Source: Streptomyces sp. TSRI0107 (lineage in GTDB: Bacteria; Actinomycetota; Actinomycetes; Streptomycetales; Streptomycetaceae). Taken from it: a stretch of DNA of 64,000 nucleotides. The notes beneath the pieces are model-generated. The model searched no databases. It had not been told where the DNA came from and saw only the letters and a list, made by a program, of their open reading frames with translations. This document shows, piece by piece, positions 1 to 64,000 of this stretch; positions within the stretch are counted from its first letter, which is position 1, and every line of letters begins with the position of its first letter. The DNA is taken from NCBI RefSeq assembly GCF_001905845.1, contig NZ_LIVZ01000005.1, positions 372,001-436,000 of the forward strand. Direction: 5' to 3'. Both the position numbers and the translations under genes were made by a program.

Positions 1-6
1 TGCCCC

Positions 7-933
7 GTGCTGGGTCCCGTGATTCTCGCCGCGTCGCGAAGCGACCGGATGCGCCGCCTGATCTCGGCGGCCCCGGTGACCAAGCAGGTCGTCGACCGCT
101 TCATCCCCGGTGAGACCGTCGGCGACATCGTGCCGATCATCAAGGACCTCACGGCCAAGGGCCTGGAGCTGACGATGGACGTCGTCGGCGAGGACATCAC
201 CACCCCCGAGCAGGCCACCGCCGCCCGCGACGCCTACCTGGAGCTGATCGACCAGCTCAAGGACCTGGGGCTCGGCGAGCGCGTCGAGATGTCGGTGAAG
301 CTGTCCATGTTCGGGCAGGCGCTGGAGGACGGCCACGAGCTCGCCCTCGCCAACGTCCGCCCGGTCGTCGAGGCCGCCGCCGCGATCGGCACCACGGTCA
401 CGCTCGACGCCGAGGACCACACCACCCTCGACTCGATGTTCGCCATCCACGACGAGCTGCGGAAGGACTTCCCGCAGACCGGCTGCGTCATTCAGGCCTA
501 CCTGTTCCGCACCGAGGCCGACGCCCGCCGCCTCGCCGCGAACGGCAGCCGGGTGCGGATCGTGAAGGGCGCGTACAAGGAGCCCGCCGAGGTCGCCTAC
601 CAGCAGAAGCCGGAGATCGACAAGGCGTACGTGCGCGTCCTGAAGATCCTGATGGAGGGCGAGGGGTACCCGATGATCGGGTCCCACGACCCGCGCCTGA
701 TCTCCATCACACAGGAGCTGGCCCGGCGCGCCGGGCGCAAGCTCGACGAGTACGAGTTCCAGATGCTGTACGGCATCCGCAGCGACGAGCACCTGCGGCT
801 GGCCGCGGAGGGCCACCGCATGCGCGTATACACCGCCTACGGCACCGACTGGTACGGCTACTTCATGCGCCGCCTGGCGGAGAAGCCGGCCAACCTCCAG
901 TTCTTCCTGCGCTCGATGGTCAGCAAGGGCTGA
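7..933 (+). CDS. proline dehydrogenase
   Basis: Oxidises L-proline to delta-1-pyrroline-5-carboxylate with FAD, the first step of proline catabolism. The 308-residue protein has the size of the monofunctional actinobacterial enzyme and forms an alpha/beta barrel. Recognisable blocks are the VTLDAEDH segment near residue 140, RIVKGAYKEP near residue 190 and a C-terminal YGTDWYGYFMRRLAEKP block typical of the family. The GTG start lies only 6 bases from the window edge. I accept it because the protein then begins MLGPVILAASRSD, as I recall for Streptomyces homologues, but an upstream start cannot be excluded. The next gene, 38 bp downstream, encodes the second enzyme of the same pathway, which supports the call. 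The usual regulator would lie outside the window. Confidence 0.93.
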   Translation: MLGPVILAASRSDRMRRLISAAPVTKQVVDRFIPGETVGDIVPIIKDLTAKGLELTMDVVGEDITTPEQATAARDAYLELIDQLKDLGLGERVEMSVKLSMFGQALEDGHELALANVRPVVEAAAAIGTTVTLDAEDHTTLDSMFAIHDELRKDFPQTGCVIQAYLFRTEADARRLAANGSRVRIVKGAYKEPAEVAYQQKPEIDKAYVRVLKILMEGEGYPMIGSHDPRLISITQELARRAGRKLDEYEFQMLYGIRSDEHLRLAAEGHRMRVYTAYGTDWYGYFMRRLAEKPANLQFFLRSMVSKG

Positions 934-971
934 GCCCGAACACACCCGCTCAGTAAGGAGTTACGGAACCC

Positions 972-2603
972 ATGGACGCTGTGACCCAGGTCCCCACCCC
1001 CGTCAACGAGCCGGTGAACGGCTACGCCCCCGGCTCGCCCGAGCGCGCCCGCCTGGAGGTCAAGCTCAAGGAGCTGGCCGAGAACCCGATCGACCTGCCG
1101 ATGACCATCGGCGGCGAGAAGCGGATGGGCGGCGGTGAGGCCTTCCAGGTCGTGCAGCCGCACAACCACAAGGCCGTCCTCGGCACCTACCGCAACGCCA
1201 CCAGGCAGGACGCCCAGGACGCCATCGACGCCGCCCTGGCCGCCGCCCCGGCCTGGCGCGCCATGTCCTTCGACGACCGCGCCGCGATCATCCTGCGCGC
1301 CGCCGAGCTGCTGGCCGGACCGTGGCGCGAGACCCTGGCCGCGTCCACCATGCTGGGCCAGTCCAAGACCGCCCAGCAGGCCGAGATCGACACCCCCTGC
1401 GAGCTGGTCGACTTCTGGCGCTTCAACGTCCACTACGCCCGCCAGATCCTGGCCGAGCAGCCCCCGGCCAACTCGCCGGGCGTGTGGAACCGCCTGGACC
1501 ACCGCCCGCTGGAGGGCTTCGTCTACGCGATCACCCCGTTCAACTTCACGGCGATCGCGGGCAACCTGCCGACGGCCCCGGCCCTGATGGGCAACGTCGT
1601 CGTGTGGAAGCCGTCCCCGACGCAGACCCACGCCGCCGTGCTGCTGATGCAGCTGCTGGAGGAGGCGGGCCTGCCCAAGGGCGTCATCAACCTCGTCACC
1701 GGTGACGGCCTCGAGGTCTCCGAGGTGGCGCTGAACCACCGCGACCTGGCCGGCATCCACTTCACCGGCTCGACCAAGACCTTCCAGTACCTGTGGAAGA
1801 CGGTCGGCGCCAACATCGAGAAGTACCGCGCGTACCCGCGCCTGGTCGGCGAGACCGGCGGCAAGGACTTCGTCGTCGCCCACCCGAGCGCCGACCGCGC
1901 CGTCCTGAAGACCGCCCTGACCCGCGGTGCCTTCGAGTACCAGGGCCAGAAGTGCTCCGCGACCTCCCGCGCGTACATCCCGGCGTCCATCTGGAACGAC
2001 GGCTTCAAGGAGGAGTTCGCCGCCGAGGTCGACTACATCACCATGGGTGACGTCACCGACCTGTCGAACTTCATCGGCGCCGTCATCGACGAGCGCGCCT
2101 TCGCCAAGAACAAGGCCGCCATCGACCGCGCCAAGAACGACCCGTCCTGCACGATCGTCGCCGGCGGCTCCTACGACGACTCGGTGGGCTACTTCGTCCG
2201 CCCGACCGTCATCGAGTGCACCGACCCGGAGAACGAGGTGTTCACCACCGAGTACTTCGGCCCGATCCTCGCCGTGCACGTCTACGAGGACGACAAGTAC
2301 GACGAGATGCTGACCCAGATGGAGTCGGTGTCCGACTACGCCCTCACCGGCTCGGTCATCTCGGGCGACCGCGCGGCCGCCGCGTACACGATGGAGAAGC
2401 TGCGCTACGCCGCGGGCAACTTCTACATCAACGACAAGTCGACCGGCGCCGTCGTCGGCCAGCAGCCCTTCGGCGGCGGCCGCGCCTCCGGCACCAACGA
2501 CAAGGCCGGCGCCCCGCAGAACCTGCAGCGCTGGACCCTGACCCGCGCCATCAAGGAGACGCTGGTCCCGCCGACCGACTACACCTACCCGCACATGGGC
2601 TGA
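972..2603 (+). CDS. 1-pyrroline-5-carboxylate dehydrogenase
   Basis: NAD-dependent aldehyde dehydrogenase that converts P5C/glutamate semialdehyde to glutamate, completing proline degradation. At 543 residues it has the length of the stand-alone P5CDH (RocA/PutA C-terminal type). Visible features are the general-base glutamate in LVGETGGKDF, the catalytic cysteine in YQGQKCSATSRAYIP (about residue 325) and the FFGPILAVHVY and QPFGGGRASGTNDKAG blocks diagnostic of P5CDH. The ATG follows a clear ribosome binding site (AAGGAG at about 954-959). It forms a two-gene operon with the proline dehydrogenase and is followed by a hairpin. Confidence 0.95.
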   Translation: MDAVTQVPTPVNEPVNGYAPGSPERARLEVKLKELAENPIDLPMTIGGEKRMGGGEAFQVVQPHNHKAVLGTYRNATRQDAQDAIDAALAAAPAWRAMSFDDRAAIILRAAELLAGPWRETLAASTMLGQSKTAQQAEIDTPCELVDFWRFNVHYARQILAEQPPANSPGVWNRLDHRPLEGFVYAITPFNFTAIAGNLPTAPALMGNVVVWKPSPTQTHAAVLLMQLLEEAGLPKGVINLVTGDGLEVSEVALNHRDLAGIHFTGSTKTFQYLWKTVGANIEKYRAYPRLVGETGGKDFVVAHPSADRAVLKTALTRGAFEYQGQKCSATSRAYIPASIWNDGFKEEFAAEVDYITMGDVTDLSNFIGAVIDERAFAKNKAAIDRAKNDPSCTIVAGGSYDDSVGYFVRPTVIECTDPENEVFTTEYFGPILAVHVYEDDKYDEMLTQMESVSDYALTGSVISGDRAAAAYTMEKLRYAAGNFYINDKSTGAVVGQQPFGGGRASGTNDKAGAPQNLQRWTLTRAIKETLVPPTDYTYPHMG

Positions 2604-2621
2604 GCCCTCACCGGGCACTGA

Positions 2622-2655
2622 GACGGGCCGGGTCCTGCACGGGACCCGGCCCGTC
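2622..2655 (+). terminator. hairpin downstream of the proline catabolic operon
   Basis: A perfect 14-bp inverted repeat (2622-2635 with 2642-2655) and a 6-nt loop lie 19 bp after the P5C dehydrogenase stop. There is no T-run, which is common for Streptomyces terminators. It also sits just before the end of the convergent acetyltransferase gene and may serve both. Confidence 0.6.
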
Positions 2656-2672
2656 CGCGTGCGGCCGGGGCA

Positions 2673-3203
2673 CTACCGAGCCGTGAGGCGGTACAGGACG
2701 CTGCGGCGCAGCGGCCCCTCGGGGACGTTCGGGTCGTCGAAGTCGTCCGCCGGGTCGCAGGTCATGCCCAGGCGCTCCATGACGGCCCGCGAGCGCCGGT
2801 TGGCGGGCACGGTGACGGCGAGGATCTCCGGCAGGTCCAGCTCGGCGAAGCCGAAGCGGAGCACCGCGCGGGCGGCCTCCGTGGCGTAGCCGTGGCCCCA
2901 GGCGGAGCGGGCCAGCCGCCAGCCCGCCTCCACACCCGTGAACGGCTGGCCCTCCTCCACCGGGTCCAGGCCCGTGAAGCCGATGAACTCGCCGGTGCCG
3001 CGCACCTCGACCGCCCAGAACCCCCAGCCCCGCGCTTCGAGGTCGGCCCGGAAACGGGCGGCACCGGCGTCGGTCCGCTCACGGCTGGGGATGCCGGGCA
3101 GGTACCGGCGCACCTCCGGATCGGTGTTCAGCGCGAACCACGGGTCGAGGTCGGAGTCGCGCCAGGAGCGGAGCAGCAGGCGTTCGGTGCGAAGTTCGGT
3201 CAT
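2673..3203 (-). CDS. GNAT-family N-acetyltransferase (RimJ-like)
   Basis: A 176-residue acetyltransferase of the RimJ/RimL branch. It opens with the typical TERLLLRSWRDSDLDPWFALNTDPEV strand-helix, has a GLDPVEEGQPFTGVEAGWRLARSAWGHGYATEAARA segment carrying the acetyl-CoA pyrophosphate loop (residues about 85-110), and ends with the VPANRRSRAVMERLGM helix. Such enzymes acetylate N-termini of proteins or small amines. The substrate cannot be read from sequence. The ATG has no Shine-Dalgarno but sits 6 nt after a TACGGT -10-like hexamer, which suggests a leaderless transcript. It is divergent from a second, unrelated-branch GNAT gene. Confidence 0.85.
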   Translation of the reverse strand: MTELRTERLLLRSWRDSDLDPWFALNTDPEVRRYLPGIPSRERTDAGAARFRADLEARGWGFWAVEVRGTGEFIGFTGLDPVEEGQPFTGVEAGWRLARSAWGHGYATEAARAVLRFGFAELDLPEILAVTVPANRRSRAVMERLGMTCDPADDFDDPNVPEGPLRRSVLYRLTAR

Positions 3204-3209
3204 GGGGGC

Positions 3210-3215
3210 ACCGTA
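3210..3215 (-). promoter_or_regulatory. -10 element of the RimJ-like gene, leaderless geometry
   Basis: TACGGT on the minus strand, with exactly 6 nt before the ATG at 3203. Transcription from it would begin at or next to the start codon. No convincing -35 is seen. Confidence 0.4.
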
Positions 3216-3277
3216 GGGGCGCCGGATCGCGCCGGACGACCGAAATTAACCGGGGGAAAGCGGGCGGCGGGCCTCGC

Positions 3278-3283
3278 GATACT
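3278..3283 (+). promoter_or_regulatory. -10 element of the AAC(2')-like gene, leaderless geometry
   Basis: GATACT, 6 nt before the ATG at 3290, with no ribosome binding site between. It mirrors the divergent gene, so both acetyltransferases may be expressed from back-to-back leaderless promoters in the 86-bp gap. Confidence 0.35.
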
Positions 3284-3289
3284 GGCGCC

Positions 3290-3826
3290 ATGACGACCAC
3301 GCGCACCGCCCACACCGCCGGCCTCGACCCCGCCGAACTCACCGAGATCCGCTCCCTGTTGCACAACGCCTTCGACGGCGACTTCGCCGACGAGGACTGG
3401 GAGCACACCCTGGGCGGCATGCACGCCCTGGTCCACGACGGGCGGGGACTGGCCGCGCACGGCGCGGTCGTGATGCGGCGGGTGCGGTTCGGCGAGCGGT
3501 GGCTGCGCGTCGGCTACGTGGAGGGAGTCGCCGTACGGGCCGACGTACGGCGGCAGGGGCTCGGCGGCACGGTCATGACCGCCCTGGAGGGGATCATCAC
3601 CCGCGCCTACGACCTCGGCGCCCTCTCCGCGAGCGACGACGGCGCCCTGCTGTACACCGGCCGCGGCTGGCGGGCGTGGAGCGGGCCGATCCGCGCGCTC
3701 GGCCCGGAGGGCGTCGTCCGTCTGCGCGACGAGGAGGGCTCCACGTACGTCTGGCCCGCGCCGGTCCGGGCCGCGGACCCGGACGCCGAGCTGGTCTTCG
3801 ACTGGCGGGACGGAGACGTGCTCTGA
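3290..3826 (+). CDS. AAC(2')-I-like aminoglycoside N-acetyltransferase
   Basis: A 178-residue GNAT protein. The central block LRVGYVEGVAVRADVRRQGLGG, the following YDLGALSASDDGALLYTGRGW and the C-terminal end in DWRDGDVL resemble the chromosomal AAC(2')-I enzymes of mycobacteria as I remember them (RVGYVEGVAVR, QLGALSSS, CDWRAGDVW). The acetyl-CoA binding motif RRQGLGG lies near residues 85-91. Members acetylate the 2'-amino group of some aminoglycosides, but chromosomal copies often have housekeeping roles, such as acetylating other amines. Resistance is therefore an inference, not shown. It is transcribed divergently from another GNAT gene and stands alone, with no antibiotic cluster nearby. 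Confidence 0.75.
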   Translation: MTTTRTAHTAGLDPAELTEIRSLLHNAFDGDFADEDWEHTLGGMHALVHDGRGLAAHGAVVMRRVRFGERWLRVGYVEGVAVRADVRRQGLGGTVMTALEGIITRAYDLGALSASDDGALLYTGRGWRAWSGPIRALGPEGVVRLRDEEGSTYVWPAPVRAADPDAELVFDWRDGDVL

Positions 3827-4067
3827 CCTGGCACATCCGCGGCCCGGCAGCCGCCCGTCTCAGATAGTAGGAAGTCCGAGTAATTGTGGAGACAGACGCT
3901 CCGTCCTCCCGTAGCTTTGTAGGAGCCGAACGTCTCGCTCGACCCAGCGAAGGGCGCTCGTGAGCCGGGCCCGTGCAGGCAACCCCTGCGGCACCGCAGC
4001 TCCCGCCCGACCGGCGTCTCGCAACCCCCTTTCCGTACTCCACGTTTGCCGAAGGAGTCGATGCCCC

Positions 4068-4199
4068 ATGGCCGAGACGACCGTCCGCCGCCGAGTCCGC
4101 CACAGCTCCCGCAACAGCGACGCCGACCGCAAGAACGCCGCCGCCGCCCTCCAGCGCGCCCTGGACCGCCGGGACAACGGCGGTTCGACGGGTCACTGA
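4068..4199 (+). CDS. small basic protein, 43 residues, unrecognised
   Basis: The ORF starts ATGGCC at 4068 with a good ribosome binding site (GAAGGAG, 4050-4056, 11 nt before the ATG). It encodes 43 residues rich in Arg, Lys and Asn (MAETTVRRRVRHSSRNSD then a helix DRKNAAAALQRALDRRD). It has no signal peptide or membrane segment. Charge and helix content suggest a nucleic-acid or ribosome-associated peptide, but I recognise no family. The 230 bp upstream are comparatively AT-rich and probably hold its promoter. It ends 15 bp before the convergent phosphoesterase gene. Confidence 0.6.
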   Translation: MAETTVRRRVRHSSRNSDADRKNAAAALQRALDRRDNGGSTGH

Positions 4200-4214
4200 G
4201 GGGTCGGCGCCGGC

Positions 4215-5777
4215 TCAGCCGCCCCGGCGCACCTCGAAGTGGTCGATCCGCTCCCCGTTCCCGGCGAGCGCCGACACGGTGAGCCGAGGGGCCGCCCCGC
4301 CGACCGCCTCCACGGACAGGAACGAGAACCCCCGGTAGCGCACCCGCGACCACTCCACGGTCTCCGGCTCCGCGCGCCGCGACCTCGTCCACCGGAAGGC
4401 CGGCACGGCCTCGTGCTGGGCCGTCTTCCCCTCGTAGCTCTCGGCGACCCCCGCCGGGAAGCCGTACAGCTCCTTCCCGCCGCCGCCCGCGGTGACGTAC
4501 ACGGTGCCGTCGCGCCGCGGGTCCGTGGAGCCGCCGACCGGAACCGGCCGGCCCACCCCGCCGTCGCGGATGGCGTCGGTGCGCTCGTAGACGTGGTTGT
4601 GCCCGTTGATCACCAGGTCCACCTGGTGCTCGGCGAACAGCGGCACCCACTCGGCGCGCACCCCGCCGTCGGAGGCGTGCGAGGACGTGGAGTAGGCGCA
4701 GTGGTGGAAGAAGACGACGACGAAGTCGACTCCCCGGTCCGCGCGCAGCTCGCGCAGCTTCTTGTCCAGCCAGGCCGTCTGACGCCCGTCGCTGTGCCCG
4801 AGGTTGGCGGGGATCTCGTACGACACGTCGTTGGCGTCCAGCGCGATCACGCCGACGTTGCCGTAGGTGAACGCGTACGCGCCGGGCGTCCGGCGCGGGT
4901 CGAAGCCGCTGCCCGGCAGGGACCAGCGGGCCCACTGGCCACCGTAGCCGTCCGGCGAGTACCAGGCCTCCATGTCGTGGTTGCCGGTCGTCACCATCCA
5001 CGGCACCGACCGCGCCACCGGCTCGGTCTGCCTCAGATACAGGTCCCAGTGGGTCGCGTCGTAGGCGTCCGACTCCTTGCCCCTGCCGGTCGGGTTCGCG
5101 TAGCAGATGTCGCCCGCGTGGAGGTGGAAGGCGGGCTTCCGGCCGAGCAGCAGCGCGTTGTTGGCGGCGGCCGCCTCGCCGACGCCCTGATCGCCGAAGG
5201 CCGTGAAGGTGAACCGCTCGGGCTTCGCGGGCGCGGTGCGGAAGCTGCCGAGGGACGCGCGGTGCCCGGGCGCGGCCGGGTCCCGGCCCTCGTGGCCGAC
5301 GCCGTAGTAGTACGTCGTGCCGGGCAGCAGGCCGTCCAGGGCGGCGTGCACGTAGTACTGCTCGACCGCCGCGCGCACCCCGCGCACCTCGGGGGTGCGC
5401 AGCGCGCGGATCTCGGCGCCGATCCGGCCGCCCAGGTCGTCGGGGCGGGTGCCGATCCGCACGTACGGCCGTCTCACCGCGGCCGGCACCTGCCAGGAGA
5501 TCCGCATCGCCGTGCGCGGATCGGCGCCGAAGGCGAGATGGCGGCCGAACGGGACGACGGCGGAGCCGGGGGCCCTGGAGGTCGCGGGGGAGGGGGCCGC
5601 GGCGGAGCGGGTGGTGCCCGGCGCGCCGGAGCAGCCCGTGAGCGCGCCCGCCGCCACCGCCCCGGCCGTCACCAGCGTCCGGCGCCGGGTGAGCGTCGTG
5701 CGCAGGTACTCGTGCTGCTCGGCCATGCTCATCCGGTCGGCGAGCCGGGCCGGTATGCCGAAGTCGGGGATCTCCAT
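4215..5777 (-). CDS. Tat-exported purple-acid-phosphatase-like metallophosphoesterase lipoprotein
   Basis: A secreted phosphoesterase. I start at the ATG at 5777 (MEIPDFGIPARLADRMS), giving 520 residues. An in-frame start at 5816 would add 13 residues. A twin-arginine signal (TRRRTLVTAGAVAAGALTGC, about residues 30-50) ends in a lipobox LTGC, so a Tat-exported, lipid-anchored enzyme is likely. An N-terminal fibronectin-like domain follows (MRISWQVPAAVRRPYVRIG). The calcineurin-like fold shows its metal ligands in order: FGDQG, GDICYANP, TTGNHD, FFHHCAYS and INGHNHVYERT. The domain order resembles purple acid phosphatases. Likely role: release of phosphate from organic esters outside the membrane. 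No Pho box was identified. Confidence 0.85.
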   Translation of the reverse strand: MEIPDFGIPARLADRMSMAEQHEYLRTTLTRRRTLVTAGAVAAGALTGCSGAPGTTRSAAAPSPATSRAPGSAVVPFGRHLAFGADPRTAMRISWQVPAAVRRPYVRIGTRPDDLGGRIGAEIRALRTPEVRGVRAAVEQYYVHAALDGLLPGTTYYYGVGHEGRDPAAPGHRASLGSFRTAPAKPERFTFTAFGDQGVGEAAAANNALLLGRKPAFHLHAGDICYANPTGRGKESDAYDATHWDLYLRQTEPVARSVPWMVTTGNHDMEAWYSPDGYGGQWARWSLPGSGFDPRRTPGAYAFTYGNVGVIALDANDVSYEIPANLGHSDGRQTAWLDKKLRELRADRGVDFVVVFFHHCAYSTSSHASDGGVRAEWVPLFAEHQVDLVINGHNHVYERTDAIRDGGVGRPVPVGGSTDPRRDGTVYVTAGGGGKELYGFPAGVAESYEGKTAQHEAVPAFRWTRSRRAEPETVEWSRVRYRGFSFLSVEAVGGAAPRLTVSALAGNGERIDHFEVRRGG

Positions 5778-5874
5778 GCCGGTGAACTTCCCAGCGCGGC
5801 CCGACACCCGTGCCACGTACGGGTGAACGCTGGACGACGACGACGGGCGGCGCGTCCGTATCGCGGACAGTGCG

Positions 5875-5902
5875 TGTCATCCCATGGGACGAGGAGTAGG
5901 GT
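5875..5902 (+). promoter_or_regulatory. leuB promoter with leaderless geometry
   Basis: TGTCAT (5875-5880), 16 bp, then TAGGGT (5897-5902), with 6 nt to the ATG at 5909. A GAGGAG sequence (5891-5896) lies upstream, but transcripts from this -10 would not contain it. This is inference from spacing. Confidence 0.4.
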
Positions 5903-5908
5903 GCCCGC

Positions 5909-6952
5909 ATGTCTCGCAGCATCAATCTCGCAGTGATCCCCGGTGACGGCATCGGCCAGGAGGTCGTGGCCGAAGGCCTGAAGGTCCTCTCCGCCGTCCT
6001 TCCGCAGGATGTGAAGCTGGAGACCAAGGAGTACGACTTCGGCGCCAAGCGGTACCACGCCACCGGTGAGACCCTCACCGACGCCGACCTCGACGCCCTG
6101 AAGAAGCACGACGCCATCCTGCTCGGCGCCATCGGCGACCCCTCGGTCCCGTCCGGTGTCCTGGAGCGCGGCTTCCTGCTCAAGCTCCGCTTCGCCTTCG
6201 ACCACCACGTCAACCTGCGGCCGTCCAAGCTGCTGCCCGGCGTCGCCACTCCGCTCGCCGGCGAGCCGCAGATCGACTTCGTCGTCGTCCGCGAGGGCAC
6301 CGAGGGCCCGTACACCGGCAACGGCGGCACCATCCGCAAGGGCACCGAGCACGAGGTCGCCACCGAGGTGTCCGTGAACACCGCCTACGGTGTCGAGCGC
6401 GTCGTCCGGGACGCCTTCGCCCGCGCCCAGGCCCGCCCGCGCAAGAAGCTCACCCTCGTCCACAAGAACAACGTGCTGACCTTCGCCGGTCACCTGTGGA
6501 CGAACATCTTCAACAAGGTGGCCGAGGAGTACCCCGAGGTCACCACCGAGTACATCCACGTCGACGCGGCGACCATCTTCCTGGTCACCCAGCCCGAGCG
6601 GTTCGACGTCATCGTCACCGACAACCTGTTCGGCGACATCATCACCGACCTCGCCGCGGCCGTCTCCGGCGGCATCGGCGTCGCCGCCAGCGGGAACATC
6701 AACCCGGGCGGCGAGTTCCCGTCCATGTTCGAGCCCGTGCACGGCTCGGCCCCGGACATCGCCGGCCAGGGCAAGGCCGACCCCACCGCCACGGTCCTGT
6801 CCGTCGCGCTCCTGCTGCGCCACCTCGGCTACGAGGCCGAGGCCGACCGCATCGACGAGGCCGTCGCCGCCGACCTCACCGAGCGCGCCGGCAACCCGGC
6901 CCGCTCCACCTCGGAGATCGGCGACGCGCTCGCCGGACGAGTAGCCGGCTGA
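5909..6952 (+). CDS. leuB: 3-isopropylmalate dehydrogenase
   Basis: Catalyses the NAD-dependent oxidative decarboxylation of 3-isopropylmalate to 2-ketoisocaproate, the third step of leucine synthesis. The 347-residue length fits the actinobacterial enzyme. Conserved blocks are [17 protein letters not shown] at the N-terminus, [15 protein letters not shown] (substrate arginine region), [13 protein letters not shown] (catalytic Lys) and the metal-binding [17 protein letters not shown] followed by [22 protein letters not shown]. The leuC-leuD isomerase genes are 43 kb away in this window, so the pathway is dispersed, as usual in Streptomyces. Confidence 0.96.
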
Positions 6953-6976
6953 CCCGGCCGCGCCACTCGAACTCTC

Positions 6977-7014
6977 GAAGCCGTCGGGTCCCCCTCAGGG
7001 CGCCCGGCGGCTTC
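6977..7014 (+). terminator. hairpin after leuB
   Basis: A 12-bp inverted repeat (GAAGCCGTCGGG at 6977-6988 against 7003-7014) with one G-T wobble lies 24 bp after the leuB stop. It separates leuB from ilvE. Confidence 0.5.
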
Positions 7015-7207
7015 CCCGTGTCCCCGCCGGGTGCCACCATCGACCCCTGGGCCGCCTTCACCCCGTTTCTTCGGCCGACAGCCGCGCGCGATAATCGAAC
7101 GCGGAGCCGCGGAATGAGGGAAAGCTCGGACGTCCTAACACTGGCCGGAAACGGCCGGTGGGGCGTGAAAGCGGCCCGTCACTACAACCGGTGAAGGACA
7201 ACCACTC

Positions 7208-8296
7208 ATGACGACGCCCACGATCGAGCTGAAGCCCTCGGCCAACCCGCTCTCCGACGCGGAGCGCGAGGCGATCCTCGCCAACCCCGGATTCGGCCGC
7301 CACTTCACCGACCACATGGTGACGATCAAGTGGACGGAAGGCCGCGGCTGGCACGACGGCCAGCTCGTGCCGTACGCGCCGATCCCCCTCGACCCGGCCA
7401 CCACGGTCCTGCACTACGCGCAGGAGATCTTCGAGGGCCTCAAGGCCTACCGCCGGCCCGACGGCTCCGTCGCCACCTTCCGCCCGGACCAGAACGCCCT
7501 GCGCTTCCAGCGCTCCGCGCGCCGCCTCGCCATGCCCGAGCTGCCGGTCGAGACCTTCATCGAGGCCTGTGACGTCCTGGTCCAGCAGGACAAGGGGTGG
7601 GTGCCGGCCCACGGCGGCGAGGAGTCCCTCTACCTGCGCCCGTTCATGATCGCCACCGAGGTCGGGCTCGGCGTGAAGCCGGCCAACGAGTACCTGTTCA
7701 TCGTCATCGCCTCCCCGGCCGGCGCGTACTTCCCGGGCGGCGTCAAGCCGGTCTCCATCTGGGTCTCCGAGGACCGCGTCCGCGCCGTCCCCGGCGGCAT
7801 GGGCGACGCCAAGACCGGCGGCAACTACGCCGCGTCGCTGCTCGCGCAGGCGGAGGCGGCGGCGAAGGGCTGCGACCAGGTCTGCTACCTCGACGCCGTC
7901 GAGCACAAGTGGGTCGAGGAACTGGGCGGCATGAACCTGTACTTCGTGTACGGCGACAAGATCGTCACCCCGACCCTCACCGGCTCCATCCTGGAGGGCG
8001 TCACCCGCGACTCCCTGCTCACCGTCGCCCGCGACCTCGGCTACGAGGCCGAGGAGGGCCGCGTCTCCGTCGAGCAGTGGCAGCGGGACTCCGAGGACGG
8101 CACCCTCACCGAGGTGTTCGCCTGCGGCACGGCCGCGGTCATCACCCCGGTCGGCACGGTCAAGCGCGCGGGCGCCGAGTGGAAGCAGGGCGGCGGAGAG
8201 CCCGGCGAGGTCACCCTCAAGCTGCGCCAGGCCCTCCTCGACATCCAGCGCGGTACGGCCGCGGACAAGCACGGCTGGATGCACAAGCTGGGCTAG
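7208..8296 (+). CDS. ilvE: branched-chain amino acid aminotransferase
   Basis: A PLP enzyme of fold type IV that transaminates leucine, isoleucine and valine with 2-oxoglutarate. It is 362 residues, the size of the large BCAT type. Characteristic segments are [41 protein letters not shown], the PLP-lysine block [18 protein letters not shown] (about residue 200), [13 protein letters not shown] and [15 protein letters not shown]. It starts at an ATG 13 nt after a GTGAAGGACAACC stretch that contains a weak AAGGA ribosome site. The 255 bp to leuB hold the leuB hairpin and presumably an ilvE promoter. I see no leader peptide with branched-chain codons there. Confidence 0.96.
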
Positions 8297-8317
8297 GGCG
8301 TGTCCTAGGACATGCCC
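8296..8317. terminator. convergent palindrome between ilvE and the NCS1 permease
   Basis: GGGCGTGTCC TA GGACATGCCC is a 10-bp inverted repeat with one wobble that overlaps the last base of the ilvE stop and the stop of the permease. It is a likely bidirectional terminator given the 8-bp convergent gap. Confidence 0.45.
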
Positions 8318-9768
8318 CCGGGCGTGCCCTGGGCCTCGGCCGGCGTCGGCACGGCCGCCGCGGACTCCGTCCCCGCGGCGGCCGTTTCCTTCGTACGGCC
8401 GGTCAGCAGCAGATACGCCAGTCCGCCCACCGCAGCCGACAGCAGGAAGCTGCAGTCCACCCCGCCCGTCAGCGCGAGCAGCGGTCCCTCGTACGACGGG
8501 AGAGCGACCGCGAGGACGCCGACGGCCGCGCCCAGTGCCCACGACACGGTGGCCGGGACGTTCCAGCCCGCCGTGTACCAGTAAGCCCCGCCCCGGGCGC
8601 GGCGGTTGTAGACCTGGAGGGCGTCCGGGTCGTACACCCCGCCGCAGCGGACGAAGCCGATGAGGGTGATGACGGCCCAGGGCGTGCCGATCGCGGTCAG
8701 CAGCAGGACGAACGACGTCATCGCCGTCTGCGCCTCGATGGCGAAGTGACCGGCGAACACGCAGGCCGTCGCCACGACGGCGACCGCGCAGGTGGCGCGG
8801 GCCCGCGACAGGCGGGGCAGGATGGCGTCCAGGTCGAGGCCCATCGAGTAGAGCATCAGGCCCGCGTTGCCGACCGACCCGGCCGAGGCGGCGAGCAGCA
8901 GCGGCAGCAGGTACCAGGCGGGGGCGGCCTCGGCGAGCGGGCCCGCGTAGTCCAGTGCGGCGCGGGCGGCGTACGAGGTGAAGGTGCCGAAGAGCTGGGG
9001 GAGCAGGAGCCCGAGCAGCAGGCCGAGCCAGGTGGCGCGCAGCACCGTGCGCGAGGAGTGGCGGGCGGGGGAGATGTACCGGGTGTAGTCGCCGAGCAGG
9101 GTGATGAAGGCGACCGGACCGGACAGGCCCGCGGCCACCGCCGCCAGCAGCCAGGTCGGCCAGAACCCGCCCAGCAGATAGCCGCCGGCCTCGGGGAGCG
9201 CGCCCGTGGTGAAGTCCGGGGCGTAGGCGATCACGCCGAGGACGAGCAGGACCGTCATGCCGATCGCGAGGAGACGGGACATCGTCAGCAGCACCCGGTA
9301 GCCGTAGACGGCGCCCGCGACGGTCGCCGCGGCCAGCAGCCCGTAGACCAGGACGTACGCGGTCTCGTTCGCGGGCAGGCCGAACATCCGGTGCAGCACG
9401 CCGACGGTCACGTCGCCGCCGATCCACACCGTCAGCGCGGTGTAGCCGAGGGCCAGCAGCAGGCCGACGACCGAACCGACCAGCCGGCCGCGCACCCCGA
9501 ACTGGGCGCCGGAGGAGGTGGAGAGGTTGGTGGCGGTGCGCAGGGAGATCAGCGCCAGCGGGGCGGTGAAGGCGATGCCGACCAGGGTGCCGGCCACGAT
9601 CGCGCCGACCGACGCCCACCAGCCGAGCCCGAACGACGGCGGCAGCCAGCCGAAGACGATCACCCCCAGGCAGAGGTTGGAGCCGAGCAGGATCGTCACC
9701 AGGTCCCGGGGCGTGCTGGTGCGTTCGTCCTCGGGGATGGTGTCGACTCCGCGCTGTTCCATCGGCAT
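8305..9768 (-). CDS. NCS1-family permease (purine/cytosine/allantoin type)
   Basis: An integral membrane symporter of about 12 helices and 487 residues. I choose the ATG at 9768 (MPMEQRGVDTIPEDERTS) because AGGAG stands 7 nt upstream on the minus strand. The ORF is open 15 codons further. The N-terminal cytoplasmic stretch leads into TPRDLVTILLGSNLCLGVIVFGWLPPSFGLGWW, the typical NCS1 first helices, followed by the SSGAQFGVRGR region. Later segments include LGDYTRYISP and GLDLDAILPRLSRARATCAVA. NCS1 members import nucleobases, hydantoins, allantoin or related ureides. Its gene is divergent from the urease-like operon and shares the palindromes between them, so its cargo is probably a nitrogen compound processed by that operon. 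Confidence 0.85.
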   Translation of the reverse strand: MPMEQRGVDTIPEDERTSTPRDLVTILLGSNLCLGVIVFGWLPPSFGLGWWASVGAIVAGTLVGIAFTAPLALISLRTATNLSTSSGAQFGVRGRLVGSVVGLLLALGYTALTVWIGGDVTVGVLHRMFGLPANETAYVLVYGLLAAATVAGAVYGYRVLLTMSRLLAIGMTVLLVLGVIAYAPDFTTGALPEAGGYLLGGFWPTWLLAAVAAGLSGPVAFITLLGDYTRYISPARHSSRTVLRATWLGLLLGLLLPQLFGTFTSYAARAALDYAGPLAEAAPAWYLLPLLLAASAGSVGNAGLMLYSMGLDLDAILPRLSRARATCAVAVVATACVFAGHFAIEAQTAMTSFVLLLTAIGTPWAVITLIGFVRCGGVYDPDALQVYNRRARGGAYWYTAGWNVPATVSWALGAAVGVLAVALPSYEGPLLALTGGVDCSFLLSAAVGGLAYLLLTGRTKETAAAGTESAAAVPTPAEAQGTPGGMS

Positions 9769-9798
9769 GGCTGGTCTCCTTTGACGCCGCCAGACAAT

Positions 9799-9813
9799 TT
9801 GAGTGGCGCTCAA
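9799..9813. promoter_or_regulatory. operator-like palindrome, copy 1
   Basis: TTGAG-TGGCG-CTCAA is a perfect 5-bp inverted repeat 30 bp upstream of the permease start. Its core GAGTGNNGCTC recurs at copy 2 in front of ureAB. The spacing and the shared core suggest one regulator controlling both divergent units. Confidence 0.55.
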
Positions 9814-9866
9814 TGTGATGTGTCTGTGGCTGGCCTGTCAATGTTCCGGTTGCGTGAATCCGAGGT

Positions 9867-9883
9867 TTAGAGTGATGCTCTAA
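9867..9883. promoter_or_regulatory. operator-like palindrome, copy 2
   Basis: TTAGAG-TGATG-CTCTAA is a perfect 6-bp inverted repeat 30 bp before the ureAB start, with the same GAGTGNNGCTC core as copy 1. The obvious candidate binder is the TetR-family protein at the end of the operon (13406-14014). That assignment is inference. Confidence 0.55.
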
Positions 9884-9913
9884 CCCAGGGGAAGGCAAGG
9901 AGGTGCCCGCGTC

Positions 9914-10618
9914 ATGAGACTGACCCCGACGGAACGTGACCGGCTGCTGCTCTTCGGAGCCGCCGAGCTGGCCCGCGCCCGCCGCGCCCGCGGCCTTCGG
10001 CTGAACGTGCCGGAGGCCACCGCGCTGATCGCGGACACCGTCTGCGAGGCGGCCCGCGACGGAAAGCGGCTCGCCGAGGCCATCGAGGCGGCCCGGTCCG
10101 TGCTCGGCCCGGACGATGTGCTGCCCGGCGTCGCGGACGTGGTCACCGAGGTGCACGTCGAGGCCGTCTTCGACGACGGGTCCCGGCTCGCCGTCGTCTC
10201 CGACCCCATCGGCGGCGGACTGGGCGAACAGGCGCCGGGCGCGCTGCTGCCGGGGCCGGAGCACGCCGACCCCGAGGCCGTGGTGCGGCTGACGGTCACC
10301 AACACCGCCACCGTGCCGGTCTCCGTCACCTCGCACTTCCACTTCTTCGAGGCCAACCCCCGCCTGGACTTCGCACGCGAGCGGGCCTACGGCATGCGGC
10401 TCGCCGTCCCCGCCGGGTCGTCGGTGCGCTTCGGCCCGGGCGAGAGCGCCGAGGTGGGCCTCGTGCCGATCGGCGGCGACCGGATCGCGATCGGCTTCGC
10501 CGGTCTGGTCGACGGCGCGCTGGACGCGCCCGGCGCCCGCGAGGAGGCGCTGCGCCGCGCCGCCGCCTGCGGCTACCTCGGCGTACCGGAAACCACTGAG
10601 CAGGAGGTCGAGCGATGA
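9914..10618 (+). CDS. ureAB: urease gamma/beta fusion subunit
   Basis: One 234-residue chain carries both small urease subunits, as in some Streptomyces and in Helicobacter UreA. Residues 1-100 match gamma (MRLTPTERDRLLLFGAAELARARR, LNVPEATALI, EAARDGKRLAEAI, PGVADVV and VEAVFDDGSRL). After a linker of about 30 residues, beta follows (VTNTATVPVSVTSHFHFFEANPRLDFARERAYGMRLAVPAGSSVRFGPGESAEVGLVPIGG). The SHFHFFEANP segment is the conserved beta signature. The ATG has a strong AAGGAGGTG ribosome site. The gene overlaps ureC by 4 bp (ATGA), so translation is probably coupled. No ureE, F, G or D gene is in the window. Confidence 0.9.
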   Translation: MRLTPTERDRLLLFGAAELARARRARGLRLNVPEATALIADTVCEAARDGKRLAEAIEAARSVLGPDDVLPGVADVVTEVHVEAVFDDGSRLAVVSDPIGGGLGEQAPGALLPGPEHADPEAVVRLTVTNTATVPVSVTSHFHFFEANPRLDFARERAYGMRLAVPAGSSVRFGPGESAEVGLVPIGGDRIAIGFAGLVDGALDAPGAREEALRRAAACGYLGVPETTEQEVER

Positions 10619-12327
10619 GCCGCCCCGGAGGCCACCCCGCCGAAGCCCGGCGCCTCACCCCGTACGAGTACGCCGCCACCCACGGCCCGCGCGCCGGCGA
10701 CCGGATCCGGCTGGGCGACTCCGGGCTGACCGTCCGGGTCGAGTCCGACTCGCAGCGCTACGGCGACGAGTTCCTGGCCGGATTCGGCAAGACCGCCCGC
10801 GACGGACTGCACCTGAAGGCCGCCGCCGTCCGCGAGACCTGTGACGTCGTCATCAGCAACGTCGTCGTGATCGACGCGGTGCAGGGCATCCGGAAGGTGT
10901 CCATCGGCATCCGGGAGGGCCGGATCCACGCGATCGGCCGGGCCGGGAACCCCGACACCCTCGACGGGGTCGACGTCGTCGTCGGCACCGGCACCTCGAT
11001 CGTCTCCGGCGAGGGTCTGATCGCCACCGCCGGGGCCGTCGACACACACGTCCACCTGCTGTCGCCGCGCATCATGGAGGCCTCGCTCGCCTCCGGCGTC
11101 ACCACGATCATCGGGCAGGAGTTCGGCCCGGTGTGGGGTGTCGGCGTCAACTCGCCCTGGGCGCTCCGGCACGCGTTCAACGCGTTCGACGCCTGGCCCG
11201 TCAACATCGGCTTCCTCGGCCGCGGTTCGTCCTCCCACGACGCGCCGCTGATCGAGGCGCTGGCCGAGGGCGGCGCCTCCGGCTTCAAGGTGCACGAGGA
11301 CATGGGCGCCCACACCCGGGCCCTGGACACCGCGCTGCGCGTCGCCGAGGAGCACGACGTGCAGGTCGCCCTGCACAGCGACGGGCTGAACGAGTGCCTG
11401 TCCGTCGAGGACACCCTGCGCGTCCTCGAAGGCCGCACCATCCACGCCTTCCACATCGAGGGCTGCGGCGGCGGACACGTGCCCAACGTGCTGAAGATGG
11501 CGGGCGTGCCGAACGTCATCGGCTCCTCCACCAACCCCACGCTGCCCTTCGGCCGGGACGCGGTCGCCGAGCACTACGGCATGATCGTCTCCGTCCACGA
11601 CCTCAAGCCCGACCTGCCCGGCGACGCCGCCATGGCCCGCGACCGCATCCGCGCCGGGACCATGGGCGCCGAGGACGTACTGCACGACCTGGGCGCGATC
11701 GGTATCACCTCGTCCGACGCGCAGGGCATGGGCCGTGCCGGCGAGACGGTCCGCCGTACGTTCGCCATGGCCGGGAAGATGAAGGCCGAACTCGGCGACC
11801 CCGGCGTCGGCCACGACAACGAGCGCGTCCTGCGCTACATGGCCAAGCTGACCATCAACCCCGCCATCGCGCACGGCCTCGCCCACGAGGTCGGCTCGAT
11901 CGAGGCCGGCAAGCTCGCCGACATCGTGCTGTGGCGGCCGGAGTACTTCGGCGCCAAGCCGCAGCTCGTCCTCAAGGCGGGCTTCCCGGCCTACGGCGTG
12001 GTCGGCGACCCCAACGCGGCCACCGACACCTGCGAACCCCTCGTGCTGGGCCCACAGTTCGGCGCGTTCGGGGCCACGCCCGCCGACATCTCGGTCGCCT
12101 TCGTCGCCCAGGCCGCCGTCGACCAGGGCCACGACACCATGCCGACCCGCCGCCGCCGGGTCGCCGTGCGCGGCACGCGCGGCATCGGACCGGCCGACCT
12201 GCGGCTGAACTCCCGCACCGGCCAGGTCGACGTCGACCAGCGCACCGGACTCGTCACCCTCGACGGGGAACCGCTGCGCTCGGACCCCGCCGGCTCCGTC
12301 TCCCTCAACCGCCTCTACTTCCTCTAG
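10615..12327 (+). CDS. ureC: urease alpha subunit, divergent type
   Basis: The catalytic amidohydrolase subunit, 570 residues. All nickel ligands expected from Klebsiella urease are present: His145 and His147 (DTHVH), the carbamylated Lys225 (GFKVHEDMG), His254 (ALHSDGLNE), His280 (AFHIEGCGGGH) and Asp368 (TSSDAQGMGR). Two regions differ from canonical UreC. The flap, normally VCHHLD, reads SVHDLK, so the flap Cys is Val327 while the catalytic His328 is kept. The GGGTGPAAGTHATT-type segment is replaced by IIGQEFGPVWGVGVNS (about 165-180). The protein could be a slow urease or act on another urea-type compound. Nickel insertion would require accessory proteins encoded elsewhere. Confidence 0.88.
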   Translation: MSRPGGHPAEARRLTPYEYAATHGPRAGDRIRLGDSGLTVRVESDSQRYGDEFLAGFGKTARDGLHLKAAAVRETCDVVISNVVVIDAVQGIRKVSIGIREGRIHAIGRAGNPDTLDGVDVVVGTGTSIVSGEGLIATAGAVDTHVHLLSPRIMEASLASGVTTIIGQEFGPVWGVGVNSPWALRHAFNAFDAWPVNIGFLGRGSSSHDAPLIEALAEGGASGFKVHEDMGAHTRALDTALRVAEEHDVQVALHSDGLNECLSVEDTLRVLEGRTIHAFHIEGCGGGHVPNVLKMAGVPNVIGSSTNPTLPFGRDAVAEHYGMIVSVHDLKPDLPGDAAMARDRIRAGTMGAEDVLHDLGAIGITSSDAQGMGRAGETVRRTFAMAGKMKAELGDPGVGHDNERVLRYMAKLTINPAIAHGLAHEVGSIEAGKLADIVLWRPEYFGAKPQLVLKAGFPAYGVVGDPNAATDTCEPLVLGPQFGAFGATPADISVAFVAQAAVDQGHDTMPTRRRRVAVRGTRGIGPADLRLNSRTGQVDVDQRTGLVTLDGEPLRSDPAGSVSLNRLYFL

Positions 12328-12374
12328 TACATCCAGCTCCTCCACCAGCTCCTCTAGCTCCCTAGGACCTCCCC

Positions 12375-13394
12375 ATGACCTACCGCATGCCCCCCGAGTG
12401 GGCCCCGCACGAGCGCACCTGGATGGCCTGGCCCGGACCCAACCCGACCTTCACCAACGACGAGGAGCTGGCCGAGGCCCGCGCCGCCTGGGCGTCCGTG
12501 GCCCGCGCGGTGCGCCGCTTCGAGCCGGTGACGGTGGTGCACGGCCCCGGCCAGGGCGAGGCCGCGCGCGAGCTGCTCGGCCCGGACGTCGACCTGGTGG
12601 AGCGCGAGCTCGACGACGCGTGGATGCGGGACATCGGCCCGACCTTCGTCACCGACGAGCAGGGCCGGCTCGCCGCCGTGGACTGGGTGTTCAACGGCTG
12701 GGGCGCCCAGGACTGGGCCCGCTGGGAGCACGACTCCAAGATCGCCCGCCATGTCGCGGACCTGGCCGGGGCACCCGTGCTGAGCAGCACCCTCGTCAAC
12801 GAGGGCGGCGCGATCCACGTCGACGGCGAGGGCACGGTCCTGCTGACCGACACCGTCCAGCTAGGCGCCGGCCGCAACCCCGGCTGGACCCGCGAGCAGG
12901 TCGAGGCGGAGATCCACGCCAAGCTCGGCACCAGCAAGGCGATCTGGCTCCCGCACGGCCTGGCCGGCGACTACGGCATGTACGGCACGCAGGGCCACGT
13001 CGACATCGTCGCGGCCTTCGCGCGGCCGGGCACCGTGCTCGTGCACAGCCAGCAGGACCCGGCCCACCCGGACCACGTCCGCTCGCAGACGTACCTGGAG
13101 ATCCTGCGCGGCGCGACCGACGCGCAGGGCCGGCCCCTGGAGGTCGTGGAGGTCCCCGCCCCCACCGTCCTGAAGGACGAGGAGGGCGACTGGGTCGACT
13201 ACTCCTACATCAACCACTACCTGTGCAACGGCGGCGTCGTGCTCTGCGCCTTCGACGACCCGAACGACGAGGTCGCGGCGGGCATCTTCCGCCGGCTGTT
13301 CCCCGAGCGGGAGGTGACGCCGGTGGACGCACGTACGATCTTCGCGGGTGGCGGAGGCATCCACTGCATCACCCAGCAGCAGCCGAAGATCTAG
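12375..13394 (+). CDS. aguA: agmatine deiminase
   Basis: A member of the peptidyl-arginine-deiminase-like fold (339 residues) that hydrolyses agmatine to N-carbamoylputrescine and ammonia. The N-terminal MPPEWAPHERTWMAWP, the DDAWMRDIGPTFV block, LVNEGGAIHVDGEGT, GMYGTQGHVDIVAAF and the C-terminal nucleophilic cysteine in GGGGIHCITQQQP are all family hallmarks. It begins 47 bp after ureC and ends 11 bp before the TetR gene, so all four genes look co-transcribed. The usual partner AguB (N-carbamoylputrescine amidohydrolase) is absent from the window. The neighbour that could act on a carbamoyl group is the urease-like enzyme. Confidence 0.93.
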   Translation: MTYRMPPEWAPHERTWMAWPGPNPTFTNDEELAEARAAWASVARAVRRFEPVTVVHGPGQGEAARELLGPDVDLVERELDDAWMRDIGPTFVTDEQGRLAAVDWVFNGWGAQDWARWEHDSKIARHVADLAGAPVLSSTLVNEGGAIHVDGEGTVLLTDTVQLGAGRNPGWTREQVEAEIHAKLGTSKAIWLPHGLAGDYGMYGTQGHVDIVAAFARPGTVLVHSQQDPAHPDHVRSQTYLEILRGATDAQGRPLEVVEVPAPTVLKDEEGDWVDYSYINHYLCNGGVVLCAFDDPNDEVAAGIFRRLFPEREVTPVDARTIFAGGGGIHCITQQQPKI

Positions 13395-13405
13395 AGGAGT
13401 CAGGG

Positions 13406-14014
13406 ATGGCCGGTGCGCCTCGGGCACGGAAGAACGCACCGCCGCGCGAGGACGTTCTCGCCGCCGCCATGGAGATGATCGCCGAGCGCGGCCTGGAGAA
13501 GCTGACCATGGCCGCGCTCGGCCGTGAGGTCGGCATGAGCAGCGGCCACCTCCTCTACTACTTCCGCACCAAGGACGAGCTGCTGCTGCAGGCCCTGGAG
13601 TGGAGCGAGGGCCGCCTCGGCGCCGAGCGCCGCCGCCGGCTGGCGCGCCCGGCACCGGCCCGCGAACGCCTCGACGCCTACGTCGACCTGTACGTCCCCG
13701 ACGGCCACCGCGACCCGCACTGGACGCTCTGGCTGGAGGTCTGGAACCGCTCGCAGAACGCCGACGACGACGCCCGCGAGCGGCAGGCCGCCATCGAGGG
13801 CGCCTGGCACCGCGACCTCGTCGCCCTGCTCGCCGAGGGCGTCTCCCGCGGCGAGTTCCGGCCCGTCGACCCCGACCGCTTCGCCGCCCGGCTGCGCGCC
13901 CTGCTCGACGGCTTCTCCATCCATGTCGCCATCGGCCTGCGCGGCACGGACCGGGAGCAGATTCTCGGCCACGTACGGGAGTTCCTGGAGCAGGGCCTGC
14001 TCGCGGACACCTGA
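13406..14014 (+). CDS. TetR-family transcriptional regulator
   Basis: A 202-residue one-component regulator. The N-terminal helix-turn-helix is clear: REDVLAAAMEMIAERGLEKLTMAALGREVGMSSGHLLYYFRTKDELLLQALEW (about residues 13-65), followed by an all-helical ligand domain of TetR_C type. The ATG at 13406 has a GAGGAG ribosome site 7-8 nt upstream. It ends the ureAB-ureC-aguA operon and is the best candidate to bind the two GAGTGNNGCTC palindromes in front of that operon and the permease, possibly responding to a polyamine or urea derivative. The ligand is unknown. Confidence 0.9.
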   Translation: MAGAPRARKNAPPREDVLAAAMEMIAERGLEKLTMAALGREVGMSSGHLLYYFRTKDELLLQALEWSEGRLGAERRRRLARPAPARERLDAYVDLYVPDGHRDPHWTLWLEVWNRSQNADDDARERQAAIEGAWHRDLVALLAEGVSRGEFRPVDPDRFAARLRALLDGFSIHVAIGLRGTDREQILGHVREFLEQGLLADT

Positions 14015-14130
14015 ACACCTGTCCGGGTTGTACGCAATCCGACCGATTGACCCCGACAGTGGTGATGCGCTTCGCTTCTCGAAGCCCTCGGCGCGGGGCC
14101 GGGGGAGAAGCGTCACACAGGGGGAATCTC

Positions 14131-15393
14131 GTGCTCAGAAGCATGCGGGGGACGTCCGTCGCGGTGCTCGCGGGGGCGATGGTCGCGCTCTCGGCGACCT
14201 CGGCGGGCGCGGCACCGGAACCGCGGACCGAGCGGGTCACCGTGTCGGCGGCCGGGGAGCAACTGGACGGCGGGTCGGACGGGCCGCGGCTGAGCGCCGA
14301 CGGACGCTACGCCGCCTTCGGTTCCTACGCCGCGAACGTGGTGCCCGGCGACGGCAACGGGCAGCCCGACGCGTTCGTGCGGGACCTGCGCCGGGGGACC
14401 GTCGAGCGGGTCAGCGTGGCATCGGACGGCACACCGGCGGACGAGGCCAGCCACTACGTCAGGATCAGCGGCGACGGCCGGTACGTGGCCTACCGGTCCC
14501 GGGCGACGAACCTGGTCGCCTGGCCGCAGCCGCAGGCCTACTACAGCGACGTGTACGTCCACGACCGGCGCACCGGCGAGACCGAGCGGGTCAGTGTCGC
14601 CGCCGACGGCGGATCCGGCTGGGTGCGCGACAGCGTCGACATCTCCGGCGACGGCCGCGTGGTGGCCTTCACCGCCTCGGCGTCCAGGATCGAGGGCGGG
14701 GACGCGCCCAACCAGACCCGCGCCTACGTCCACGACCGCCGCACCGGCCAGACCCGCCACATCAGCGGCCACCTGCCGTCGGACTGGGACGTGCAGAACC
14801 TCCGTCTCAGCGCCGACGGCGAGCACCTGGCCTACGAGCAGCGCCACCCGCGCGGCGGCCGGGGCGAGTTGTGGCTGGCCGACCTGCGCACCGGCGAGCA
14901 GAAGCACCTGAACGTCGCCCCGGACGGCGCCCCGACCAACGGCGTGCCGGGAGGCCTGTCGATCTCCGCGGACGGCGGCCTCGTCGCGTACGGCTCCTTC
15001 GGCGAGAGCGTCGCCGGCGACGTCCCGCCGTACACCTGGGAGCTGTACCAGTACGACGCCCGGACCGGCGGCACCCGGTGGATCACCCACGAGGGCGCGG
15101 GCGAGCTGGGCGCGGGCACGCTCAGCGCGGACGGCCGCAAGCTGGCGTACCGGCAGGAGACGGCCCTGCCGGGCGGTGAGACGGCCGACAACGTGTACGT
15201 CCGCGATCTGCGCACCGGCCGGACCACGCTCGTCACCGAGTCCCTCGACGGGGGGCCGCTGACCGAGGGGTACAGCGCGCCGTCGGACTTCGCCCGCCAC
15301 GGCCGGCTGCTCGGCCTGTTCTCGACCTCCGGCCGGCTGGTGCCGGACGACACCAACGGGGAAGGGGACGGCTTCGTCCATCGTGTGCGGTGA
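14131..15393 (+). CDS. secreted TolB-like beta-propeller protein
   Basis: A 420-residue exported protein of repeated WD40-like/PD40 units. I take the GTG at 14131 (ribosome site GGGGGAA just upstream). It is followed by a Sec signal peptide (LRSMRGTSVAVLAGAMVALSATSAGAAPEP, cleavage near AGA-AP). At least six repeats of the pattern LSADGRYAAFGSYAANVVPGDGNGQPDAFVRDLRRGTVERVSVASDG can be followed, each with SADG or SGDG and a Y-V-(H/R)-D-x-R-(T/R)-G motif. The architecture gives a seven-bladed propeller typical of extracytoplasmic binding proteins. No enzymatic residues are evident and the function is unknown. Confidence 0.8.
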   Translation: MLRSMRGTSVAVLAGAMVALSATSAGAAPEPRTERVTVSAAGEQLDGGSDGPRLSADGRYAAFGSYAANVVPGDGNGQPDAFVRDLRRGTVERVSVASDGTPADEASHYVRISGDGRYVAYRSRATNLVAWPQPQAYYSDVYVHDRRTGETERVSVAADGGSGWVRDSVDISGDGRVVAFTASASRIEGGDAPNQTRAYVHDRRTGQTRHISGHLPSDWDVQNLRLSADGEHLAYEQRHPRGGRGELWLADLRTGEQKHLNVAPDGAPTNGVPGGLSISADGGLVAYGSFGESVAGDVPPYTWELYQYDARTGGTRWITHEGAGELGAGTLSADGRKLAYRQETALPGGETADNVYVRDLRTGRTTLVTESLDGGPLTEGYSAPSDFARHGRLLGLFSTSGRLVPDDTNGEGDGFVHRVR

Positions 15394-15459
15394 GTGATCT
15401 CGGGCTCGCATACTGAGACAGCCGTGAGCGCGGGGGCGGGGCTGTGCCAGACTGCCTCC

Positions 15460-15510
15460 GTGCTCTCGTTCGCCATGATTATTGGCAGCAGGCGCGCCGG
15501 TCCGCAGTGA
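15460..15510 (+). CDS. putative leader peptide with tandem Ile codons upstream of the citramalate synthase gene
   Basis: A 16-codon ORF starting GTG at 15460 (or an 11-codon one from ATG at 15475) reads MLSFAMIIGSRRAGPQ. It contains two adjacent ATT codons, which are rare in this GC-rich genome. The stop is followed 55 bp later by an attenuator-like hairpin and then the synthase gene. That arrangement fits ribosome-mediated attenuation sensing isoleucyl-tRNA. There is no obvious ribosome binding site, so translation is unproven. Confidence 0.4.
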   Translation: MLSFAMIIGSRRAGPQ

Positions 15511-15565
15511 CCGCCTCGTACGACCCGGTACGGGCGGACACCGTCGTCCTCGACCCGCGCGCAGA

Positions 15566-15590
15566 CCTCTCGCACCCGCGAGAGGTTTTT
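15566..15590 (+). terminator. attenuator-like intrinsic terminator in the citramalate synthase leader
   Basis: CCTCTCGC-ACCC-GCGAGAGG forms a perfect 8-bp stem followed at once by TTTTTCGTTTT. A T-run this good is unusual in Streptomyces. The hairpin lies about 100 bp before the synthase start and after the gene upstream has already ended, so it probably controls read-through into the synthase. I could not identify a clear competing antiterminator by eye. Confidence 0.65.
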
Positions 15591-15698
15591 CGTTTTCCTG
15601 GCCCACCCGCAGCCGGGAGAAGAGCGCGAGGATCATAGAAGGACGGTGGAGCCGGTCATTCCGGTAGACCGAGATCCCAAACAGGAGCCTTGACGACC

Positions 15699-17303
15699 AT
15701 GACGGAAACCAGCGAGCTCGACGACTCGTTCCACGTCTTCGACACCACCCTGCGCGACGGCGCCCAGCGCGAGGGCATCAACCTCACGGTCGCGGACAAG
15801 CTGGCCATCGCACGTCACCTGGACGACTTCGGGGTCGGGTTCATCGAGGGCGGCTGGCCCGGCGCGAACCCGCGCGACACCGAGTTCTTCGCCCGGGCCC
15901 AGAAGGAGATCGACTTCAAGCACGCCCAGCTGGTCGCCTTCGGCTCCACCCGCCGAGCCGGCGCCGACGCCGCCGACGACCCGCAGGTCAAGGCCCTCCT
16001 GGACTCCGGCGCCCCGGTGATCACCCTGGTGGCGAAGTCCCACGACCGGCATGTCGAGCTGGCCCTGCGGACCACCCTCGACGAGAACCTGGAGATGGTC
16101 CGCGACACCGTCGCCCACCTCACGTCCCAGGGCCGCCGCGTCTTCGTCGACTGCGAGCACTTCTTCGACGGCTACCGCGCGAACCCCGAGTACGCCAAGG
16201 CCGTCGTCCGTACGGCGGCCGAGGCCGGCGCCGACGTGGTGATCCTCTGCGACACCAACGGCGGCATGCTGCCCGCTCAGGTCCAGGCCGTCGTCTCCAC
16301 GGTCCTCGCCGACACCGGCGCCCGGCTCGGCATCCACGCCCAGGACGACACCGGCTGCGCGGTCGCCAACACCCTCGCCGCCGTCGACGCGGGAGCCACC
16401 CACGTCCAGTGCACCGCCAACGGCTACGGCGAGCGGGTCGGCAACGCCAACCTCTTCCCGGTGGTGGCCGCGCTGGAGCTGAAGTACGGCAAGAAGGTGC
16501 TGCCCGAGGGCAGGCTGCGCGAGATGACCCGGATCTCGCACGCCATCGCCGAGGTCGTCAACCTCACCCCGTCCACCCACCAGCCGTACGTGGGCCTGTC
16601 CGCCTTCGCCCACAAGGCCGGCCTGCACGCGTCCGCGATCAAGGTCGACCCGGACCTCTACCAGCACATCGACCCCGAGCAGGTCGGCAACACCATGCGG
16701 ATGCTGGTCTCCGACATGGCGGGCCGGGCGTCGGTGGAGCTGAAGGGCAAGGAACTGGGCGTCGACCTCGGCGGCGACCGGGAGCTGGTCGGCCGGGTCG
16801 TCGAGCGGGTCAAGGAGCGGGAACTCGAGGGCTACACGTACGAGGCCGCCGACGCGAGCTTCGAACTGCTGCTGCGCTCCGAGGTACAGGGCGGGCCGCT
16901 GCGCTACTTCGAGGTCGAGTCCTGGCGGGCCATCGTCGAGGACCGCCCCGACGGCACCCACGCCAACGAGGCCACCGTCAAGCTGTGGGCCAAGGGCGAG
17001 CGGATCGTCGCCACCGCGGAGGGCAACGGCCCGGTCAACGCGCTCGACCGGGCCCTGCGCGTCGCCCTCGAGAAGATCTACCCGCAGCTCGCCAAGCTCG
17101 ACCTCGTCGACTACAAGGTCCGCATCCTGGAGGGCAAGCACGGCACCCAGTCCACGACCCGCGTCCTGATCTCCACCTCGGACGGTGCCGGCGAGTGGTC
17201 CACGGTCGGTGTGGCGGAGAACGTCATCGCCGCGTCCTGGCAGGCCCTGGAGGACGCGTACACCTACGGACTCCTGCGGGCCGGGGTGACCCCCGCCGAG
17301 TAG
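15699..17303 (+). CDS. cimA: citramalate synthase / 2-isopropylmalate synthase family protein
   Basis: A DRE-TIM metallolyase condensing acetyl-CoA with a 2-keto acid. It is 534 residues from the ATG at 15699. A TTG at 15690 is also possible, but the AGGAG at 15683-15687 is too close to it. The HMGL-like barrel carries FDTTLRDGAQREGINLTV (metal and catalytic Arg-Asp), GFIEGGWPGANPRDTEFF and the metal ligands in LGIHAQDDTGCAVAN and THVQCTANGYGERVGNANL. The C-terminal LeuA allosteric domain follows (about residues 400-520). The GGWPGANPRD variant and the HxQDDTG motif are typical of the CimA/LeuA2 subgroup that makes (R)-citramalate from pyruvate for isoleucine synthesis. The substrate is inferred. 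The Ile-containing leader upstream supports an isoleucine role. Confidence 0.85.
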   Translation: MTETSELDDSFHVFDTTLRDGAQREGINLTVADKLAIARHLDDFGVGFIEGGWPGANPRDTEFFARAQKEIDFKHAQLVAFGSTRRAGADAADDPQVKALLDSGAPVITLVAKSHDRHVELALRTTLDENLEMVRDTVAHLTSQGRRVFVDCEHFFDGYRANPEYAKAVVRTAAEAGADVVILCDTNGGMLPAQVQAVVSTVLADTGARLGIHAQDDTGCAVANTLAAVDAGATHVQCTANGYGERVGNANLFPVVAALELKYGKKVLPEGRLREMTRISHAIAEVVNLTPSTHQPYVGLSAFAHKAGLHASAIKVDPDLYQHIDPEQVGNTMRMLVSDMAGRASVELKGKELGVDLGGDRELVGRVVERVKERELEGYTYEAADASFELLLRSEVQGGPLRYFEVESWRAIVEDRPDGTHANEATVKLWAKGERIVATAEGNGPVNALDRALRVALEKIYPQLAKLDLVDYKVRILEGKHGTQSTTRVLISTSDGAGEWSTVGVAENVIAASWQALEDAYTYGLLRAGVTPAE

Positions 17304-17338
17304 ACCGGACGGACCGCGCCGAACCTACGCCTGGGCCG

Positions 17339-19222
17339 TCACCGCAGGCTCCACTTCTGGTTGGCGGCGCCCGTGCAGCTCCAGATCTGCGCGCGGGCGC
17401 CGTTCGCCGAGGACCGGTCCGTCACGTCCAGGCACTTGTCGGCGGCGAGGTTCACCACGTCGCCGGTCGCCGTGTCGTACGACCAGCGCTGGGCGCCCGT
17501 GCCGTTGCAGTCGTAGAGCTGCACCTTCGCCCCGTCCGCCGTCGAGCCGGAGGTCACGTCCAGGCACTTGCCGAGCGCCTGGACGGAGCCGTCGGCGCGG
17601 ACCGTCCACTGCTGGGCGGCGGTGCCGTTGCAGTCGTGGAGCTGCACCGGCGTGCCGTCGGCGGCCGAACCGCCCGCCACGTCCAGGCACTTGCCCGCGA
17701 GGCCGGTGAACGCGCCCGACCGGTCGCCGCCGCCGGACTGCGTGCCGGACCAGGTGAAGGTCGCGGAGGTCCTGCCCGGCAGGGAGTAAGTGGCGTGCTG
17801 TGAGCCCCAGTTGACGGTGACCGTGCGGGCCGACGAGGACGGGTTGTAGGCGATCAGTGCCTTGGAGCCGTCCGGGTTGCGCCACGCCACGTTGGGGACG
17901 GCCGCCGACGCCGTCGAGGCGATCCGGTGGGCGCCGGGCCGGACGAACTTCGTCAGGTGGCCCATCGTGTAGTACTCGATCGTGAAGTCGACCTGGCCGT
18001 GCCGCGCGTCCCCGTTGTGCACGGTGATCAGCCCGTCGCAGGTCCCGCAGCCGCCGTTGTGCGGGCCCCGGTTCTGGTCCACGGCCAGGGACCACTTCGT
18101 CACCGACTTCGCCCAGTTGCGGGTGTAGTCGATGATGTTCATCATGTCCTCGCGCTGCTGGTCGGCGATCCAGGTGCCGCCCGAGTGCTCGGTGCCGAAC
18201 GCGTCCAGCTGCGGGTAGCGGTCGTGCACGGCCGTCTGCTTGGTGACGTCCCCGCCGTAGCCGTGCCAGGCGATGCCGCCGAAGTTGGGGTGCGAGCGCA
18301 CCGCCGGGTCGTCGACTGTCTGGGCCGCGTAGGCGTCGTAGGTGTCCCAGTTCCAGTCGTGCGCCAGCACCTTCGTCGGCAGGCCCGCCGCCTGGAGCCT
18401 GGGCAGCAGCTCGTTCTTGGTGAAGTAGGCCAGCCCGCTCGCGTTCCAGCTCATCGAGGGGTAGCCCGCGCAGCACGTCGGCTCGTTCTGCGCGGTCACG
18501 TACGCGACGGGGATGCCCTGGTCCCGGTAGGCCTGGAGGTACTTCACGAAGTACGAGGCGTACGTTCCGTAGTGCTCCGCCTTCAGCCAGCCGCCGTTCA
18601 GCTGCCCGCTGTCCTTCATCCAGGCGGGGGCGGTCCACGGCGAGGCCATCACGGTGAGCGCCGGGTTGAGCTGACGTGCCTGCTTCGTCAGCGGCACCAC
18701 GTCCTGGAGGTCGTGGGCGATCGAGAACTCGGACAGGTCCGGGTCGGTCTGCCCGGCGGGCACGTCGTCGTAGGTGTAGCCGAACCGGGCGAGGTCCGAG
18801 CCGCCCATCGGGTTGCGCAGGAACGACAGGCCGATGCCCTCCGTGGGGGAGAACAGCTTGCGCATCGTCGCGTCCCGGGTGGCCTGCGACAGCGCCCCGC
18901 TGCCGTCCATCAGCCAGGCCGCGGTGTCGGTGAAGGAGGCGCCGCCGCCGGTGAAGGTCTGGTAGCGGGTGTTCTCGTCGACGGTGATGTTCTCACCGCC
19001 GCCGCCGGTACCGGCCTGGAAGGCGAACGGGGTCTGCGCCTGGAGGCCGCGCACGACATGCCGGCCGGCGGTGTCGTCGGTGGTGGTCAGCCAGACGTTC
19101 ACCTGCTCGCCGGCCGCGTGCGCGGCGGGGGCCGCCGCGGTGAGACCGGCGGCGGTGAGGCCGACCGCGGAGAGCAGCGCGGCCGGCAGCAGCCGGAGCG
19201 CGCGGGTGGGGGATCTCCTCAT
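17339..19222 (-). CDS. secreted GH30 glycosidase with CBM13 (ricin-B) domain
   Basis: A 627-residue extracellular enzyme. A Sec signal peptide (MRRSPTRALRLLPAALLSAV to AHAAG) is followed by a GH30 barrel. It shows FTGGGASFTDTAAWL, LRNPMGGSDLA, MASPWTAPAWMK, the acid/base Glu in YVTAQNEPTCC (about residue 250) and the nucleophile Glu in DAFGTEHSGGTW (about residue 340). A beta-sandwich subdomain follows (VAWRNPDGSKALIAYNPSSSARTVTVNW). The last 130 residues hold three beta-trefoil repeats with GKCLDV and QQW/QRW/QKW signatures, i.e. CBM13. GH30 enzymes include glucosylceramidases, beta-1,6-glucanases and xylanases, and the exact substrate cannot be assigned. The ATG has a GGAAGGA ribosome site. 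A 27-bp palindrome lies 40 bp upstream. Confidence 0.9.
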   Translation of the reverse strand: MRRSPTRALRLLPAALLSAVGLTAAGLTAAAPAAHAAGEQVNVWLTTTDDTAGRHVVRGLQAQTPFAFQAGTGGGGENITVDENTRYQTFTGGGASFTDTAAWLMDGSGALSQATRDATMRKLFSPTEGIGLSFLRNPMGGSDLARFGYTYDDVPAGQTDPDLSEFSIAHDLQDVVPLTKQARQLNPALTVMASPWTAPAWMKDSGQLNGGWLKAEHYGTYASYFVKYLQAYRDQGIPVAYVTAQNEPTCCAGYPSMSWNASGLAYFTKNELLPRLQAAGLPTKVLAHDWNWDTYDAYAAQTVDDPAVRSHPNFGGIAWHGYGGDVTKQTAVHDRYPQLDAFGTEHSGGTWIADQQREDMMNIIDYTRNWAKSVTKWSLAVDQNRGPHNGGCGTCDGLITVHNGDARHGQVDFTIEYYTMGHLTKFVRPGAHRIASTASAAVPNVAWRNPDGSKALIAYNPSSSARTVTVNWGSQHATYSLPGRTSATFTWSGTQSGGGDRSGAFTGLAGKCLDVAGGSAADGTPVQLHDCNGTAAQQWTVRADGSVQALGKCLDVTSGSTADGAKVQLYDCNGTGAQRWSYDTATGDVVNLAADKCLDVTDRSSANGARAQIWSCTGAANQKWSLR

Positions 19223-19262
19223 GGTGCGTCGTCCTTCCGTGAAGACAACGGGCCCTCGGATA

Positions 19263-19289
19263 AATCACGCCGTGATCTAAGGCGTGATT
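19263..19289. promoter_or_regulatory. operator-like inverted repeat upstream of the GH30 gene
   Basis: AATCACGCC, a 9-bp spacer, then GGCGTGATT is a perfect inverted repeat. Inside it ATCAC-GCC-GTGAT forms a second short palindrome, so three GTGAT-type half-sites are packed in 27 bp. It is centred about 54 bp upstream of the GH30 start codon. The regulator is unknown; a sugar-responsive repressor would fit. Confidence 0.5.
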
Positions 19290-19400
19290 GAACGATGGGA
19301 GTGAGTGAACCACGAGAGCCGTGGAAAGGTCCATGCCAAGTACCGCCCCGACCTGGCACCCCCCCGGAAGGTTCGCCCCGGGGTCCGCCTCCCGGGCCGA

Positions 19401-19429
19401 TGTCAATATGTGCCGGTTTCGGGTAGCTT
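19401..19429 (+). promoter_or_regulatory. promoter of the glycine-rich membrane protein gene
   Basis: TGTCAA, exactly 17 bp, then TAGCTT at 19424-19429, 7 nt before the ATG at 19437. No ribosome binding site is seen, so the transcript would be leaderless. This spacing is the main reason for choosing that start. Confidence 0.45.
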
Positions 19430-19436
19430 CGAACAT

Positions 19437-20795
19437 ATGAGGGCCGCGATGATGCGTACCTTCGTACGCCTGCTGATCGTGCCGGTCACCGCCGCGCTGG
19501 CGGTGCTGTCGGCCGGTGCGCCCGGTGCGCACGCGGCCACCGACCTCTCCGAGGTCGCCCAGGCCCTGCGGGAGAGCCCCGTCTACGTCGACCCGGCCGC
19601 CTCCGACGTGCTGTCCGAGGCGGACGCCGAAGCGCTCGCGGACAAGATCGAGGACGCGGACAAACCCGTCTTCGTGGCCGTCCTGCCCGCGGACCAGCCG
19701 ACGGACAACCTGTTCCGCAACCTCCGCACCGAGACCGGCATCACCGGTCTGTACGGAGTCCGGCTCGGCGACCGCTTCGACGCGCGCGCCGACAGCAGCG
19801 TGCTGAGCCGGCAGGGTGTGTCCAACCTGGTCGCCGCCGTGCAGGACAGCGGCGACGTCAAGGCCCAGCTGAACGACTTCGTCGACGACGCCCTGCGCGG
19901 CGGCCTCGGCGGCTCCGCCCCCGCCTCCTGGGGCTCCACTGGTACCGACGGCGTCTCCACCGCCGCGCTGATCACCACCGGCGCCGTCCTGGCGGCCGGC
20001 GGCGTCGGCGCGTACGCCCTCGTCCGCCGCAACCGGCGCCGCCACGAGGAGGAGCAGCGGGCCGCGCTGGACAAGCTGCGCGTGGTGGTCGACGAGGACA
20101 TCACCGCCTTCGGCGAGGAACTCGACCGCCTCGACTTCCGGCCCGCCGAACCCGGCGCCGACGACGCGATGCGCGCCGACTTCGAACGCGCCCTGGACGC
20201 CTACGACCGGGCGAAGGCCCAGATGGACGCGGCCCGCAGACCGGAGGACGTGCGCCCGGTCACCGAGTCCCTGGAGGACGGCCGGTTCGCGCTCGCCCGG
20301 CTCGCCGCCCGCCGTGAGGGCCGGCCGCTGCCCGAACGCCGCCCGCCCTGCTTCTTCGACCCCCGCCACGGTCCGTCCGTCACCGATGCCACCTGGACGC
20401 CGGAGTTCGGCGCCACCCGCGAGGTCCCGGTGTGCGCCGCGGACGAGGCCCGGCTGGCCGACGGGCGCGACCCCGCGATCCGCGAGGTCGACACCGACTA
20501 CGGCCGCCGTCCGTACTGGGACGCGGGCCCCGCGTACGGCCCCTGGGCGGGCGGCTACTTCGGCGGCGGCATCCTCCCCGGCCTGCTGGTCGGCAGCCTG
20601 CTCGGCAGCATGATGGCCACCCCGTCCTACGCGGCCGACTACGGCGCGGGTTACGGCGACTTCGGCGGCTACGAGGGCGGCGACGTCTCCGGCGCGGACT
20701 TCAACACCGACGACTTCAGCGGCGGCTGGGGCGGCGGCGACTTCGGAGGCGGCGGGGGCTTCGGCGGGGGAGGGGACTTCGGCGGCGGCTTCTGA
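19437..20795 (+). CDS. exported membrane protein with glycine-rich C-terminus
   Basis: 452 residues from the ATG at 19437. A Sec signal (MMRTFVRLLIVPVTAALAVLSAGAPGAHA) is followed by an extracytoplasmic alpha/beta domain of about 130 residues (LRESPVYVDPAASDVLSEADAEALADKIEDADKPVFVAVLPADQ) that resembles TPM-type domains. A transmembrane helix follows near residue 185 (TTGAVLAAGGVGAYALVRR), then a charged, probably coiled-coil stretch. A hydrophobic GGILPGLLVGSLLGSMMA segment comes next, and the tail of GGGDFGGGGGFGGG type ends the protein, recalling YgcG/TPM proteins. Function unknown. It stands alone between the GH30 gene and a convergent GNAT-like gene. Confidence 0.7.
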   Translation: MRAAMMRTFVRLLIVPVTAALAVLSAGAPGAHAATDLSEVAQALRESPVYVDPAASDVLSEADAEALADKIEDADKPVFVAVLPADQPTDNLFRNLRTETGITGLYGVRLGDRFDARADSSVLSRQGVSNLVAAVQDSGDVKAQLNDFVDDALRGGLGGSAPASWGSTGTDGVSTAALITTGAVLAAGGVGAYALVRRNRRRHEEEQRAALDKLRVVVDEDITAFGEELDRLDFRPAEPGADDAMRADFERALDAYDRAKAQMDAARRPEDVRPVTESLEDGRFALARLAARREGRPLPERRPPCFFDPRHGPSVTDATWTPEFGATREVPVCAADEARLADGRDPAIREVDTDYGRRPYWDAGPAYGPWAGGYFGGGILPGLLVGSLLGSMMATPSYAADYGAGYGDFGGYEGGDVSGADFNTDDFSGGWGGGDFGGGGGFGGGGDFGGGF

Positions 20796-20828
20796 ACGCG
20801 TCGGCCTCCGGGCCCGGGATGGCGCCGC

Positions 20829-21329
20829 TCACCCGTGGTCGGGCAGCCGCAGCCACTCCTCCCACGTCAGGTCCCGGCCGATGAACCGGGGCGCCTCGAA
20901 CGGCCAGTCCTCGGCGATCCAGCGCGGCACGAACGCGTCCAGCGCGCGCTCCAGCGCACCCCCGACCTCCTCGTCCACCACCCACCAGGAGATCTCCGCG
21001 TCGGCGCCGCGCTTCTCCGGCGGATCGATGTAGACGCAGCCGCGCAGGGCGGTGCGGTCCGCGTTCTCGACGGTGTAGTTGAACGACTCGTGCGCCTCGA
21101 TCTCGGCGGCGTGCCGCTCCAGGTCCGCGCGGTTCGCCTCGTACGACATCGTGGCCGGCGGCCAGCCCCAGGCCGGCCCGAAGACCGTCCACAGCCGCTC
21201 CCGGGAGCCCATCACGGCCGGGTAGTCGAGCGGCGCGTCCGCCCCGCTGATCGGACGCAGCCGATGGCCCCCGCCGCCCGGTATGCCGACGTGGACGGGG
21301 TGGACGAAGTCATGCGGCAGCCAGGTCAT
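20829..21329 (-). CDS. GNAT-like N-acetyltransferase domain protein
   Basis: 166 residues from the ATG at 21329. A GTG at 21350 would add 7 residues, and neither start has a clear ribosome site. The chain has the strand order of a small GNAT domain: HRLRPISGADAPLDYPAVMGSRERLW, FNYTVENADRTALRGCVYIDPPEKRGADAEISWWVVDEEVGGALERALDAFVPRWIAEDWPF. The acetyl-CoA loop is poorly conserved, so it may be a degenerate or specialised member. Substrate unknown. Confidence 0.65.
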   Translation of the reverse strand: MTWLPHDFVHPVHVGIPGGGGHRLRPISGADAPLDYPAVMGSRERLWTVFGPAWGWPPATMSYEANRADLERHAAEIEAHESFNYTVENADRTALRGCVYIDPPEKRGADAEISWWVVDEEVGGALERALDAFVPRWIAEDWPFEAPRFIGRDLTWEEWLRLPDHG

Positions 21330-21479
21330 GGCCGGAGCCAACCACGCCACCGCGGCCCGCGCACCGCATTTACCCCCGCCCCGCCACCCATGCCCTCGGA
21401 TGGGAACAGGCGAGCGCCCGCCCTCCCCACGGGGGCAGGGGAGGGCGGGCGCTCGCTGGGGGACGGCGGAGCCATCGGC

Positions 21480-22031
21480 TCAGGCGTTCTTGATCGCCGA
21501 GATGTCGAAGTTCAGCTTGATCTTGTCCGACACCAGGAAGCCGCCGGTCTCCAGCGCGGCGTTCCAGGTCAGGCCCCACTCGGAGCGCAGGATCGTCGTC
21601 TTGCCCTCGAAGCCGACGCGCTCGTTGCCGAACGGGTCCTTCGCGGCGCCGTTGAACTCCAGGTCGATGGTGATCGGCTTGGTGACGCCGAGGATCGACA
21701 GGTCGCCGGTGATGCGGTAGTCGTCGCCGCCCAGGGACTCCGCCTTGGTGGAGCGGAAGGTCATGGCGGGGAACTCGTCGGTCTTGAAGAAGTCGGCGCT
21801 CTTCAGGTGACCGTCGCGGTCGGCGTTGCCGGTGTCGATGCTGTCCATCACGACGTCGATGGTCGCGGTGGAGTTGGACGGCTCGGAGCCGTCGAGGTGC
21901 AGCGAGCCGGTGAAGTCGAGGAACTTGCCCTTGACGTTCGTGACCATGGCGTGGCGGGCGACGAAGCCGATGGTCGTGTGGGCGGGGTCGATGGTGTAGT
22001 CGCCGGTCAGGGTGGCCAGGTCCAGGGTCAT
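21480..22031 (-). CDS. YceI-family lipid-binding protein
   Basis: A 183-residue lipocalin-like beta-barrel of the YceI family. LTGDYTIDPAHTTIGFVARHAMVTNVKGKFLDFTG is the defining N-terminus, followed by the VVMDSIDTGNADRDGHLKSADFFKTDEFPAMTF and TITGDLSILGVTKPITIDLEFNGAAKDPFGNERVGFEG blocks. YceI proteins bind polyisoprenoid or amide lipids. This copy has no signal peptide, so it is probably cytoplasmic. The ATG has a GAGGAG ribosome site. Upstream lies a short palindrome that could be a MarR-type operator. Confidence 0.92.
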   Translation of the reverse strand: MTLDLATLTGDYTIDPAHTTIGFVARHAMVTNVKGKFLDFTGSLHLDGSEPSNSTATIDVVMDSIDTGNADRDGHLKSADFFKTDEFPAMTFRSTKAESLGGDDYRITGDLSILGVTKPITIDLEFNGAAKDPFGNERVGFEGKTTILRSEWGLTWNAALETGGFLVSDKIKLNFDISAIKNA

Positions 22032-22065
22032 GGCGTTCTCACTCCTCGGGGACGGAATGTTTAAT

Positions 22066-22081
22066 GTTCAACGAGCTGAAC
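22066..22081. promoter_or_regulatory. palindrome upstream of the yceI gene
   Basis: GTTCA-ACGAGC-TGAAC lies 35 bp upstream of the YceI start in a locally AT-rich stretch (22055-22125). It could be an operator, since YceI genes often sit next to MarR regulators, but no regulator gene is adjacent here. Confidence 0.3.
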
Positions 22082-22230
22082 GAAACCCACCGTAGACCTA
22101 TTCCGTTCAATTTTCAACATCATCGGGAACGTGTCGTGGGCGTGTCGCGGACGCACCGAGACCGGGCCGGTGATCGCACCGGTGACCGGGCCGGCGATTG
22201 GGCCGCCCACGCGAGTGGTACCCGCCCACC

Positions 22231-23511
22231 GTGCTGTCGGTCGCGGTACTGGTCGAACTGGTGCGAAGCGGCACCTCGGGCGGCCACGTCAAGTGCTGGG
22301 AGCGCTTCGCGGAGAGCGCGGCCCGGCTTCCGGACGCCGCGCCCCACCTCGACCTCACCGTCTACTTCCTGGGCTCCCGCGAACACGTCGAGCCCCTGTC
22401 CCCGCGCGTCCGCCTGATCACGCTCCGGCCGGTGCTCGCCTCCACCACGCTGGTCTCGGCGCGCGGCGCGGAGGACGTGACCGACCTCGCCCCGCACCAC
22501 CCGCGGCTCGCCGCGCTGCTGCCCCGCCACGACGTCTGGCACCTCACCCACGGCTTCGCCTACGCCACCACCGCCGTCCGCCTCGCCCACCGCGCCACCC
22601 GCGGCGGGGGGCCCGCGCCCCGCCTGGTGGCCTCCGTGCACACCGACGTCCCCGCCCTCGCCGCGGTCTACGCCCGCTACCTCGCCGGCCGCCGGCTGCC
22701 CGCCGCGGGCAACCTGCTCGCGCGCGGCGCCGAACGCCGGCTACGGCGGCGCCGGGACCGCCTGCTCGACGCCTGCGAACGCGTCCTCGTCCCCACCCCG
22801 GCGGGCTGCGCCGAACTGGCCCCCGTCGTCGGCGCGGACCGCGTCGCCCTGCTGCGCCGGGGCGTCGACCACGCCCGCTTCCACCCCGACCCCACCGCCC
22901 GGACCCGGCTGGCCCGCGCGTACGGCGTCCCGGCGGACCGCCCGCTGGTCCTGTTCGCCGGCCGGCTGGACGCGACCAAGGGACTGCCACTGCTGGCCGA
23001 GAGCGTGCGCCGGGTGCGGTCGGCGGGGCGGCCCGTCCACCTGGTGCTGGCGGGCGCGGGCGCGGAGGCCGCCCCGGTACGGCGGTCCCTCGGCGCCGGC
23101 GCCACCCTGCTCGGCCCCCTCCCGCAGGACCGCCTGGCGGACGTCTACGCCGCCTGCGACGTCTTCGCCTTCCCCTCCCGCACCGAGACCTGCGGCAACG
23201 CCGTCGCCGAAGCCATGGCCGGCGGCCTCGCCGTCCTCCTCCCCGAGGGCGCCGCCACCACCGAATGGCTGACCGTACCCGGCGAGGACGGCGTCGTCGT
23301 CCACGACGACACCCCCGAAGCATGGGCGGCCGCCCTGACCGGCCTGATCGACGACCCGGCCCGCCTCACCGCCGTACGCCACCGCGCGGCGGTCACGGCC
23401 CGCGAGACCCACCCGTCCTGGGACCGCGTCCTGACGGAGGACCTGCTCCCCGCCTGGCTCCACCCCCACGCCCCCACCCACCGGGCCACCCCCGCACCCG
23501 GCCGGCAGTGA
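22231..23511 (+). CDS. GT4-family glycosyltransferase
   Basis: A retaining GT-B glycosyltransferase of 426 residues from the GTG at 22231. A TTG at 22198 is possible, and ribosome sites are weak for both. The N-terminal domain has the donor/acceptor loop VELVRSGTSGGHVKCWERFAES. The C-terminal domain shows LVLFAGRLDATKGLPLLAESVRRV, LVLAGAGAEAAPVRRSL, GPLPQDRLADVYAACDVFAFPSRTETCGNAVAEAMAGGLAVL, including the phosphate-binding and E(x7)E region. It resembles enzymes that mannosylate phosphatidylinositol or similar lipids. The acceptor is not determinable. It is a single gene convergent with the DMT transporter. Confidence 0.85.
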   Translation: MLSVAVLVELVRSGTSGGHVKCWERFAESAARLPDAAPHLDLTVYFLGSREHVEPLSPRVRLITLRPVLASTTLVSARGAEDVTDLAPHHPRLAALLPRHDVWHLTHGFAYATTAVRLAHRATRGGGPAPRLVASVHTDVPALAAVYARYLAGRRLPAAGNLLARGAERRLRRRRDRLLDACERVLVPTPAGCAELAPVVGADRVALLRRGVDHARFHPDPTARTRLARAYGVPADRPLVLFAGRLDATKGLPLLAESVRRVRSAGRPVHLVLAGAGAEAAPVRRSLGAGATLLGPLPQDRLADVYAACDVFAFPSRTETCGNAVAEAMAGGLAVLLPEGAATTEWLTVPGEDGVVVHDDTPEAWAAALTGLIDDPARLTAVRHRAAVTARETHPSWDRVLTEDLLPAWLHPHAPTHRATPAPGRQ

Positions 23512-23526
23512 CCGCCCCCCTGCCCC

Positions 23527-24405
23527 TCACGGCGCCGCCCTCCCCTTCCGCTCGTGCAGCGCCGCCACCACCGGCGACGAGTCCAGGCTCGCGATGCCCG
23601 CGCACACCAGCAGCAGCGCGGTCACGGTGACGGCGCTGACCGGCCAGCCGGTGGTGATCGCCTCGCCGAAGACGACCGTGCCGATGGTCACCGCGACCAC
23701 CGGCTCCGTCGCGTCGAGGACCGTCATGCTCGCGGCGAGCGGCCCCTGCTGGAAGGCGGTCTGGATGAGCAGCAGGCCGCAGAGCGAGGCCACCACCAGC
23801 GCGTACGTCTGCCAGGCGGTCAGCGCCGCGCCGAGGCCGTGGCGCAGGCGGTCCACGGTCGCGGCGAGCAGGACCGACTGCGTGCCCATGACCACCCCGG
23901 CGGCGAGGGCCGTGGCGGAGGCCCGCCAAGGGCCCGTCAATCTGCGCGCGGCGGCCAGTGCGGCGCAGACGACGGCGGCCGTGGCGCCGAGGAGCAGCAG
24001 CCACTGCTGCGCGCTCGCCGCCGCCGGCCGGCCCCCCTGCGGCCGCGCCGACGCCAGCGCCACCGCGAGCCCGACCGCCACCGCGGCCGTGCCCAGCCAC
24101 TCCCGGCGCCCCAGCCGCATCCGGTGCAGCCGCGCCGACAGCGGCACCGCGAACACCAACTCGGCGACGATCAGCGGCTGGACGAGACTGAGCGGCCCGA
24201 ACGCCAGCGCCAGCGACTGGAATCCGTACGCCAGCACCGCCAGCCCGATGCCGCACAGCCACCAGGGGTCACGCACCAGCCCGCTCAGCAGCCGCAGCCG
24301 TAACGCCTCGGTGTCGGGGCGGGCGCCCGCGGCCCACTGCTGCAGCAGGCCCGCCGCGGCGAAGCACGCGCCGGCGGCGAGCGCGGCGAGCACGGCGATC
24401 GGCAT
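23527..24405 (-). CDS. DMT-superfamily (EamA-like) membrane transporter
   Basis: 292 residues with about 10 hydrophobic helices, starting at MPIAVLAALAAGACFAAAGLLQQWAAG. It is built as two five-helix halves. The second opens at QQWLLLLGATAAVVCAALAAARR and contains MTVLDATEPVVAVTIGTVVFGE, the conserved glutamate-proline segment of DMT exporters. The start lies 29 bp after the stop of the radical-SAM gene, so the two form an operon. That context may mean it moves a lipid precursor or another product, but no substrate can be named. Confidence 0.8.
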   Translation of the reverse strand: MPIAVLAALAAGACFAAAGLLQQWAAGARPDTEALRLRLLSGLVRDPWWLCGIGLAVLAYGFQSLALAFGPLSLVQPLIVAELVFAVPLSARLHRMRLGRREWLGTAAVAVGLAVALASARPQGGRPAAASAQQWLLLLGATAAVVCAALAAARRLTGPWRASATALAAGVVMGTQSVLLAATVDRLRHGLGAALTAWQTYALVVASLCGLLLIQTAFQQGPLAASMTVLDATEPVVAVTIGTVVFGEAITTGWPVSAVTVTALLLVCAGIASLDSSPVVAALHERKGRAAP

Positions 24406-24434
24406 CGTTCGAACAGCCCCTCCCGGCGGCGGTG

Positions 24435-25913
24435 CTACTCGGTGGTCTCCCGGCTCCGCGTGTGCACGTACAGCTTGCGCCGGTCGCCGACGTCGATGCG
24501 CTGCGGCAGCGGCAGCTCGTACCGCACCGGCCTGGCGTGGTCGGCGAGCTGCCGTCGCGGGTTGTACACCTGGTTGAACTTCCACAGCATGCGGGCGAAG
24601 TTGGTCTGCCCGTGCAGCAGGTTGCGGCCGAGCACGCGGGCCGCGCCGAACGCGGTGCGCAGCCCCAGGTGCTTGCGGTTGATCACGGCCTGGGTGCGCA
24701 CCAGCTCCTCGTAGAACCTCTCCAGCGGCAGGGTCGTCGGCACGACGGCGTGCTGGATGTCGAACAGCCGGTAGTCGCGGGTGGTCAGGCGGCGCGACTC
24801 GGTGTGCCAGATCTCGGTGCCGGGGTACGGCGTCATCACCGTGAAGTGCACGATCTCCGGCACGGCCAGCGCGAACTCCCGCACCACCCGGAACCGCTCC
24901 TCGTCCCACGCCGGGTCGACGATCAGGTTGATGGCGACCGCGATGCCCATCCGCCGCGCGGTCCGCAGCGCCTCGATGTTCTCGTCCGGGCTGATCCGCT
25001 TGCGGAACAGGTCCAGGCCCTCCGCGTCGATCGCCTCCATGCCGAGGAACATGTACTTCAGCCCGAGCCGCGCCCACCGCTCGAACACCTCGGGGTGGCG
25101 CAGCAGCACATCGGCGCGGGTCTCCAGGTAGTACCGCTTGCGGATCCCCCGCCGCTCCACCGCCGCGGCGATGGCGTCGCCGTGTTCCGGCCGGATGAAG
25201 GCCACGTCGTCGACGATGAACACGTTCGGCTCGCGGATCGCCGCGAGTTCGGCGGCCGCCGCCTCGGGGGACGCCCTGCGGTAGCTGCGGCCGTAGAACG
25301 TCCACGCGGAGCAGAACGAACAGTCCCAGGGGCAGCCGCGGGTGAACTCGATGGAGGCGCACGGGTCGAGTTCGCCGATGAAGTAGCGGCGCCGGCCGCG
25401 CATCAGGTCGCGGGCCGGCAGCGGCGCGTCGATGCTGTGCAGCATCAGCGGGGCGGGGCCGCGTCCCGCCGCGGTGACGATCCCCGGCACGCCGTCGAGG
25501 CCGCCGTGACGCACCGCCTCCAGCAGCGGGCCGACCGCCGGCTCCCCCTCGCCGCGCACCACCGCGTCGACCGCGCCCTCCGCCTGCTCCAGCACCTCCT
25601 CGGCGACGAACGACACGCTGTGCCCGCCGAGGAAGACGAAACAGCCCGGCACGGCCCGCTTGACGTGCGCGGCCAGTTCGATGGCCTCGGGGATGTTGGC
25701 GAGGTAGTTCAGCGAGATGCCCAGCGCCTCGGGCCGGAAGGACCGCACCTCGGCGCGCAGCCGGTCCCGGCCGAGGACCTGGAGGTCCACGACCCGTACG
25801 TCGTGACCGGCGTCGCGTGCCGCGGCCGCCACCCGTTCCAGGCCCAGGGGCTCGAGGCGCAGGAAGATCTCCGAGTACATCAGGGCGCTGGGGTGGACGA
25901 GCAGCAGACGCAT
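24435..25913 (-). CDS. B12-binding radical-SAM protein, HpnR-like
   Basis: A 492-residue class-B radical-SAM enzyme. The ATG at 25913 follows an excellent GGAGGTGA ribosome site. Residues 1-140 form a cobalamin-binding Rossmann domain (MRLLLVHPSALMYSEIFLRLEPLGLERVAAAARDAG, FVFLGGHSVSFVAEEVL). The cluster motif CxxxCxxC is Cys194, Cys198 and Cys201 in FTRGCPWDCSFCSAWTFYGRSYR. The rest of the barrel follows (LETRADVLLRHPEVFERWARLGLKYMFLGMEAID). The FCSAWTFYGRSYR signature recalls hopanoid C-3 methylase HpnR. If so it would add a methyl group to hopanoid ring A, but no hopanoid genes are in this window, so I treat it as HpnR-like only. Confidence 0.72.
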   Translation of the reverse strand: MRLLLVHPSALMYSEIFLRLEPLGLERVAAAARDAGHDVRVVDLQVLGRDRLRAEVRSFRPEALGISLNYLANIPEAIELAAHVKRAVPGCFVFLGGHSVSFVAEEVLEQAEGAVDAVVRGEGEPAVGPLLEAVRHGGLDGVPGIVTAAGRGPAPLMLHSIDAPLPARDLMRGRRRYFIGELDPCASIEFTRGCPWDCSFCSAWTFYGRSYRRASPEAAAAELAAIREPNVFIVDDVAFIRPEHGDAIAAAVERRGIRKRYYLETRADVLLRHPEVFERWARLGLKYMFLGMEAIDAEGLDLFRKRISPDENIEALRTARRMGIAVAINLIVDPAWDEERFRVVREFALAVPEIVHFTVMTPYPGTEIWHTESRRLTTRDYRLFDIQHAVVPTTLPLERFYEELVRTQAVINRKHLGLRTAFGAARVLGRNLLHGQTNFARMLWKFNQVYNPRRQLADHARPVRYELPLPQRIDVGDRRKLYVHTRSRETTE

Positions 25914-26144
25914 GGTCACCTCCGGGGGCTCTCCCTTCGTATCCCGGCCCGGCCGCGCGGCGCACCGCCCGTACCGCCGCCTGGCGGCACCACGCGGCCC
26001 GCAGGGGTGGTTCCGCCGGGCGGGGTACCGGTTCGGGTGAGCCGGGGCGGCGCACGGCGGCGGAAGTGGCGGCGGGCACCCCTTCGGCGGTGTCCTGGGG
26101 ACGAGTCCGGAAAACCGGACCGGCCTGCGCAGGGAGACCGACCC

Positions 26145-26975
26145 TTGACCCATACCGGCTCCACCTCCGAACACCGGGCGAGTGCCGTGCCCGCCCCGTC
26201 CGTGGCGCGGAAACCCCAGCCGCCGCGCCCCGACACGCCCGTGGCCCTGGTCACCGGGGCGTCGTCGGGGATCGGCGCCGCCACGGCACGCCGCTTCGCC
26301 GACGGCGGCTGGCGGCTGCTGCTGAGCGGGCGGGACCGGGAGGGGCTGGCGCGGACGGCCGCGGGCACGTCCGCCGACGTCCTGCCCGGCGACCTCACCG
26401 CTCCGGGCGGTCCGCGGCTGCTCGCCCGGTCGGCCCTGGAGACGGCCGGGCGGATCGACGTACTGGTCGCCGGGGCGGGCATCGGCTGGGCGGGCCCGTT
26501 CACGGCCATGCCGCACGACGTGATCGACGGTGTCCTCGCCGTGGATCTCGTGGCCACGCTCCATCTGGTACGGGAGGTGCTGCCGGCGATGGTGGCGCGC
26601 GGCCGGGGCCGGGTGGTGCTGATCGGGTCGGTGGCGGGTTGTGTGGGGGTGCGCGAGGAGGCCGTGTACTCGGCCGCGAAGGCCGGGCTGGCCGCGTTCG
26701 CCGAGGCACTGCGGCAGGAGCTGCGCGGCACCGGGGTCGGGGTCACCCTGGTGGTGCCGGGCCCGGTGGACACCGAGTTCTTCGCCCGCCGCGGCACCCC
26801 GTACCGCCGCAACCGCCCACGCCCCATCGCCCCGGCCACCGTCGCCCGCACGGTCTGGGACGCGGTGGACCGAAAGCGCGACGAGGTCTACGTACCGGGC
26901 TGGCTGACCCTGCCGGGCCGAGTCCGCGGCCTCACACCGTGGCTGTACCGCCGCCTGCTGAACCGCTTCGGCTGA
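26145..26975 (+). CDS. short-chain dehydrogenase/reductase
   Basis: 276 residues from the TTG at 26145, which has AGGGAG 8 nt upstream. An N-terminal tail of about 30 polar residues precedes the Rossmann fold. It shows TGASSGIGAATARRFADGG (cofactor loop), the VAGAGIGWAG segment in place of NNAG, catalytic Ser in VLIGSVAGCVG and YSAAKAG (Tyr-x-x-x-Lys). VPGPVDTEFFARRG and a C-terminal WLTLPGRVRGLTPWLYRRLLNRFG, common in membrane-associated SDRs of the DltE type, follow. It is divergent from the radical-SAM/DMT pair. Substrate unknown. Confidence 0.85.
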   Translation: MTHTGSTSEHRASAVPAPSVARKPQPPRPDTPVALVTGASSGIGAATARRFADGGWRLLLSGRDREGLARTAAGTSADVLPGDLTAPGGPRLLARSALETAGRIDVLVAGAGIGWAGPFTAMPHDVIDGVLAVDLVATLHLVREVLPAMVARGRGRVVLIGSVAGCVGVREEAVYSAAKAGLAAFAEALRQELRGTGVGVTLVVPGPVDTEFFARRGTPYRRNRPRPIAPATVARTVWDAVDRKRDEVYVPGWLTLPGRVRGLTPWLYRRLLNRFG

Positions 26976-27063
26976 ACGAAGCCCCCTGCCCGCATGAGCC
27001 CGCCCGCACCACGCTTGCAACTCGCCCGCCCGAGCGGAGTCGGCGGATTGCCCCGCGGGCCCC

Positions 27064-27890
27064 GAGCCTGCCGGCCGCCTGGCTCAGGCCCCGTCCGTGA
27101 GCCGCCCTTGACCCGAGCCGTGCCTGCGGTCACCCGGCCCGAGCCTGCCGGCCGCCTGGCTCAGGCCCCGTCCGTGAGCCGCCCTTCGCCCGAGCCGTGC
27201 CTGCGGTCACCCGGCCCGAGCCTGCCGGCCGCGTGGCTCAGGCCCCGTCCGTGAGCCGCCCTTCGCCCGAGCCGTGCCTGCGGTCACCCGGCCCGAGCCT
27301 GCAAGCTGCCCGGCTCAGGCCCGCCTGCGAGTCGCACTGCCCCGCCACCGCGCTTGCGGGTCATCCCGCCCGAGCCGTGCCGAGCCTGCGGGCTGCCCCG
27401 CTCCGAGCCGTGCCCGCAGGTCACCCTGCCTCAGCCGAGCCCGCGTGCCACCCGGCTCAGACCGGTCGCGAGCCGCGCTTCCCGCCCGAGCGGAGCCCGC
27501 GAGCCGCCCGGTTCAGGCCCCGCCCACGAGCCGCCGGCCCGCCGCCTCGCTTGCGGGTCATCCTGCCCGAGCCGTGCCGCGCCTGCGAGCTGCCCCAGCC
27601 GTGCCCGCAGGTCACCCCGCCCCAGTCGTGCCCGCGAGCCGCCCCGCTCGGGCCTCGCCCGCAAGCCGTCCCGACGGGAGCCGTGCCTGCAAGTCACCCC
27701 ACCCCGCTCCTGCGAGCCCGCCCCGCTCAACCCCCGCCAGAGCCCGACCCGAGCCCCGCTCAAGCCCGGCCCGACCGCCGCTCGAGCCCGCCCGGCAGCC
27801 GGTCCCCGCCCGAGCCCTGTCCGAGCCCCGCTCAAGCCCCGCCCGATGCCCGCTCAAGCGCTTCCCCCACCCCCGCTCTCCTGCTAGAGG
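27064..27890. repeat. 77-bp tandem repeats followed by higher-order degenerate repeats
   Basis: Units beginning GAGCCTGCCGGCC start at 27064, 27141 and 27218, and a decaying fourth at 27295, with an exact period of 77 bp. Copies 1-2 differ at 2 positions and copies 2-3 at 1. From 27300 the DNA continues as degenerate GAGCC and GCCGTGCC motifs with a second period of about 197 bp (CGCTTGCGGG at 27351 and again at 27548). Because 77 is not a multiple of 3 and long ORFs are open in all three plus-strand frames, the region is very unlikely to encode protein. It fills most of the 920-bp gap between the SDR and PL8 genes. Confidence 0.85.
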
Positions 27891-27898
27891 CCATGAGC

Positions 27899-30247
27899 AT
27901 GACGTTTTCACGCCGGGCTCTCCCGAGCCGTAGAGCCGTCCTTCTGGGGGCTGCCACCGCCACCGCAGGCCTCGCCCTGGCCGCCGTCGCGCAGCCCCGC
28001 GCGCACGCCGTCGCCGACGATCCGTACGACGCGCTCCGCCGTCGCTGGCTGGAGCTCGCGCTCGGTGCCGGGTACGACCCGGGCGCCGAACCCTACGCCG
28101 GCCGCCTCGCCGAGACCGGTGAGCTCGCCCGCCGTTTCCGGGCCGCCCTGCCCGCGGTGCCGGCGGCCGGCTCGCTTTGGCCGGACGCCCCTTTCGACCC
28201 GCCCGCCGGCATCACCCGCAGCTACGGCCGCCTGTGGACCATGGCCCAGGCGTACGTCCAGCCGGGGACCGGCGTCACCGGAGATCCCGGCCTGCTCGCG
28301 GCCGTCCTGCACGGCCTCGACCATCTCGCGGCCACCGTCTACCACCCCGGCACCACCCGCTACGGCAACTGGTGGGAGTGGCAGATCGGCAGCCCCCGCC
28401 TGCTGATGGACATCACGGCGGCGCTGTACGACCACCTGGGCGCCGCCCGGATCGCCGCCGCCTGCGCCGCCGTCGACCACTTCGTCCCGGACTCGGTGTT
28501 CGCCGACTACTCCGGCACCTCCACCGGCGCCAACCGCGTAGACCTGTGCCGTTCCGTCGCGCTGCGCGGCATCCTGGGCCGCGCCCCGGACCGCATCGCG
28601 CTCGCCCGGGACGCGCTCTCCCCGGTCTTCCCGTACGTCACCCGCGGCGACGGCCTGTACGCCGACGGGTCGTTCGTCCAGCACACCTGGGTCGCCTACT
28701 CCGGCACCTACGGCCAGGTGATGCTCGACGGCCTCGGCCGCCTGTTCGCCCTGCTCGCGGGGTCCGAGTGGGAGGTCACCGACCCGAACCGGCAGATCGT
28801 CCTCGACAGCGTCGAACGCGCCTACGCCCCGCTGATCCACGACGGACTGGTGATGGACATGGTCAACGGGCGGGCCATCAGCCGCGGCCACCTCGCCGCC
28901 GACGAACGCCGGGTGCTGCGCAGCGACCACTTCCACGGGCAGGGCATCATCGCCGCGATCGCCCTGCTCGCCCTCGGCGCGAGCCCCGCCGAGCGGGAGC
29001 GCTGGTACGGGGCGGTGAAGGGCTGGATCGAACGGGACGAGGTCAGTCCCATCCTGACGGCACGCCAGTTCGACGTGACCGACCTGGCCCGGCTGCACAC
29101 CGTCGCCGCCGCGCCCGTCCCGGCCGCCCCCGAACCCGTCGGGCACCGCCTCTTCCCGGCCATGGACCGTGCCGTCCACCGCCGCCCCGCCTTCACCGCC
29201 GGCCTCGCGATGGCCGGCGACCGCATCGCGTACTACGAGTGCGGCAACGGCGAGAACCCGCGCGGCTGGCACACCGGCGCCGGGATGCTCTCCTGGTGGG
29301 CGCCCGGCCTCGGCGACCAGTACACCGACTGGTACTGGCCGACCGTCGACTGGTACCGCCTGCCCGGCACCACGGTCTCCACCAAGCGGCTGCCGGACCG
29401 CGCGGGCGGCGAGTGGGGTGCGCCCAGACCGGACGTCCGCTGGGTGGGCGGCACCACCGACGGCGAGTACGCGGCCGTCGGCCAGCATCTGAAGGGCCTG
29501 GAGTCGACGCTGGAGGCCCGCAAGTCGTGGTTCTTCCTCGCGGACGCCGTGGTCTGCCTGGGCGCCGGCATCAGCTGCGCGGACGGCGTCCCGGTCGAGA
29601 CCGTCGTCGACAACCGCAACCTGGGGGAGGGCGGCACCCAGACCTTCGTCCGCGGCCCCGGCTGGGCGCACCTGGAGGGCCACGGCGGCTGGCTCGTCCC
29701 CGACGGCGCGCTCCGCGCACTCCGCGAGGACCGCACCGGCGCCTGGTCCGACATCAACACCACCAGCACCACCGAGCGGCGCACCCGGCGCTGGCAGACC
29801 CTCTGGCTCGACCACGGCACGGACCCCGCCGACGCCGGCTACCTGTACGTCCTCATGCCGGGCGCGTCCCGCCGAACGGTCGCCGCCCGCGCCGCCGACC
29901 GCCGCTGGCTGAGGGTGCTCGCCAACGACGCCGTACGCCAGTCGGTGACGGTGCCGTCCCTGGGTCTGACGGCCGCCAACTTCTGGCAGGCCGGGGCGGC
30001 CGGTCCGCTCACCGCGTCGGCCGGCGCGAGCGTGCTGCTGCGCCGCCACGGCCGTACGGCCCGCCTCTGCGTGAGCGAACCACCCCGCACCGGCGCCCCG
30101 CTGGAGGTCGTCTGGGATCATCCGGTGCGCGGGGTGATCCGGGCCGACGACAGCGTCGAGATCCTCGCCGCGGGCCGCCGGCTGAGCCTGCGCGTCACTC
30201 CAGGGATGGCATGTGCCACCCATGAATGTGAGGTGTCTTTCGGCTGA
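27899..30247 (+). CDS. Tat-exported polysaccharide lyase family 8 (hyaluronate/chondroitin/xanthan lyase type)
   Basis: A 782-residue secreted lyase. I prefer the ATG at 27899, because GAGG at 27887-27890 is 8 nt upstream. An ATG at 27893 is also in frame. A twin-arginine signal (SRRALPSRRAVLLGAATATAG to HAVA) comes first. The alpha/alpha-toroid contains YGNWWEWQIGSPRLLMDI and the catalytic region SFVQHTWVAYSGTYGQVMLDGL (His and Tyr) with MVNGRAISR. The beta-sandwich domains follow (YYECGNGENPRGWHTGAGMLSWW, WYWPTVDWYRLPGTTVS). PL8 enzymes cleave uronic-acid polysaccharides by beta-elimination. The specific polymer is not determinable. No transporter or regulator of sugar uptake is adjacent. 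Confidence 0.92.
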   Translation: MTFSRRALPSRRAVLLGAATATAGLALAAVAQPRAHAVADDPYDALRRRWLELALGAGYDPGAEPYAGRLAETGELARRFRAALPAVPAAGSLWPDAPFDPPAGITRSYGRLWTMAQAYVQPGTGVTGDPGLLAAVLHGLDHLAATVYHPGTTRYGNWWEWQIGSPRLLMDITAALYDHLGAARIAAACAAVDHFVPDSVFADYSGTSTGANRVDLCRSVALRGILGRAPDRIALARDALSPVFPYVTRGDGLYADGSFVQHTWVAYSGTYGQVMLDGLGRLFALLAGSEWEVTDPNRQIVLDSVERAYAPLIHDGLVMDMVNGRAISRGHLAADERRVLRSDHFHGQGIIAAIALLALGASPAERERWYGAVKGWIERDEVSPILTARQFDVTDLARLHTVAAAPVPAAPEPVGHRLFPAMDRAVHRRPAFTAGLAMAGDRIAYYECGNGENPRGWHTGAGMLSWWAPGLGDQYTDWYWPTVDWYRLPGTTVSTKRLPDRAGGEWGAPRPDVRWVGGTTDGEYAAVGQHLKGLESTLEARKSWFFLADAVVCLGAGISCADGVPVETVVDNRNLGEGGTQTFVRGPGWAHLEGHGGWLVPDGALRALREDRTGAWSDINTTSTTERRTRRWQTLWLDHGTDPADAGYLYVLMPGASRRTVAARAADRRWLRVLANDAVRQSVTVPSLGLTAANFWQAGAAGPLTASAGASVLLRRHGRTARLCVSEPPRTGAPLEVVWDHPVRGVIRADDSVEILAAGRRLSLRVTPGMACATHECEVSFG

Positions 30248-30278
30248 CGTCTTTGTGTGACCTCTACAACGCCCAGGC

Positions 30279-30327
30279 CCCCTGAACAGTTGGAAAGCCT
30301 GCACAGGGCCGTGGTTCTGTTCAGGGG
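30279..30327. promoter_or_regulatory. 11-bp inverted repeat upstream of accB
   Basis: CCCCTGAACAG (30279-30289) and CTGTTCAGGGG (30317-30327) are perfect complements separated by 27 nt. The element lies 31 bp after the PL8 stop and 75 bp before accB. It could terminate PL8 transcription or act as a control site for accB-accE. The long loop and lack of a T-run leave this open. Confidence 0.4.
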
Positions 30328-30389
30328 TACCAGGAAAACGAGCCGGAGACTGTACGGAGTCGACGGCTCGCTTTCCTTGGTCTCCTTCG

Positions 30390-30395
30390 TAAGGT
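30390..30395 (+). promoter_or_regulatory. -10 element of accB, leaderless geometry
   Basis: TAAGGT with 6 nt before the accB ATG at 30402, the same spacing as the leuB promoter. No Shine-Dalgarno lies in between and the -35 is weak. Confidence 0.35.
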
Positions 30396-30401
30396 CGCTA
30401 C

Positions 30402-31985
30402 ATGACCGTTTTGGATGAGGCGACGGGTGAGCCGACGGACGCGCGCGGCCGGGTGGCCGAGCTGCACGAGATCCGTGCGCAGGCACTGGCGGGCCCGAGC
30501 GAGAAGGCGACCGAGGCGCAGCACGCCAAGGGCAAGCTGACCGCCCGGGAGCGTATCGAACTGCTCCTCGACCCGGGGTCCTTCCGTGAGGTCGAGCAGC
30601 TGCGCAGGCACCGGGCGACCGGCTTCGGCCTGGAGGCCAAGAAGCCGTTCACCGACGGTGTCATCACCGGCTGGGGCACGGTCGAGGGCCGCACGGTCTT
30701 CGTCTACGCCCATGACTTCCGGATCTTCGGCGGCGCGCTGGGCGAGGCCCACGCCACGAAGATCCACAAGATCATGGACATGGCCATCGCGGCCGGCGCG
30801 CCCCTGGTCTCCCTGAACGACGGCGCGGGCGCCCGTATCCAGGAGGGCGTCTCCGCCCTCGCCGGCTACGGCGGCATCTTCCAGCGCAACACCAAGGCGT
30901 CCGGTGTCATCCCGCAGATCAGCGTGATGCTCGGCCCGTGCGCGGGCGGCGCGGCGTACAGCCCGGCCCTGACGGACTTCGTCTTCATGGTCCGCGACAC
31001 GTCGCAGATGTTCATCACCGGCCCGGACGTGGTCAAGGCGGTGACGGGCGAGGAGATCACCCAGAACGGCCTGGGCGGCGCGGACGTGCACGCCGAGACC
31101 TCCGGCGTCTGCCACTTCGCGTACGACGACGAGGAGACCTGCATCGCGGAGGTCCGCTACCTCCTCTCGCTCCTCCCGCAGAACAACCGCGAGAACCCCC
31201 CGAGGGTGGAGAGCGCGGACCCGGTCGAGCGCCGCAGCGACGTGCTCCTGGACCTGGTCCCGGCGGACGGCAACCGGCCGTACGACATGGCCAAGGTCAT
31301 CGAGGAGATCGTCGACGACGGCGAGTACCTGGAGGTCCACGAGCGCTGGGCGCGGAACATCATCTGCGCGCTGGCCCGCCTGGACGGCCAGGTGGTCGGC
31401 ATCGTCGCCAACCAGCCGCAGACGCTCGCGGGCGTCCTGGACATCGAGGCGTCGGAAAAAGCTGCGCGCTTTGTCCAGATGTGTGACGCTTTTAACATCC
31501 CGATCGTGACCTTCCTCGACGTCCCCGGGTTCCTCCCCGGCGTCGACCAGGAGCACGGAGGGATCATCCGGCACGGCGCGAAGCTGCTCTACGCCTACTG
31601 CAACGCCACCGTGCCCCGGATCTCCCTGATCCTGCGGAAGGCGTACGGAGGTGCCTACATCGTGATGGACAGCCAGTCCATCGGCGCCGACCTCACCTAC
31701 GCCTGGCCCACGAACGAGATCGCGGTGATGGGCGCGGAGGGCGCGGCCAACGTCATCTTCCGCCGCCAGATCGCCGAGGCCGACGACCCCGACGCGATGC
31801 GCGCGCGGATGGTCAAGGAGTACAAGTCCGAGCTGATGCACCCGTACTACGCGGCCGAGCGCGGTCTGGTCGACGACGTCATCGACCCCGCCGAGACCCG
31901 CGAGGTGCTGATCAAGTCCCTGGCGATGCTGCACACCAAGCACGCCGACCTGCCTTCGCGCAAGCACGGCAACCCCCCGCAGTGA
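30402..31985 (+). CDS. accB: acyl-CoA carboxylase beta (carboxyltransferase) subunit
   Basis: The 527-residue biotin-dependent carboxyltransferase transfers CO2 from biotin to acetyl- or propionyl-CoA, giving malonyl- or methylmalonyl-CoA for fatty acids and polyketides. Two crotonase-like halves are visible. The N-terminal half has GKLTARERIELLLDPGSF, VITGWGTVEGRTVFVYAHDFRIFGGALGEAHATKI and the oxyanion region MLGPCAGGAAYSPALTDF. The C-terminal half has VGIVANQPQTLAGVLDIEASEKAARFVQMCDAF, FLDVPGFLPGVDQEHGGIIRHGAKLLYAY and LILRKAYGGAYIVMDSQ. It matches the S. coelicolor accB product as I recall it. Followed 18 bp later by accE. Confidence 0.95.
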   Translation: MTVLDEATGEPTDARGRVAELHEIRAQALAGPSEKATEAQHAKGKLTARERIELLLDPGSFREVEQLRRHRATGFGLEAKKPFTDGVITGWGTVEGRTVFVYAHDFRIFGGALGEAHATKIHKIMDMAIAAGAPLVSLNDGAGARIQEGVSALAGYGGIFQRNTKASGVIPQISVMLGPCAGGAAYSPALTDFVFMVRDTSQMFITGPDVVKAVTGEEITQNGLGGADVHAETSGVCHFAYDDEETCIAEVRYLLSLLPQNNRENPPRVESADPVERRSDVLLDLVPADGNRPYDMAKVIEEIVDDGEYLEVHERWARNIICALARLDGQVVGIVANQPQTLAGVLDIEASEKAARFVQMCDAFNIPIVTFLDVPGFLPGVDQEHGGIIRHGAKLLYAYCNATVPRISLILRKAYGGAYIVMDSQSIGADLTYAWPTNEIAVMGAEGAANVIFRRQIAEADDPDAMRARMVKEYKSELMHPYYAAERGLVDDVIDPAETREVLIKSLAMLHTKHADLPSRKHGNPPQ

Positions 31986-32003
31986 CCCTGAGGAGTCTGT
32001 CGT

Positions 32004-32198
32004 ATGTCCATGCCTGACATCCGTGTTGAGAAGGGCCATGCCGAGCCCGAGGAAGTCGCCGCTCTCACGGCGATCCTCCTGGCCCGCGCGGCCGCCCGCC
32101 CGGACGAGACCGCCCCGGCCCACGGCGGCCGCGTCCGCGCCGGCTGGCGCCGCCTGGAGCGCGAGCCCGGCTTCCGCGCCCCGCACAGCTGGCGCTGA
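32004..32198 (+). CDS. accE: acyl-CoA carboxylase epsilon subunit
   Basis: A 64-residue polypeptide, MSMPDIRVEKGHAEPEEVAALTAILLARAAARPDE, ending in the typical AGWRRLEREPGFRAPHSWR. Epsilon subunits of actinobacterial acyl-CoA carboxylases share this pattern (EPEEVAAL near the N-terminus, W and PHSW near the end) and stimulate the alpha-beta complex. The ATG at 32004 has GAGGAG upstream. It is co-transcribed with accB and followed by a strong terminator. Confidence 0.93.
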   Translation: MSMPDIRVEKGHAEPEEVAALTAILLARAAARPDETAPAHGGRVRAGWRRLEREPGFRAPHSWR

Positions 32199-32204
32199 CC
32201 GCAA

Positions 32205-32244
32205 CGCGAAGGGCCCCTCCGCAAGGAGGGGCCCTTCGCGTTTT
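32205..32244 (+). terminator. intrinsic terminator of accB-accE
   Basis: A perfect 16-bp stem (32205-32220 with 32225-32240) capped by a GCAA tetraloop and followed by TTTT, immediately after the accE stop. Confidence 0.9.
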
Positions 32245-32264
32245 CGCCGCGTGGGCGCGAACGA

Positions 32265-32311
32265 CCACGGGCTGCCTCGGACGGCATACGACCGTCCGAG
32301 GCAGCCCGTGG
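32265..32311 (-). terminator. 20-bp perfect hairpin after the second conservon
   Basis: The arms 32265-32284 and 32292-32311 are exact complements over 20 bp with a 7-nt loop. It lies 18 bp beyond the cvnD stop on the minus strand. It probably stops convergent transcription between the conservon and accE. No T-run is present. Confidence 0.75.
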
Positions 32312-32329
32312 GCCGCAAGAACCGTTCAG

Positions 32330-32911
32330 CTAGCGCAGGCGAGCCATCAGGGCGTGCTCGACCAGGGTGATCAGCGCGGACTTCGCGTCCGCGCGGTGCC
32401 GGGCGTCGGTGGTGATGATCGGGGTGTCCGGCCCGATCTGCAGCGCCTCACGCACCTCTTCGGGGTTGTACGGCTGGTTGCCGTCGAAGCCGTTGAGGGC
32501 GATGACGAACGGCAGTCCGCTGTTCTCGAAGTAGTCGACAGCCGGGAAGCAGTCGGCGAGCCGCCGGGTGTCGACGAGAACGATGGCGCCGATGGCGCCG
32601 CGCACCAGGTCGTCCCACATGAACCAGAAGCGGTCCTGGCCGGGCGTACCGAAGAGGTACAGGATCAGGTCCTGGTCGAGGGTGATACGGCCGAAGTCCA
32701 TGGCGACCGTGGTGGTCGTCTTGTCCCCGGTGTGGGTGAGGTCGTCGATGCCTGCCGAAGCAGACGTCATGACGGCTTCCGTGCGCAGCGGGTTGATCTC
32801 CGAGACGGCGCCGACGAACGTGGTCTTGCCCACGCCGAAGCCGCCCGCCACCACGATCTTCGCGGAGGTGGTGGAGCGGGAAGGACCGCCGCTAGAGCTT
32901 GCGAAGTCCAC
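32330..32911 (-). CDS. cvnD: conservon small GTPase CvnD (second conservon)
   Basis: A 193-residue MglA/Ras-like GTP-binding protein, the signalling output of the conservon. The P-loop is VVAGGFGVGKTTFVG (about residues 20-34) and the switch region is INPLRTEAVMTSASAGIDDL. The G3 motif reads LFGTPGQDRF in place of DTAGQ, and the NKxD motif reads ALNGFDG. Both substitutions are shared with the paralogue at 37583-38170. It overlaps the end of cvnC by 20 bp, so translation is coupled. CvnD proteins are thought to form a membrane-associated complex with CvnA, B and C. By order this should correspond to Cvn2 of S. coelicolor. Confidence 0.9.
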   Translation of the reverse strand: MDFASSSGGPSRSTTSAKIVVAGGFGVGKTTFVGAVSEINPLRTEAVMTSASAGIDDLTHTGDKTTTTVAMDFGRITLDQDLILYLFGTPGQDRFWFMWDDLVRGAIGAIVLVDTRRLADCFPAVDYFENSGLPFVIALNGFDGNQPYNPEEVREALQIGPDTPIITTDARHRADAKSALITLVEHALMARLR

Positions 32912-33464
32912 TGAGCACCCTTTCGAGCAGTGTCACGTCTGGCTGGCCACCGGCGTTCTCGTCGCCGCCGGGCTGATGGATGGCGACCAGTCCCGCCTCC
33001 GCCAAGTCGGCGACGAGGATCCTGGCCACGCCGAGAGGGATCGTGAGCAGAGCCGAGATCTCGGCTACCGACTTGATCTCACGGCAGAGGTTGCAGATCC
33101 GCTGATGCTCGGGCAACTGGCCCTGCATCTGATGCGGAGCCGCGGTGGTGTGCACCAGCGCCTCGATGGCGAGCTGGTACCGCGGCCTGGTGCGACCGCC
33201 CGTCATCGCGTACGGGCGCACCAGGGGGTTGTTCGACGCCCCGGCGGGCGCCGGCTCATGGGTGCGGCGCTGCGGCTGCACGGGCTGGATACGCGGTGCC
33301 TGCGGCTGGTCGTACTGGCCCGGGCCGGGACCCTGCGGCGCGTACGGCTGCCGGTGGCTCGGGGTGGAGGGGAAGTTGTACCGGTTCTGGGAACCGTCGT
33401 TCTGGCCCTGGGCAGGGCCGTACGACCAATTGCCCGAAGACGAACCGCCTGGGGGTGTTGCCAC
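32892..33464 (-). CDS. cvnC: conservon DUF742 protein CvnC (second conservon)
   Basis: 190 residues. The GTG at 33464 has GGAGGAG 5 nt upstream. The first 75 residues are a low-complexity Gln/Pro/Tyr-rich extension (GPAQGQNDGSQNRYNFP, QPYAPQGPGPGQYDQPQAP). The DUF742 domain follows: LVRPYAMTGGRTRPRYQLAIEALV, HQRICNLCREIKSVAEISALLTIPLGVARILVADLAEAGLVAI. It looks like a winged-helix fold with a CxxC pair. The paralogue in the other conservon lacks most of this extension. It probably mediates protein contacts within the complex. Confidence 0.88.
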   Translation of the reverse strand: MATPPGGSSSGNWSYGPAQGQNDGSQNRYNFPSTPSHRQPYAPQGPGPGQYDQPQAPRIQPVQPQRRTHEPAPAGASNNPLVRPYAMTGGRTRPRYQLAIEALVHTTAAPHQMQGQLPEHQRICNLCREIKSVAEISALLTIPLGVARILVADLAEAGLVAIHQPGGDENAGGQPDVTLLERVLSGLRKL

Positions 33465-33558
33465 TTTCTCCTCCTCCGACTGCGCCGGGCACCCATCTCT
33501 GTGGAGCCGCGTCCCGAAACCTTACGGCCCCGGGACGCGAAAACGCACCGTCTGTCTG

Positions 33559-33981
33559 TTAGTTGAGAAGGCTGCCCTGGAGCTCCGCACGGAGATCCGG
33601 GGTCAGAACCGTGCCCGCGCGGTCCACGAGAAGTGCCATCTCGTACCCAATGAGACCGATGTCCGCTTCCGGGTGGGCCAGAACCGCGAGGGACGACCCG
33701 TCCGAGATGGACATGATGAAGAGGAATCCTCGCTCCATCTCCACAACCGTCTGGTTCACGCTGCCGCCCTCGAAGATGCGCGAGGCGCCGGCGGTCAGTG
33801 AGGTCAGACCGGAGGCGACGGCCGCGAGCTGGTCGGCGCGGTCGCGGGGAAAGCCTTCGGACATCGCCAGAAGGAGTCCGTCGGCGGAGACCACCACGGT
33901 GTGGGACACCCCGGGGGTGTTGTCCACGAAGTTGGTGATCAACCAGTTCAGGTTCTGTGCCGCCTGGCTCATCGGGCTCAC
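33559..33981 (-). CDS. cvnB: conservon roadblock/LC7 protein CvnB (second conservon)
   Basis: 140 residues from the GTG at 33981, which has AGGAG 7 nt upstream and begins 1 bp after the cvnA stop. A Met three codons later is an alternative. The roadblock/LC7 fold is clear: LNWLITNFVDNTPGVSHTVVVSADGLLLAMSEGF, DRADQLAAVASGLTSLTAGASRIFEGG, VNQTVVEMERGFLFIMSISDGSSLAVLAHPEADIGLIGYEMALLVDRAG. Roadblock proteins regulate MglA-like GTPases and dock to kinases, which fits its place between CvnA and CvnD. Confidence 0.92.
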   Translation of the reverse strand: MSPMSQAAQNLNWLITNFVDNTPGVSHTVVVSADGLLLAMSEGFPRDRADQLAAVASGLTSLTAGASRIFEGGSVNQTVVEMERGFLFIMSISDGSSLAVLAHPEADIGLIGYEMALLVDRAGTVLTPDLRAELQGSLLN

Positions 33982-33982
33982 A

Positions 33983-36900
33983 CTAACGCTCCTGGTTGTA
34001 GGTGCTGTCAGGACCGAAGCCCTGGCCGTTCGTTTCACTTCCTGCGGTGCGTCCCCGCTGCACGCCCCGGCGCAGGTTGCTCAGCCTGCCCCGGACGTCC
34101 TCGGGGGCGCGGGAGACCTGTGGGCCTCCCTGCGGAGTCGACTCCGCTGCGCCTTCGACCAGATTGGCCTTGGGCACCCGCCGCGGCAGACCGGAGGAGG
34201 TCACTCCGCCCGCCTTGGGCTTCCGGAGCTGCGAGGCCTGCTGCCACCGCTCGTCGTTCGCCGAGCGCCAGCCGTCGTCGCCCTTGCTCTCCGGGGAGGG
34301 GGCCGGCGATTCCTGGTGCACACGCTGCGCGCCGCCCGTGGCGCCGCTCGCGGTGGATCCGCGGCGGGGAAGCCCGGCGTCGGTCAGCTGGTGGCCGGCG
34401 GAGGAGGCCGGTCCCGGACGGTCGAAGCCTACGCGGTCCCGCTCACTCGCGTCAGCGGCCTGCACAGATTCCGCTTCTGGAGCGTACTGGTCCGGGTAGC
34501 CGTTCTGGTAGCCGCCCTGCTGCTGCCAGTCGCCCTGGTAGGACTGCTCTTCGAAGCCCGAGTAGCTCTCCGGGGCGGTGTTCGCCACTCCGGAGTGCTC
34601 GTTCTGGCCGGACTCCGCATACGCCGGCTCCGGGTAGCCGCCGGCGGCCTGGAAACCGTCGTTCTGCGGCAGCCCGCCGTCCTGCGGGAAGTAGGGCTCC
34701 TCGTACGACGCCTGCTGCTGGTCCTCGTACGCCTGCTGCTGACCGTAGCCGGTCTGCTCGGCGTAGCCGCCCTGGCCGTTGTCGTAGGCGTGCTGGCCGG
34801 TCTGCTGGTCGAAGGAGTCGGCGTAGGCCGCCTCGCCGCCGGGCTCCTGGCCGGGCTGGCCGTGGGTCTGCGCCTCCAGGGCCGCGCGGCGCCCCTCACG
34901 CATCAGGGAGCGGCCCACCGGGTCCAGTTCGCGGATGTCGTCCGGGACCTCGGTGTAGCGGGTGTCGTCGAAGCCGAGCTCCGCGGCGGTGCGCATCGGC
35001 TGGCCGAAGTCCTCACCCCGGAACTGCTGCTCGGGGATGATCTGCGAGACCGTGAACTCCTCGCGCTCCATGGCGCCTTCGCCACCACCACCGTGGGTGA
35101 TCGCGTCGGGCAGCATGACCAGCGAGGTGGTGCCGGCCTGCTCGCCGGAGGGACGCAGCTGGACCCGGATGCCGTGCCGGTCGGACAGCCGGCCGACCAC
35201 GAACAGACCCATGCGCTGCGAGATCGCGGCGTCCACGGTCGGCGGGTTGGCCAGCTTGTGGTTGATGTCCGCGAAGTCCTCGGCCGTCAGGCCGATGCCC
35301 TTGTCGTGGATCTCGACCATCACACGGCCGTCGGGGAGACGGGTCGCGGTGACGCGGACCTTGGTCTGCGGGGAGGAGAACGTGGTGGCGTTCTCCAGCA
35401 GCTCGGCCAGCAGGTGCACGAGGTCGGTCACGGCACGGCCGTGGATGTCGGCCTCCGGTACACCGGAGATCTCGATGCGCTCGTACTGCTCCACCTCGGA
35501 GGAGGCGGCGCGCAGCACGTCGACCAGCGGGACCGGCTGGTCCCAGCGGCGGCCGGGCTCCTCACCGGCGAGGACCAGCAGGTTCTCGCCGTTGCGGCGC
35601 ATACGGGTCGCCAGGTGGTCCAGCTTGAAGAGGTTCTCCAGCTGGTCCGGGTCGGCCTCGTTGTTCTCCAGGTCGGTGATCAGGGTCAGCTGGCCCTCGA
35701 TCAGCGACTGGTTGCGGCGCGACAGGTTGGTGAAGATCGCGTTGATGTTGCCCCGCAGCAGGGCCTGCTCGGAGGCCAGCCGGACCGCCTCGCGGTGGAC
35801 CTGGTCGAAGGCGCGGGCGACCTCGCCGATCTCGTCGGTGGAGGTGATCGGGATCGCCGCGACCCGGGTGTCGACCCGGCCGGGGTCGGTACGGGACAGC
35901 TGGTCGACCAGCATCGGCAGACGCTGCTCGGCGATACCGAAGGCGGCGTTGCGCAGCTGGCGCATCGACCGGCTCATCTGGCGGGCCACCATGCCGGCCA
36001 GGATGAACGCGGCGAGCAGCGCGATCACGACCGCGGCACCGGTGATGATCGCCTCGGTCTTGGCGTCGGCGGCGATGCCGTCGGCCTCGTTCACCGCGGT
36101 GTCCGCGAGGTCCGACTCGATCGTGCGGTAGGCGTTGTACTTGAGGGTGTTGACCGCGAACCAGTTCGACGGCGTGATGCCCTGGGCGGCCAGCAGCGCA
36201 CGGTCGGACTCCGCGGTCGACTTCATGCCCGCGACGGCGGCGACCATCTTCGTCGGGTCGGACGGCGGCGCCTTGTAGTTCGGGTCCTGGGCCAGGGCTT
36301 CCTTGGCCGCGGCCTGGGCGTCGGCCGTGATCTGCTTCCTGGCCTCCTCCAGCTTGTCCGCGTCGGCCTGGGTGCCGCCGCCCTTGTACTCCTCGATGGC
36401 GATGCGCTCGAGGTAGGCGTACGAGGCGAGGGAGGTGCGCTGGGTGGCGAAGTCGCCGTTGCCGGGGCCCGGCTTCACCAGGAGCTGCATACCGATGGAC
36501 CGCTCAAGCGAGAGCGCGGCCTTGGTCAGCGAGATGGCGTAGACGGTACGGCCGTAGCTGGTGATGTTGCCCGTGCCCAGACCGAGCTCGTTGGCGAACT
36601 CCATCAGCGGGTGGGCGATCGCGACGTAGCCCTCCTGCGTCTGCACACCCTTGAGGCGGGACGTGTAGGCGTTCTGGCGCACCGCGGCCAGGCTGGGCTC
36701 GACCTTGTGGAACAGGTCCAGGCGACGCTCCAGGCCGGCCTTGGACGGCATGTTCTGCGCGGCCTCGTCGAAGGCGTCGGCGGCCTCGTCGGTCTGCTTG
36801 CGGGCGGCGACCACGGTGGGGTCGTCCTCGCCCTTGCCCTGCAGCAGCGGAGCGGCGGTGGTGTCGCGCTCGTTGTAGAGGGCGTCGGCGTAGGTGAGGG

Positions 36901-37192
36901 AGGCCCGCACCAGACGCGCGGTGTTCGCCGCGTCCTCGGCCTCCTGCCAGGTGTCGATCGAGTTCTTCACCTGGAAGCCGCCCATGACGAGGCCGACCAG
37001 CACGGGTATGAGCAGGATCGCGTTCAGCCGGGTCGTCACACGCCAGTTGCGCGGGGAGAAACGGCCGCCGCCCGGAGCGGGCTCGGCCGTCGGCTCGGAG
37101 CCGGGCACAACAGGGGCGGGCGCCGCTCCGCGCGGCGGCGGGGTGAAGTTGCCCCGGGCGGGCGGCTCGGGACCGTTCTTGCTTCGCCTCAC
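33983..37192 (-). CDS. cvnA: conservon sensor histidine-kinase-like protein CvnA (second conservon)
   Basis: 1069 residues from the GTG at 37192. Domain order: a proline-rich cytoplasmic head (1-50), TM helix about 56-72, an extracytoplasmic helical sensor about 75-378, TM helix about 381-400, HAMP about 401-455, a dimerisation region with LFKLDHLATRMRRNGENLLVLAGEE (about 521-545, His526), and a HATPase domain with HLLAELLENATTFSSPQ and VEIHDKGIGL. From about 690 a low-complexity Gln/Tyr/Gly tail runs to a conserved C-terminus (SGLPRRVPKANL, then APEDVRGRLSNLRRG). CvnA proteins are sensor-kinase homologues without an obvious response regulator partner. Gene order puts it first in its operon. 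Confidence 0.92.
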   Translation of the reverse strand: MRRSKNGPEPPARGNFTPPPRGAAPAPVVPGSEPTAEPAPGGGRFSPRNWRVTTRLNAILLIPVLVGLVMGGFQVKNSIDTWQEAEDAANTARLVRASLTYADALYNERDTTAAPLLQGKGEDDPTVVAARKQTDEAADAFDEAAQNMPSKAGLERRLDLFHKVEPSLAAVRQNAYTSRLKGVQTQEGYVAIAHPLMEFANELGLGTGNITSYGRTVYAISLTKAALSLERSIGMQLLVKPGPGNGDFATQRTSLASYAYLERIAIEEYKGGGTQADADKLEEARKQITADAQAAAKEALAQDPNYKAPPSDPTKMVAAVAGMKSTAESDRALLAAQGITPSNWFAVNTLKYNAYRTIESDLADTAVNEADGIAADAKTEAIITGAAVVIALLAAFILAGMVARQMSRSMRQLRNAAFGIAEQRLPMLVDQLSRTDPGRVDTRVAAIPITSTDEIGEVARAFDQVHREAVRLASEQALLRGNINAIFTNLSRRNQSLIEGQLTLITDLENNEADPDQLENLFKLDHLATRMRRNGENLLVLAGEEPGRRWDQPVPLVDVLRAASSEVEQYERIEISGVPEADIHGRAVTDLVHLLAELLENATTFSSPQTKVRVTATRLPDGRVMVEIHDKGIGLTAEDFADINHKLANPPTVDAAISQRMGLFVVGRLSDRHGIRVQLRPSGEQAGTTSLVMLPDAITHGGGGEGAMEREEFTVSQIIPEQQFRGEDFGQPMRTAAELGFDDTRYTEVPDDIRELDPVGRSLMREGRRAALEAQTHGQPGQEPGGEAAYADSFDQQTGQHAYDNGQGGYAEQTGYGQQQAYEDQQQASYEEPYFPQDGGLPQNDGFQAAGGYPEPAYAESGQNEHSGVANTAPESYSGFEEQSYQGDWQQQGGYQNGYPDQYAPEAESVQAADASERDRVGFDRPGPASSAGHQLTDAGLPRRGSTASGATGGAQRVHQESPAPSPESKGDDGWRSANDERWQQASQLRKPKAGGVTSSGLPRRVPKANLVEGAAESTPQGGPQVSRAPEDVRGRLSNLRRGVQRGRTAGSETNGQGFGPDSTYNQER

Positions 37193-37390
37193 TCGACCAA
37201 CAACCTCTCGGCGGCGGGCACCTACGTCGTGCCGCAGTGTCTCAGAGCCCAGATCGCCATCGACGACTGAGTACGTCTTTGACTATTGGGCAGTTCAGGC
37301 ATTCCAGCACGTGGACCAGTGCTCTTCCAAACATGCGAAAGCCAGGATTCCGCGTGATGTAAGCCGTAGATAAAACGGTCATAAAGAGCG

Positions 37391-37416
37391 AGCCCCGCCA
37401 AAAGACGGGGCTTTTG
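37391..37416. terminator. hairpin with T-run between conservons
   Basis: AGCCCCG, an 8-nt loop, then CGGGGCT. TTTT follows on the plus strand, and the sequence is also U-rich after the stem on the minus strand (CTCTTTAT). It probably acts for the minus-strand cvn transcript. Confidence 0.55.
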
Positions 37417-37486
37417 TGCGCGCAGCGACACCGGGCGACCGCGACGCGTGGCGGCACCACCCGATTCCTCTGCCGAAACGTTATGA

Positions 37487-37530
37487 ACACCGGAGCCGGC
37501 CGTGTCAAAGGCCACAGCCGGCTCCGGTGT
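37487..37530 (-). terminator. 14-bp stem-loop after the first conservon
   Basis: A perfect 14-bp inverted repeat (37487-37500 with 37517-37530) and a 16-nt loop, 53 bp beyond the cvnD stop at 37583. Confidence 0.65.
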
Positions 37531-37582
37531 ACAGGTGAGGAGGCCTACGGCAACTGCCGTGACGCCCGCGCTGTTTCGGGTA

Positions 37583-38170
37583 CTACTTCAGCCGCGCCAT
37601 CAGGGCGTGCTCGACCAGCGTGATCAGCGCGGACTTCGCGTCCGCGCGGTGCCGGGCGTCGGTCGTGATGATCGGGGTGTCCGGCCCGATCTGCAGCGCC
37701 TCACGCACCTCGTCCGGGCTGTACGGCTGATGACCGTCGAAGCCGTTGAGGGCCACGACGAACGGCAGTCCGCTGTTCTCGAAGTAGTCCACCGCGGGGA
37801 AGCAGTCCGCCAGCCGCCGGGTGTCCACCAGGACCACCGCGCCGATGGCGCCGCGTACCAGGTCGTCCCACATGAACCAGAAGCGGTCCTGGCCCGGCGT
37901 ACCGAACAGGTAAAGGATCAGGTCCTGGTCGAGGGTGATGCGACCGAAGTCCATCGCGACCGTGGTGGTCGTCTTGCCCCCGGTGTGGGTGAGGTCGTCG
38001 ATGCCCGCGCTCGCGGACGTCATGACGGCTTCCGTGCGCAGCGGGTTGATCTCCGAGACGGCCCCGACGAACGTGGTCTTGCCCACGCCGAAGCCGCCCG
38101 CCACCACGATCTTGGCGGAAGTGGTGGAACGCCCCGAGGCGACGGCGCCGCTAGAGCTTGCGAAGTCCAC
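37583..38170 (-). CDS. cvnD: conservon small GTPase CvnD (first conservon)
   Basis: 195 residues, nearly identical to the CvnD at 32330-32911. By eye only a handful of substitutions (for example NQPYNPEEV versus HQPYSPDEV) and a short N-terminal indel separate them. The P-loop GGFGVGKTT, FGTPGQDRF and NGFD motifs are the same. It starts at a GTG inside the end of cvnC (20-bp overlap). The close identity suggests recent duplication, gene conversion or strong constraint on the output module. By order this is Cvn1 in S. coelicolor numbering. Confidence 0.9.
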   Translation of the reverse strand: MDFASSSGAVASGRSTTSAKIVVAGGFGVGKTTFVGAVSEINPLRTEAVMTSASAGIDDLTHTGGKTTTTVAMDFGRITLDQDLILYLFGTPGQDRFWFMWDDLVRGAIGAVVLVDTRRLADCFPAVDYFENSGLPFVVALNGFDGHQPYSPDEVREALQIGPDTPIITTDARHRADAKSALITLVEHALMARLK

Positions 38171-38549
38171 TGAGCACCCTTTCGAGCAGTGTCACGTCCG
38201 GAGCACCGCCGTTGTTCTCGTCGCCACCCGGCTGGTGGACGGCGACCAGTCCGGCCTCGGCGAGGTCCGCGACCAGGATCCGGGCCACACCGAGCGGCAT
38301 GGCCAGCAGCGCCGAGACCTCGGCGACCGACTTCACTTCACGGCACAGGTGGCAGATGCGCTGGTGCTCGGGGAGCAGCCCCATGAGCGCTGCCGGGTCG
38401 GCCGTGGTGCTGATCAGCGCCTCGAGGGCGAGCTGGTAGCGCGGCCGGGTCCGGCCGCCGGTCATCGCGTACGGACGGACCAGCGGCTGGTCGCCCTCGT
38501 CCCCGTACGGATCTGTGTACGGATCATGAGAGGCGGTGGGCGGGGTCAT
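38151..38549 (-). CDS. cvnC: conservon DUF742 protein CvnC (first conservon)
   Basis: 132 residues. The ATG has a GGAGG site 5 nt upstream. A short polar N-terminus (MTPPTASHDPYTDPYGDE) precedes the DUF742 domain: LVRPYAMTGGRTRPRYQLALEALI, HQRICHLCREVKSVAEVSALLAMPLGVARILVADLAEAGLVAV. It lacks the Gln/Pro-rich extension of its paralogue. Its end overlaps the cvnD start. A 111-bp gap separates it from cvnB. Confidence 0.9.
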   Translation of the reverse strand: MTPPTASHDPYTDPYGDEGDQPLVRPYAMTGGRTRPRYQLALEALISTTADPAALMGLLPEHQRICHLCREVKSVAEVSALLAMPLGVARILVADLAEAGLVAVHQPGGDENNGGAPDVTLLERVLSGLRKL

Positions 38550-38660
38550 GAATCCTCCGGGCGGGACAGCAAGCGGTCAGTCAAGCCGTCTGAGCGGGGC
38601 CGGTGGGGGGATTGTGTCGGCCGGACGGTGATTTGGTGAGGCGGGTGGATCTGGGTCGGG

Positions 38661-39083
38661 TCAGTGGAGCAGACTGCCTTGCAGTTCGGCGCGCAGATCC
38701 GGCGTGAGCACCGCGCCCGCACGGTCCACGAGCAGTGCCATCTCGTAGCCGACGAGACCGATGTCCGCCTCCGGGTGCGCCAGGACGGCCAGGGACGAGC
38801 CGTCCGAGATGGACATGAGGAAGAGGAATCCCCGCTCCATCTCGACGACGGTCTGCGCCACGTTGCCGCCCTCGAAGATCCGGGAGGCCCCGGCCGTCAG
38901 CGAGGTCAGCCCCGACGCGACGGCCGCCAGCTGGTCGGCACGGTCGCGCGGGAATCCCTCGGACATCGCCAGCAGGAGGCCGTCGGCCGACACGACGACG
39001 GTGTGGGACACCCCGGGGGTGTTGTCCACGAAGTTGGTGATCAACCAGTTCAGGTTCTGTGCCGCCTGGCTCATCGGACTCAA
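38661..39083 (-). CDS. cvnB: conservon roadblock/LC7 protein CvnB (first conservon)
   Basis: 140 residues from the TTG at 39083, immediately adjacent to the TAG stop of cvnA, with AGGAG 6 nt upstream. The same geometry with a GTG start occurs in the other conservon, which supports the choice. The sequence is almost the same as the paralogue (SQAAQNLNWLITNFVDNTPG). It probably bridges the CvnA kinase and the CvnD GTPase. Confidence 0.92.
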   Translation of the reverse strand: MSPMSQAAQNLNWLITNFVDNTPGVSHTVVVSADGLLLAMSEGFPRDRADQLAAVASGLTSLTAGASRIFEGGNVAQTVVEMERGFLFLMSISDGSSLAVLAHPEADIGLVGYEMALLVDRAGAVLTPDLRAELQGSLLH

Positions 39084-42000
39084 CTAGCGCTCCTGCGGGT
39101 GAGTGGGGCTCGGGTAACTGCCCGTCTGGCCCGAACCGGCCTGACGGCCCTGTGCGATACCCCGACGGAGATTGGTCAGCCGGCCGCGCACGTCCTGGGG
39201 AGCACGCGAGACCTGCGGACCGCTCTGGTGCGGTTGCTGCTGAGCCGTGCCCGGGACGAGGTTCGCCCGGGGCACCCGGCGCGGCAGGCCGGAGGTGGTG
39301 ATCCCGCCGGCGGCGGGCTGGCGGACGCGCTCGGCCTGCTTCACGAGGTCGTCGTTCGGCGAGCTGCGCCAGGCCGCCGTGGCGGCGCGCTGAGGCCCGG
39401 TCGGGGCCTGCGACTGCTGCTGGGGGGCACGGTCGGGCCGCTGCTGCGGAGCCTGCCGGCCCTGCGGAGCCTGGCCCTGCGGCGCCTGGGACTGCGGCGC
39501 CTGGGACTGCGGCGCCTGGGACTGCGGCGCCTGCTGGCCCTGCTGGGCCTGCTGGCCGTGGAACCAGTTGGTCTCCAGCGTGTCGTACAGCGGCGTACGC
39601 CCGTCACCGGGGCCGGCAGCCGGGGGCAGCGCCTCCGGTTCCGGACGTCCGGGCCGGGCCTGCGGACGCTGCCGGCCGCCGAGGTCGCCCTGCGGCTGGT
39701 CGAAGCGGGCCTGGGCGTCCTGCCGGCCGCCGGGCAGCGCGTGCCGGCCGGTGGCCGAGACGTCCTGCGCGGCCACCGGGAACTGGCCGGTGGAGCCGTT
39801 GTCGTAACCCTGCTGCTGCGGTGCCTGGAACTGGCCCGTCGAGCCGTTGTCGTAACCCTGGGCGCCGTAGCCCTGCGGGGCGGCGAACTGGCCGGTGGAG
39901 CCGTTGTCGTAGCCCTGCTGCCGCGGTGCCTGGAACTGGCCCGTGTTCGACGGGTCGCCCGCACCGGCGGACGTGCCGTAGACGTCCGGGCGGACGAACT
40001 GGCCGGTCTGCTGCGGGGCGTTCGCGCCCTGGTGGCCGAAGTCGGCCGGGGACTGCGGGTTCTGACGCTCGTCGAGCCGCGGCACCACCGGCATCTCCGC
40101 CGTGGAGCCGGGCCCCTGGCGGTCGTCGATCCGCGGCATCCGGGACGTCTGCGCGACGTCCGGCTCCTCGTGACCGCGCGGAGTGTCCAGCGAGGCACGC
40201 GGCACCGGCGGCTGGGCGCTCTCGTCGCTCCAGCTCGGCACGCGGGGCTGCGGGTTGCCGCCCGGCAGCTCGGCCCGCGGGCCGCCGCGCGGCGGCAGCT
40301 GCGGCTGCTGCGGCTGCTTGCCGCGCCGGCCGCGCTCGCCGCCCTTGTTCCGGTTCGCGTCGCCGCGGGGCGGCACGGGGCCACGGGCGTCCTGGCCCTG
40401 CGGCGCACCGCCCGGACCGGCGGCCTGAAGACCCTGCGGGGCACCCGCGCCGGCCGGAGCCGGACGGCCCTGCTGCGGCGCCGGAGCCTGCGGCCCGCGC
40501 GGACCGCCGGGACCACCGGCACCGCCGTTGTTGGCGCCACCGGCACCGGGGGCTCCCGGACGGCCGCCCGCGTCCCGGCCCGGCAGCGCGGCGCGCGGAC
40601 CCGGACCGGCCCCGAGCAGCCCGCCACCGGCGCCACCGGCACCCAGCGCGTTGCCGCCGTTCTGGCGCCGCGCGGCGGCGGCACCGGCCGCGGCCTGCGC
40701 GGCGGCCGGACCACCGGAGACACCGGCGCCGCCCTGACCCTGCTTCGGCTGCGGCTTCTTGCCGCCCTGGGCGACGTCGACGGGCAGCATGACCAGCGCG
40801 GTCGTACCGCCGGAGTCCGACGGGCGCAGCTGGATGCGGATGCCGTGCCGCTGGGACAGCCGGCCGACCACGAACAGACCCATGCGGCGGGAGACCGACA
40901 CGTCCACGGTGGGCGGCGAGGCCAGGCGCTCGTTGATCTGCGCCAGGTCCTCCGGGGACAGACCGATACCGGTGTCGTGGATCTCGATCAGCACCCGGCC
41001 GTCGGGCAGGGCGTGACCGGTGACCTTGACCTTGGTCTGCGGCGAGGAGAACGAGGTGGCGTTCTCCAGCAGCTCGGCGAGCAGGTGCACGAGGTCGTTG
41101 ACGACCCGGCCGGCGACCTGCGTGGTCGGCACGGCGGCCAGCTCGATGCGCTCGTACTGCTCCACCTCGGACGCGGCGGCACGCAGCACGTCGACCAGCG
41201 GAACCGGGCGGGTCCAGCGCCGGCCGGGCTCCTCACCCGCGAGGACGAGGAGGTTCTCACCGTTACGGCGCATACGCGTGGCGAGGTGGTCCAGCTTGAA
41301 CAGGGAGGCCAGCTGGTCCGGGTCGGCCTCGCGGGACTCCAGTTCGGAGATCAGCGACAGCTGGCGCTGGATCAGACCCTGGGAGCGGCGCGAGAGGTTG
41401 GTGAACATCGCGTTGACGTTGCCCCGCAGCAGGGCCTGCTCGGCGGCGAGGCGGACCGCCTCGCGGTGCACGTCGTCGAAGGCCGCGGCCACTCGGCCGA
41501 TCTCGTCGCGGGAGTGCACACCGACCGACTCCACGGATGTGTCGACGTCCTGCGGGTCGGACTCGGACAGCTGCTTGACCAGCTCGGGCAGGCGCTCGGC
41601 GGCGACCTTGGTCGCGGTGTCCTCCAGGCGGCGCAGCGAGCGGATCATGGAGCGGGCCACGACGAAGGCGCCGACCAGCGACACGCCGAGCACGAGCAGG
41701 ATCAGCGCACCGGAGATGATCGCTTCCTGCTCCGACTCGCTGCGCAGCTCGCGGGCCTTCTGCTCCATCTCCTCGAGCAGCGTGCGCTCGATCTTCTTCA
41801 TCTGCTCGATCTTGGTCGAGCTGTCGTCCACCCAGTCCTGGTACGAGCGCTTGTCCAGGCCGTCCAGACCCTCGGGCCGGCCGAACGCGCGGGACGCGTA
41901 CAGGTCGGTGGCCTCGATGGTGGCGTTGTTCTCCTCGATCGGCTTCAGCAGCTCCGCGGCGTTCTCGTCGCCGTAGATGCTCCGGAAGCTGTTGATGTCC

Positions 42001-42914
42001 GACCGCTGGCTCTGCAGCGCCGACTCGCCGTAGAGGCGGTCGTTCGCGGAGAGGTTGCCGTACGTCGTGTTGCTCGCGGGCAGGGCGGCGGCGAGAACCG
42101 CGCGCTGGACGGAGGCGTACTCCTTGGCGGAGGAGAAGGCCGCCAGGGCACGCGTGCGCTGGATCATGTCCGGGTTGCTGGTCGCCTCGGCCATGTCCTG
42201 CGAGAGGTCGAGCAGGTGCTCGATCAGGCGGTGGTAGGCCTCGACGGTCTGCATGTTGTTGTTCTTGGCCTCGTAGGCCGAGCTGCGGACCTTGTTCAGC
42301 GTCATCAGGTCGCGCGCCAGACCGACGACGCTGTCGCGGACGCCCTGGAGGTTGCCGTCCCGGCTGGTGCTGTCGAGCTCCTCGGCCGAGTCGAGGAAGT
42401 TCTTCAGGGCCCGGTCGGTCTTGTCCCGGTAGCCCTTGACGGTGATGGCGCTCGACTTCGAACCGTGCGCCAGCGGACCCGCGGACTTGTCCCGCTCCTC
42501 CTGGAGCGCGGCGGCCAGCTCGGTGGCCTCCTTGGTCATGTCCGTCAGCAGCTTCATGTTGTCGAGCTGCTGCATGTCCTCCATGGACTGGCTGATGCGC
42601 AGCGCACCCAGCGAGGTCGCCGCCACCACGGGGAGGGTGAGCAGCGCGACCAGACGGGTGGAGATCCGCCAGTTCCGCAGGGCTATTCGCGGGCCGGGAC
42701 CGGTCGGGCCCTGCGGGGGCTTCACGGCCGGAGCGGGGCTCGCCGGGCCCGAGGGCGCGGACGTGCCGGGGCGCCCGGGGCGCGTGCCGGCCTCACCGGA
42801 CGGGCTCTGGCCCTGGGCGTGCTGGGGCGAGGAGCTGCCGGCCATGGGGCCAGTCCCGCCGTGCGGCTCCGGCTCCGCCGAAGCGCTGCCATCCCTCTTG
42901 AAACGTCCCTGCAC
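39084..42914 (-). CDS. cvnA: conservon sensor histidine-kinase-like protein CvnA (first conservon)
   Basis: 1276 residues from the GTG at 42914. The ORF is open further upstream, but the MQGRFKRDGSASAEPEP start fits the family. Layout: disordered head 1-80, TM about 88-106, extracytoplasmic helical domain about 107-397, TM about 398-420, HAMP, dimerisation block FKLDHLATRMRRNGENLLVLAGEE, HATPase with ELLENATSFSSPQ and IEIHDTGIGLS. A tail of about 550 residues rich in Gly, Pro and Gln follows, with internal repeats (GYDNGSTGQF three times, QAPQS several times). The extreme C-terminus SGLPRRVPRANL and RAPQDVRGRLTNLRRG matches the paralogue, although the linkers differ. The sensor domain is unlike that of the other CvnA. 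Confidence 0.92.
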   Translation of the reverse strand: MQGRFKRDGSASAEPEPHGGTGPMAGSSSPQHAQGQSPSGEAGTRPGRPGTSAPSGPASPAPAVKPPQGPTGPGPRIALRNWRISTRLVALLTLPVVAATSLGALRISQSMEDMQQLDNMKLLTDMTKEATELAAALQEERDKSAGPLAHGSKSSAITVKGYRDKTDRALKNFLDSAEELDSTSRDGNLQGVRDSVVGLARDLMTLNKVRSSAYEAKNNNMQTVEAYHRLIEHLLDLSQDMAEATSNPDMIQRTRALAAFSSAKEYASVQRAVLAAALPASNTTYGNLSANDRLYGESALQSQRSDINSFRSIYGDENAAELLKPIEENNATIEATDLYASRAFGRPEGLDGLDKRSYQDWVDDSSTKIEQMKKIERTLLEEMEQKARELRSESEQEAIISGALILLVLGVSLVGAFVVARSMIRSLRRLEDTATKVAAERLPELVKQLSESDPQDVDTSVESVGVHSRDEIGRVAAAFDDVHREAVRLAAEQALLRGNVNAMFTNLSRRSQGLIQRQLSLISELESREADPDQLASLFKLDHLATRMRRNGENLLVLAGEEPGRRWTRPVPLVDVLRAAASEVEQYERIELAAVPTTQVAGRVVNDLVHLLAELLENATSFSSPQTKVKVTGHALPDGRVLIEIHDTGIGLSPEDLAQINERLASPPTVDVSVSRRMGLFVVGRLSQRHGIRIQLRPSDSGGTTALVMLPVDVAQGGKKPQPKQGQGGAGVSGGPAAAQAAAGAAAARRQNGGNALGAGGAGGGLLGAGPGPRAALPGRDAGGRPGAPGAGGANNGGAGGPGGPRGPQAPAPQQGRPAPAGAGAPQGLQAAGPGGAPQGQDARGPVPPRGDANRNKGGERGRRGKQPQQPQLPPRGGPRAELPGGNPQPRVPSWSDESAQPPVPRASLDTPRGHEEPDVAQTSRMPRIDDRQGPGSTAEMPVVPRLDERQNPQSPADFGHQGANAPQQTGQFVRPDVYGTSAGAGDPSNTGQFQAPRQQGYDNGSTGQFAAPQGYGAQGYDNGSTGQFQAPQQQGYDNGSTGQFPVAAQDVSATGRHALPGGRQDAQARFDQPQGDLGGRQRPQARPGRPEPEALPPAAGPGDGRTPLYDTLETNWFHGQQAQQGQQAPQSQAPQSQAPQSQAPQGQAPQGRQAPQQRPDRAPQQQSQAPTGPQRAATAAWRSSPNDDLVKQAERVRQPAAGGITTSGLPRRVPRANLVPGTAQQQPHQSGPQVSRAPQDVRGRLTNLRRGIAQGRQAGSGQTGSYPSPTHPQER
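39477..39535. repeat. 15-bp in-frame tandem repeat in cvnA
   Basis: CTGCGGCGCCTGGGA is repeated at 39477, 39492 and 39507 with a partial fourth copy at 39522, encoding QAPQS-type pentapeptides in the disordered tail of the first CvnA. The copies are nearly identical at DNA level, so copy number may vary between strains. Confidence 0.8.
39780..39960. repeat. imperfect in-frame repeats in cvnA encoding GYDNGSTGQF
   Basis: Three blocks encoding GYDNGSTGQF followed by PQ-rich spacers, plus a related SNTGQF block. They form a low-complexity segment of the first CvnA tail. Confidence 0.7.
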
Positions 42915-43490
42915 TAGCGTCGCAACCTCTGGACCAGGCGCCCCTCCGCGAACGGAAGGACGGTGTCGGCGTCGTCGGGGACGCCCTGAATACGTCCCCG
43001 GGTGGTCGTGAGTGACCGGCGCTGGCCTCCCCCTTCTCGCCGCCACTCGGCGCGTGTCGCGCCCTGGTGCGCCGGCTCGTTCCTGCGGCGGTCCGTGGAA
43101 TTCCAGCACAGTGCCGGATCTCCAACAAGGTCCGTTGGTCAGGCTGTGACCTCCGTGACAGCTTGTGAGGGCCGGATTACGAGACGTAGAGCTGCGCCCG
43201 CCTTATAACGGACATTTGCCTACGAGTCGCCGAGGAGTGCCGGGTGTCCCAGTCGCCATGATCAGGAGCGGAATGGTCGCTTCAGGGGCCCAATGTCCGT
43301 TTCATGGGCATCAGTTGCAAGCCTGAATTGACCGGTTTGCGCGTGGCTTCGTGAGCAAACTCACACGCCGATCCTGAACGCTTCCGCCCTTTGACGGGAA
43401 TCCGCATGTTTAGCCTGACGCTTTACAAGAGTCACCGCGATGACAAGCTCTGACAAGCCCCGACAAGTCTGACGACGAGCAAGGACACCC
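42915..43490. other. long intergenic region between cvnA and a small gene
   Basis: 576 bp separate the divergently transcribed cvnA and a 61-codon gene. The stretch from about 43190 to 43480 is noticeably AT-richer than its surroundings and should contain both promoters. At 43441-43475 a 10-bp-period direct repeat (TGACAAG at 43441 and 43451, CGACAAG at 43461, TGACGA at 43470) lies just upstream of the small gene. No further ORF is supported. Confidence 0.5.
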
Positions 43491-43676
43491 GTGAAGACGA
43501 CGATGTTCCACAAGATCGCCAACCCGCGGCGCACGACGCTGGCGCACCTGAAGGACGCCGACGACCTGCAGACCCCGGTGCAGCCGGAGCACCCCGTCGA
43601 GCTCCCGTCGCAGACGGCCAACCCCAAGCGTACGGTCCTGATGGAGGTCCCCGTGGGCGCCTCCGCCGCGGAGTGA
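43491..43676 (+). CDS. small hypothetical protein, 61 residues
   Basis: The GTG at 43491 has an AAGGA ribosome site 7 nt upstream, and a strong hairpin follows the stop, so this is a real monocistronic gene. The product reads MKTTMFHKIANPRRTTLAHLKDADD, then a Pro/Gln/Glu-rich middle, then NPKRTVLMEVPVGASAAE. It has no membrane helix or signal peptide. I do not recognise the family. Confidence 0.65.
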   Translation: MKTTMFHKIANPRRTTLAHLKDADDLQTPVQPEHPVELPSQTANPKRTVLMEVPVGASAAE

Positions 43677-43700
43677 CACGCTCCGCACCCGGGTCGACAG

Positions 43701-43729
43701 GGCGCCTCGCGCACGATGCGCGAGGCGCC
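43701..43729 (+). terminator. hairpin after the 61-residue protein gene
   Basis: A perfect 13-bp stem (GGCGCCTCGCGCA and its complement) with a 3-nt loop, 24 bp after the stop and followed by a short T-containing stretch. Confidence 0.75.
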
Positions 43730-43795
43730 TCGCCTTTGCCGCGTTAGCCTGGAGCGTCAGACTCCCGCCGCTTAAGTCAAGGGGCAAAGCATCCC

Positions 43796-44581
43796 GTGCG
43801 CATCGCCAGGTTCTCCATCGACGGGAACGTCGCCTTCGGCGCGGTCGAGGGCGACAAGCCGGACGAGCTCGTCCTCGACATCATCAAGGGCATCCCGTTC
43901 GCGGACTTCGAGCTCTCCGGCACGAAGGTGCCGCTGAGCAAGGTCCGGCTGCTGCCGCCGGTGCTCCCCAACAAGGTCGTGGCCTTCGGCCGCAACTACG
44001 CGGAGCACGCGCGCGAGCTGGGCAACGAGGTCCCCGACGCCCCCTTCGCCTTCTTCAAGCCGTCCACCTCGGTCATCGGCCCGGGCGACGACATCCAGTA
44101 CCCCTCCTTCTCCGAGGAACTGCACCACGAGGCCGAGCTGGCCGTCGTCATCGGCCGGATGTGCCGCGAGGTCCCGCGTGACCGCGTCAAGGACGTGATC
44201 TTCGGCTTCACCTGCGCCAACGACATCACCGCTCGGGACGTGCAGCGCCGCGAGAAGCAGTGGGCGCGGGCGAAGGGCTTCGACACGTCCTGCCCGCTCG
44301 GCCCCTGGGTGGAGACCGGCCTGGACCTCGGCCGGGCGTCCGACCTGACCGTCCAGCTCACGGTCAACGGCGAACAGCGCCAGCTCGGCCGCACCAGCGA
44401 GATGATCCACTCCATCGAGGACCTGATCGTCAACATCTCCGAGGCCATGACGCTGCTCCCCGGCGATGTGATCCTCACCGGCACCCCCGCAGGGGTCGGA
44501 CCCCTGAACGTCGGCGACGAGGTCGCCGTCACCATCGAAGGCATCGGCACTCTCACCAACAAGGTTGTCAAGCGTGGCTAG
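43796..44581 (+). CDS. fumarylacetoacetate hydrolase family protein
   Basis: A 261-residue FAH-superfamily enzyme starting at GTG ([20 protein letters not shown]). The metal-binding core is visible as [38 protein letters not shown], the acidic ligands in [22 protein letters not shown], and [53 protein letters not shown] closes the domain. Members hydrolyse or decarboxylate acyl-pyruvates and oxaloacetate, and the substrate is unknown here. The stop overlaps the start of gltX, so the two are co-transcribed. Confidence 0.9.
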
Positions 44582-46058
44582 CGCATCCGGCTCCCCCGTA
44601 CGCGTCCGTTTCTGTCCGTCGCCCACCGGTAACCCCCATGTGGGCCTGGTCCGCACCGCCCTGTTCAACTGGGCGTTCGCCCGGCACCACGGCGGCACCC
44701 TGGTCTTCCGCATCGAGGACACCGACGCGGCCCGCGACTCGGAGGAGTCGTACGACCAGCTGCTCGACTCGATGCGCTGGCTGGGCTTCGACTGGGACGA
44801 GGGCCCCGAGGTCGGCGGCCCGCACGCGCCCTACCGCCAGTCGCAGCGCATGGACCTCTACAAGGACGTCGCGGCCAAGCTGCTGGACGCCGGCCACGCC
44901 TACCGCTGCTACTGCTCCCAGGAGGAGCTGGACACCCGCCGCGAGGCCGCCCGCGCCGCCGGCAAGCCGTCCGGCTACGACGGCCACTGCCGCGAGCTGA
45001 CCGCGGCGCAGGTCGAGGAGTACCAGGCCCAGGGCCGCGAGCCGATCGTCCGCTTCCGGATGCCGGACGAGACGATCACCTTCACCGACCTGGTCCGCGG
45101 CGAGCTGACCTTCACCCCGGAGAACGTCCCGGACTACGGCATCGTCCGCGCCAACGGCGCCCCGCTGTACACCCTCGTCAACCCGGTCGACGACGCCCTG
45201 ATGGAGATCACCCACGTCCTGCGCGGCGAGGACCTGCTCTCCTCCACCCCCCGCCAGATCGCCCTCTACAAGGCGCTGATCGAGCTGGGCGTCGCCAAGG
45301 ACATCCCGCAGTTCGGTCATCTGCCGTACGTCATGGGCGAGGGCAACAAGAAGCTCTCCAAGCGCGACCCGCAGTCCTCGCTCAACCTGTACCGCGAGCG
45401 CGGCTTCCTGCCCGAGGGCCTGCTCAACTACCTCTCGCTGCTCGGCTGGTCGCTCTCCGCCGACCAGGACATCTTCACGATGGACGAGATGGTCGCGGCC
45501 TTCGACATCGCGGACGTCAACCCCAACCCGGCCCGCTTCGACCTGAAGAAGTGCGAGTCCATCAACGGCGACCACATCCGCCTGCTGGACGTGAAGGACT
45601 TCACGGAGCGCTGCCGCCCCTGGCTGAAGGCCCCGTTCGCCCCCTGGGCGGCGGAGGACTTCGACGAGGCCCAGTGGCAGGCGATCGCCCCGCACGCCCA
45701 GACCCGTCTGAAGGTGCTCTCCGAGATCACCGACAACGTCGACTTCCTCTTCCTGCCCGAGCCGGTCTTCGACGAGCCGAGCTGGACGAAGGCGATGAAG
45801 GAGGGCAGCGACGCCCTGCTGCGCACCGCGCGGGAGAAGCTGGAGGCCGCCGACTGGACCTCCCCCGAGTCCCTGAAGGAGGCCGTCCTGGCCGCCGGCG
45901 AGGCCCACGGCCTCAAGCTCGGCAAGGCCCAGGCCCCGGTCCGGGTCGCCGTCACCGGCCGCACGGTCGGCCTGCCCCTGTTCGAGTCCCTCGAGGTCCT
46001 GGGCAAGGACAAGACCCTGACCCGCATCGACGCGGCCCTGGCCAAGCTGGCCGCGTAG
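44574..46058 (+). CDS. gltX: glutamyl-tRNA synthetase
   Basis: A class I synthetase that charges tRNA-Glu, 494 residues from the GTG at 44574, which overlaps the FAH gene. A TTG at 44565 is possible. The HIGH-like motif is [20 protein letters not shown], and the KMSKS-like motif is [12 protein letters not shown] (about residue 260). The anticodon-binding helical domain follows. Actinobacteria usually have no GlnRS, so this enzyme is probably non-discriminating and also makes Glu-tRNA-Gln for GatCAB. Notably, genes for tRNA-Gln and tRNA-Glu lie less than 1 kb downstream. Confidence 0.95.
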
Positions 46059-46073
46059 GACGCACGCGCGCGT

Positions 46074-46112
46074 GAAGGGGCGGTACCCGGACTCCACGGG
46101 TACCGCCCCTTC
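46074..46112 (+). terminator. terminator after gltX
   Basis: A perfect 16-bp stem (46074-46089 with 46097-46112) and a 7-nt loop, 15 bp after the gltX stop. Confidence 0.75.
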
Positions 46113-46144
46113 CGCGTCCCCCGGACACGGGGGCCGTCCCGCGC

Positions 46145-46150
46145 TACCGT
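46145..46150 (+). promoter_or_regulatory. -10 element of the HAD gene, leaderless geometry
   Basis: TACCGT with 6 nt before the ATG at 46157. No ribosome site lies between. Confidence 0.35.
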
Positions 46151-46156
46151 CGGATC

Positions 46157-46888
46157 ATGAGCATCCGTGCCGTGGTCTGGGACGTGGACGACACCCTCTT
46201 CGACTATTCGACCGCGGACCGCGAGGGCATCCGCGCCCATCTGGCGGCCGAGGGCCTTCTGGAGCGGTACGCCGGCCCCGAGCGGGCCCTCGCGCTCTGG
46301 AAAGAGGTCACCGAGCGTCACTGGGACCGATTCGCGGCGGGGGAGACCACCTACGAGGGCCAGCGCCGGGACCGGGTGCGGACGTTCCTGGCCCGGGACC
46401 TCACCGACCCGGAGGCCGACGCCTGGTTCGAGCGTTATCTCGCTCACTACGAGGCCGCCTGGGCCCTGTTCCCGGACGTCCTGCCGGTGCTGGACGCGCT
46501 CGCCGCCAGCCACCGTCACGCGGTGCTCTCCAACTCCAGCCTCGTGGTGCAGGACCGCAAGCTGCGCGCCCTCGGCGTGCACCACCGCTTCGAGACCATC
46601 CTGTGCGCCGCGGAGCTCGGCGTCTCCAAGCCCGAGGCCCGGGCGTTCCTGGCCGCCTGCGAGGCCCTGTCGCTGCCTCCGGACCAGGTGGCGTACGTCG
46701 ACGACCACCCGGAGATCGACGGCCGGGGCGCCGCGGAGGCCGGGCTGCTGTCGGTCTGGATCGACCGCGTGGGCGGCGCCGCGACGGTGGCCGCGGGGTC
46801 CGGCCGGCACCGGATCGCGTCCCTCTCCGAACTCCCGGCGCTGCTCGGCGCGGATACCCGTTTTGGAGCCCCGTCCACCTTCGGGTAA
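46157..46888 (+). CDS. HAD-family hydrolase
   Basis: A 243-residue HAD-superfamily phosphatase. Motif I is VVWDVDDTLFDYS (nucleophile Asp and DxD). A helical cap (about 15-95) follows, then motif II HAVLSNSSLVVQ, motif III lysine in GVSKPEARAF and motif IV QVAYVDDHPEIDGRGAAEAGL. It resembles phosphoglycolate phosphatase and haloacid-dehalogenase type enzymes. Substrate unknown. It is a single gene between a terminator and a tRNA cluster. Confidence 0.88.
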   Translation: MSIRAVVWDVDDTLFDYSTADREGIRAHLAAEGLLERYAGPERALALWKEVTERHWDRFAAGETTYEGQRRDRVRTFLARDLTDPEADAWFERYLAHYEAAWALFPDVLPVLDALAASHRHAVLSNSSLVVQDRKLRALGVHHRFETILCAAELGVSKPEARAFLAACEALSLPPDQVAYVDDHPEIDGRGAAEAGLLSVWIDRVGGAATVAAGSGRHRIASLSELPALLGADTRFGAPSTFG

Positions 46889-46980
46889 TGTTCTTTCTGC
46901 GCCGCCGGGGAGCGGGCCGAAAGGCCGGGAACCGGAGGAGCGAACTAGAACAAGATCCCCGCACGGGGCTTGCGTTCCAG

Positions 46981-47052
46981 TGGCCTATGGTGTAATTGGC
47001 AGCACGACTGATTCTGGTTCAGTTAGTCTTGGTTCGAGTCCAGGTAGGCCAG
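46981..47052 (+). tRNA. tRNA-Gln (CTG)
   Basis: 72 nt with acceptor TGGCCTA/TAGGCCA and discriminator G. The anticodon loop is TTCTGGT with CTG at 47014-47016, and the T-arm is GGTTCGAGTCC. The 3' CCA is not encoded. Confidence 0.95.
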
Positions 47053-47093
47053 CTCGCGGAGCTTCATCCGCAACCGTGGATCTGATCCACAAA

Positions 47094-47166
47094 GCCCCCG
47101 TTGTGTAGCGGCCTAGCACGCTGCCCTCTCAAGGCAGTAGCGCCGGTTCGAATCCGGTCGGGGGTA
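47094..47166 (+). tRNA. tRNA-Glu (CTC), copy 1
   Basis: 73 nt with acceptor GCCCCCG/CGGGGGT, discriminator A and anticodon CTC at 47128-47130. The anticodon stem CTGCC/GGCAG differs from copies 2 and 3 by a compensated base pair. CCA is not encoded. Confidence 0.95.
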
Positions 47167-47195
47167 CGGTGATCTCTCACGAGATGATCGCTAGG

Positions 47196-47268
47196 GCCCC
47201 CGTTGTGTAGCGGCCTAGCACGCCGCCCTCTCAAGGCGGTAGCGCCGGTTCGAATCCGGTCGGGGGTA
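47196..47268 (+). tRNA. tRNA-Glu (CTC), copy 2
   Basis: 73 nt, anticodon CTC at 47230-47232, anticodon stem CCGCC/GGCGG. Identical to copy 3 as far as I can see. Confidence 0.95.
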
Positions 47269-47288
47269 CTGACTGGTCTAAACCACAT

Positions 47289-47360
47289 TGGTCTATGGTG
47301 TAATTGGCAGCACGACTGATTCTGGTTCAGTTAGTCTTGGTTCGAGTCCAGGTAGACCAG
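47289..47360 (+). tRNA. tRNA-Gln (CTG), copy 2
   Basis: 72 nt, anticodon CTG at 47322-47324. It differs from the first tRNA-Gln only by a compensated C-G to T-A change in the acceptor stem (TGGTCTA/TAGACCA). Confidence 0.95.
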
Positions 47361-47388
47361 CTCGGACCTGCGGAAACGCAGAGTCCAC

Positions 47389-47461
47389 GCCCCCGTTGTG
47401 TAGCGGCCTAGCACGCCGCCCTCTCAAGGCGGTAGCGCCGGTTCGAATCCGGTCGGGGGTA
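47389..47461 (+). tRNA. tRNA-Glu (CTC), copy 3
   Basis: 73 nt, anticodon CTC at 47423-47425. It is the last member of the Gln-Glu-Glu-Gln-Glu cluster and is followed by a terminator. Confidence 0.95.
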
Positions 47462-47469
47462 CATCAGAG

Positions 47470-47499
47470 GAAGGCCCTCCGCTTCGGCGGAGGGCCTTC
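47470..47499 (+). terminator. terminator of the tRNA cluster
   Basis: A perfect 13-bp stem with a TTCG tetraloop starting 8 nt after the last tRNA. The UUCG cap is an unusually stable loop. Confidence 0.85.
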
Positions 47500-47516
47500 G
47501 TCGTGCCCGGCGCCGG

Positions 47517-48161
47517 CTACTCGAACCCGTACCGCCGCGTCGTCTCCTCCTCCTGTGCCAGCCGGTGCAGCGCCTGCAGCACGGGCTCGTTGAGGATCGC
47601 CCCCAGCACCGCGAACTCGACCCGCTCCGCCTCCGACGGGTACGTCTCCATGTTGTCCACGTCGAGGACGGCCGTCCGGTGCATCAACTCGGCGTACGGC
47701 GCGAGTTGTCCGGCCCCCCAGTCGTAGCCGAGCCTGCGGAACGCGGCCACCCCCACCACCAGCGAGCGGTACGCGCGGGAGAAGCCCGCGAGCCGCTTGG
47801 CGTTCTCCCAGCCGAGCCGGTCCATGAGCGCGGCGACCTCCTCGTACGCGGCCCGGACGTACTCGTCGTCCTCGTCCGGCTCCGGGCCCTGCGGCAGCTC
47901 CAACAAGGCCGCGCCCAGCCGGATCGAACGGCCCAGGGACTCGTCGTCGACGTGCCGGAGCACTTCACGGGCGTTGGCCACCGGGACCTTGCCGACCTGG
48001 ATCAGCGCCCGCACCAGCCGCAGCCGGCGCAGGTGTGTCTCGTCGTAGTCCGCCGTGGTGGCGTTGAGCTGGCGGCCGGGCGGCAACAGGCCCTCACGCA
48101 GGTAGTACTTGATCGTCGCGGTGGAGACACCGCTGCGGTTGCTCAGTTCGGCGAGCCGCAT
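47517..48161 (-). CDS. MerR-family transcriptional regulator
   Basis: 214 residues. The N-terminal winged helix is MRLAELSNRSGVSTATIKYYLREGLLPPGRQLNATTADYDETHLRRLRLVRALIQVG (1-57), followed by a long dimerisation helix and a helical C-terminal ligand domain of about 120 residues without a metal-binding cysteine cluster. It is divergent from a DUF4188 gene, with a near-perfect 21-bp palindrome in the 38-bp gap. That is the classical arrangement for a MerR activator and its target. The inducer is unknown. Confidence 0.9.
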   Translation of the reverse strand: MRLAELSNRSGVSTATIKYYLREGLLPPGRQLNATTADYDETHLRRLRLVRALIQVGKVPVANAREVLRHVDDESLGRSIRLGAALLELPQGPEPDEDDEYVRAAYEEVAALMDRLGWENAKRLAGFSRAYRSLVVGVAAFRRLGYDWGAGQLAPYAELMHRTAVLDVDNMETYPSEAERVEFAVLGAILNEPVLQALHRLAQEEETTRRYGFE

Positions 48162-48176
48162 GTCTTGCGCCTTTCA

Positions 48177-48197
48177 TTGGGTAGCGGCACTATCCAA
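48177..48197. promoter_or_regulatory. MerR-type operator between divergent genes
   Basis: TTGGGTAG-CGGCA-CTATCCAA is an inverted repeat with 7 of 8 pairs matching, centred in the 38-bp gap between the MerR gene and the DUF4188 gene. It is ideally placed to control both. Confidence 0.6.
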
Positions 48198-48199
48198 GC

Positions 48200-48727
48200 A
48201 TGGCGGACACGGAGAAGAAGACGGGCCGCGCGATGCGGCTCACGACCGCGGATGCTCGGGGGGACGTGATCGTCCTGCTGATCGGGATGCGCATCAACAG
48301 GTTCTGGGCGGTGCACCAGTGGTTGCCTGTGATGCTGTCGATGCTCCGGATGCTGGCGGAGCTGAAGAAGAGTCCGGGACGCGGGCTGCTGTCGAGGGTG
48401 CTGCTGACGGCCTCGCCCCGGACGTACTACCTCGTGCAGTACTGGGAGTCGAAGGAGAAGCTCTACGCGTACGCGAGCGCGCCGGACGGGTTCCACCACG
48501 AGATGTGGGGCCGGGTGAACCGCATGGACCGTGAGGGGAAGCTCCGGGGGCACGTCGGGATCTGGCACGAGGCGTACGTCGTGCCGGAGGGGCGTTACGA
48601 GGCGATCTACGGGGACATGCCGGCGTTCGGCCTCGCCTCCGCCCACGGGCAGGTGCCGCTGGAGCGGCGCGGGCGGTACGCCAAGGACCGGTTCGCTCAC
48701 CGGTCGGACGGCGGAACGGCCGCCTGA
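48200..48727 (+). CDS. DUF4188 protein
   Basis: A 175-residue protein with IVLLIGMRINRFWAVHQWLPVMLSMLRMLAELKKSPGRGLL and YYLVQYWESKEKLYAYASAPDGFHHEMWGRVNR. This is the DUF4188 pattern, a ferredoxin-like alpha/beta-barrel fold related to small monooxygenases. It has no signal peptide. The conserved His and Trp residues may form a substrate or heme pocket, as in related dimeric alpha+beta barrels, but no activity can be asserted. Probably controlled by the adjacent MerR regulator. Confidence 0.8.
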   Translation: MADTEKKTGRAMRLTTADARGDVIVLLIGMRINRFWAVHQWLPVMLSMLRMLAELKKSPGRGLLSRVLLTASPRTYYLVQYWESKEKLYAYASAPDGFHHEMWGRVNRMDREGKLRGHVGIWHEAYVVPEGRYEAIYGDMPAFGLASAHGQVPLERRGRYAKDRFAHRSDGGTAA

Positions 48728-48811
48728 GGGCCGTGGGGACATCCCGTGCCGTAGGGGAGGAGCTGCCGCGGCGTTGAGGCCGCTCTTTCCCTACGGCGTT
48801 CGTGTCCGAGG

Positions 48812-49528
48812 TCAGCCCGAGCGGCGCAGGGCCTCGGAGAGGCGGGCGGCGGCGTCGATGACCGCCTGGGCGTGCATACGGCCGGGGTGGCGGGTCAGGC
48901 GCTCGATGGGGCCGGAGACGGACACGGCGGCCACCACGCGGTTCGACGGGCCGCGCACGGGCGCGGAGACGGACGCGACACCCGGCTCGCGCTCGCCGAT
49001 CGACTGGGCCCAGCCGCGGCGCCTGACGCCCGACAGGGCCGTCGCCGTGAAGCGGGCGCCCTGCAGACCGCGGTGCAGGCGCTCCGGCTCCTCCCAGGCC
49101 ATGAGGATCTGCGCCGAGGAACCCGCCTTCATCGTGAGCGTCGAGCCGACCGGGACGGTGTCCCGCAGGCCGGACAGGCGCTCCGCCGCGGCGACGCAGA
49201 TGCGCATGTCGCCCTGGCGGCGGTAGAGCTGCGCGCTCTCGCCCGTGACGTCACGGAGGTGGGTGAGCACCGGGCCGGCCGTGGCGAGGAGACGGTCCTC
49301 ACCGGCCGCCGCGGCCAGTTCTGCCAGGCGGGGGCCGAGAATGAAACGGCCCTGCATGTCACGCGCCACCATGCGGTGGTGTTCCAGAGCCACGGCCAGG
49401 CGGTGAGCCGTGGGTCGTGCCAGTCCGGTGGCCGCGACCAGACCCGCGAGGGTGGCCGGACCGGACTCCAGAGCGCTCAGGACGAGGGCCGCCTTGTCCA
49501 GAACGCCGACGCCGCTACTGTTGTCCAT
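48812..49528 (-). CDS. ndgR: IclR-family regulator NdgR
   Basis: 238 residues from the ATG at 49528 (MDNSSGVGVLDKAALVLSAL). The N-terminal winged helix (about 8-65: GPATLAGLVAATGLARPTAHRLAVALEHHRMV) is followed by the IclR ligand domain (ATAGPVLTHLRDVTGESAQLYRRQGDMRICVAAAE). It is divergent from leuC. NdgR of S. coelicolor and AreB of S. clavuligerus occupy this place and control leuCD and other amino acid genes, which makes the assignment firm. The 29-bp palindrome directly upstream of its start codon (49537-49565) is the likely binding site and implies autoregulation. Confidence 0.93.
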   Translation of the reverse strand: MDNSSGVGVLDKAALVLSALESGPATLAGLVAATGLARPTAHRLAVALEHHRMVARDMQGRFILGPRLAELAAAAGEDRLLATAGPVLTHLRDVTGESAQLYRRQGDMRICVAAAERLSGLRDTVPVGSTLTMKAGSSAQILMAWEEPERLHRGLQGARFTATALSGVRRRGWAQSIGEREPGVASVSAPVRGPSNRVVAAVSVSGPIERLTRHPGRMHAQAVIDAAARLSEALRRSG

Positions 49529-49536
49529 GCAACGAT

Positions 49537-49565
49537 ACTTGCGTCTCACTCTGTGAAACGCAAGT
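49537..49565. promoter_or_regulatory. NdgR operator candidate between ndgR and leuC
   Basis: The arms ACTTGCGT and ACGCAAGT are perfect complements. Including the inner bases, 12 of 13 pairs match around a 3-nt centre. The site begins 9 bp upstream of the ndgR start codon and lies about 160 bp before leuC, so NdgR bound here could repress itself and control leuC. Confidence 0.65.
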
Positions 49566-49721
49566 TCAATTTTCCGTGGAACACGCCACCCTGGAATCAC
49601 GAAGGCACAGCGGCCCGCACGAATGACGGGCCTGGCGGCGGACGCCCGGAACCAGGGGCGCGGGCGCCGCCTCACGATCTCTAGTTGGGTCGGCGCACCT
49701 TTGCCGGCCGGAGGGAAAGCG

Positions 49722-51146
49722 ATGGGTAGGACACTCGCGGAGAAGGTCTGGGACGACCACGTCGTCCGGCGCGCCGAGGGCGAGCCCGACCTCCTCTTCA
49801 TCGATCTGCACCTGCTGCACGAGGTGACCAGCCCGCAGGCCTTCGACGGCCTCCGCAAGAGCGGGCGGAAGGTGCGCCGGCTCGACCTCACCATCGCGAC
49901 CGAGGATCACAACACCCCGACCCTCGACATCGACAAGCCCATCGCCGACCCGGTCTCCCGGGTCCAGCTGGAGACGCTGCGCAAGAACGCCGCCGAGTTC
50001 GGTGTGCGCCTGCACCCGCTGGGCGACGTCGAGCAGGGCGTCGTGCACGTCGTCGGCCCGCAGCTGGGTCTGACCCAGCCCGGCATGACCGTCGTCTGCG
50101 GCGACTCCCACACCTCCACGCACGGTGCCTTCGGCGCGCTGGCGTTCGGCATCGGCACCTCCCAGGTGGAGCACGTGCTGGCCACCCAGACGCTGCCCAT
50201 GGCCCGCCCGAAGACCATGGCGATCACCGTGGACGGCGAGCTGCCGGAGGGCGTCACCGCCAAGGACCTGATCCTGGCGATCATCGCCAGGATCGGCACC
50301 GGCGGCGGCCAGGGCTACGTCCTGGAGTACCGGGGTTCCGCCATCGAGAAGCTCTCGATGGAGGCCCGGATGACCATCTGCAACATGTCGATCGAGGCCG
50401 GCGCCCGCGCGGGCATGATCGCCCCCGACGAGACCACCTTCGAGTACATCAAGGGCCGCGTCCACGCCCCCGAGGGCGCCGACTGGGACGCCGCCGTCGA
50501 GTACTGGAAGACGCTGAGGACCGACGACGACGCCGAGTTCGACGCCGAGGTCGTCATCGACGCCGCCGCGCTGTCGCCGTTCGTCACCTGGGGCACCAAC
50601 CCCGGCCAGGGCGCGCCGCTTTCGGCGTCCGTCCCCGACCCGGCTTCGTACGAAGACGCTTCGGAGCGCCTCGCCGCCGAAAAGGCCCTGGAGTACATGG
50701 GGTTGGAGGCCGGGCAGCCGCTGCGCTCCATCAAGGTGGACACCGTCTTCGTAGGCTCCTGCACCAACGGCCGCATCGAGGACCTGCGCAACGCCGCCGA
50801 CATCCTGCGCGGCCGCAAAATCGCCGACGGGGTACGGATGCTGGTCGTCCCGGGCTCCGCGCGGGTGGGTCTGCAGGCCGTCTCCGAGGGCCTGGACGTG
50901 GTCTTCAAGGAGGCCGGCGCCGAGTGGCGGCACGCGGGCTGCTCGATGTGCCTCGGCATGAACCCGGACCAGCTGGCCCCGGGCGAGCGCTCCGCGTCCA
51001 CCTCCAACCGCAACTTCGAGGGCAGGCAGGGCAAGGGCGGCCGTACGCATCTGGTGTCGCCGCAGGTCGCGGCCGCGACCGCCGTCCTGGGGCACCTGGC
51101 CTCGCCCGCCGACCTGTCCGACGCCCCCGTGCCCGCTGGAGTCTGA
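49722..51146 (+). CDS. leuC: 3-isopropylmalate dehydratase large subunit
   Basis: The aconitase-type [4Fe-4S] subunit that isomerises 2- to 3-isopropylmalate, 474 residues. The ATG at 49722 follows GGAGGG. Signatures: [47 protein letters not shown], and the cluster cysteines in [15 protein letters not shown] and [14 protein letters not shown]. It forms an operon with leuD, 6 bp downstream. About 190 bp separate it from ndgR. Confidence 0.96.
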
Positions 51147-51152
51147 TCAGTC

Positions 51153-51746
51153 ATGGAAGCTTTCACCACGCACACCGGCCGGGCCGTCCCGCTGCGCCGC
51201 AGCAACGTCGACACCGACCAGATCATCCCCGCCCACTGGCTCAAGAAGGTGACCCGGGACGGGTTCGAGGACGGGCTGTTCGAGGCCTGGCGCAAGGACC
51301 CGGAGTTCGTGCTCAACCGGCCCGAGCGGCAGGGCGCCACGGTGCTGGTCGCCGGACCCGACTTCGGCACCGGCTCCTCCCGTGAGCACGCCGTCTGGGC
51401 GCTGCAGAACTACGGCTTCAAGACGGTCATCTCGTCCCGCTTCGCCGACATCTTCCGCGGCAACTCGCTCAAGAACGGCCTGCTCACGGTGGTGCTGGAG
51501 CAGAAGATCGTGGACGCGCTGTGGGAGCTCACGGAGGCGGACCCCGAGGTGGAGATCACCGTCGACCTGGTCGCGCGCGAGGTGCGCGCCGAGGGCATCA
51601 CCGCCGCCTTCGAGCTGGACGAGAACTCCCGCTGGCGGCTGCTGAACGGGCTGGACGACATCTCCATCACCCTCCAGAACGAGGAGGACATCGCGGCGTA
51701 CGAGGCGAAGCGCCCCGCGTACAAGCCGCGGACGCTGGAGGTCTGA
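51153..51746 (+). CDS. leuD: 3-isopropylmalate dehydratase small subunit
   Basis: The 197-residue swivel-domain partner of LeuC. Conserved blocks are [67 protein letters not shown] and [35 protein letters not shown]. It is translated right after leuC and followed by a strong terminator. Confidence 0.96.
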
Positions 51747-51803
51747 CCTCAGGAGCCCCACAGGCCCCACATGGAGGTCGAGTTTCGGCCACCCCAACAC
51801 CCC

Positions 51804-51846
51804 GGCTGTACCCCCGATCGGCCCGATCGGGGGTACAGCCGTTTTT
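51804..51846 (+). terminator. intrinsic terminator of leuCD
   Basis: A perfect 17-bp stem (51804-51820 with 51824-51840) with a 3-nt loop, followed by GTTTTT. Confidence 0.9.
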
Positions 51847-52023
51847 GTGCCCGCGGCGCCCCGCGCGGCCTCGGGGGGCTCCCCAACTCCCCACGTTAGA
51901 GCGTTGATTGGCGGGGTACGCGTGCGTTGGCGGCGCGGCTGCGGTGGCCGTCCAAAGGGCCGTTTGAGGCGGCAGTTGCCCCCCGGGCAGGCGACAACTC
52001 GCCCCAGATGGCACAATCTGTGC

Positions 52024-52254
52024 ATGGAACACGACGGCCAACTCGAGCTCTATACGGCAGTCGCGGACCGACTCAAGGAAGCGCACGCAAAGGTGCGCGC
52101 ACTGCAAGTCCCGGAGGGCGTACGGATGGCGCTGACCCGGAAGCTGCTGGTCATCACGGCCGCGGCCAAGCACGATCTCGCCGAAGCGACAAGGCGTCTG
52201 GACCGGTTCATGGCCGACCTCGACGAGGGGCGATTCCCCGAAGGGGATGGCTGA
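52024..52254 (+). CDS. small conserved hypothetical protein, 76 residues
   Basis: MEHDGQLELYTAVADRLKEAHAKVRALQVPEGVRMALTRKLLVITAAAKHDLAEATRRLDRFMADLDEGRFPEGDG is predicted to be almost entirely helical, with a heptad-like pattern suggesting a coiled-coil hairpin. It has no signal peptide. A CAATCT hexamer lies 4-5 nt before the ATG, so it may be leaderless. It occupies the gap between leuD and hupS, as I recall in S. coelicolor. Function unknown. Confidence 0.7.
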   Translation: MEHDGQLELYTAVADRLKEAHAKVRALQVPEGVRMALTRKLLVITAAAKHDLAEATRRLDRFMADLDEGRFPEGDG

Positions 52255-52312
52255 AACAAGTCCGGGACAGTCGAGTCGGATGCGGCACAAGGGTGATTAG
52301 CCCGTTTCGTGT

Positions 52313-52341
52313 TTGATTTGCGGTATATATCTGCCTAACGT
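52313..52341 (+). promoter_or_regulatory. hupS promoter
   Basis: TTGATT, exactly 17 bp, then TAACGT, followed by an AT-rich stretch. It is the best vegetative-type promoter in the window and lies about 50 bp before the GTG start of hupS. Confidence 0.6.
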
Positions 52342-52392
52342 GCGAAAAAGCTTGAACACTTTCGTTCTGGCGATGTCTCCGAAGGGGAAGAC

Positions 52393-53061
52393 GTGAACAA
52401 GGCGCAGCTCGTAGAAGCGATTGCCGACAAGATGGGCGGCCGCCAGCAGGCCGCCGATGCCGTCGACCACGTACTGGACGCCATCGTCCGCGCGGTCGTC
52501 GCCGGTGAGCGGGTCTCCGTCACCGGCTTCGGTTCGTTCGAGAAGGTCGACCGGCCGGCGCGTTACGCCCGTAACCCTCAGACGGGCGAGCGGGTTCGGG
52601 TCAAGAAGACCTCTGTGCCGCGCTTCCGTGCAGGTCAGGGCTTCAAGGACCTGGTCAGCGGCTCGAAGAAGCTGCCGCGTGGCGGCGAGGTCTCCGTGAA
52701 GAAGGCCCCCAAGGGCAGCCTGACCGGCGGCGCTTCGGCGACGGTCAAGAAGGCCGCCGCGAAGAAGACCACCGCGAAGAAGGCGGCGCCGACGGCGAAG
52801 AAGGCCGCCGCGAAGAAGACGACGGCCGCCGCGAAGAAGACCACGGCCGCCGCCGCGAAGAAGACCACGGCGAAGAAGGCCCCCGCCAAGAAGACCACGA
52901 CGGCGGCCAAGACCACCGCCGCGAAGAAGACCGCCACCGCCAAGGCGACGACGGCGAAGAAGGCCCCGGCGAAGAAGGCGACGGCCAAGAAGGCCCCCGC
53001 CAAGAAGTCGTCCGCGCGCAAGACCACGACCGCCAAGAAGGCCACCGCCCGCAAGAAGTAA
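52393..53061 (+). CDS. hupS: HU-family nucleoid protein with H1-like tail
   Basis: 222 residues from the GTG at 52393. Residues 1-93 are a canonical HU/IHF domain (MNKAQLVEAIADKMGGRQQAADAVDHVLDAIVRAVVAGERVSVTGFGSFEKVDRPARYARNPQTGERV, with the DNA-intercalating arm around residues 55-75). The remaining 130 residues are Lys/Ala/Thr/Pro repeats (AAKKTTAKKA, PAKK) resembling eukaryotic histone H1. Fused HU-H1 proteins are typical of actinobacteria. HupS is the sporulation-associated paralogue in S. coelicolor, compacting spore DNA. The tail is encoded by repetitive AAG-rich DNA. Confidence 0.93.
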   Translation: MNKAQLVEAIADKMGGRQQAADAVDHVLDAIVRAVVAGERVSVTGFGSFEKVDRPARYARNPQTGERVRVKKTSVPRFRAGQGFKDLVSGSKKLPRGGEVSVKKAPKGSLTGGASATVKKAAAKKTTAKKAAPTAKKAAAKKTTAAAKKTTAAAAKKTTAKKAPAKKTTTAAKTTAAKKTATAKATTAKKAPAKKATAKKAPAKKSSARKTTTAKKATARKK

Positions 53062-53087
53062 GGGCAGCCACAGGGGCACTCACGCGC

Positions 53088-53117
53088 CGGGCCGGACTCC
53101 CCAGGGAGCCCGGCCCG
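53088..53117 (+). terminator. hairpin after hupS
   Basis: A 14-bp stem with one mismatch (53088-53101 with 53104-53117), 26 bp after the hupS stop, followed by CGCGGCGTTT. Confidence 0.6.
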
Positions 53118-53165
53118 CGGCGTTTCCGGACGCCGAACGGGCCGGTCGGGCAGTCCGCGCCCAGG

Positions 53166-53369
53166 TCAGAAGGTCTGCAGCGTCACCAGGGTGATCCGGC
53201 GGCCCTCGCCCTCGCCCTCGGTCTCGATCCGCACCCGCTGGCCCGGCCGCAGCAGCCTGAGCCCGCCCGCGTCGAACGCGGCGGCGTCGAAGGGGACCGG
53301 AGTGCCGTCGTCGAGCAGCACCTGCCCGCTGCGCGTCCCGGCGTCGTACGTGTATGCGGTCGCGTGCAT
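53166..53369 (-). CDS. small OB-fold-like protein, 67 residues
   Basis: MHATAYTYDAGTRSGQVLLDDGTPVPFDAAAFDAGGLRLLRPGQRVRIETEGEGEGRRITLVTLQTF has the five-strand pattern of cold-shock or S1-like OB domains (GQVLLDDGTPVPFDAAAF corresponds to the RNA-binding strands). The aromatic RNP motifs of true cold-shock proteins are missing, so I call it only OB-fold-like. It starts 9 bp after cofC stops, which suggests co-transcription with it. Confidence 0.65.
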   Translation of the reverse strand: MHATAYTYDAGTRSGQVLLDDGTPVPFDAAAFDAGGLRLLRPGQRVRIETEGEGEGRRITLVTLQTF

Positions 53370-53378
53370 GACGGCAGC

Positions 53379-54017
53379 CTACTGCCCGGGGATCAGCAGG
53401 CGCTCGGCCACCGCCGCCGTACGGGGGCCCACGCCCAGCGCGAGCGCCGCGCGCAGATCGTCGCCGGTGTCCACGTCCTGGCGTACCGAGTCCACCCCGG
53501 TGAGGGCCAGCTCCACCGCGCCCGACGCGCGGTGACGGGCCCGGGAATCAAGGCCGAAGGCCGGCTGTAATTCCCGTCCCGGACTCGCGGCCAGCAAGGT
53601 CGTACCGATTTCCGCGGCATCCGGGAGAAAAGCACGCGGGAATTCCGCGGCGGCGGCCAGTACCCGGTCCAATTCCGCCGGGCGCAGCGCCGGGAGATCC
53701 GCGTTGAGGGCCGCCACGGCGCTTTCGGGGCGCGCGGCACGCACGGCCGCCACCGCGTGCTCCAGTGCGGCGTTGAGACCGCCGCCCGGCTCGTCGGGGA
53801 CGATTCGGGCGCCCAGCGCGCCCAGCTCCTTGCCCGCCACGCCGTCGTCCGTGACTACTGCCACATCCCGCACCCCCGGGCAGGCCAGGGCCGCGGCCAC
53901 CGTGTCCTGCGCGAAGGCCAGCGCGAGACCCGGCCGGAGCCCGTCGTCCGCTGTGTCCGCCAGCCTGCTCTTCGCCCGCGCCAAAGGCTTCACGGGGATC
54001 ACCAAGGTCCAGTGCAC
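53379..54017 (-). CDS. cofC: 2-phospho-L-lactate guanylyltransferase
   Basis: 212 residues from the GTG at 54017. It activates phospholactate (or phosphoenolpyruvate in actinobacteria) with GTP for coenzyme F420 assembly. The nucleotidyltransferase fold begins WTLVIPVKPLARAKSRLA (the phosphate-binding lysines). AVVTDD, ARIVPDEPGGGLNAALEHAV, AALNADLPALRPAELDRVL and the substrate-binding QPAFGLDSRARH follow. The other F420 genes (cofD/fbiA, fbiB) are not in this window, as is usual in Streptomyces. Confidence 0.9.
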   Translation of the reverse strand: MHWTLVIPVKPLARAKSRLADTADDGLRPGLALAFAQDTVAAALACPGVRDVAVVTDDGVAGKELGALGARIVPDEPGGGLNAALEHAVAAVRAARPESAVAALNADLPALRPAELDRVLAAAAEFPRAFLPDAAEIGTTLLAASPGRELQPAFGLDSRARHRASGAVELALTGVDSVRQDVDTGDDLRAALALGVGPRTAAVAERLLIPGQ

Positions 54018-54171
54018 GAGCGTTCGACCCCTCTCTTGTCGCGGACATTGTCCCCCGCGCCATCCGGCGGCCCCGTCCTCGGGGCGTACGGTGTTCTCGA
54101 CAGACCGACGGTCTGGGGCGACACTTGTGCGGCCCCCGGGCCTGGTGGCAGCCCTAGAGGAAGGTGTCCGC

Positions 54172-54942
54172 GTGCCCCGCCGCAGAATCGGCTTCTGGTA
54201 CCGCTTCGCCGCGGTGATCTGCAAACCGCCGCTGGTGGTTCTGCTCAAGCGGGACTGGCGTGGAATGGAGAACATTCCGGCCGAGGGCGGGTTTATCACC
54301 GTGGTGAACCACAATTCGCACGTCGACCCCTTCGCGTACGCGCACTTTCAGTACAACACCGGACGGGTGCCGCGATTCCTGGCGAAGAGCGGCCTTTTCA
54401 AGAAGGGATTCGTCGGTGCCGCGATGCGCGGCACCGGACAGATCCCCGTCTACCGCGAGAGCACCGACGCGCTCAGCGCCTTCCGGGCCGCGATCGACGC
54501 CGTGGAGCGCGGCGAGTGCGTCGCCTTCTACCCCGAGGGCACCCTCACCCGCGACCCGGCCGGCTGGCCCATGACCGGCAAGACCGGCGCAGCCCGCGTC
54601 GCCCTGCGCACCAAGTGCCCGGTGATCCCGGTCGCCCAGTGGGGCTGCAACGAACTGCTGCCGCCGTACGCCAAGAAGCCGCACCTCTTCCCGCGCAAGA
54701 CCAGCCGGGTGCTGGCGGGCCCGCCCGTCGACCTGTCGCGCTTCTACGACAAGGAGATGACCGCGGACGTCCTCAAGGAGGCGACCGAGGTCATCATGGC
54801 CGCGATCACCCGCCACCTGGAGGAGATCCGCGGCGAGAAGGCTCCCGCGACCCCCTACGACCCGAAGCGCGAACGCATCGAACAGCGGCGGCGCACCCGG
54901 GCGCAGGCCGAGGGGAAGCAGCCGGAAGGGCAGGGCAAGTGA
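54172..54942 (+). CDS. plsC: 1-acyl-sn-glycerol-3-phosphate acyltransferase
   Basis: 256 residues from the GTG at 54172 (ribosome site GAGGAAGG). It acylates lysophosphatidic acid to phosphatidic acid. The acyltransferase motifs are TVVNHNSHVDPFAYAHF (H-x4-D catalytic pair), KKGFVGAAMRGTGQIPVYR and FYPEGTLTRDPAGWPM, with VIPVAQWG as motif IV. An N-terminal hydrophobic stretch near residues 8-25 may sit in the membrane. The C-terminus is a charged tail. It overlaps gpsA (GTGA), which makes the acceptor backbone for the same pathway, so the two are translationally coupled. Confidence 0.9.
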   Translation: MPRRRIGFWYRFAAVICKPPLVVLLKRDWRGMENIPAEGGFITVVNHNSHVDPFAYAHFQYNTGRVPRFLAKSGLFKKGFVGAAMRGTGQIPVYRESTDALSAFRAAIDAVERGECVAFYPEGTLTRDPAGWPMTGKTGAARVALRTKCPVIPVAQWGCNELLPPYAKKPHLFPRKTSRVLAGPPVDLSRFYDKEMTADVLKEATEVIMAAITRHLEEIRGEKAPATPYDPKRERIEQRRRTRAQAEGKQPEGQGK

Positions 54943-55949
54943 GCAAGCCGGTCAAGGCGGCGGTGTTCAGCGCCGGTTCGTGGGGCACGGCCTTCGGCGT
55001 GGTGCTCGCCGACGCGGGCTGTGACGTCGTGCTGTGGGCGCGCCGCCCGGAGGTCGCCGAGGCGATCAACTCCACCCGGACCAACCCCGACTACTTCCCC
55101 GGCGTCGAGCTGCCGCAGAACCTGCGGGCCACCACGGACCCCGCCGAGGCCGCCGCCGGCGCCGACTTCACGGTCCTGTCGGTGCCGTCCCAGACGCTGC
55201 GCGCCAACCTCGCCGAGTGGACGCCGCTGCTCGCGCCCGGCACCGTCCTCGTGTCCCTGATGAAGGGCATCGAACTCGGCACCGCGATGCGGATGAGCGA
55301 GGTCATCGACGACGTCGCCAAGGTCGGCCAGGACCGCATCGCCGTGGTCACCGGGCCCAACCTGGCCCGCGAGATCGTCGCCCGGATGCCGGCCGCGTCC
55401 GTCGTCGCCTGCACCGACGAGGCCGTCGCCCAGCGGCTGCAGACCGCCTGCCACACGCCGTACTTCCGCCCGTACACCAACACCGACGTCGCCGGCTGCG
55501 AACTCGGCGGCGCGGTCAAGAACGTCATCGGGCTCGCCGTCGGCATCGCGGACGGCATGGGCCTCGGCGACAACGCCAAGGGCTCGCTGATCACGCGCGG
55601 GCTCGCCGAGACCACCCGGCTGGGCCTCGCCATGGGCGCCGACCCGCTGACCTTCTCCGGCCTCGCCGGACTCGGCGACCTGGTCGCCACCTGCTCCTCG
55701 CCGCTGTCCCGGAACCACACCTTCGGCACCAACCTCGGCAAGGGCATGACGCTGCAGGAGACCATCGCGGTCACCAAGCAGACCGCCGAGGGCGTCAAGT
55801 CCTGCCAGTCGGTGCTGGATCTGGCCCGCCGGCACGGCGTCGACATGCCGATCACCGAGACGGTCGTCGGCATCGTGCACGAGGGCAAGCCTCCGGTGGT
55901 CGCCCTCAAGGAGCTGATGTCGCGCAGCGCGAAGCCCGAACGACGCTGA
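54939..55949 (+). CDS. gpsA: glycerol-3-phosphate dehydrogenase [NAD(P)+]
   Basis: 336 residues from a GTG overlapping plsC by 4 bp. It reduces dihydroxyacetone phosphate to sn-glycerol-3-phosphate for phospholipid synthesis. The N-terminal Rossmann motif is VFSAGSWGTAFGVVLADAG. SVPSQTLRANL, SLMKGIELGT, TGPNLAREIVARMPAASVVA, the catalytic lysine region ELGGAVKNVIGLAVGIADGMGLGDNAKGSLITRGLAE and GLAGLGDLVATCSSPLSRNHTFG follow in the usual order. Confidence 0.95.
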   Translation: MSKPVKAAVFSAGSWGTAFGVVLADAGCDVVLWARRPEVAEAINSTRTNPDYFPGVELPQNLRATTDPAEAAAGADFTVLSVPSQTLRANLAEWTPLLAPGTVLVSLMKGIELGTAMRMSEVIDDVAKVGQDRIAVVTGPNLAREIVARMPAASVVACTDEAVAQRLQTACHTPYFRPYTNTDVAGCELGGAVKNVIGLAVGIADGMGLGDNAKGSLITRGLAETTRLGLAMGADPLTFSGLAGLGDLVATCSSPLSRNHTFGTNLGKGMTLQETIAVTKQTAEGVKSCQSVLDLARRHGVDMPITETVVGIVHEGKPPVVALKELMSRSAKPERR

Positions 55950-56008
55950 GCGAACCCCCGGGGTGGACGCTGTCTCCGGGCACTACCAACGGGTACTCTC
56001 ATCGCGAT

Positions 56009-57169
56009 ATGAGCACCGAGAACCTCCCCCAGAGCCCCGAGCAGCAGCCGACGCGCAAGCCGCGGGTGGCCGTCGTGTGCGGCGGGCGCAGCTCCGAACA
56101 CGGGATCTCCGTGGTCACGGCCGGCGCCGTCCTCAAGGCCATCGACCGGACCAAGTACGAGGTCCTGCCGATCGGCATCACCCGCGACGGCCGCTGGGCG
56201 CTCACCGCCGACGAACCCGAGCGGATGGCGATCACCGACCGCCGTACGCCGACCGTCGAGGACCTCGCCGAGTCCGGCGAGGGCGGTGTGGTGCTCCCGG
56301 TCGACCCCGGCAACCGCGAAGTCGTCTACACCGAGCCGGGTTCCGTGCCCAAGGCGCTGGGCGAGGTCGACGTGGTCTTCCCGGTGCTGCACGGTCCGTA
56401 CGGCGAGGACGGCACCCTCCAGGGCCTCCTGGAGCTGTCCGGGGTGCCGTACGTGGGCTCAGGTGTGCTCTCCTCGGCCGTCGGCCAGGACAAGGAGTAC
56501 ATGAAGCGGGTCTTCGAGTCGTTCGGGCTCAAGGTGGGCCCGTACCTCGTGATCCGGCCGCGCGAGTGGGAGGCGGACGAGGCGGGCGCCCGGCGGCGGA
56601 TCGCCGACTTCGCGGGCGAGCACGGCTGGCCGCTGTTCGTGAAGCCCGCCCGGGCCGGCTCCTCCATCGGCATCACCAAGGTCGACGACTTCTCCGGCCT
56701 GGACGACGCCCTCGCCGAGGCCCGCCGCCACGACCCCAAGATCCTGATCGAGGCCGCGCTGCGCGGCCGCGAGATCGAGTGCGGCGTCCTGGAGTTCGAG
56801 GACGGCCCGCGCGCCTCCGTGCCGGCCGAGATCCCGCCGCCGGACGCGCACGCGTACTACGACTTCGAGGCCAAGTACATCGACTCCACGCCCGGCATCG
56901 TCCCCGCCCCGCTGACCGAGGAGGAGACCGCCGAGGTCCAGCGGCTCGCGGTGGAGGCGTTCGAGGCCGCCAGCTGCGAGGGCCTGGTCCGCGCGGACTT
57001 CTTCCTCACCGAGGACGGCGAGTTCGTGATCAACGAGATCAACACGATGCCCGGCTTCACGCCGATCTCCATGTACCCGCAGATGTGGCAGGCGAGCGGC
57101 ATCGCCTACCCGGAGCTGGTGGACCGCCTGATCCAGGCGGCCCTGCGCAGGTCGACCGGCCTCCGCTGA
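56009..57169 (+). CDS. ddlA: D-alanine--D-alanine ligase
   Basis: An ATP-grasp ligase making the D-Ala-D-Ala dipeptide of peptidoglycan, 386 residues from the ATG at 56009. The N-terminal RVAVVCGGRSSEHGISVVTAGAVL, LHGPYGEDGTLQGLLELSGVPYVGSGVLSSAVGQDKEYMKRV, the ATP-binding LFVKPARAGSSIGITKV, EYDFEAKYIDSTPGI-type loop (read as YYDFEAKYIDS) and the metal-binding FVINEINTMPGFTPISMYPQMW are all present. A TACTCT hexamer 9 nt before the ATG may be its -10. It lies 59 bp after gpsA and could also be read from that operon. Confidence 0.95.
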   Translation: MSTENLPQSPEQQPTRKPRVAVVCGGRSSEHGISVVTAGAVLKAIDRTKYEVLPIGITRDGRWALTADEPERMAITDRRTPTVEDLAESGEGGVVLPVDPGNREVVYTEPGSVPKALGEVDVVFPVLHGPYGEDGTLQGLLELSGVPYVGSGVLSSAVGQDKEYMKRVFESFGLKVGPYLVIRPREWEADEAGARRRIADFAGEHGWPLFVKPARAGSSIGITKVDDFSGLDDALAEARRHDPKILIEAALRGREIECGVLEFEDGPRASVPAEIPPPDAHAYYDFEAKYIDSTPGIVPAPLTEEETAEVQRLAVEAFEAASCEGLVRADFFLTEDGEFVINEINTMPGFTPISMYPQMWQASGIAYPELVDRLIQAALRRSTGLR

Positions 57170-57184
57170 GACGCCGCGCGGTGC

Positions 57185-57682
57185 CTAGTCGGCGATCCCC
57201 TTCGGAATCGCCGACTTGATCGCGGGTGCCAGCTCGATCAGCACCGCCGAGCTGTCCACGTCCCCGGGCACCGCCACCTCGACGTACGCCTTCCGGTTCG
57301 CCGTGGTGAACCGGAACCCGTCGTCCGCCTTCTCCTGCAGCCAGTCGACCCCGTTCACCCCGCCGGGAACCGCGTCGGGGTCGTGTCCTTCCGCGACCTT
57401 CGGGTCGATCATCTTCGGCGGTCTGGGTACCCCGCAGCGCAGTATGATCTCCGGGTTTCCCCACCCCGCGGTCAGTGTGGACCGGGGCTCAGGGTCCTCG
57501 CGGCTCAGACCGGCCACCTTCCCCGGCAGCGCTTCGTCCAGCTTCCGGCACAGCTCGGTCACCGTCGCGTCCGGACTGGGAACCGTCACCGACGCGCTGT
57601 CGTCTGCTGAGGAGCAGCCCGCGGTGGTGATCAGCAGGGCGAGCGCGGGCAGGCCGATGAGCCGGTGACGGAAAGAGTTCAC
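57185..57682 (-). CDS. DUF3515-type lipoprotein
   Basis: 165 residues from the GTG at 57682. I choose that over the GTG at 57688, because a TACGCT -10 sits 6 nt upstream of it, the geometry of other leaderless genes here. A lipoprotein signal (FRHRLIGLPALALLITTAGCSS) gives lipidation at the cysteine. The domain that follows (VTELCRKLDEALPGKVAGLSR, LTAGWGNPEIILRCGVPRPPKM, GVDWLQEKADDGFRFTTANRKAYVEVAVP) matches DUF3515 of actinobacteria. Function unknown. It is convergent with ddlA. Confidence 0.8.
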   Translation of the reverse strand: MNSFRHRLIGLPALALLITTAGCSSADDSASVTVPSPDATVTELCRKLDEALPGKVAGLSREDPEPRSTLTAGWGNPEIILRCGVPRPPKMIDPKVAEGHDPDAVPGGVNGVDWLQEKADDGFRFTTANRKAYVEVAVPGDVDSSAVLIELAPAIKSAIPKGIAD

Positions 57683-57688
57683 CGGCAC

Positions 57689-57694
57689 AGCGTA
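57689..57694 (-). promoter_or_regulatory. -10 element of the DUF3515 gene, leaderless geometry
   Basis: TACGCT on the minus strand, 6 nt before the GTG start at 57682. The competing upstream GTG lies inside this interval and would not be fully transcribed. Confidence 0.35.
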
Positions 57695-57702
57695 GACGGG
57701 GG

Positions 57703-57936
57703 CTACAGATGGACGACCGGGCAGGTCAGAGTGCGGGTGATGCCGTCCACCTGCTGGACCTTGGCGACCACCATGCGACCCAGGTCGTCGACGGTGTCGG
57801 CCTGCGCGCGGACGATGACGTCGTACGGACCCGTCACGTCCTCAGCCTGGATCACCCCAGGGATCTTGCCGATCGTCTCGGCGACGGTCGACGCCTTGCC
57901 GACCTCAGTCTGGATCAGGATGTACGCCTGTACCAC
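57703..57936 (-). CDS. stand-alone Lrp/AsnC ligand-binding (RAM) domain protein
   Basis: 77 residues: MVQAYILIQTEVGKASTVAETIGKIPGVIQAEDVTGPYDVIVRAQADTVDDLGRMVVAKVQQVDGITRTLTCPVVHL. This is the alpha/beta sandwich ligand domain of Lrp/AsnC regulators without the DNA-binding half. The GTG has a GGAGG ribosome site 5 nt upstream. Such single-domain proteins form oligomers that bind amino acids and may modulate full-length Lrp proteins. Direct DNA binding is not expected. Confidence 0.88.
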   Translation of the reverse strand: MVQAYILIQTEVGKASTVAETIGKIPGVIQAEDVTGPYDVIVRAQADTVDDLGRMVVAKVQQVDGITRTLTCPVVHL

Positions 57937-58163
57937 GGAACCTCCAGGGCGGCCACGAGGATCATGTGGGGAAAAGGAACGCCACGGTATCGCGTCGCCG
58001 CTCGTCGCGGGGAGACCTGCGGGAACCGGGACCTGCGCGCCGGGGTGGCGGCACTACGGAGGTTGACGGTCAGGGGGACCGCGCCGACGGTCACTTCGAC
58101 CGTATCGAGGACACTGATGACGCGCGACCGGGCATGCACGAGGACAGAAGGGGCGTAAGGGCA

Positions 58164-59129
58164 ATGAAGGGCACTGTTGGTGAGCTCGGGGAGTTCGGGC
58201 TCATCAGGGAGCTCACCTCCCGTCTCACCACCACCCCGGCGGTGCGGGTCGGCCCCGGCGACGACGCCGCGGTGGTCGCCGCACCCGACCGCAGGGTCGT
58301 GGCCAGCACCGACATCCTCGTCGAGGGGCGGCACTTCCGCCGCGACTGGTCCACGGCGTACGACGTCGGCCGCAAGGCCGCCGCGCAGAACCTCGCGGAC
58401 ATCGCCGCCATGGGCGCCGTGCCGACCGCGCTGCTGCTGGGCCTGGTCGTACCCGCCGAGCTGCCGGTGACCTGGCCGAGCGAGCTGATGGACGGACTGC
58501 GCGACGAGTGCCAGGTCGCGGGCGCGGCCGTCGTCGGCGGGGACGTCGTACGCGGCGACACCATCACCGTGTCGATCACCGCGCTCGGCGACCTGCGCAA
58601 CCAGGAGCCGGTGACCCGGGCCGGCGCCCAGCCCGGCGACCTGGTCGCGGTGACCGGCTGGCTCGGCTGGTCCGCCGCCGGGTACGCGGTGCTCTCCCGC
58701 GGCTTCCGCTCGCCGCGGGCCTTCGTCGAGGCGCACCGGCGCCCGGAACCGCCGTACCACGCGGGCCCCGCCGCCGCCGGGCTCGGCGCGACGGCGATGT
58801 GCGACGTCAGCGACGGGCTGATCGCCGACCTCGGGCACATCGCGGAGGCCAGCAAGGTCCGTATCGACATCCGGTCCGGGGCGATCGACATCCCCTCCCA
58901 GATGAACGACATCGGGCAGGCGGTCGGCGTGGATCCCCTCCAGTGGGTGCTGACCGGGGGAGAGGACCACGCGATCGTGGCGACCTTCCCGCCGGACGTG
59001 AAGCTGCCCGCCCGCTGGAAGGTGATCGGCGAGGTCCTGAACCCGTCCGCGCTGCCGCAGGTCACGGTGGACGGGGCGCCCTGGACCAGCAAGGGCGGCT
59101 GGGACCACTTCGGGGACATCGAGTCGTGA
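58164..59129 (+). CDS. thiL: thiamine-monophosphate kinase
   Basis: 321 residues from the ATG at 58164. An ATG at 58134 would add 10 residues. It phosphorylates thiamine monophosphate to the pyrophosphate. The PurM-like fold shows GPGDDAAVV (metal and ATP ligands), [76 protein letters not shown] and [14 protein letters not shown]. The overlapping GTGA junction with thiD places both in one operon for thiamine synthesis. Confidence 0.93.
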
Positions 59130-59938
59130 GCGCGCCGCCCCGGGTCCTGACCGTGGCCGGCTCCGACTCCGGTGGCGGCGCCGGCGTCCAGGCCGACCTG
59201 AAGACGATGCTCGCGCTCGGCGTGCACGGCATGAGCGTGATCACCGCGGTCACCGCGCAGAACTCCCTCGGCGTGCAGGGCGCTTGGGAGCTGCCGGTGG
59301 AGGCGGTGCGGGCCCAGTACCGCAGTGTCGTCGACGACATCGGCGTGCAGGCGGTCAAGACCGGCATGCTCGCCTCGGCGGAACTCGTCGAGACGGTCGC
59401 CGAATTGATCTCCGGGACGGACGCCCCGGCCGTCGTCGACCCCGTCGGCGTCTCCAAGCACGGGGACGCGCTGCTCGCGGCCTCCGCGCTGGACTCCGTA
59501 CGGACCAGGCTGCTGCCGGTCGCGACCGTCGCCACCCCGAACCTCGACGAGGTCGCCCAACTGACCGGCGTCCGGGTCGAGTCCGAGGAGCACATGCGGC
59601 GGGCCGCGGCGGCCGTCCTCGGTTACGGGCCCCGCTGGGTGGTGATCAAGGGCGGCCATCTGTCCGGGGAGGCCGTCGACTTGCTCACCGACGGCTCCGA
59701 GGAGCACTGGCTGCGCGCGCCCCGGCACGACAACCGCCACACCCACGGCACCGGCTGCACCCTGGCCTCCGCGATCGCCTCCCACCTCGCGAAGGGCCTG
59801 TCCGTGCCGGAGGCGGTGACGGCGGCCAAGGAGTACGTCACCGGGGCGATCGCGGCCGGGTTCGCCCTCGGCGGCGGCATCGGGCCGGTCGACCACGGCT
59901 GGGCGCTCGGGACGCGCGGTCAGGCGGAGGCCGGGTAG
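59126..59938 (+). CDS. thiD: hydroxymethylpyrimidine (phosphate) kinase
   Basis: 270 residues from the GTG at 59126, overlapping thiL by 4 bp. It phosphorylates HMP and HMP-phosphate for thiamine. The ribokinase-like fold begins [85 protein letters not shown] and the anion-hole [23 protein letters not shown] follow. Its 3' end overlaps by 19 bp with the convergent FAD monooxygenase gene and runs into a 30-bp tandem repeat that carries extra in-frame TAG stops. Confidence 0.93.
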
Positions 59939-61218
59939 TCCCGCCGGGTTCCGGCGGGGGCAGGATCGTCCGGCAGGGTCCTGGCGGGGGCCGGATAGTC
60001 CGGCAGGGTCCTGGCGGGGGCCGGATAGTCCGGCAGGTCGATGGCCGTGGCCGCCCGCTCCGTCAGCCGCTTGAGGAGACCCGCGAGCGGGCGGGAGGCG
60101 AGCAGGCGGTACACGCGGTCCCGGGAGCGGATGCGGCGCTCGGTCGGCGGGGCGAAGAACGGGCCCGCGTTGCCGGCGATCTTCTGGCAGCCCCTGGCGA
60201 AGTCCCGGACCAGGGCCTCGTACCCGGCGAAGGCGACGCGGTGGTCCCCACCCGCGCGGGCCAGCTCGCCGGCCAGCACGTACGCCGCGACGATCGCGAC
60301 GCCGGTGCCCATGCCGCCCATGGTGGCGCCGTACCCGGCGTCCCCGACCAGCGCCACCCGCCCCCGCGTGAGACGGTCGACGTGGATCTGGGCGATCGCG
60401 TCGAAGTACAGCTCGTCGGTCTCCTCCAGGGCCCGCAGGACGCTCGGCGCCTCCCAGCCCATCCCCGCGAACCGCTCGGCGAGGATCCGCTTCTGCCCGG
60501 CGACGTCCCGGCGGTCGTACGTCAGCGGCTCGGACCGGAAGACCAGCAGGGCTCCCGCGCGGTCCGGGTCGCCGTCCGGGTTGGCGATGCTCACCGCGCG
60601 GCCGGGCTCGCTGTGGAGGACGCCCGTGCGGTTCAGGCCGAGGTGGTTGGGGACCGGGAAGCCGGCCACGTAGTGGTCGAGGAAGCGCAGGTACCGGGAC
60701 TCGTCGCCGAAGACGAGACGGCGGGTGTTCGAGTGCAGTCCGTCGGCGCCGACGACCAGGTCGAAGCGGCGGGGAGCGCCCTTGTCGAAGACGACGTGCA
60801 CGCCGTCGCCGTCGTCGGTGAGGGCGGCGATCGAGTCGCCGAACACGTACTCGACGCAGTCCTGGGTGCGCTCGTACATGATCTTCGCCAGCTCGCCGCG
60901 GGAGATCTCCACATCGCCGCTCATCAGCTCGGCCGGCAAGTCCACGCGCACCCGCCCGTCGGCGTCGACGACGGTCTGCCGGCCCATGTGGGTCTGCCGC
61001 GCGTGGATCTCCTCCCAGATGCCCATGGCGGTCAGCACCTCGCGGTGCACCCGGCCCCGGAAGTCGACCGCGAAGCCGCCCTCCCGCAACGCCGGGGCCT
61101 TCTCGACGACCGTGACCCGGGCGCCGTACCGGGCGAGGTTCAGGGCGAGGGCGGGGCCGGCGACGCTCGCGCCGGAGATCAGGACGGTGAGGTGACCGAG
61201 GTCGTGTGTCTTCGTCAT
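59920..61218 (-). CDS. FAD-dependent monooxygenase
   Basis: 432 residues from the ATG at 61218 (GGAGG 9 nt upstream). A class A flavin hydroxylase of the PHBH-like fold. The FAD-binding Rossmann is [31 protein letters not shown] (about 12-43). The DG motif is [17 protein letters not shown], and the second FAD motif is [33 protein letters not shown]. It resembles TetX/PgaE-like oxygenases acting on aromatic or polyketide compounds, substrate unknown. The last 40 residues are unusual decapeptide repeats ([10 protein letters not shown]) produced by a 30-bp tandem repeat. They lie outside the conserved fold. Confidence 0.88.
59941..60030. repeat. 30-bp tandem repeat at the thiD / monooxygenase convergent ends
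   Basis: 59971-60000 and 60001-60030 are identical 30-mers. 59941-59970 matches with 6 differences, and the end of thiD (59921-59940) matches partly. In the monooxygenase they encode [10 protein letters not shown] decapeptides. On the thiD side each exact unit repeats the TAG stop in phase. Confidence 0.9.
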
Positions 61219-61253
61219 GGGCGGCAGCCTCCGGGCAGGCGCTGACCGTTTCC

Positions 61254-64000
61254 CTACCGTCCGCTGACCGCCGCCGACCGCAGCGCCCGTCCCTGCTCGA
61301 AGGCCTTCTCGTACCCGTCCGGGGACAGCAGACCGCGGACCCGGGCCCGGGTGCCCACGACCTCGGGGTCGCCGTCGGCGGGTGCGCCCCGCAGGCCGAC
61401 GGCGGCGCCCAGGAGCTCGGCCGCGCGTTCGGGCCGCTCGGCGACGGAGGCGAGGGCGTCGGCGACGTCCGCGAGGGCGAGGACGTCCGGGGAGTCCGCG
61501 GCGTGCGCCCCCGCCTGGGCGAACCAGTCGCGGGCCGCGCCGGTGTCGCCCTCCGCGGCGGCCGCCCGGCCCAGCCCGACCAGGATCCGGACCGTCTCCC
61601 CGACGCTGAACCAGTTCGCGGCGCACACCTGGAGGGCTCTCTCGTAGTGCCCACGCGCGCGTGCCGGATCACCGGACACCCGGGCCGCGTCGCCGAGGCC
61701 GCGCCAGGCGCTCGCCACCTTGTCGGTGGCGCCCGCGACACGCGCCAGCTCCGCGGACTCCGTGAAGTGCGCGACGGCCGCGCCGACGTCGCGCCGGTGA
61801 AGCAGCACCACCGCGCGGGAGCGCAGCAGGTCGGCGGTCTCCTCCGGGGCGTCCAGTTCCCTCACGTGGCGCAGGCCCTCGTCGAGCAGCGGCAGCGCCG
61901 CGTCATACGCGCCGCGCCAGTCGGCGAAGTGGGCGAGCGGGTCGAGACAGTTGGCCATGCCCCAGCGGTCACCGGCCGTCCGGAACCCGGCCAGGGAGCG
62001 GGTGAAGGCGGCCTCGGCCTCGGCCGCGCGGCCCGCGAACAAATCCTGGTAGGCCAGACCCAGATCGAGCAGCGCCCGGCCCCAAGGGGTGTCCCCGACC
62101 TGGACGCGGACGCGGTCGTGGTCGTCGACGGCCGGCCGGGGCCCGCCGACGAGGGACCACAGCACGACCGTGAACGGCAGCCGAAGCGGCCGGTCCACCC
62201 CGCGCAGCACGTCCGTCGCGCGCGCGACGAGGGCGGCTTCGGCCGGGTCGGTGCCGCTGCCGGTGACCGCGCTCATCACGCACAGGGCGTACTCCTCGGC
62301 CAGTTCCCCGGGCGGTGTGCCGCCGACGGTATCGAGCAGCGCGCGGGCCTGCGGCAGCTGCTCGCCGTGCAGGCCGCGCAGCCGCCGGAACCAGGTCAGG
62401 GCGGCCATCAGGCGCAGGGCGTCCGCCGGGGCGGTGCGGATCAGCCGGCGCAGGGCCGCGTCCAGGTTGCCGTGCTCGGCGGTCAGCCGGGCCAGCCAGG
62501 GCAGCTGACCGGCGCCGCGCAGCCGCGGTTCCGCCTGCTCGGCCAGGCGCAGGAAGTACCCGGCGTGCGCGTCCCGCAGCCGGCCGGCGTCCGTCAGCGT
62601 CCCGGCGGCGAACGCGCGGATCGTCTCCAGCATCCGGTAGCGCCCCTCGGAGACCTCCAGGAAGGACTTCTCGACCAGCGACGCCAGCAGGTCCTCCGGG
62701 TACGGCACCCCGCACACCGCCTCGACGGCCTCCAGGGTGGCGCCCCCGGAGAACACGGTCAGCCGCCGCGCCAGCTCCCGTTCCTCCTCGTCCAGCAGGT
62801 CCCAGCTCCACTCCACGACCGCGCGCAGCGTCCGGTGCCGGGGCGCCTTGGATCGATCGCCCCGGGACAGCACCCGGAACCGGTCGTCCAGCCGGTCCGC
62901 CAGCTCGTCGGGCGTCAGCGTGCGCAGCCGGGCCGCGGCCAGCTCGATGGCCAGCGGCAGCCCGTCCAGCGCCGCGCAGATGCCGGCCACGCGCGCGTGC
63001 CCCGGGAAATCGGGGCGGACCGCGCGGGCCCGGTCCAGGAAGAGCCGTGTCGCGGGCTCCGGCGGCAGCGGGGGCACCGGGACCAGGACCTCGCCGGTGA
63101 TCCCCAGCGACTCGCGGCTGGTGGCGAGCACCCGCACACCGGGACACGCGCCGAGCAGCAGAGCGCACAGCCGGGCCGCGTCCTCCACGACGTGCTCGCA
63201 GTTGTCCAGCACGAGCAGCAGCTCACGGTCCTCCAGGGCGGCCAGCAGCCGGTCCGTGCCGTCCGTCGCGGGCCCCCGGAAGCCCTCCCGCACGCCGAGC
63301 GCGCCGAGCACGGCGTAGGGGATCCGCGCGCCGTCGCCGAGGGGCGCCAGCTCGACGAAGCACACGCCCGCCTGGGCGGTCGCCGTCTCCACCGCGAGCC
63401 GGGTCTTGCCCGCGCCGCCGGGACCGGTGAGCGTGACCAGCCGGGAGCCGGGGTCGGCCAGCAGCGCGCGGATCCGCGCCAGCTCCTCCTCCCGGCCGAC
63501 GAAACGCGTGAGCTGGACGGGGACGCGCGGGCGGGCGTCCGCGCGGGTGCCCTGAAGCAGCTCCAGGTGCAGCGCCGCCAGCTCCGGCGAGGGATCGGTG
63601 CCCAGTTCGTCGGCGAGCCGGCGGCGGGCCTCCTCGTACACCGTCAGCGCCTCCGCCGGCCGCCCCGCCGCGTGCAGGGCCCGCATCAGCTGCCCGTGAA
63701 GCCGCTCGCGCAGCGGATGCGCGACCAGCAGCGCCCGCAGCTCCGCCACCAGCTCCGGCCCGCCGCCCAGCGCCAGATCCGCCTCGATCCGGTCGCCCAC
63801 GGCGGCCAGCCGCAGCTCTTCCAGCCGGGTGGCCCCGGCCCGCGCGTCCGGCAGGTCGGGCAGGGCCGGTCCGCGCCACAGGGCCAGCGCGTCGCGGAGC
63901 AGGGCGGCGGCGTGGCGATGGTCACCCGCGGCGAGCGCCGCCCGACCCTGCTCGGCCATACGTTCGAAATGGTGGGCGTCGACCGACTCCGGCGGCACGG
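61254..64000 (-). CDS. large BTAD/NB-ARC regulator (SARP/AfsR-related), 5' end outside window
   Basis: At least 914 residues; the coding sequence runs off the window end, so the true start and any N-terminal winged-helix DNA-binding domain are unseen. The visible part opens in a bacterial transcriptional activation domain (BTAD, about 1-150: LRDALALWRGPALPDLPD, HPLRERLHGQLMRALHAAGRPAEALTVYEEARRRLADELGTDPSPELAALH). An NTPase of NB-ARC/STAND type follows (FVGREEELARIRALL, P-loop LTGPGGAGKTRLAVE, Walker B LLLVLDNCEHV, FSGGATLEAVEAV). Helical TPR-like repeats fill the remaining 500 residues. The order BTAD-NTPase-TPR is that of AfsR-like regulators that control secondary metabolism. Targets cannot be inferred. 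Confidence 0.85.
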   Translation of the reverse strand, partial: VPPESVDAHHFERMAEQGRAALAAGDHRHAAALLRDALALWRGPALPDLPDARAGATRLEELRLAAVGDRIEADLALGGGPELVAELRALLVAHPLRERLHGQLMRALHAAGRPAEALTVYEEARRRLADELGTDPSPELAALHLELLQGTRADARPRVPVQLTRFVGREEELARIRALLADPGSRLVTLTGPGGAGKTRLAVETATAQAGVCFVELAPLGDGARIPYAVLGALGVREGFRGPATDGTDRLLAALEDRELLLVLDNCEHVVEDAARLCALLLGACPGVRVLATSRESLGITGEVLVPVPPLPPEPATRLFLDRARAVRPDFPGHARVAGICAALDGLPLAIELAAARLRTLTPDELADRLDDRFRVLSRGDRSKAPRHRTLRAVVEWSWDLLDEEERELARRLTVFSGGATLEAVEAVCGVPYPEDLLASLVEKSFLEVSEGRYRMLETIRAFAAGTLTDAGRLRDAHAGYFLRLAEQAEPRLRGAGQLPWLARLTAEHGNLDAALRRLIRTAPADALRLMAALTWFRRLRGLHGEQLPQARALLDTVGGTPPGELAEEYALCVMSAVTGSGTDPAEAALVARATDVLRGVDRPLRLPFTVVLWSLVGGPRPAVDDHDRVRVQVGDTPWGRALLDLGLAYQDLFAGRAAEAEAAFTRSLAGFRTAGDRWGMANCLDPLAHFADWRGAYDAALPLLDEGLRHVRELDAPEETADLLRSRAVVLLHRRDVGAAVAHFTESAELARVAGATDKVASAWRGLGDAARVSGDPARARGHYERALQVCAANWFSVGETVRILVGLGRAAAAEGDTGAARDWFAQAGAHAADSPDVLALADVADALASVAERPERAAELLGAAVGLRGAPADGDPEVVGTRARVRGLLSPDGYEKAFEQGRALRSAAVSGR

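Follow-up and report, generated by a model that had tools for sequence, protein, structure and literature searches.

Among the described systems, the ilvBNC leader of Corynebacterium (ilvB-II motif, "fast attenuator") stands closest to the element reported here. According to the excerpted texts of PMC11857589 and PMC10272879, the start of its leader peptide lies at or next to the transcription start (1 nt in C. glutamicum), and it shares with the cimA leader the branched-chain codons and a stall-formed hairpin beside a U-tailed terminator; however, it has a 3-nt hairpin overlap, mixed branched-chain codons, and ilvB as its gene, whereas the cimA leader has no shared base, isoleucine codons, and cimA. 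In C. glutamicum, replacement of the valine codons reportedly abolished valine-dependent expression, and the antiterminator hairpin adjoins the terminator (PMC11857589, excerpt). The ilvB1 leader of M. tuberculosis resembles the cimA leader in its short ORF rich in branched-chain codons; a terminated leader RNA is described for it, and codon replacement (LVVI to AAAA) removes the response, leaving expression low and unresponsive. It differs in its gene, its codons, and its mutually exclusive hairpins, a distinction drawn from its description rather than from its sequence (PMC13236596, excerpt). The Streptomyces ilvB leader (MRTRILVLGKRVG) is listed as a leader with a terminator whose mode is unclear, and the list of 8 S. 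lividans attenuators in the same excerpt holds no cimA leader (PMC8079986). A 2005 survey of Actinobacteria, in its excerpted part, does not name one either (PMC1262725), the main text of a 50-genome RNA survey mentions neither cimA nor citramalate, and the open-licence literature yielded no cimA leader or attenuation, also under SCO5529, most subscription papers being outside the scope of the search.

We describe here a leader upstream of cimA in Streptomyces. From its sequence it is very likely an attenuator responding to Ile-tRNA, and we predict, with good though lesser confidence, that it attenuates cimA transcription in response to isoleucine, through the ribosome and with two hairpins abutting in tandem.

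Layout of the leader upstream of cimA

The window, i.e., the whole 64-kb stretch of DNA analyzed (G000:C26:372001-436000), belongs to a genome of 8.74 Mb. The leader sits between an upstream ORF that ends at 15393 and cimA, and its features, in window coordinates, are as follows.

15448-15453 (+): -10-like element CAGACT, called by sequence, 6 nt upstream of the leader start codon
15460-15510 (+): leader ORF of 16 codons with a GTG start, peptide MLSFAMIIGSRRAGPQ, predicted leaderless; TGA stop at 15508-15510
15478-15483 (+): tandem Ile control codons ATT-ATT; tandem Ile codons are kept in 85/100 aligned rows
15492-15502 (+): 5' arm of helix P-B, GCGCGCCGGTC, within the leader ORF; covarying helix with 15552-15562
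15507-15541 (+): hairpin P-A (15507-15521 with 15528-15541), which holds the stop codon and is missing, by eye, from the shortest relatives
15552-15562 (+): 3' arm of P-B, GACCCGCGCGC, helix partner of 15492-15502
15563-15588 (+): terminator hairpin P-T (AGACCTCTCGC / GCGAGAGGTTT), arms 15563-15573 with 15578-15588, adjoining P-B
15586-15598 (+): U-rich tract TTTTTCGTTTTCC, U-rich also in relatives, where it varies
15699-17303 (+): cimA, citramalate synthase, the putative regulated gene, with TIGR00977, PF00682, and PF08502 matches

The long helix P-B encloses hairpin P-A and is followed by P-T, which runs into TTTTTCGTTTTCC. A sequence-only reading of this locus had pointed out ATT-ATT, an 8-bp terminator stem (CCTCTCGC/GCGAGAGG, 15566-15573 with 15578-15585), and a T5 run (15586-15590), and all three were confirmed; by RNA folding, the stem can lengthen to 11 pairs. 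That reading made no mention of helix P-B or hairpin P-A. Its description of ATT as rare holds, the 21 long high-GC3 ORFs of the window using ATC 373, ATT 4, and ATA 4 times (n = 381), with ATC in 17/17 and ATT in 0/17 of the Ile codons within cimA itself. Its assignment of the downstream enzyme to the citramalate branch is borne out by the curated equivalog TIGR00977 (637 bits versus a cut-off of 450), with further matches to PF00682 and PF08502; judged by these matches, the gene downstream of the leader is citramalate synthase. The Ile-codon ORF that it proposed is real, but its start was misplaced: ATG 15475 is not conserved (ACG in L010, L014, L015, and L027), whereas GTG 15460 is invariant and in frame across the 30 nearest cimA loci.

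A terminator scan of 14800-16000 returned this terminator as its single site (shuffles, mean 0.3), and the minimum-energy fold of -67.3 kcal/mol (z = -4.54) was equalled in stability by 0/200 shuffles; by sequence only, an intrinsic terminator thus lies between the leader ORF and cimA. Since a -10-like element stands six nt before GTG 15460, the transcript is predicted to start at 15460, and the leader mRNA is probably leaderless. A -10-like hexamer is found 5-9 nt upstream of an in-frame start in 87/100 aligned rows, compared with a 6.5% background; the latter refers to one random position, whereas each row could offer several candidate starts. A transcription start downstream of 15596, which would have spoken against the sequence-only reading, is not indicated. 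A stretch conserved in most of the 30 nearest relatives (GACGGTGGAGCCGGTCATTCCGGTA.GACCGAGAT, 15636-15690) lies downstream of the terminator and upstream of the ribosome-binding site of cimA, and could form a small hairpin.

Spread of the element and selection on its RNA structure

The leader was present in 30/30 of the best-matching cimA loci (own included) drawn from 295 genomes of the genus, and the 30 nearest cimA loci were used to build a covariance model, R1. This model found the element in 281/293 genomes of the order (E <= 0.001) and, with the R1 list counted by kinship, in 272/273 genomes of the own genus. With laxer filters, 19 of 21 re-searched genomes gave a match (E <= 1), including 10 of 11 order genomes previously missed. 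A broader model, R2, located the element in 199/394 genomes of the class, in 85/137 genera, and in 49/296 genomes of a phylum sample that included the own class; the genera carrying it among the named genomes listed include Streptomyces, Nonomuraea, Actinomadura, Microbispora, Streptosporangium, Jiangella, Pseudonocardia, and Actinopolyspora. The window's own genome has a single copy (E = 1.7e-40; next match, 0.23). The gene itself reaches further, cimA being found in 308/394 class genomes (E <= 1e-120) versus 199/394 for the element. Among 20 chosen cimA genes from genomes without a model match, a simple scan found a diverged Ile leader plus U run in 6 (L422, L425, L426, L427, L428, and L430) and none in 14. 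The latter indicate that the element is dispensable, and the two counts together that it is common, not universal, and undercounted by the model.

At gathering score, Rfam, including T-box and known leaders, gave no match to the element; its only matches in the window are tRNAs, elsewhere, and the best subthreshold match (E = 0.094) falls on the opposite strand. A riboswitch or T-box identity was dropped because Rfam was without a match. Five tRNA genes are clustered at 46981-47461 of the window.

Alignments A2 to A6 were fitted to the model, which favours its structure and spacing, whereas A1 was unfitted; A6 consists of 100 chosen loci of the same class (own included) and is not a random sample. 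L123, a chance match with neither Ile codons nor cimA, was omitted from later alignments and is still counted among the 51-row covariation set. A second weak match in L101 was removed by a stricter cut-off, and nine short matches plus the weak L200:123-203 were set aside unread. The aligned elements are roughly 80-140 nt long. In the fitted 100-row alignment, 928/985 cells of P-B and 1074/1089 of P-T are paired; in the 51 distinct rows (also fitted, L123 included), both sides have changed at 6/10 P-B pairs, and the structure as a whole outdoes each of 500 shuffles and all slid controls. In an unfitted alignment of the 30 nearest loci, P-B is invariant, and in two pairs of P-A both sides have changed. 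The reading frame over P-B varies, one Streptomyces lineage having IIGSSAPVRSG versus IIGSRRAGPQ, and in other families the P-B RNA lies downstream of the stop codon (MAQALIIG, MTHWMIII) with P-B kept. Because P-B covaries while the frame over it differs between lineages, it is the RNA structure that is selected there. The shortest relatives consist, by eye, of P-B and P-T alone (L206), and hairpin P-A is dispensable.

Two further candidates were rejected. A long ORF over the stop (GTG 15507 onward, by eye) shows changes at second codon positions and a 1-nt deletion in L019 and L027; a pairing of the first leader bases CTCTCG with the terminator 3' arm (by eye) is broken in L012 and absent from most of the distant leaders.

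Control codons and the genes they precede

Within 27 nt upstream of P-B, tandem Ile codons occur in 85 of the 100 rows, compared with a mean of 3.15 and a maximum of 9 in shuffles; 14 rows have a single Ile codon, and the one row with none (L222) has a Val-Val leader and precedes ilvB. The tandem codons are ATT 118 times and ATC 68 times, and in some rows Met or Thr takes the place of the second Ile codon. The leader ORF thus carries codons for the pathway product, as an attenuator would. Relatives keep both the Ile codons and the hairpin, in 30/30 of the nearest loci and with tandem or single Ile codons in the 85 and 14 rows above; their loss in relatives would have spoken against the sequence-only reading.

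The genes behind the element were read at 60 places outside the genus, a part of those listed for the class by R2. There 57/60 precede cimA, 2 (L207 and L220) a small ACT-type-fold protein, and 1 (L222) ilvB; the cimA N-terminal motif is directly seen in 56/60, and L197, with a DTTMRDG variant, is the 57th. Among the matches listed in a pattern scan of named genomes, the cimA motif lies within 600 nt in 80/80 loci, and a simple scan found a short ORF with Ile in 75/80; cimA identity at these 60 and 80 places means the N-terminal motif.

Some Streptomyces carry second copies of the element, before a second cimA (L120), a lone allosteric domain (L133), or small proteins. The protein of L133 (G021:C12) is a stand-alone CimA/LeuA allosteric domain (PF08502, E = 6.5e-12; TIGR00977, E = 3.9e-16) and is possibly a partner subunit. 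Small stand-alone proteins were observed behind the Ile leader copies of L125, L126, L128, L129, L131, L137, L119, L121, L207, and L220, those behind L119 and L121 being read by eye and aligned. The alignment of these ten (A7) gave a predicted ACT-domain fold (pLDDT 89.6) whose best PDB match is Ser33, an enzyme that bears an ACT domain, ahead of regulatory subunits of acetohydroxyacid synthase (AHAS) (TM 0.84-0.86 versus IlvN 5ypp; TM 0.90 versus the AHAS holoenzyme 6lpi_E). Sequence matches are weak, ACT_4 being found in 2/10 (best E = 0.0014), and the ACT-like alignment had no significant match when searched by sequence against the PDB; on the modeled fold, these proteins are possibly extra feedback subunits. 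Three second Ile-leader copies (L122, L132, and L134) have no assigned following gene. Outside these three, the identified genes behind the element fit isoleucine or branched-chain synthesis.

Sixteen weaker matches from outside the class (L349-L364) were also fetched. In 6/16, curated models confirm a downstream gene that the leader codons match: leuA behind Leu-Leu-Leu (L349), leuS behind Leu-Leu (L358), and ilvB behind mixed branched-chain codons (L350, L359, L360, and L362). In L357 and L364, ilvB lies farther downstream (by eye), and 8/16 (L351-L356, L361, and L363) have no confirmed codon-gene match, with L356 judged a chance match that precedes a glutamine-synthetase-like gene (by eye). 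As far as these sequences tell, the leader codons change together with the gene served. In L361, an aminotransferase is preceded at 300-391 (+) by a leader of similar two-hairpin build whose peptide is MKLTRRSNK.

Ribosome position and the abutting hairpins

The leading edge of the ribosome lies about +15 from the first P-site base, and this value was used to place it on 99 rows, L222 being omitted for want of an Ile codon. When the A site of the ribosome holds the first Ile codon, the distance from the first P-site base to the start of P-B is +14 to +19 in 98/99 rows. A ribosome placed at the stop codon hides 7-38 nt, counted from the start of P-B, in 98/99; the one exception lacks a nearby stop. 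In the fitted alignment, P-B and P-T follow each other without a gap in 95 of the 100 rows and with a gap of 1 nt in the other 5, and free minimum-energy folds leave 0, 1, or 2 unpaired nt in 84, 15, or 1 rows, with P-B as the neighbor in 99/100. By geometry, therefore, the cimA leader has the C. glutamicum-type arrangement of a stall-formed hairpin adjacent to the terminator, and the shared boundary trinucleotide of that type is absent, with no base common to P-B and P-T in the aligned pairs of 100 rows.

We propose the following mechanism. Transcription would start at the first codon of the leader, as the -10-like element suggests, and a ribosome would translate the leader. When Ile-tRNA is short, the ribosome would stall at the Ile codons; the coordinates put its leading edge at the foot of P-B, which would remain folded. 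Pressed between the stalled ribosome and the terminator base, P-B would block the closing of the last terminator pairs, and RNA polymerase would read through into cimA. When Ile-tRNA is plentiful, the ribosome would be found at the stop codon, covering, by the coordinates, the 5' arm of P-B, so that P-B would be unzipped and the terminator would work. In E. coli, shifting a stop codon so that 5 bp separated it from a terminator lowered termination from ~90% to under 10%, and closing of the final 2-3 terminator pairs is reportedly essential (PMC4824070, excerpt). The sign and the codon dependence of the proposed mechanism are borrowed from C. glutamicum ilvBNC and M. tuberculosis ilvB1. A result that counts against it comes from the S. 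coelicolor ilvB leader, where control-codon changes were reportedly without effect on regulation (cited in the excerpt of PMC1262725), because the ilvB leader of the window's own genome shares the architecture: this leader has the same order, codons, a P-B-like helix (GCGCGTCGG/CCGGCGCGC), and a near-abutting terminator. It lies outside the window, where MRTRILVLGQRVG, at G000:C26 from 356411 (L366 2411), shows the tandem-hairpin order of the cimA leader. Further points against the proposed mechanism are the 14/20 chosen cimA genes without such a leader, the rows with Met or Thr as second codon, and the 8/16 outside-class matches without a confirmed codon-gene pair.

Folding was compared at three ribosome positions. 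The probability of the finished terminator, averaged over 99 rows, was 1.000 for the naked RNA, 1.000 for the stalled state, and 0.994 at the stop. The measure has little power, since the own genome's trpL (L408) also stays nearly flat (1.000, 0.956, and 1.000); trpL, which shares control codons and a terminator hairpin with the cimA leader, was located by reading the 44 sites of an unspecific pattern search, a second pattern search being empty. More telling is how far the terminator 5' arm is engaged in upstream pairing while its 3' arm has yet to be transcribed, with the following values.

99 rows: naked 0.21, stalled 0.08, at stop 0.36
Window's cimA leader: naked 0.34, stalled 0.06, at stop 0.57
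trpL control: naked 0.58, stalled 0.73, at stop 0.35
Own ilvB leader: stalled 0.28 (first control codon) or 0.02 (Val-Leu codons), at stop 0.24

When stalled, trpL thus pre-pairs its terminator 5' arm (0.73 versus 0.35 at stop), whereas the cimA leader does not (0.06 versus 0.57). In 99 rows and at the three ribosome positions, folding revealed no competing antiterminator, while the trpL pre-pairing control was positive; the terminator and antiterminator with a common strand, mutually exclusive in the trp type, are not seen in the cimA leader. The sequence-only reading had called this an attenuation-type leader whose Ile codons match the product and had looked to the leaders of relatives for an antiterminator. 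The former is supported; the latter did not materialize, and because no mutually exclusive antiterminator was found, the leader is not a textbook attenuator. Since its stalled-state arm is the least tied up, the opposite of trpL, abutment draws its support from geometry and analogy and not from folding. If stalling turns cimA on, no strand common to two hairpins is visible as the cause. The chances that antitermination would proceed by abutment, rather than by a competing pairing that escaped detection, appear to us evenly balanced.

The latter would make the leader a classical attenuator whose antiterminator folding misses, be it kinetic, tertiary, or a short overlap of P-B and terminator as in C. 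glutamicum ilvBNC. Such an overlap has precedent in the 3-nt antiterminator/terminator overlap through which ilvBNC reportedly switches (PMC11857589, excerpt) and in the Corynebacterium ilvB-II motif, for which the excerpt of PMC10272879 draws base pairs between the P1 loop and an arm of the terminator; moreover, the finished-terminator probability barely responds even to the trpL switch (0.956 when stalled), so that a kinetic one could escape it. However, P-B and the terminator have no common base in the fitted alignment and lie 0-2 nt apart in free folds, the P-B loop of the shortest forms (L206, by eye) is a few nt long and leaves little space for a third strand, and pre-pairing of the terminator 5' arm is lowest when stalled in the same test that reveals the trpL switch. 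We consider this reading possible but unlikely. Quite improbable is a role of P-B as a protector or pause hairpin that isolates the terminator, in which stalling would give more termination and a ribosome at the stop would free P-B strands to interfere. The terminator 5' arm is indeed freest when stalled and partly tied at the stop (0.08 versus 0.36; window, 0.06 versus 0.57), but this at-stop pairing is partial, the finished terminator still forming at 0.994 on average, and for a biosynthetic gene such a sign would be the wrong one, in conflict also with the excerpted reports on ilvB relatives (PMC11857589, PMC13236596).

A plain terminator of the upstream gene next to a chance short ORF, with the cimA promoter after 15596, could serve the ORF that ends at 15393 and would leave room for the unexplained conserved stretch between terminator and cimA; the start, Ile codons, P-B, and spacing are nevertheless conserved across the class, with cimA downstream in 57/60 places and, among the matches listed, 80/80, and we regard this reading as very improbable. 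Arrest of the ribosome by the leader peptide through its RAGP ending, which presumably resembles the SecM arrest motif, and which has in its favor that RRAGPQ ends the peptide in the 30 nearest loci, is hardly credible and largely refuted, the peptide ending not being conserved while the RNA is: another Streptomyces lineage reads the same RNA as SSAPVRSGR, and other families have it after the stop (IIG-stop, III-stop) with P-B kept.

The cimA leader therefore appears to be an amino acid attenuator in its action, unlike the classical type, whose competing pairing was sought here and not found. More tentatively, and with somewhat less than even confidence, the branched-chain attenuators of Actinobacteria may form one old family of abutting tandem-hairpin switches whose codons change with the gene served (cimA, Ile; leuA or leuS, Leu; ilvB, Val or mixed) and where a hairpin and a stalled ribosome crowding the terminator, not competing pairs, would cause antitermination. 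The element names a control point of isoleucine synthesis that we did not find in print in the open-licence literature and that occurs in much of a class noted for antibiotic producers drawing on branched-chain precursors. Its compact design is suited to testing whether a hairpin abutting the terminator, without a competing pairing, is enough for antitermination, and it may bear on the puzzling codon result of the S. coelicolor ilvB leader.
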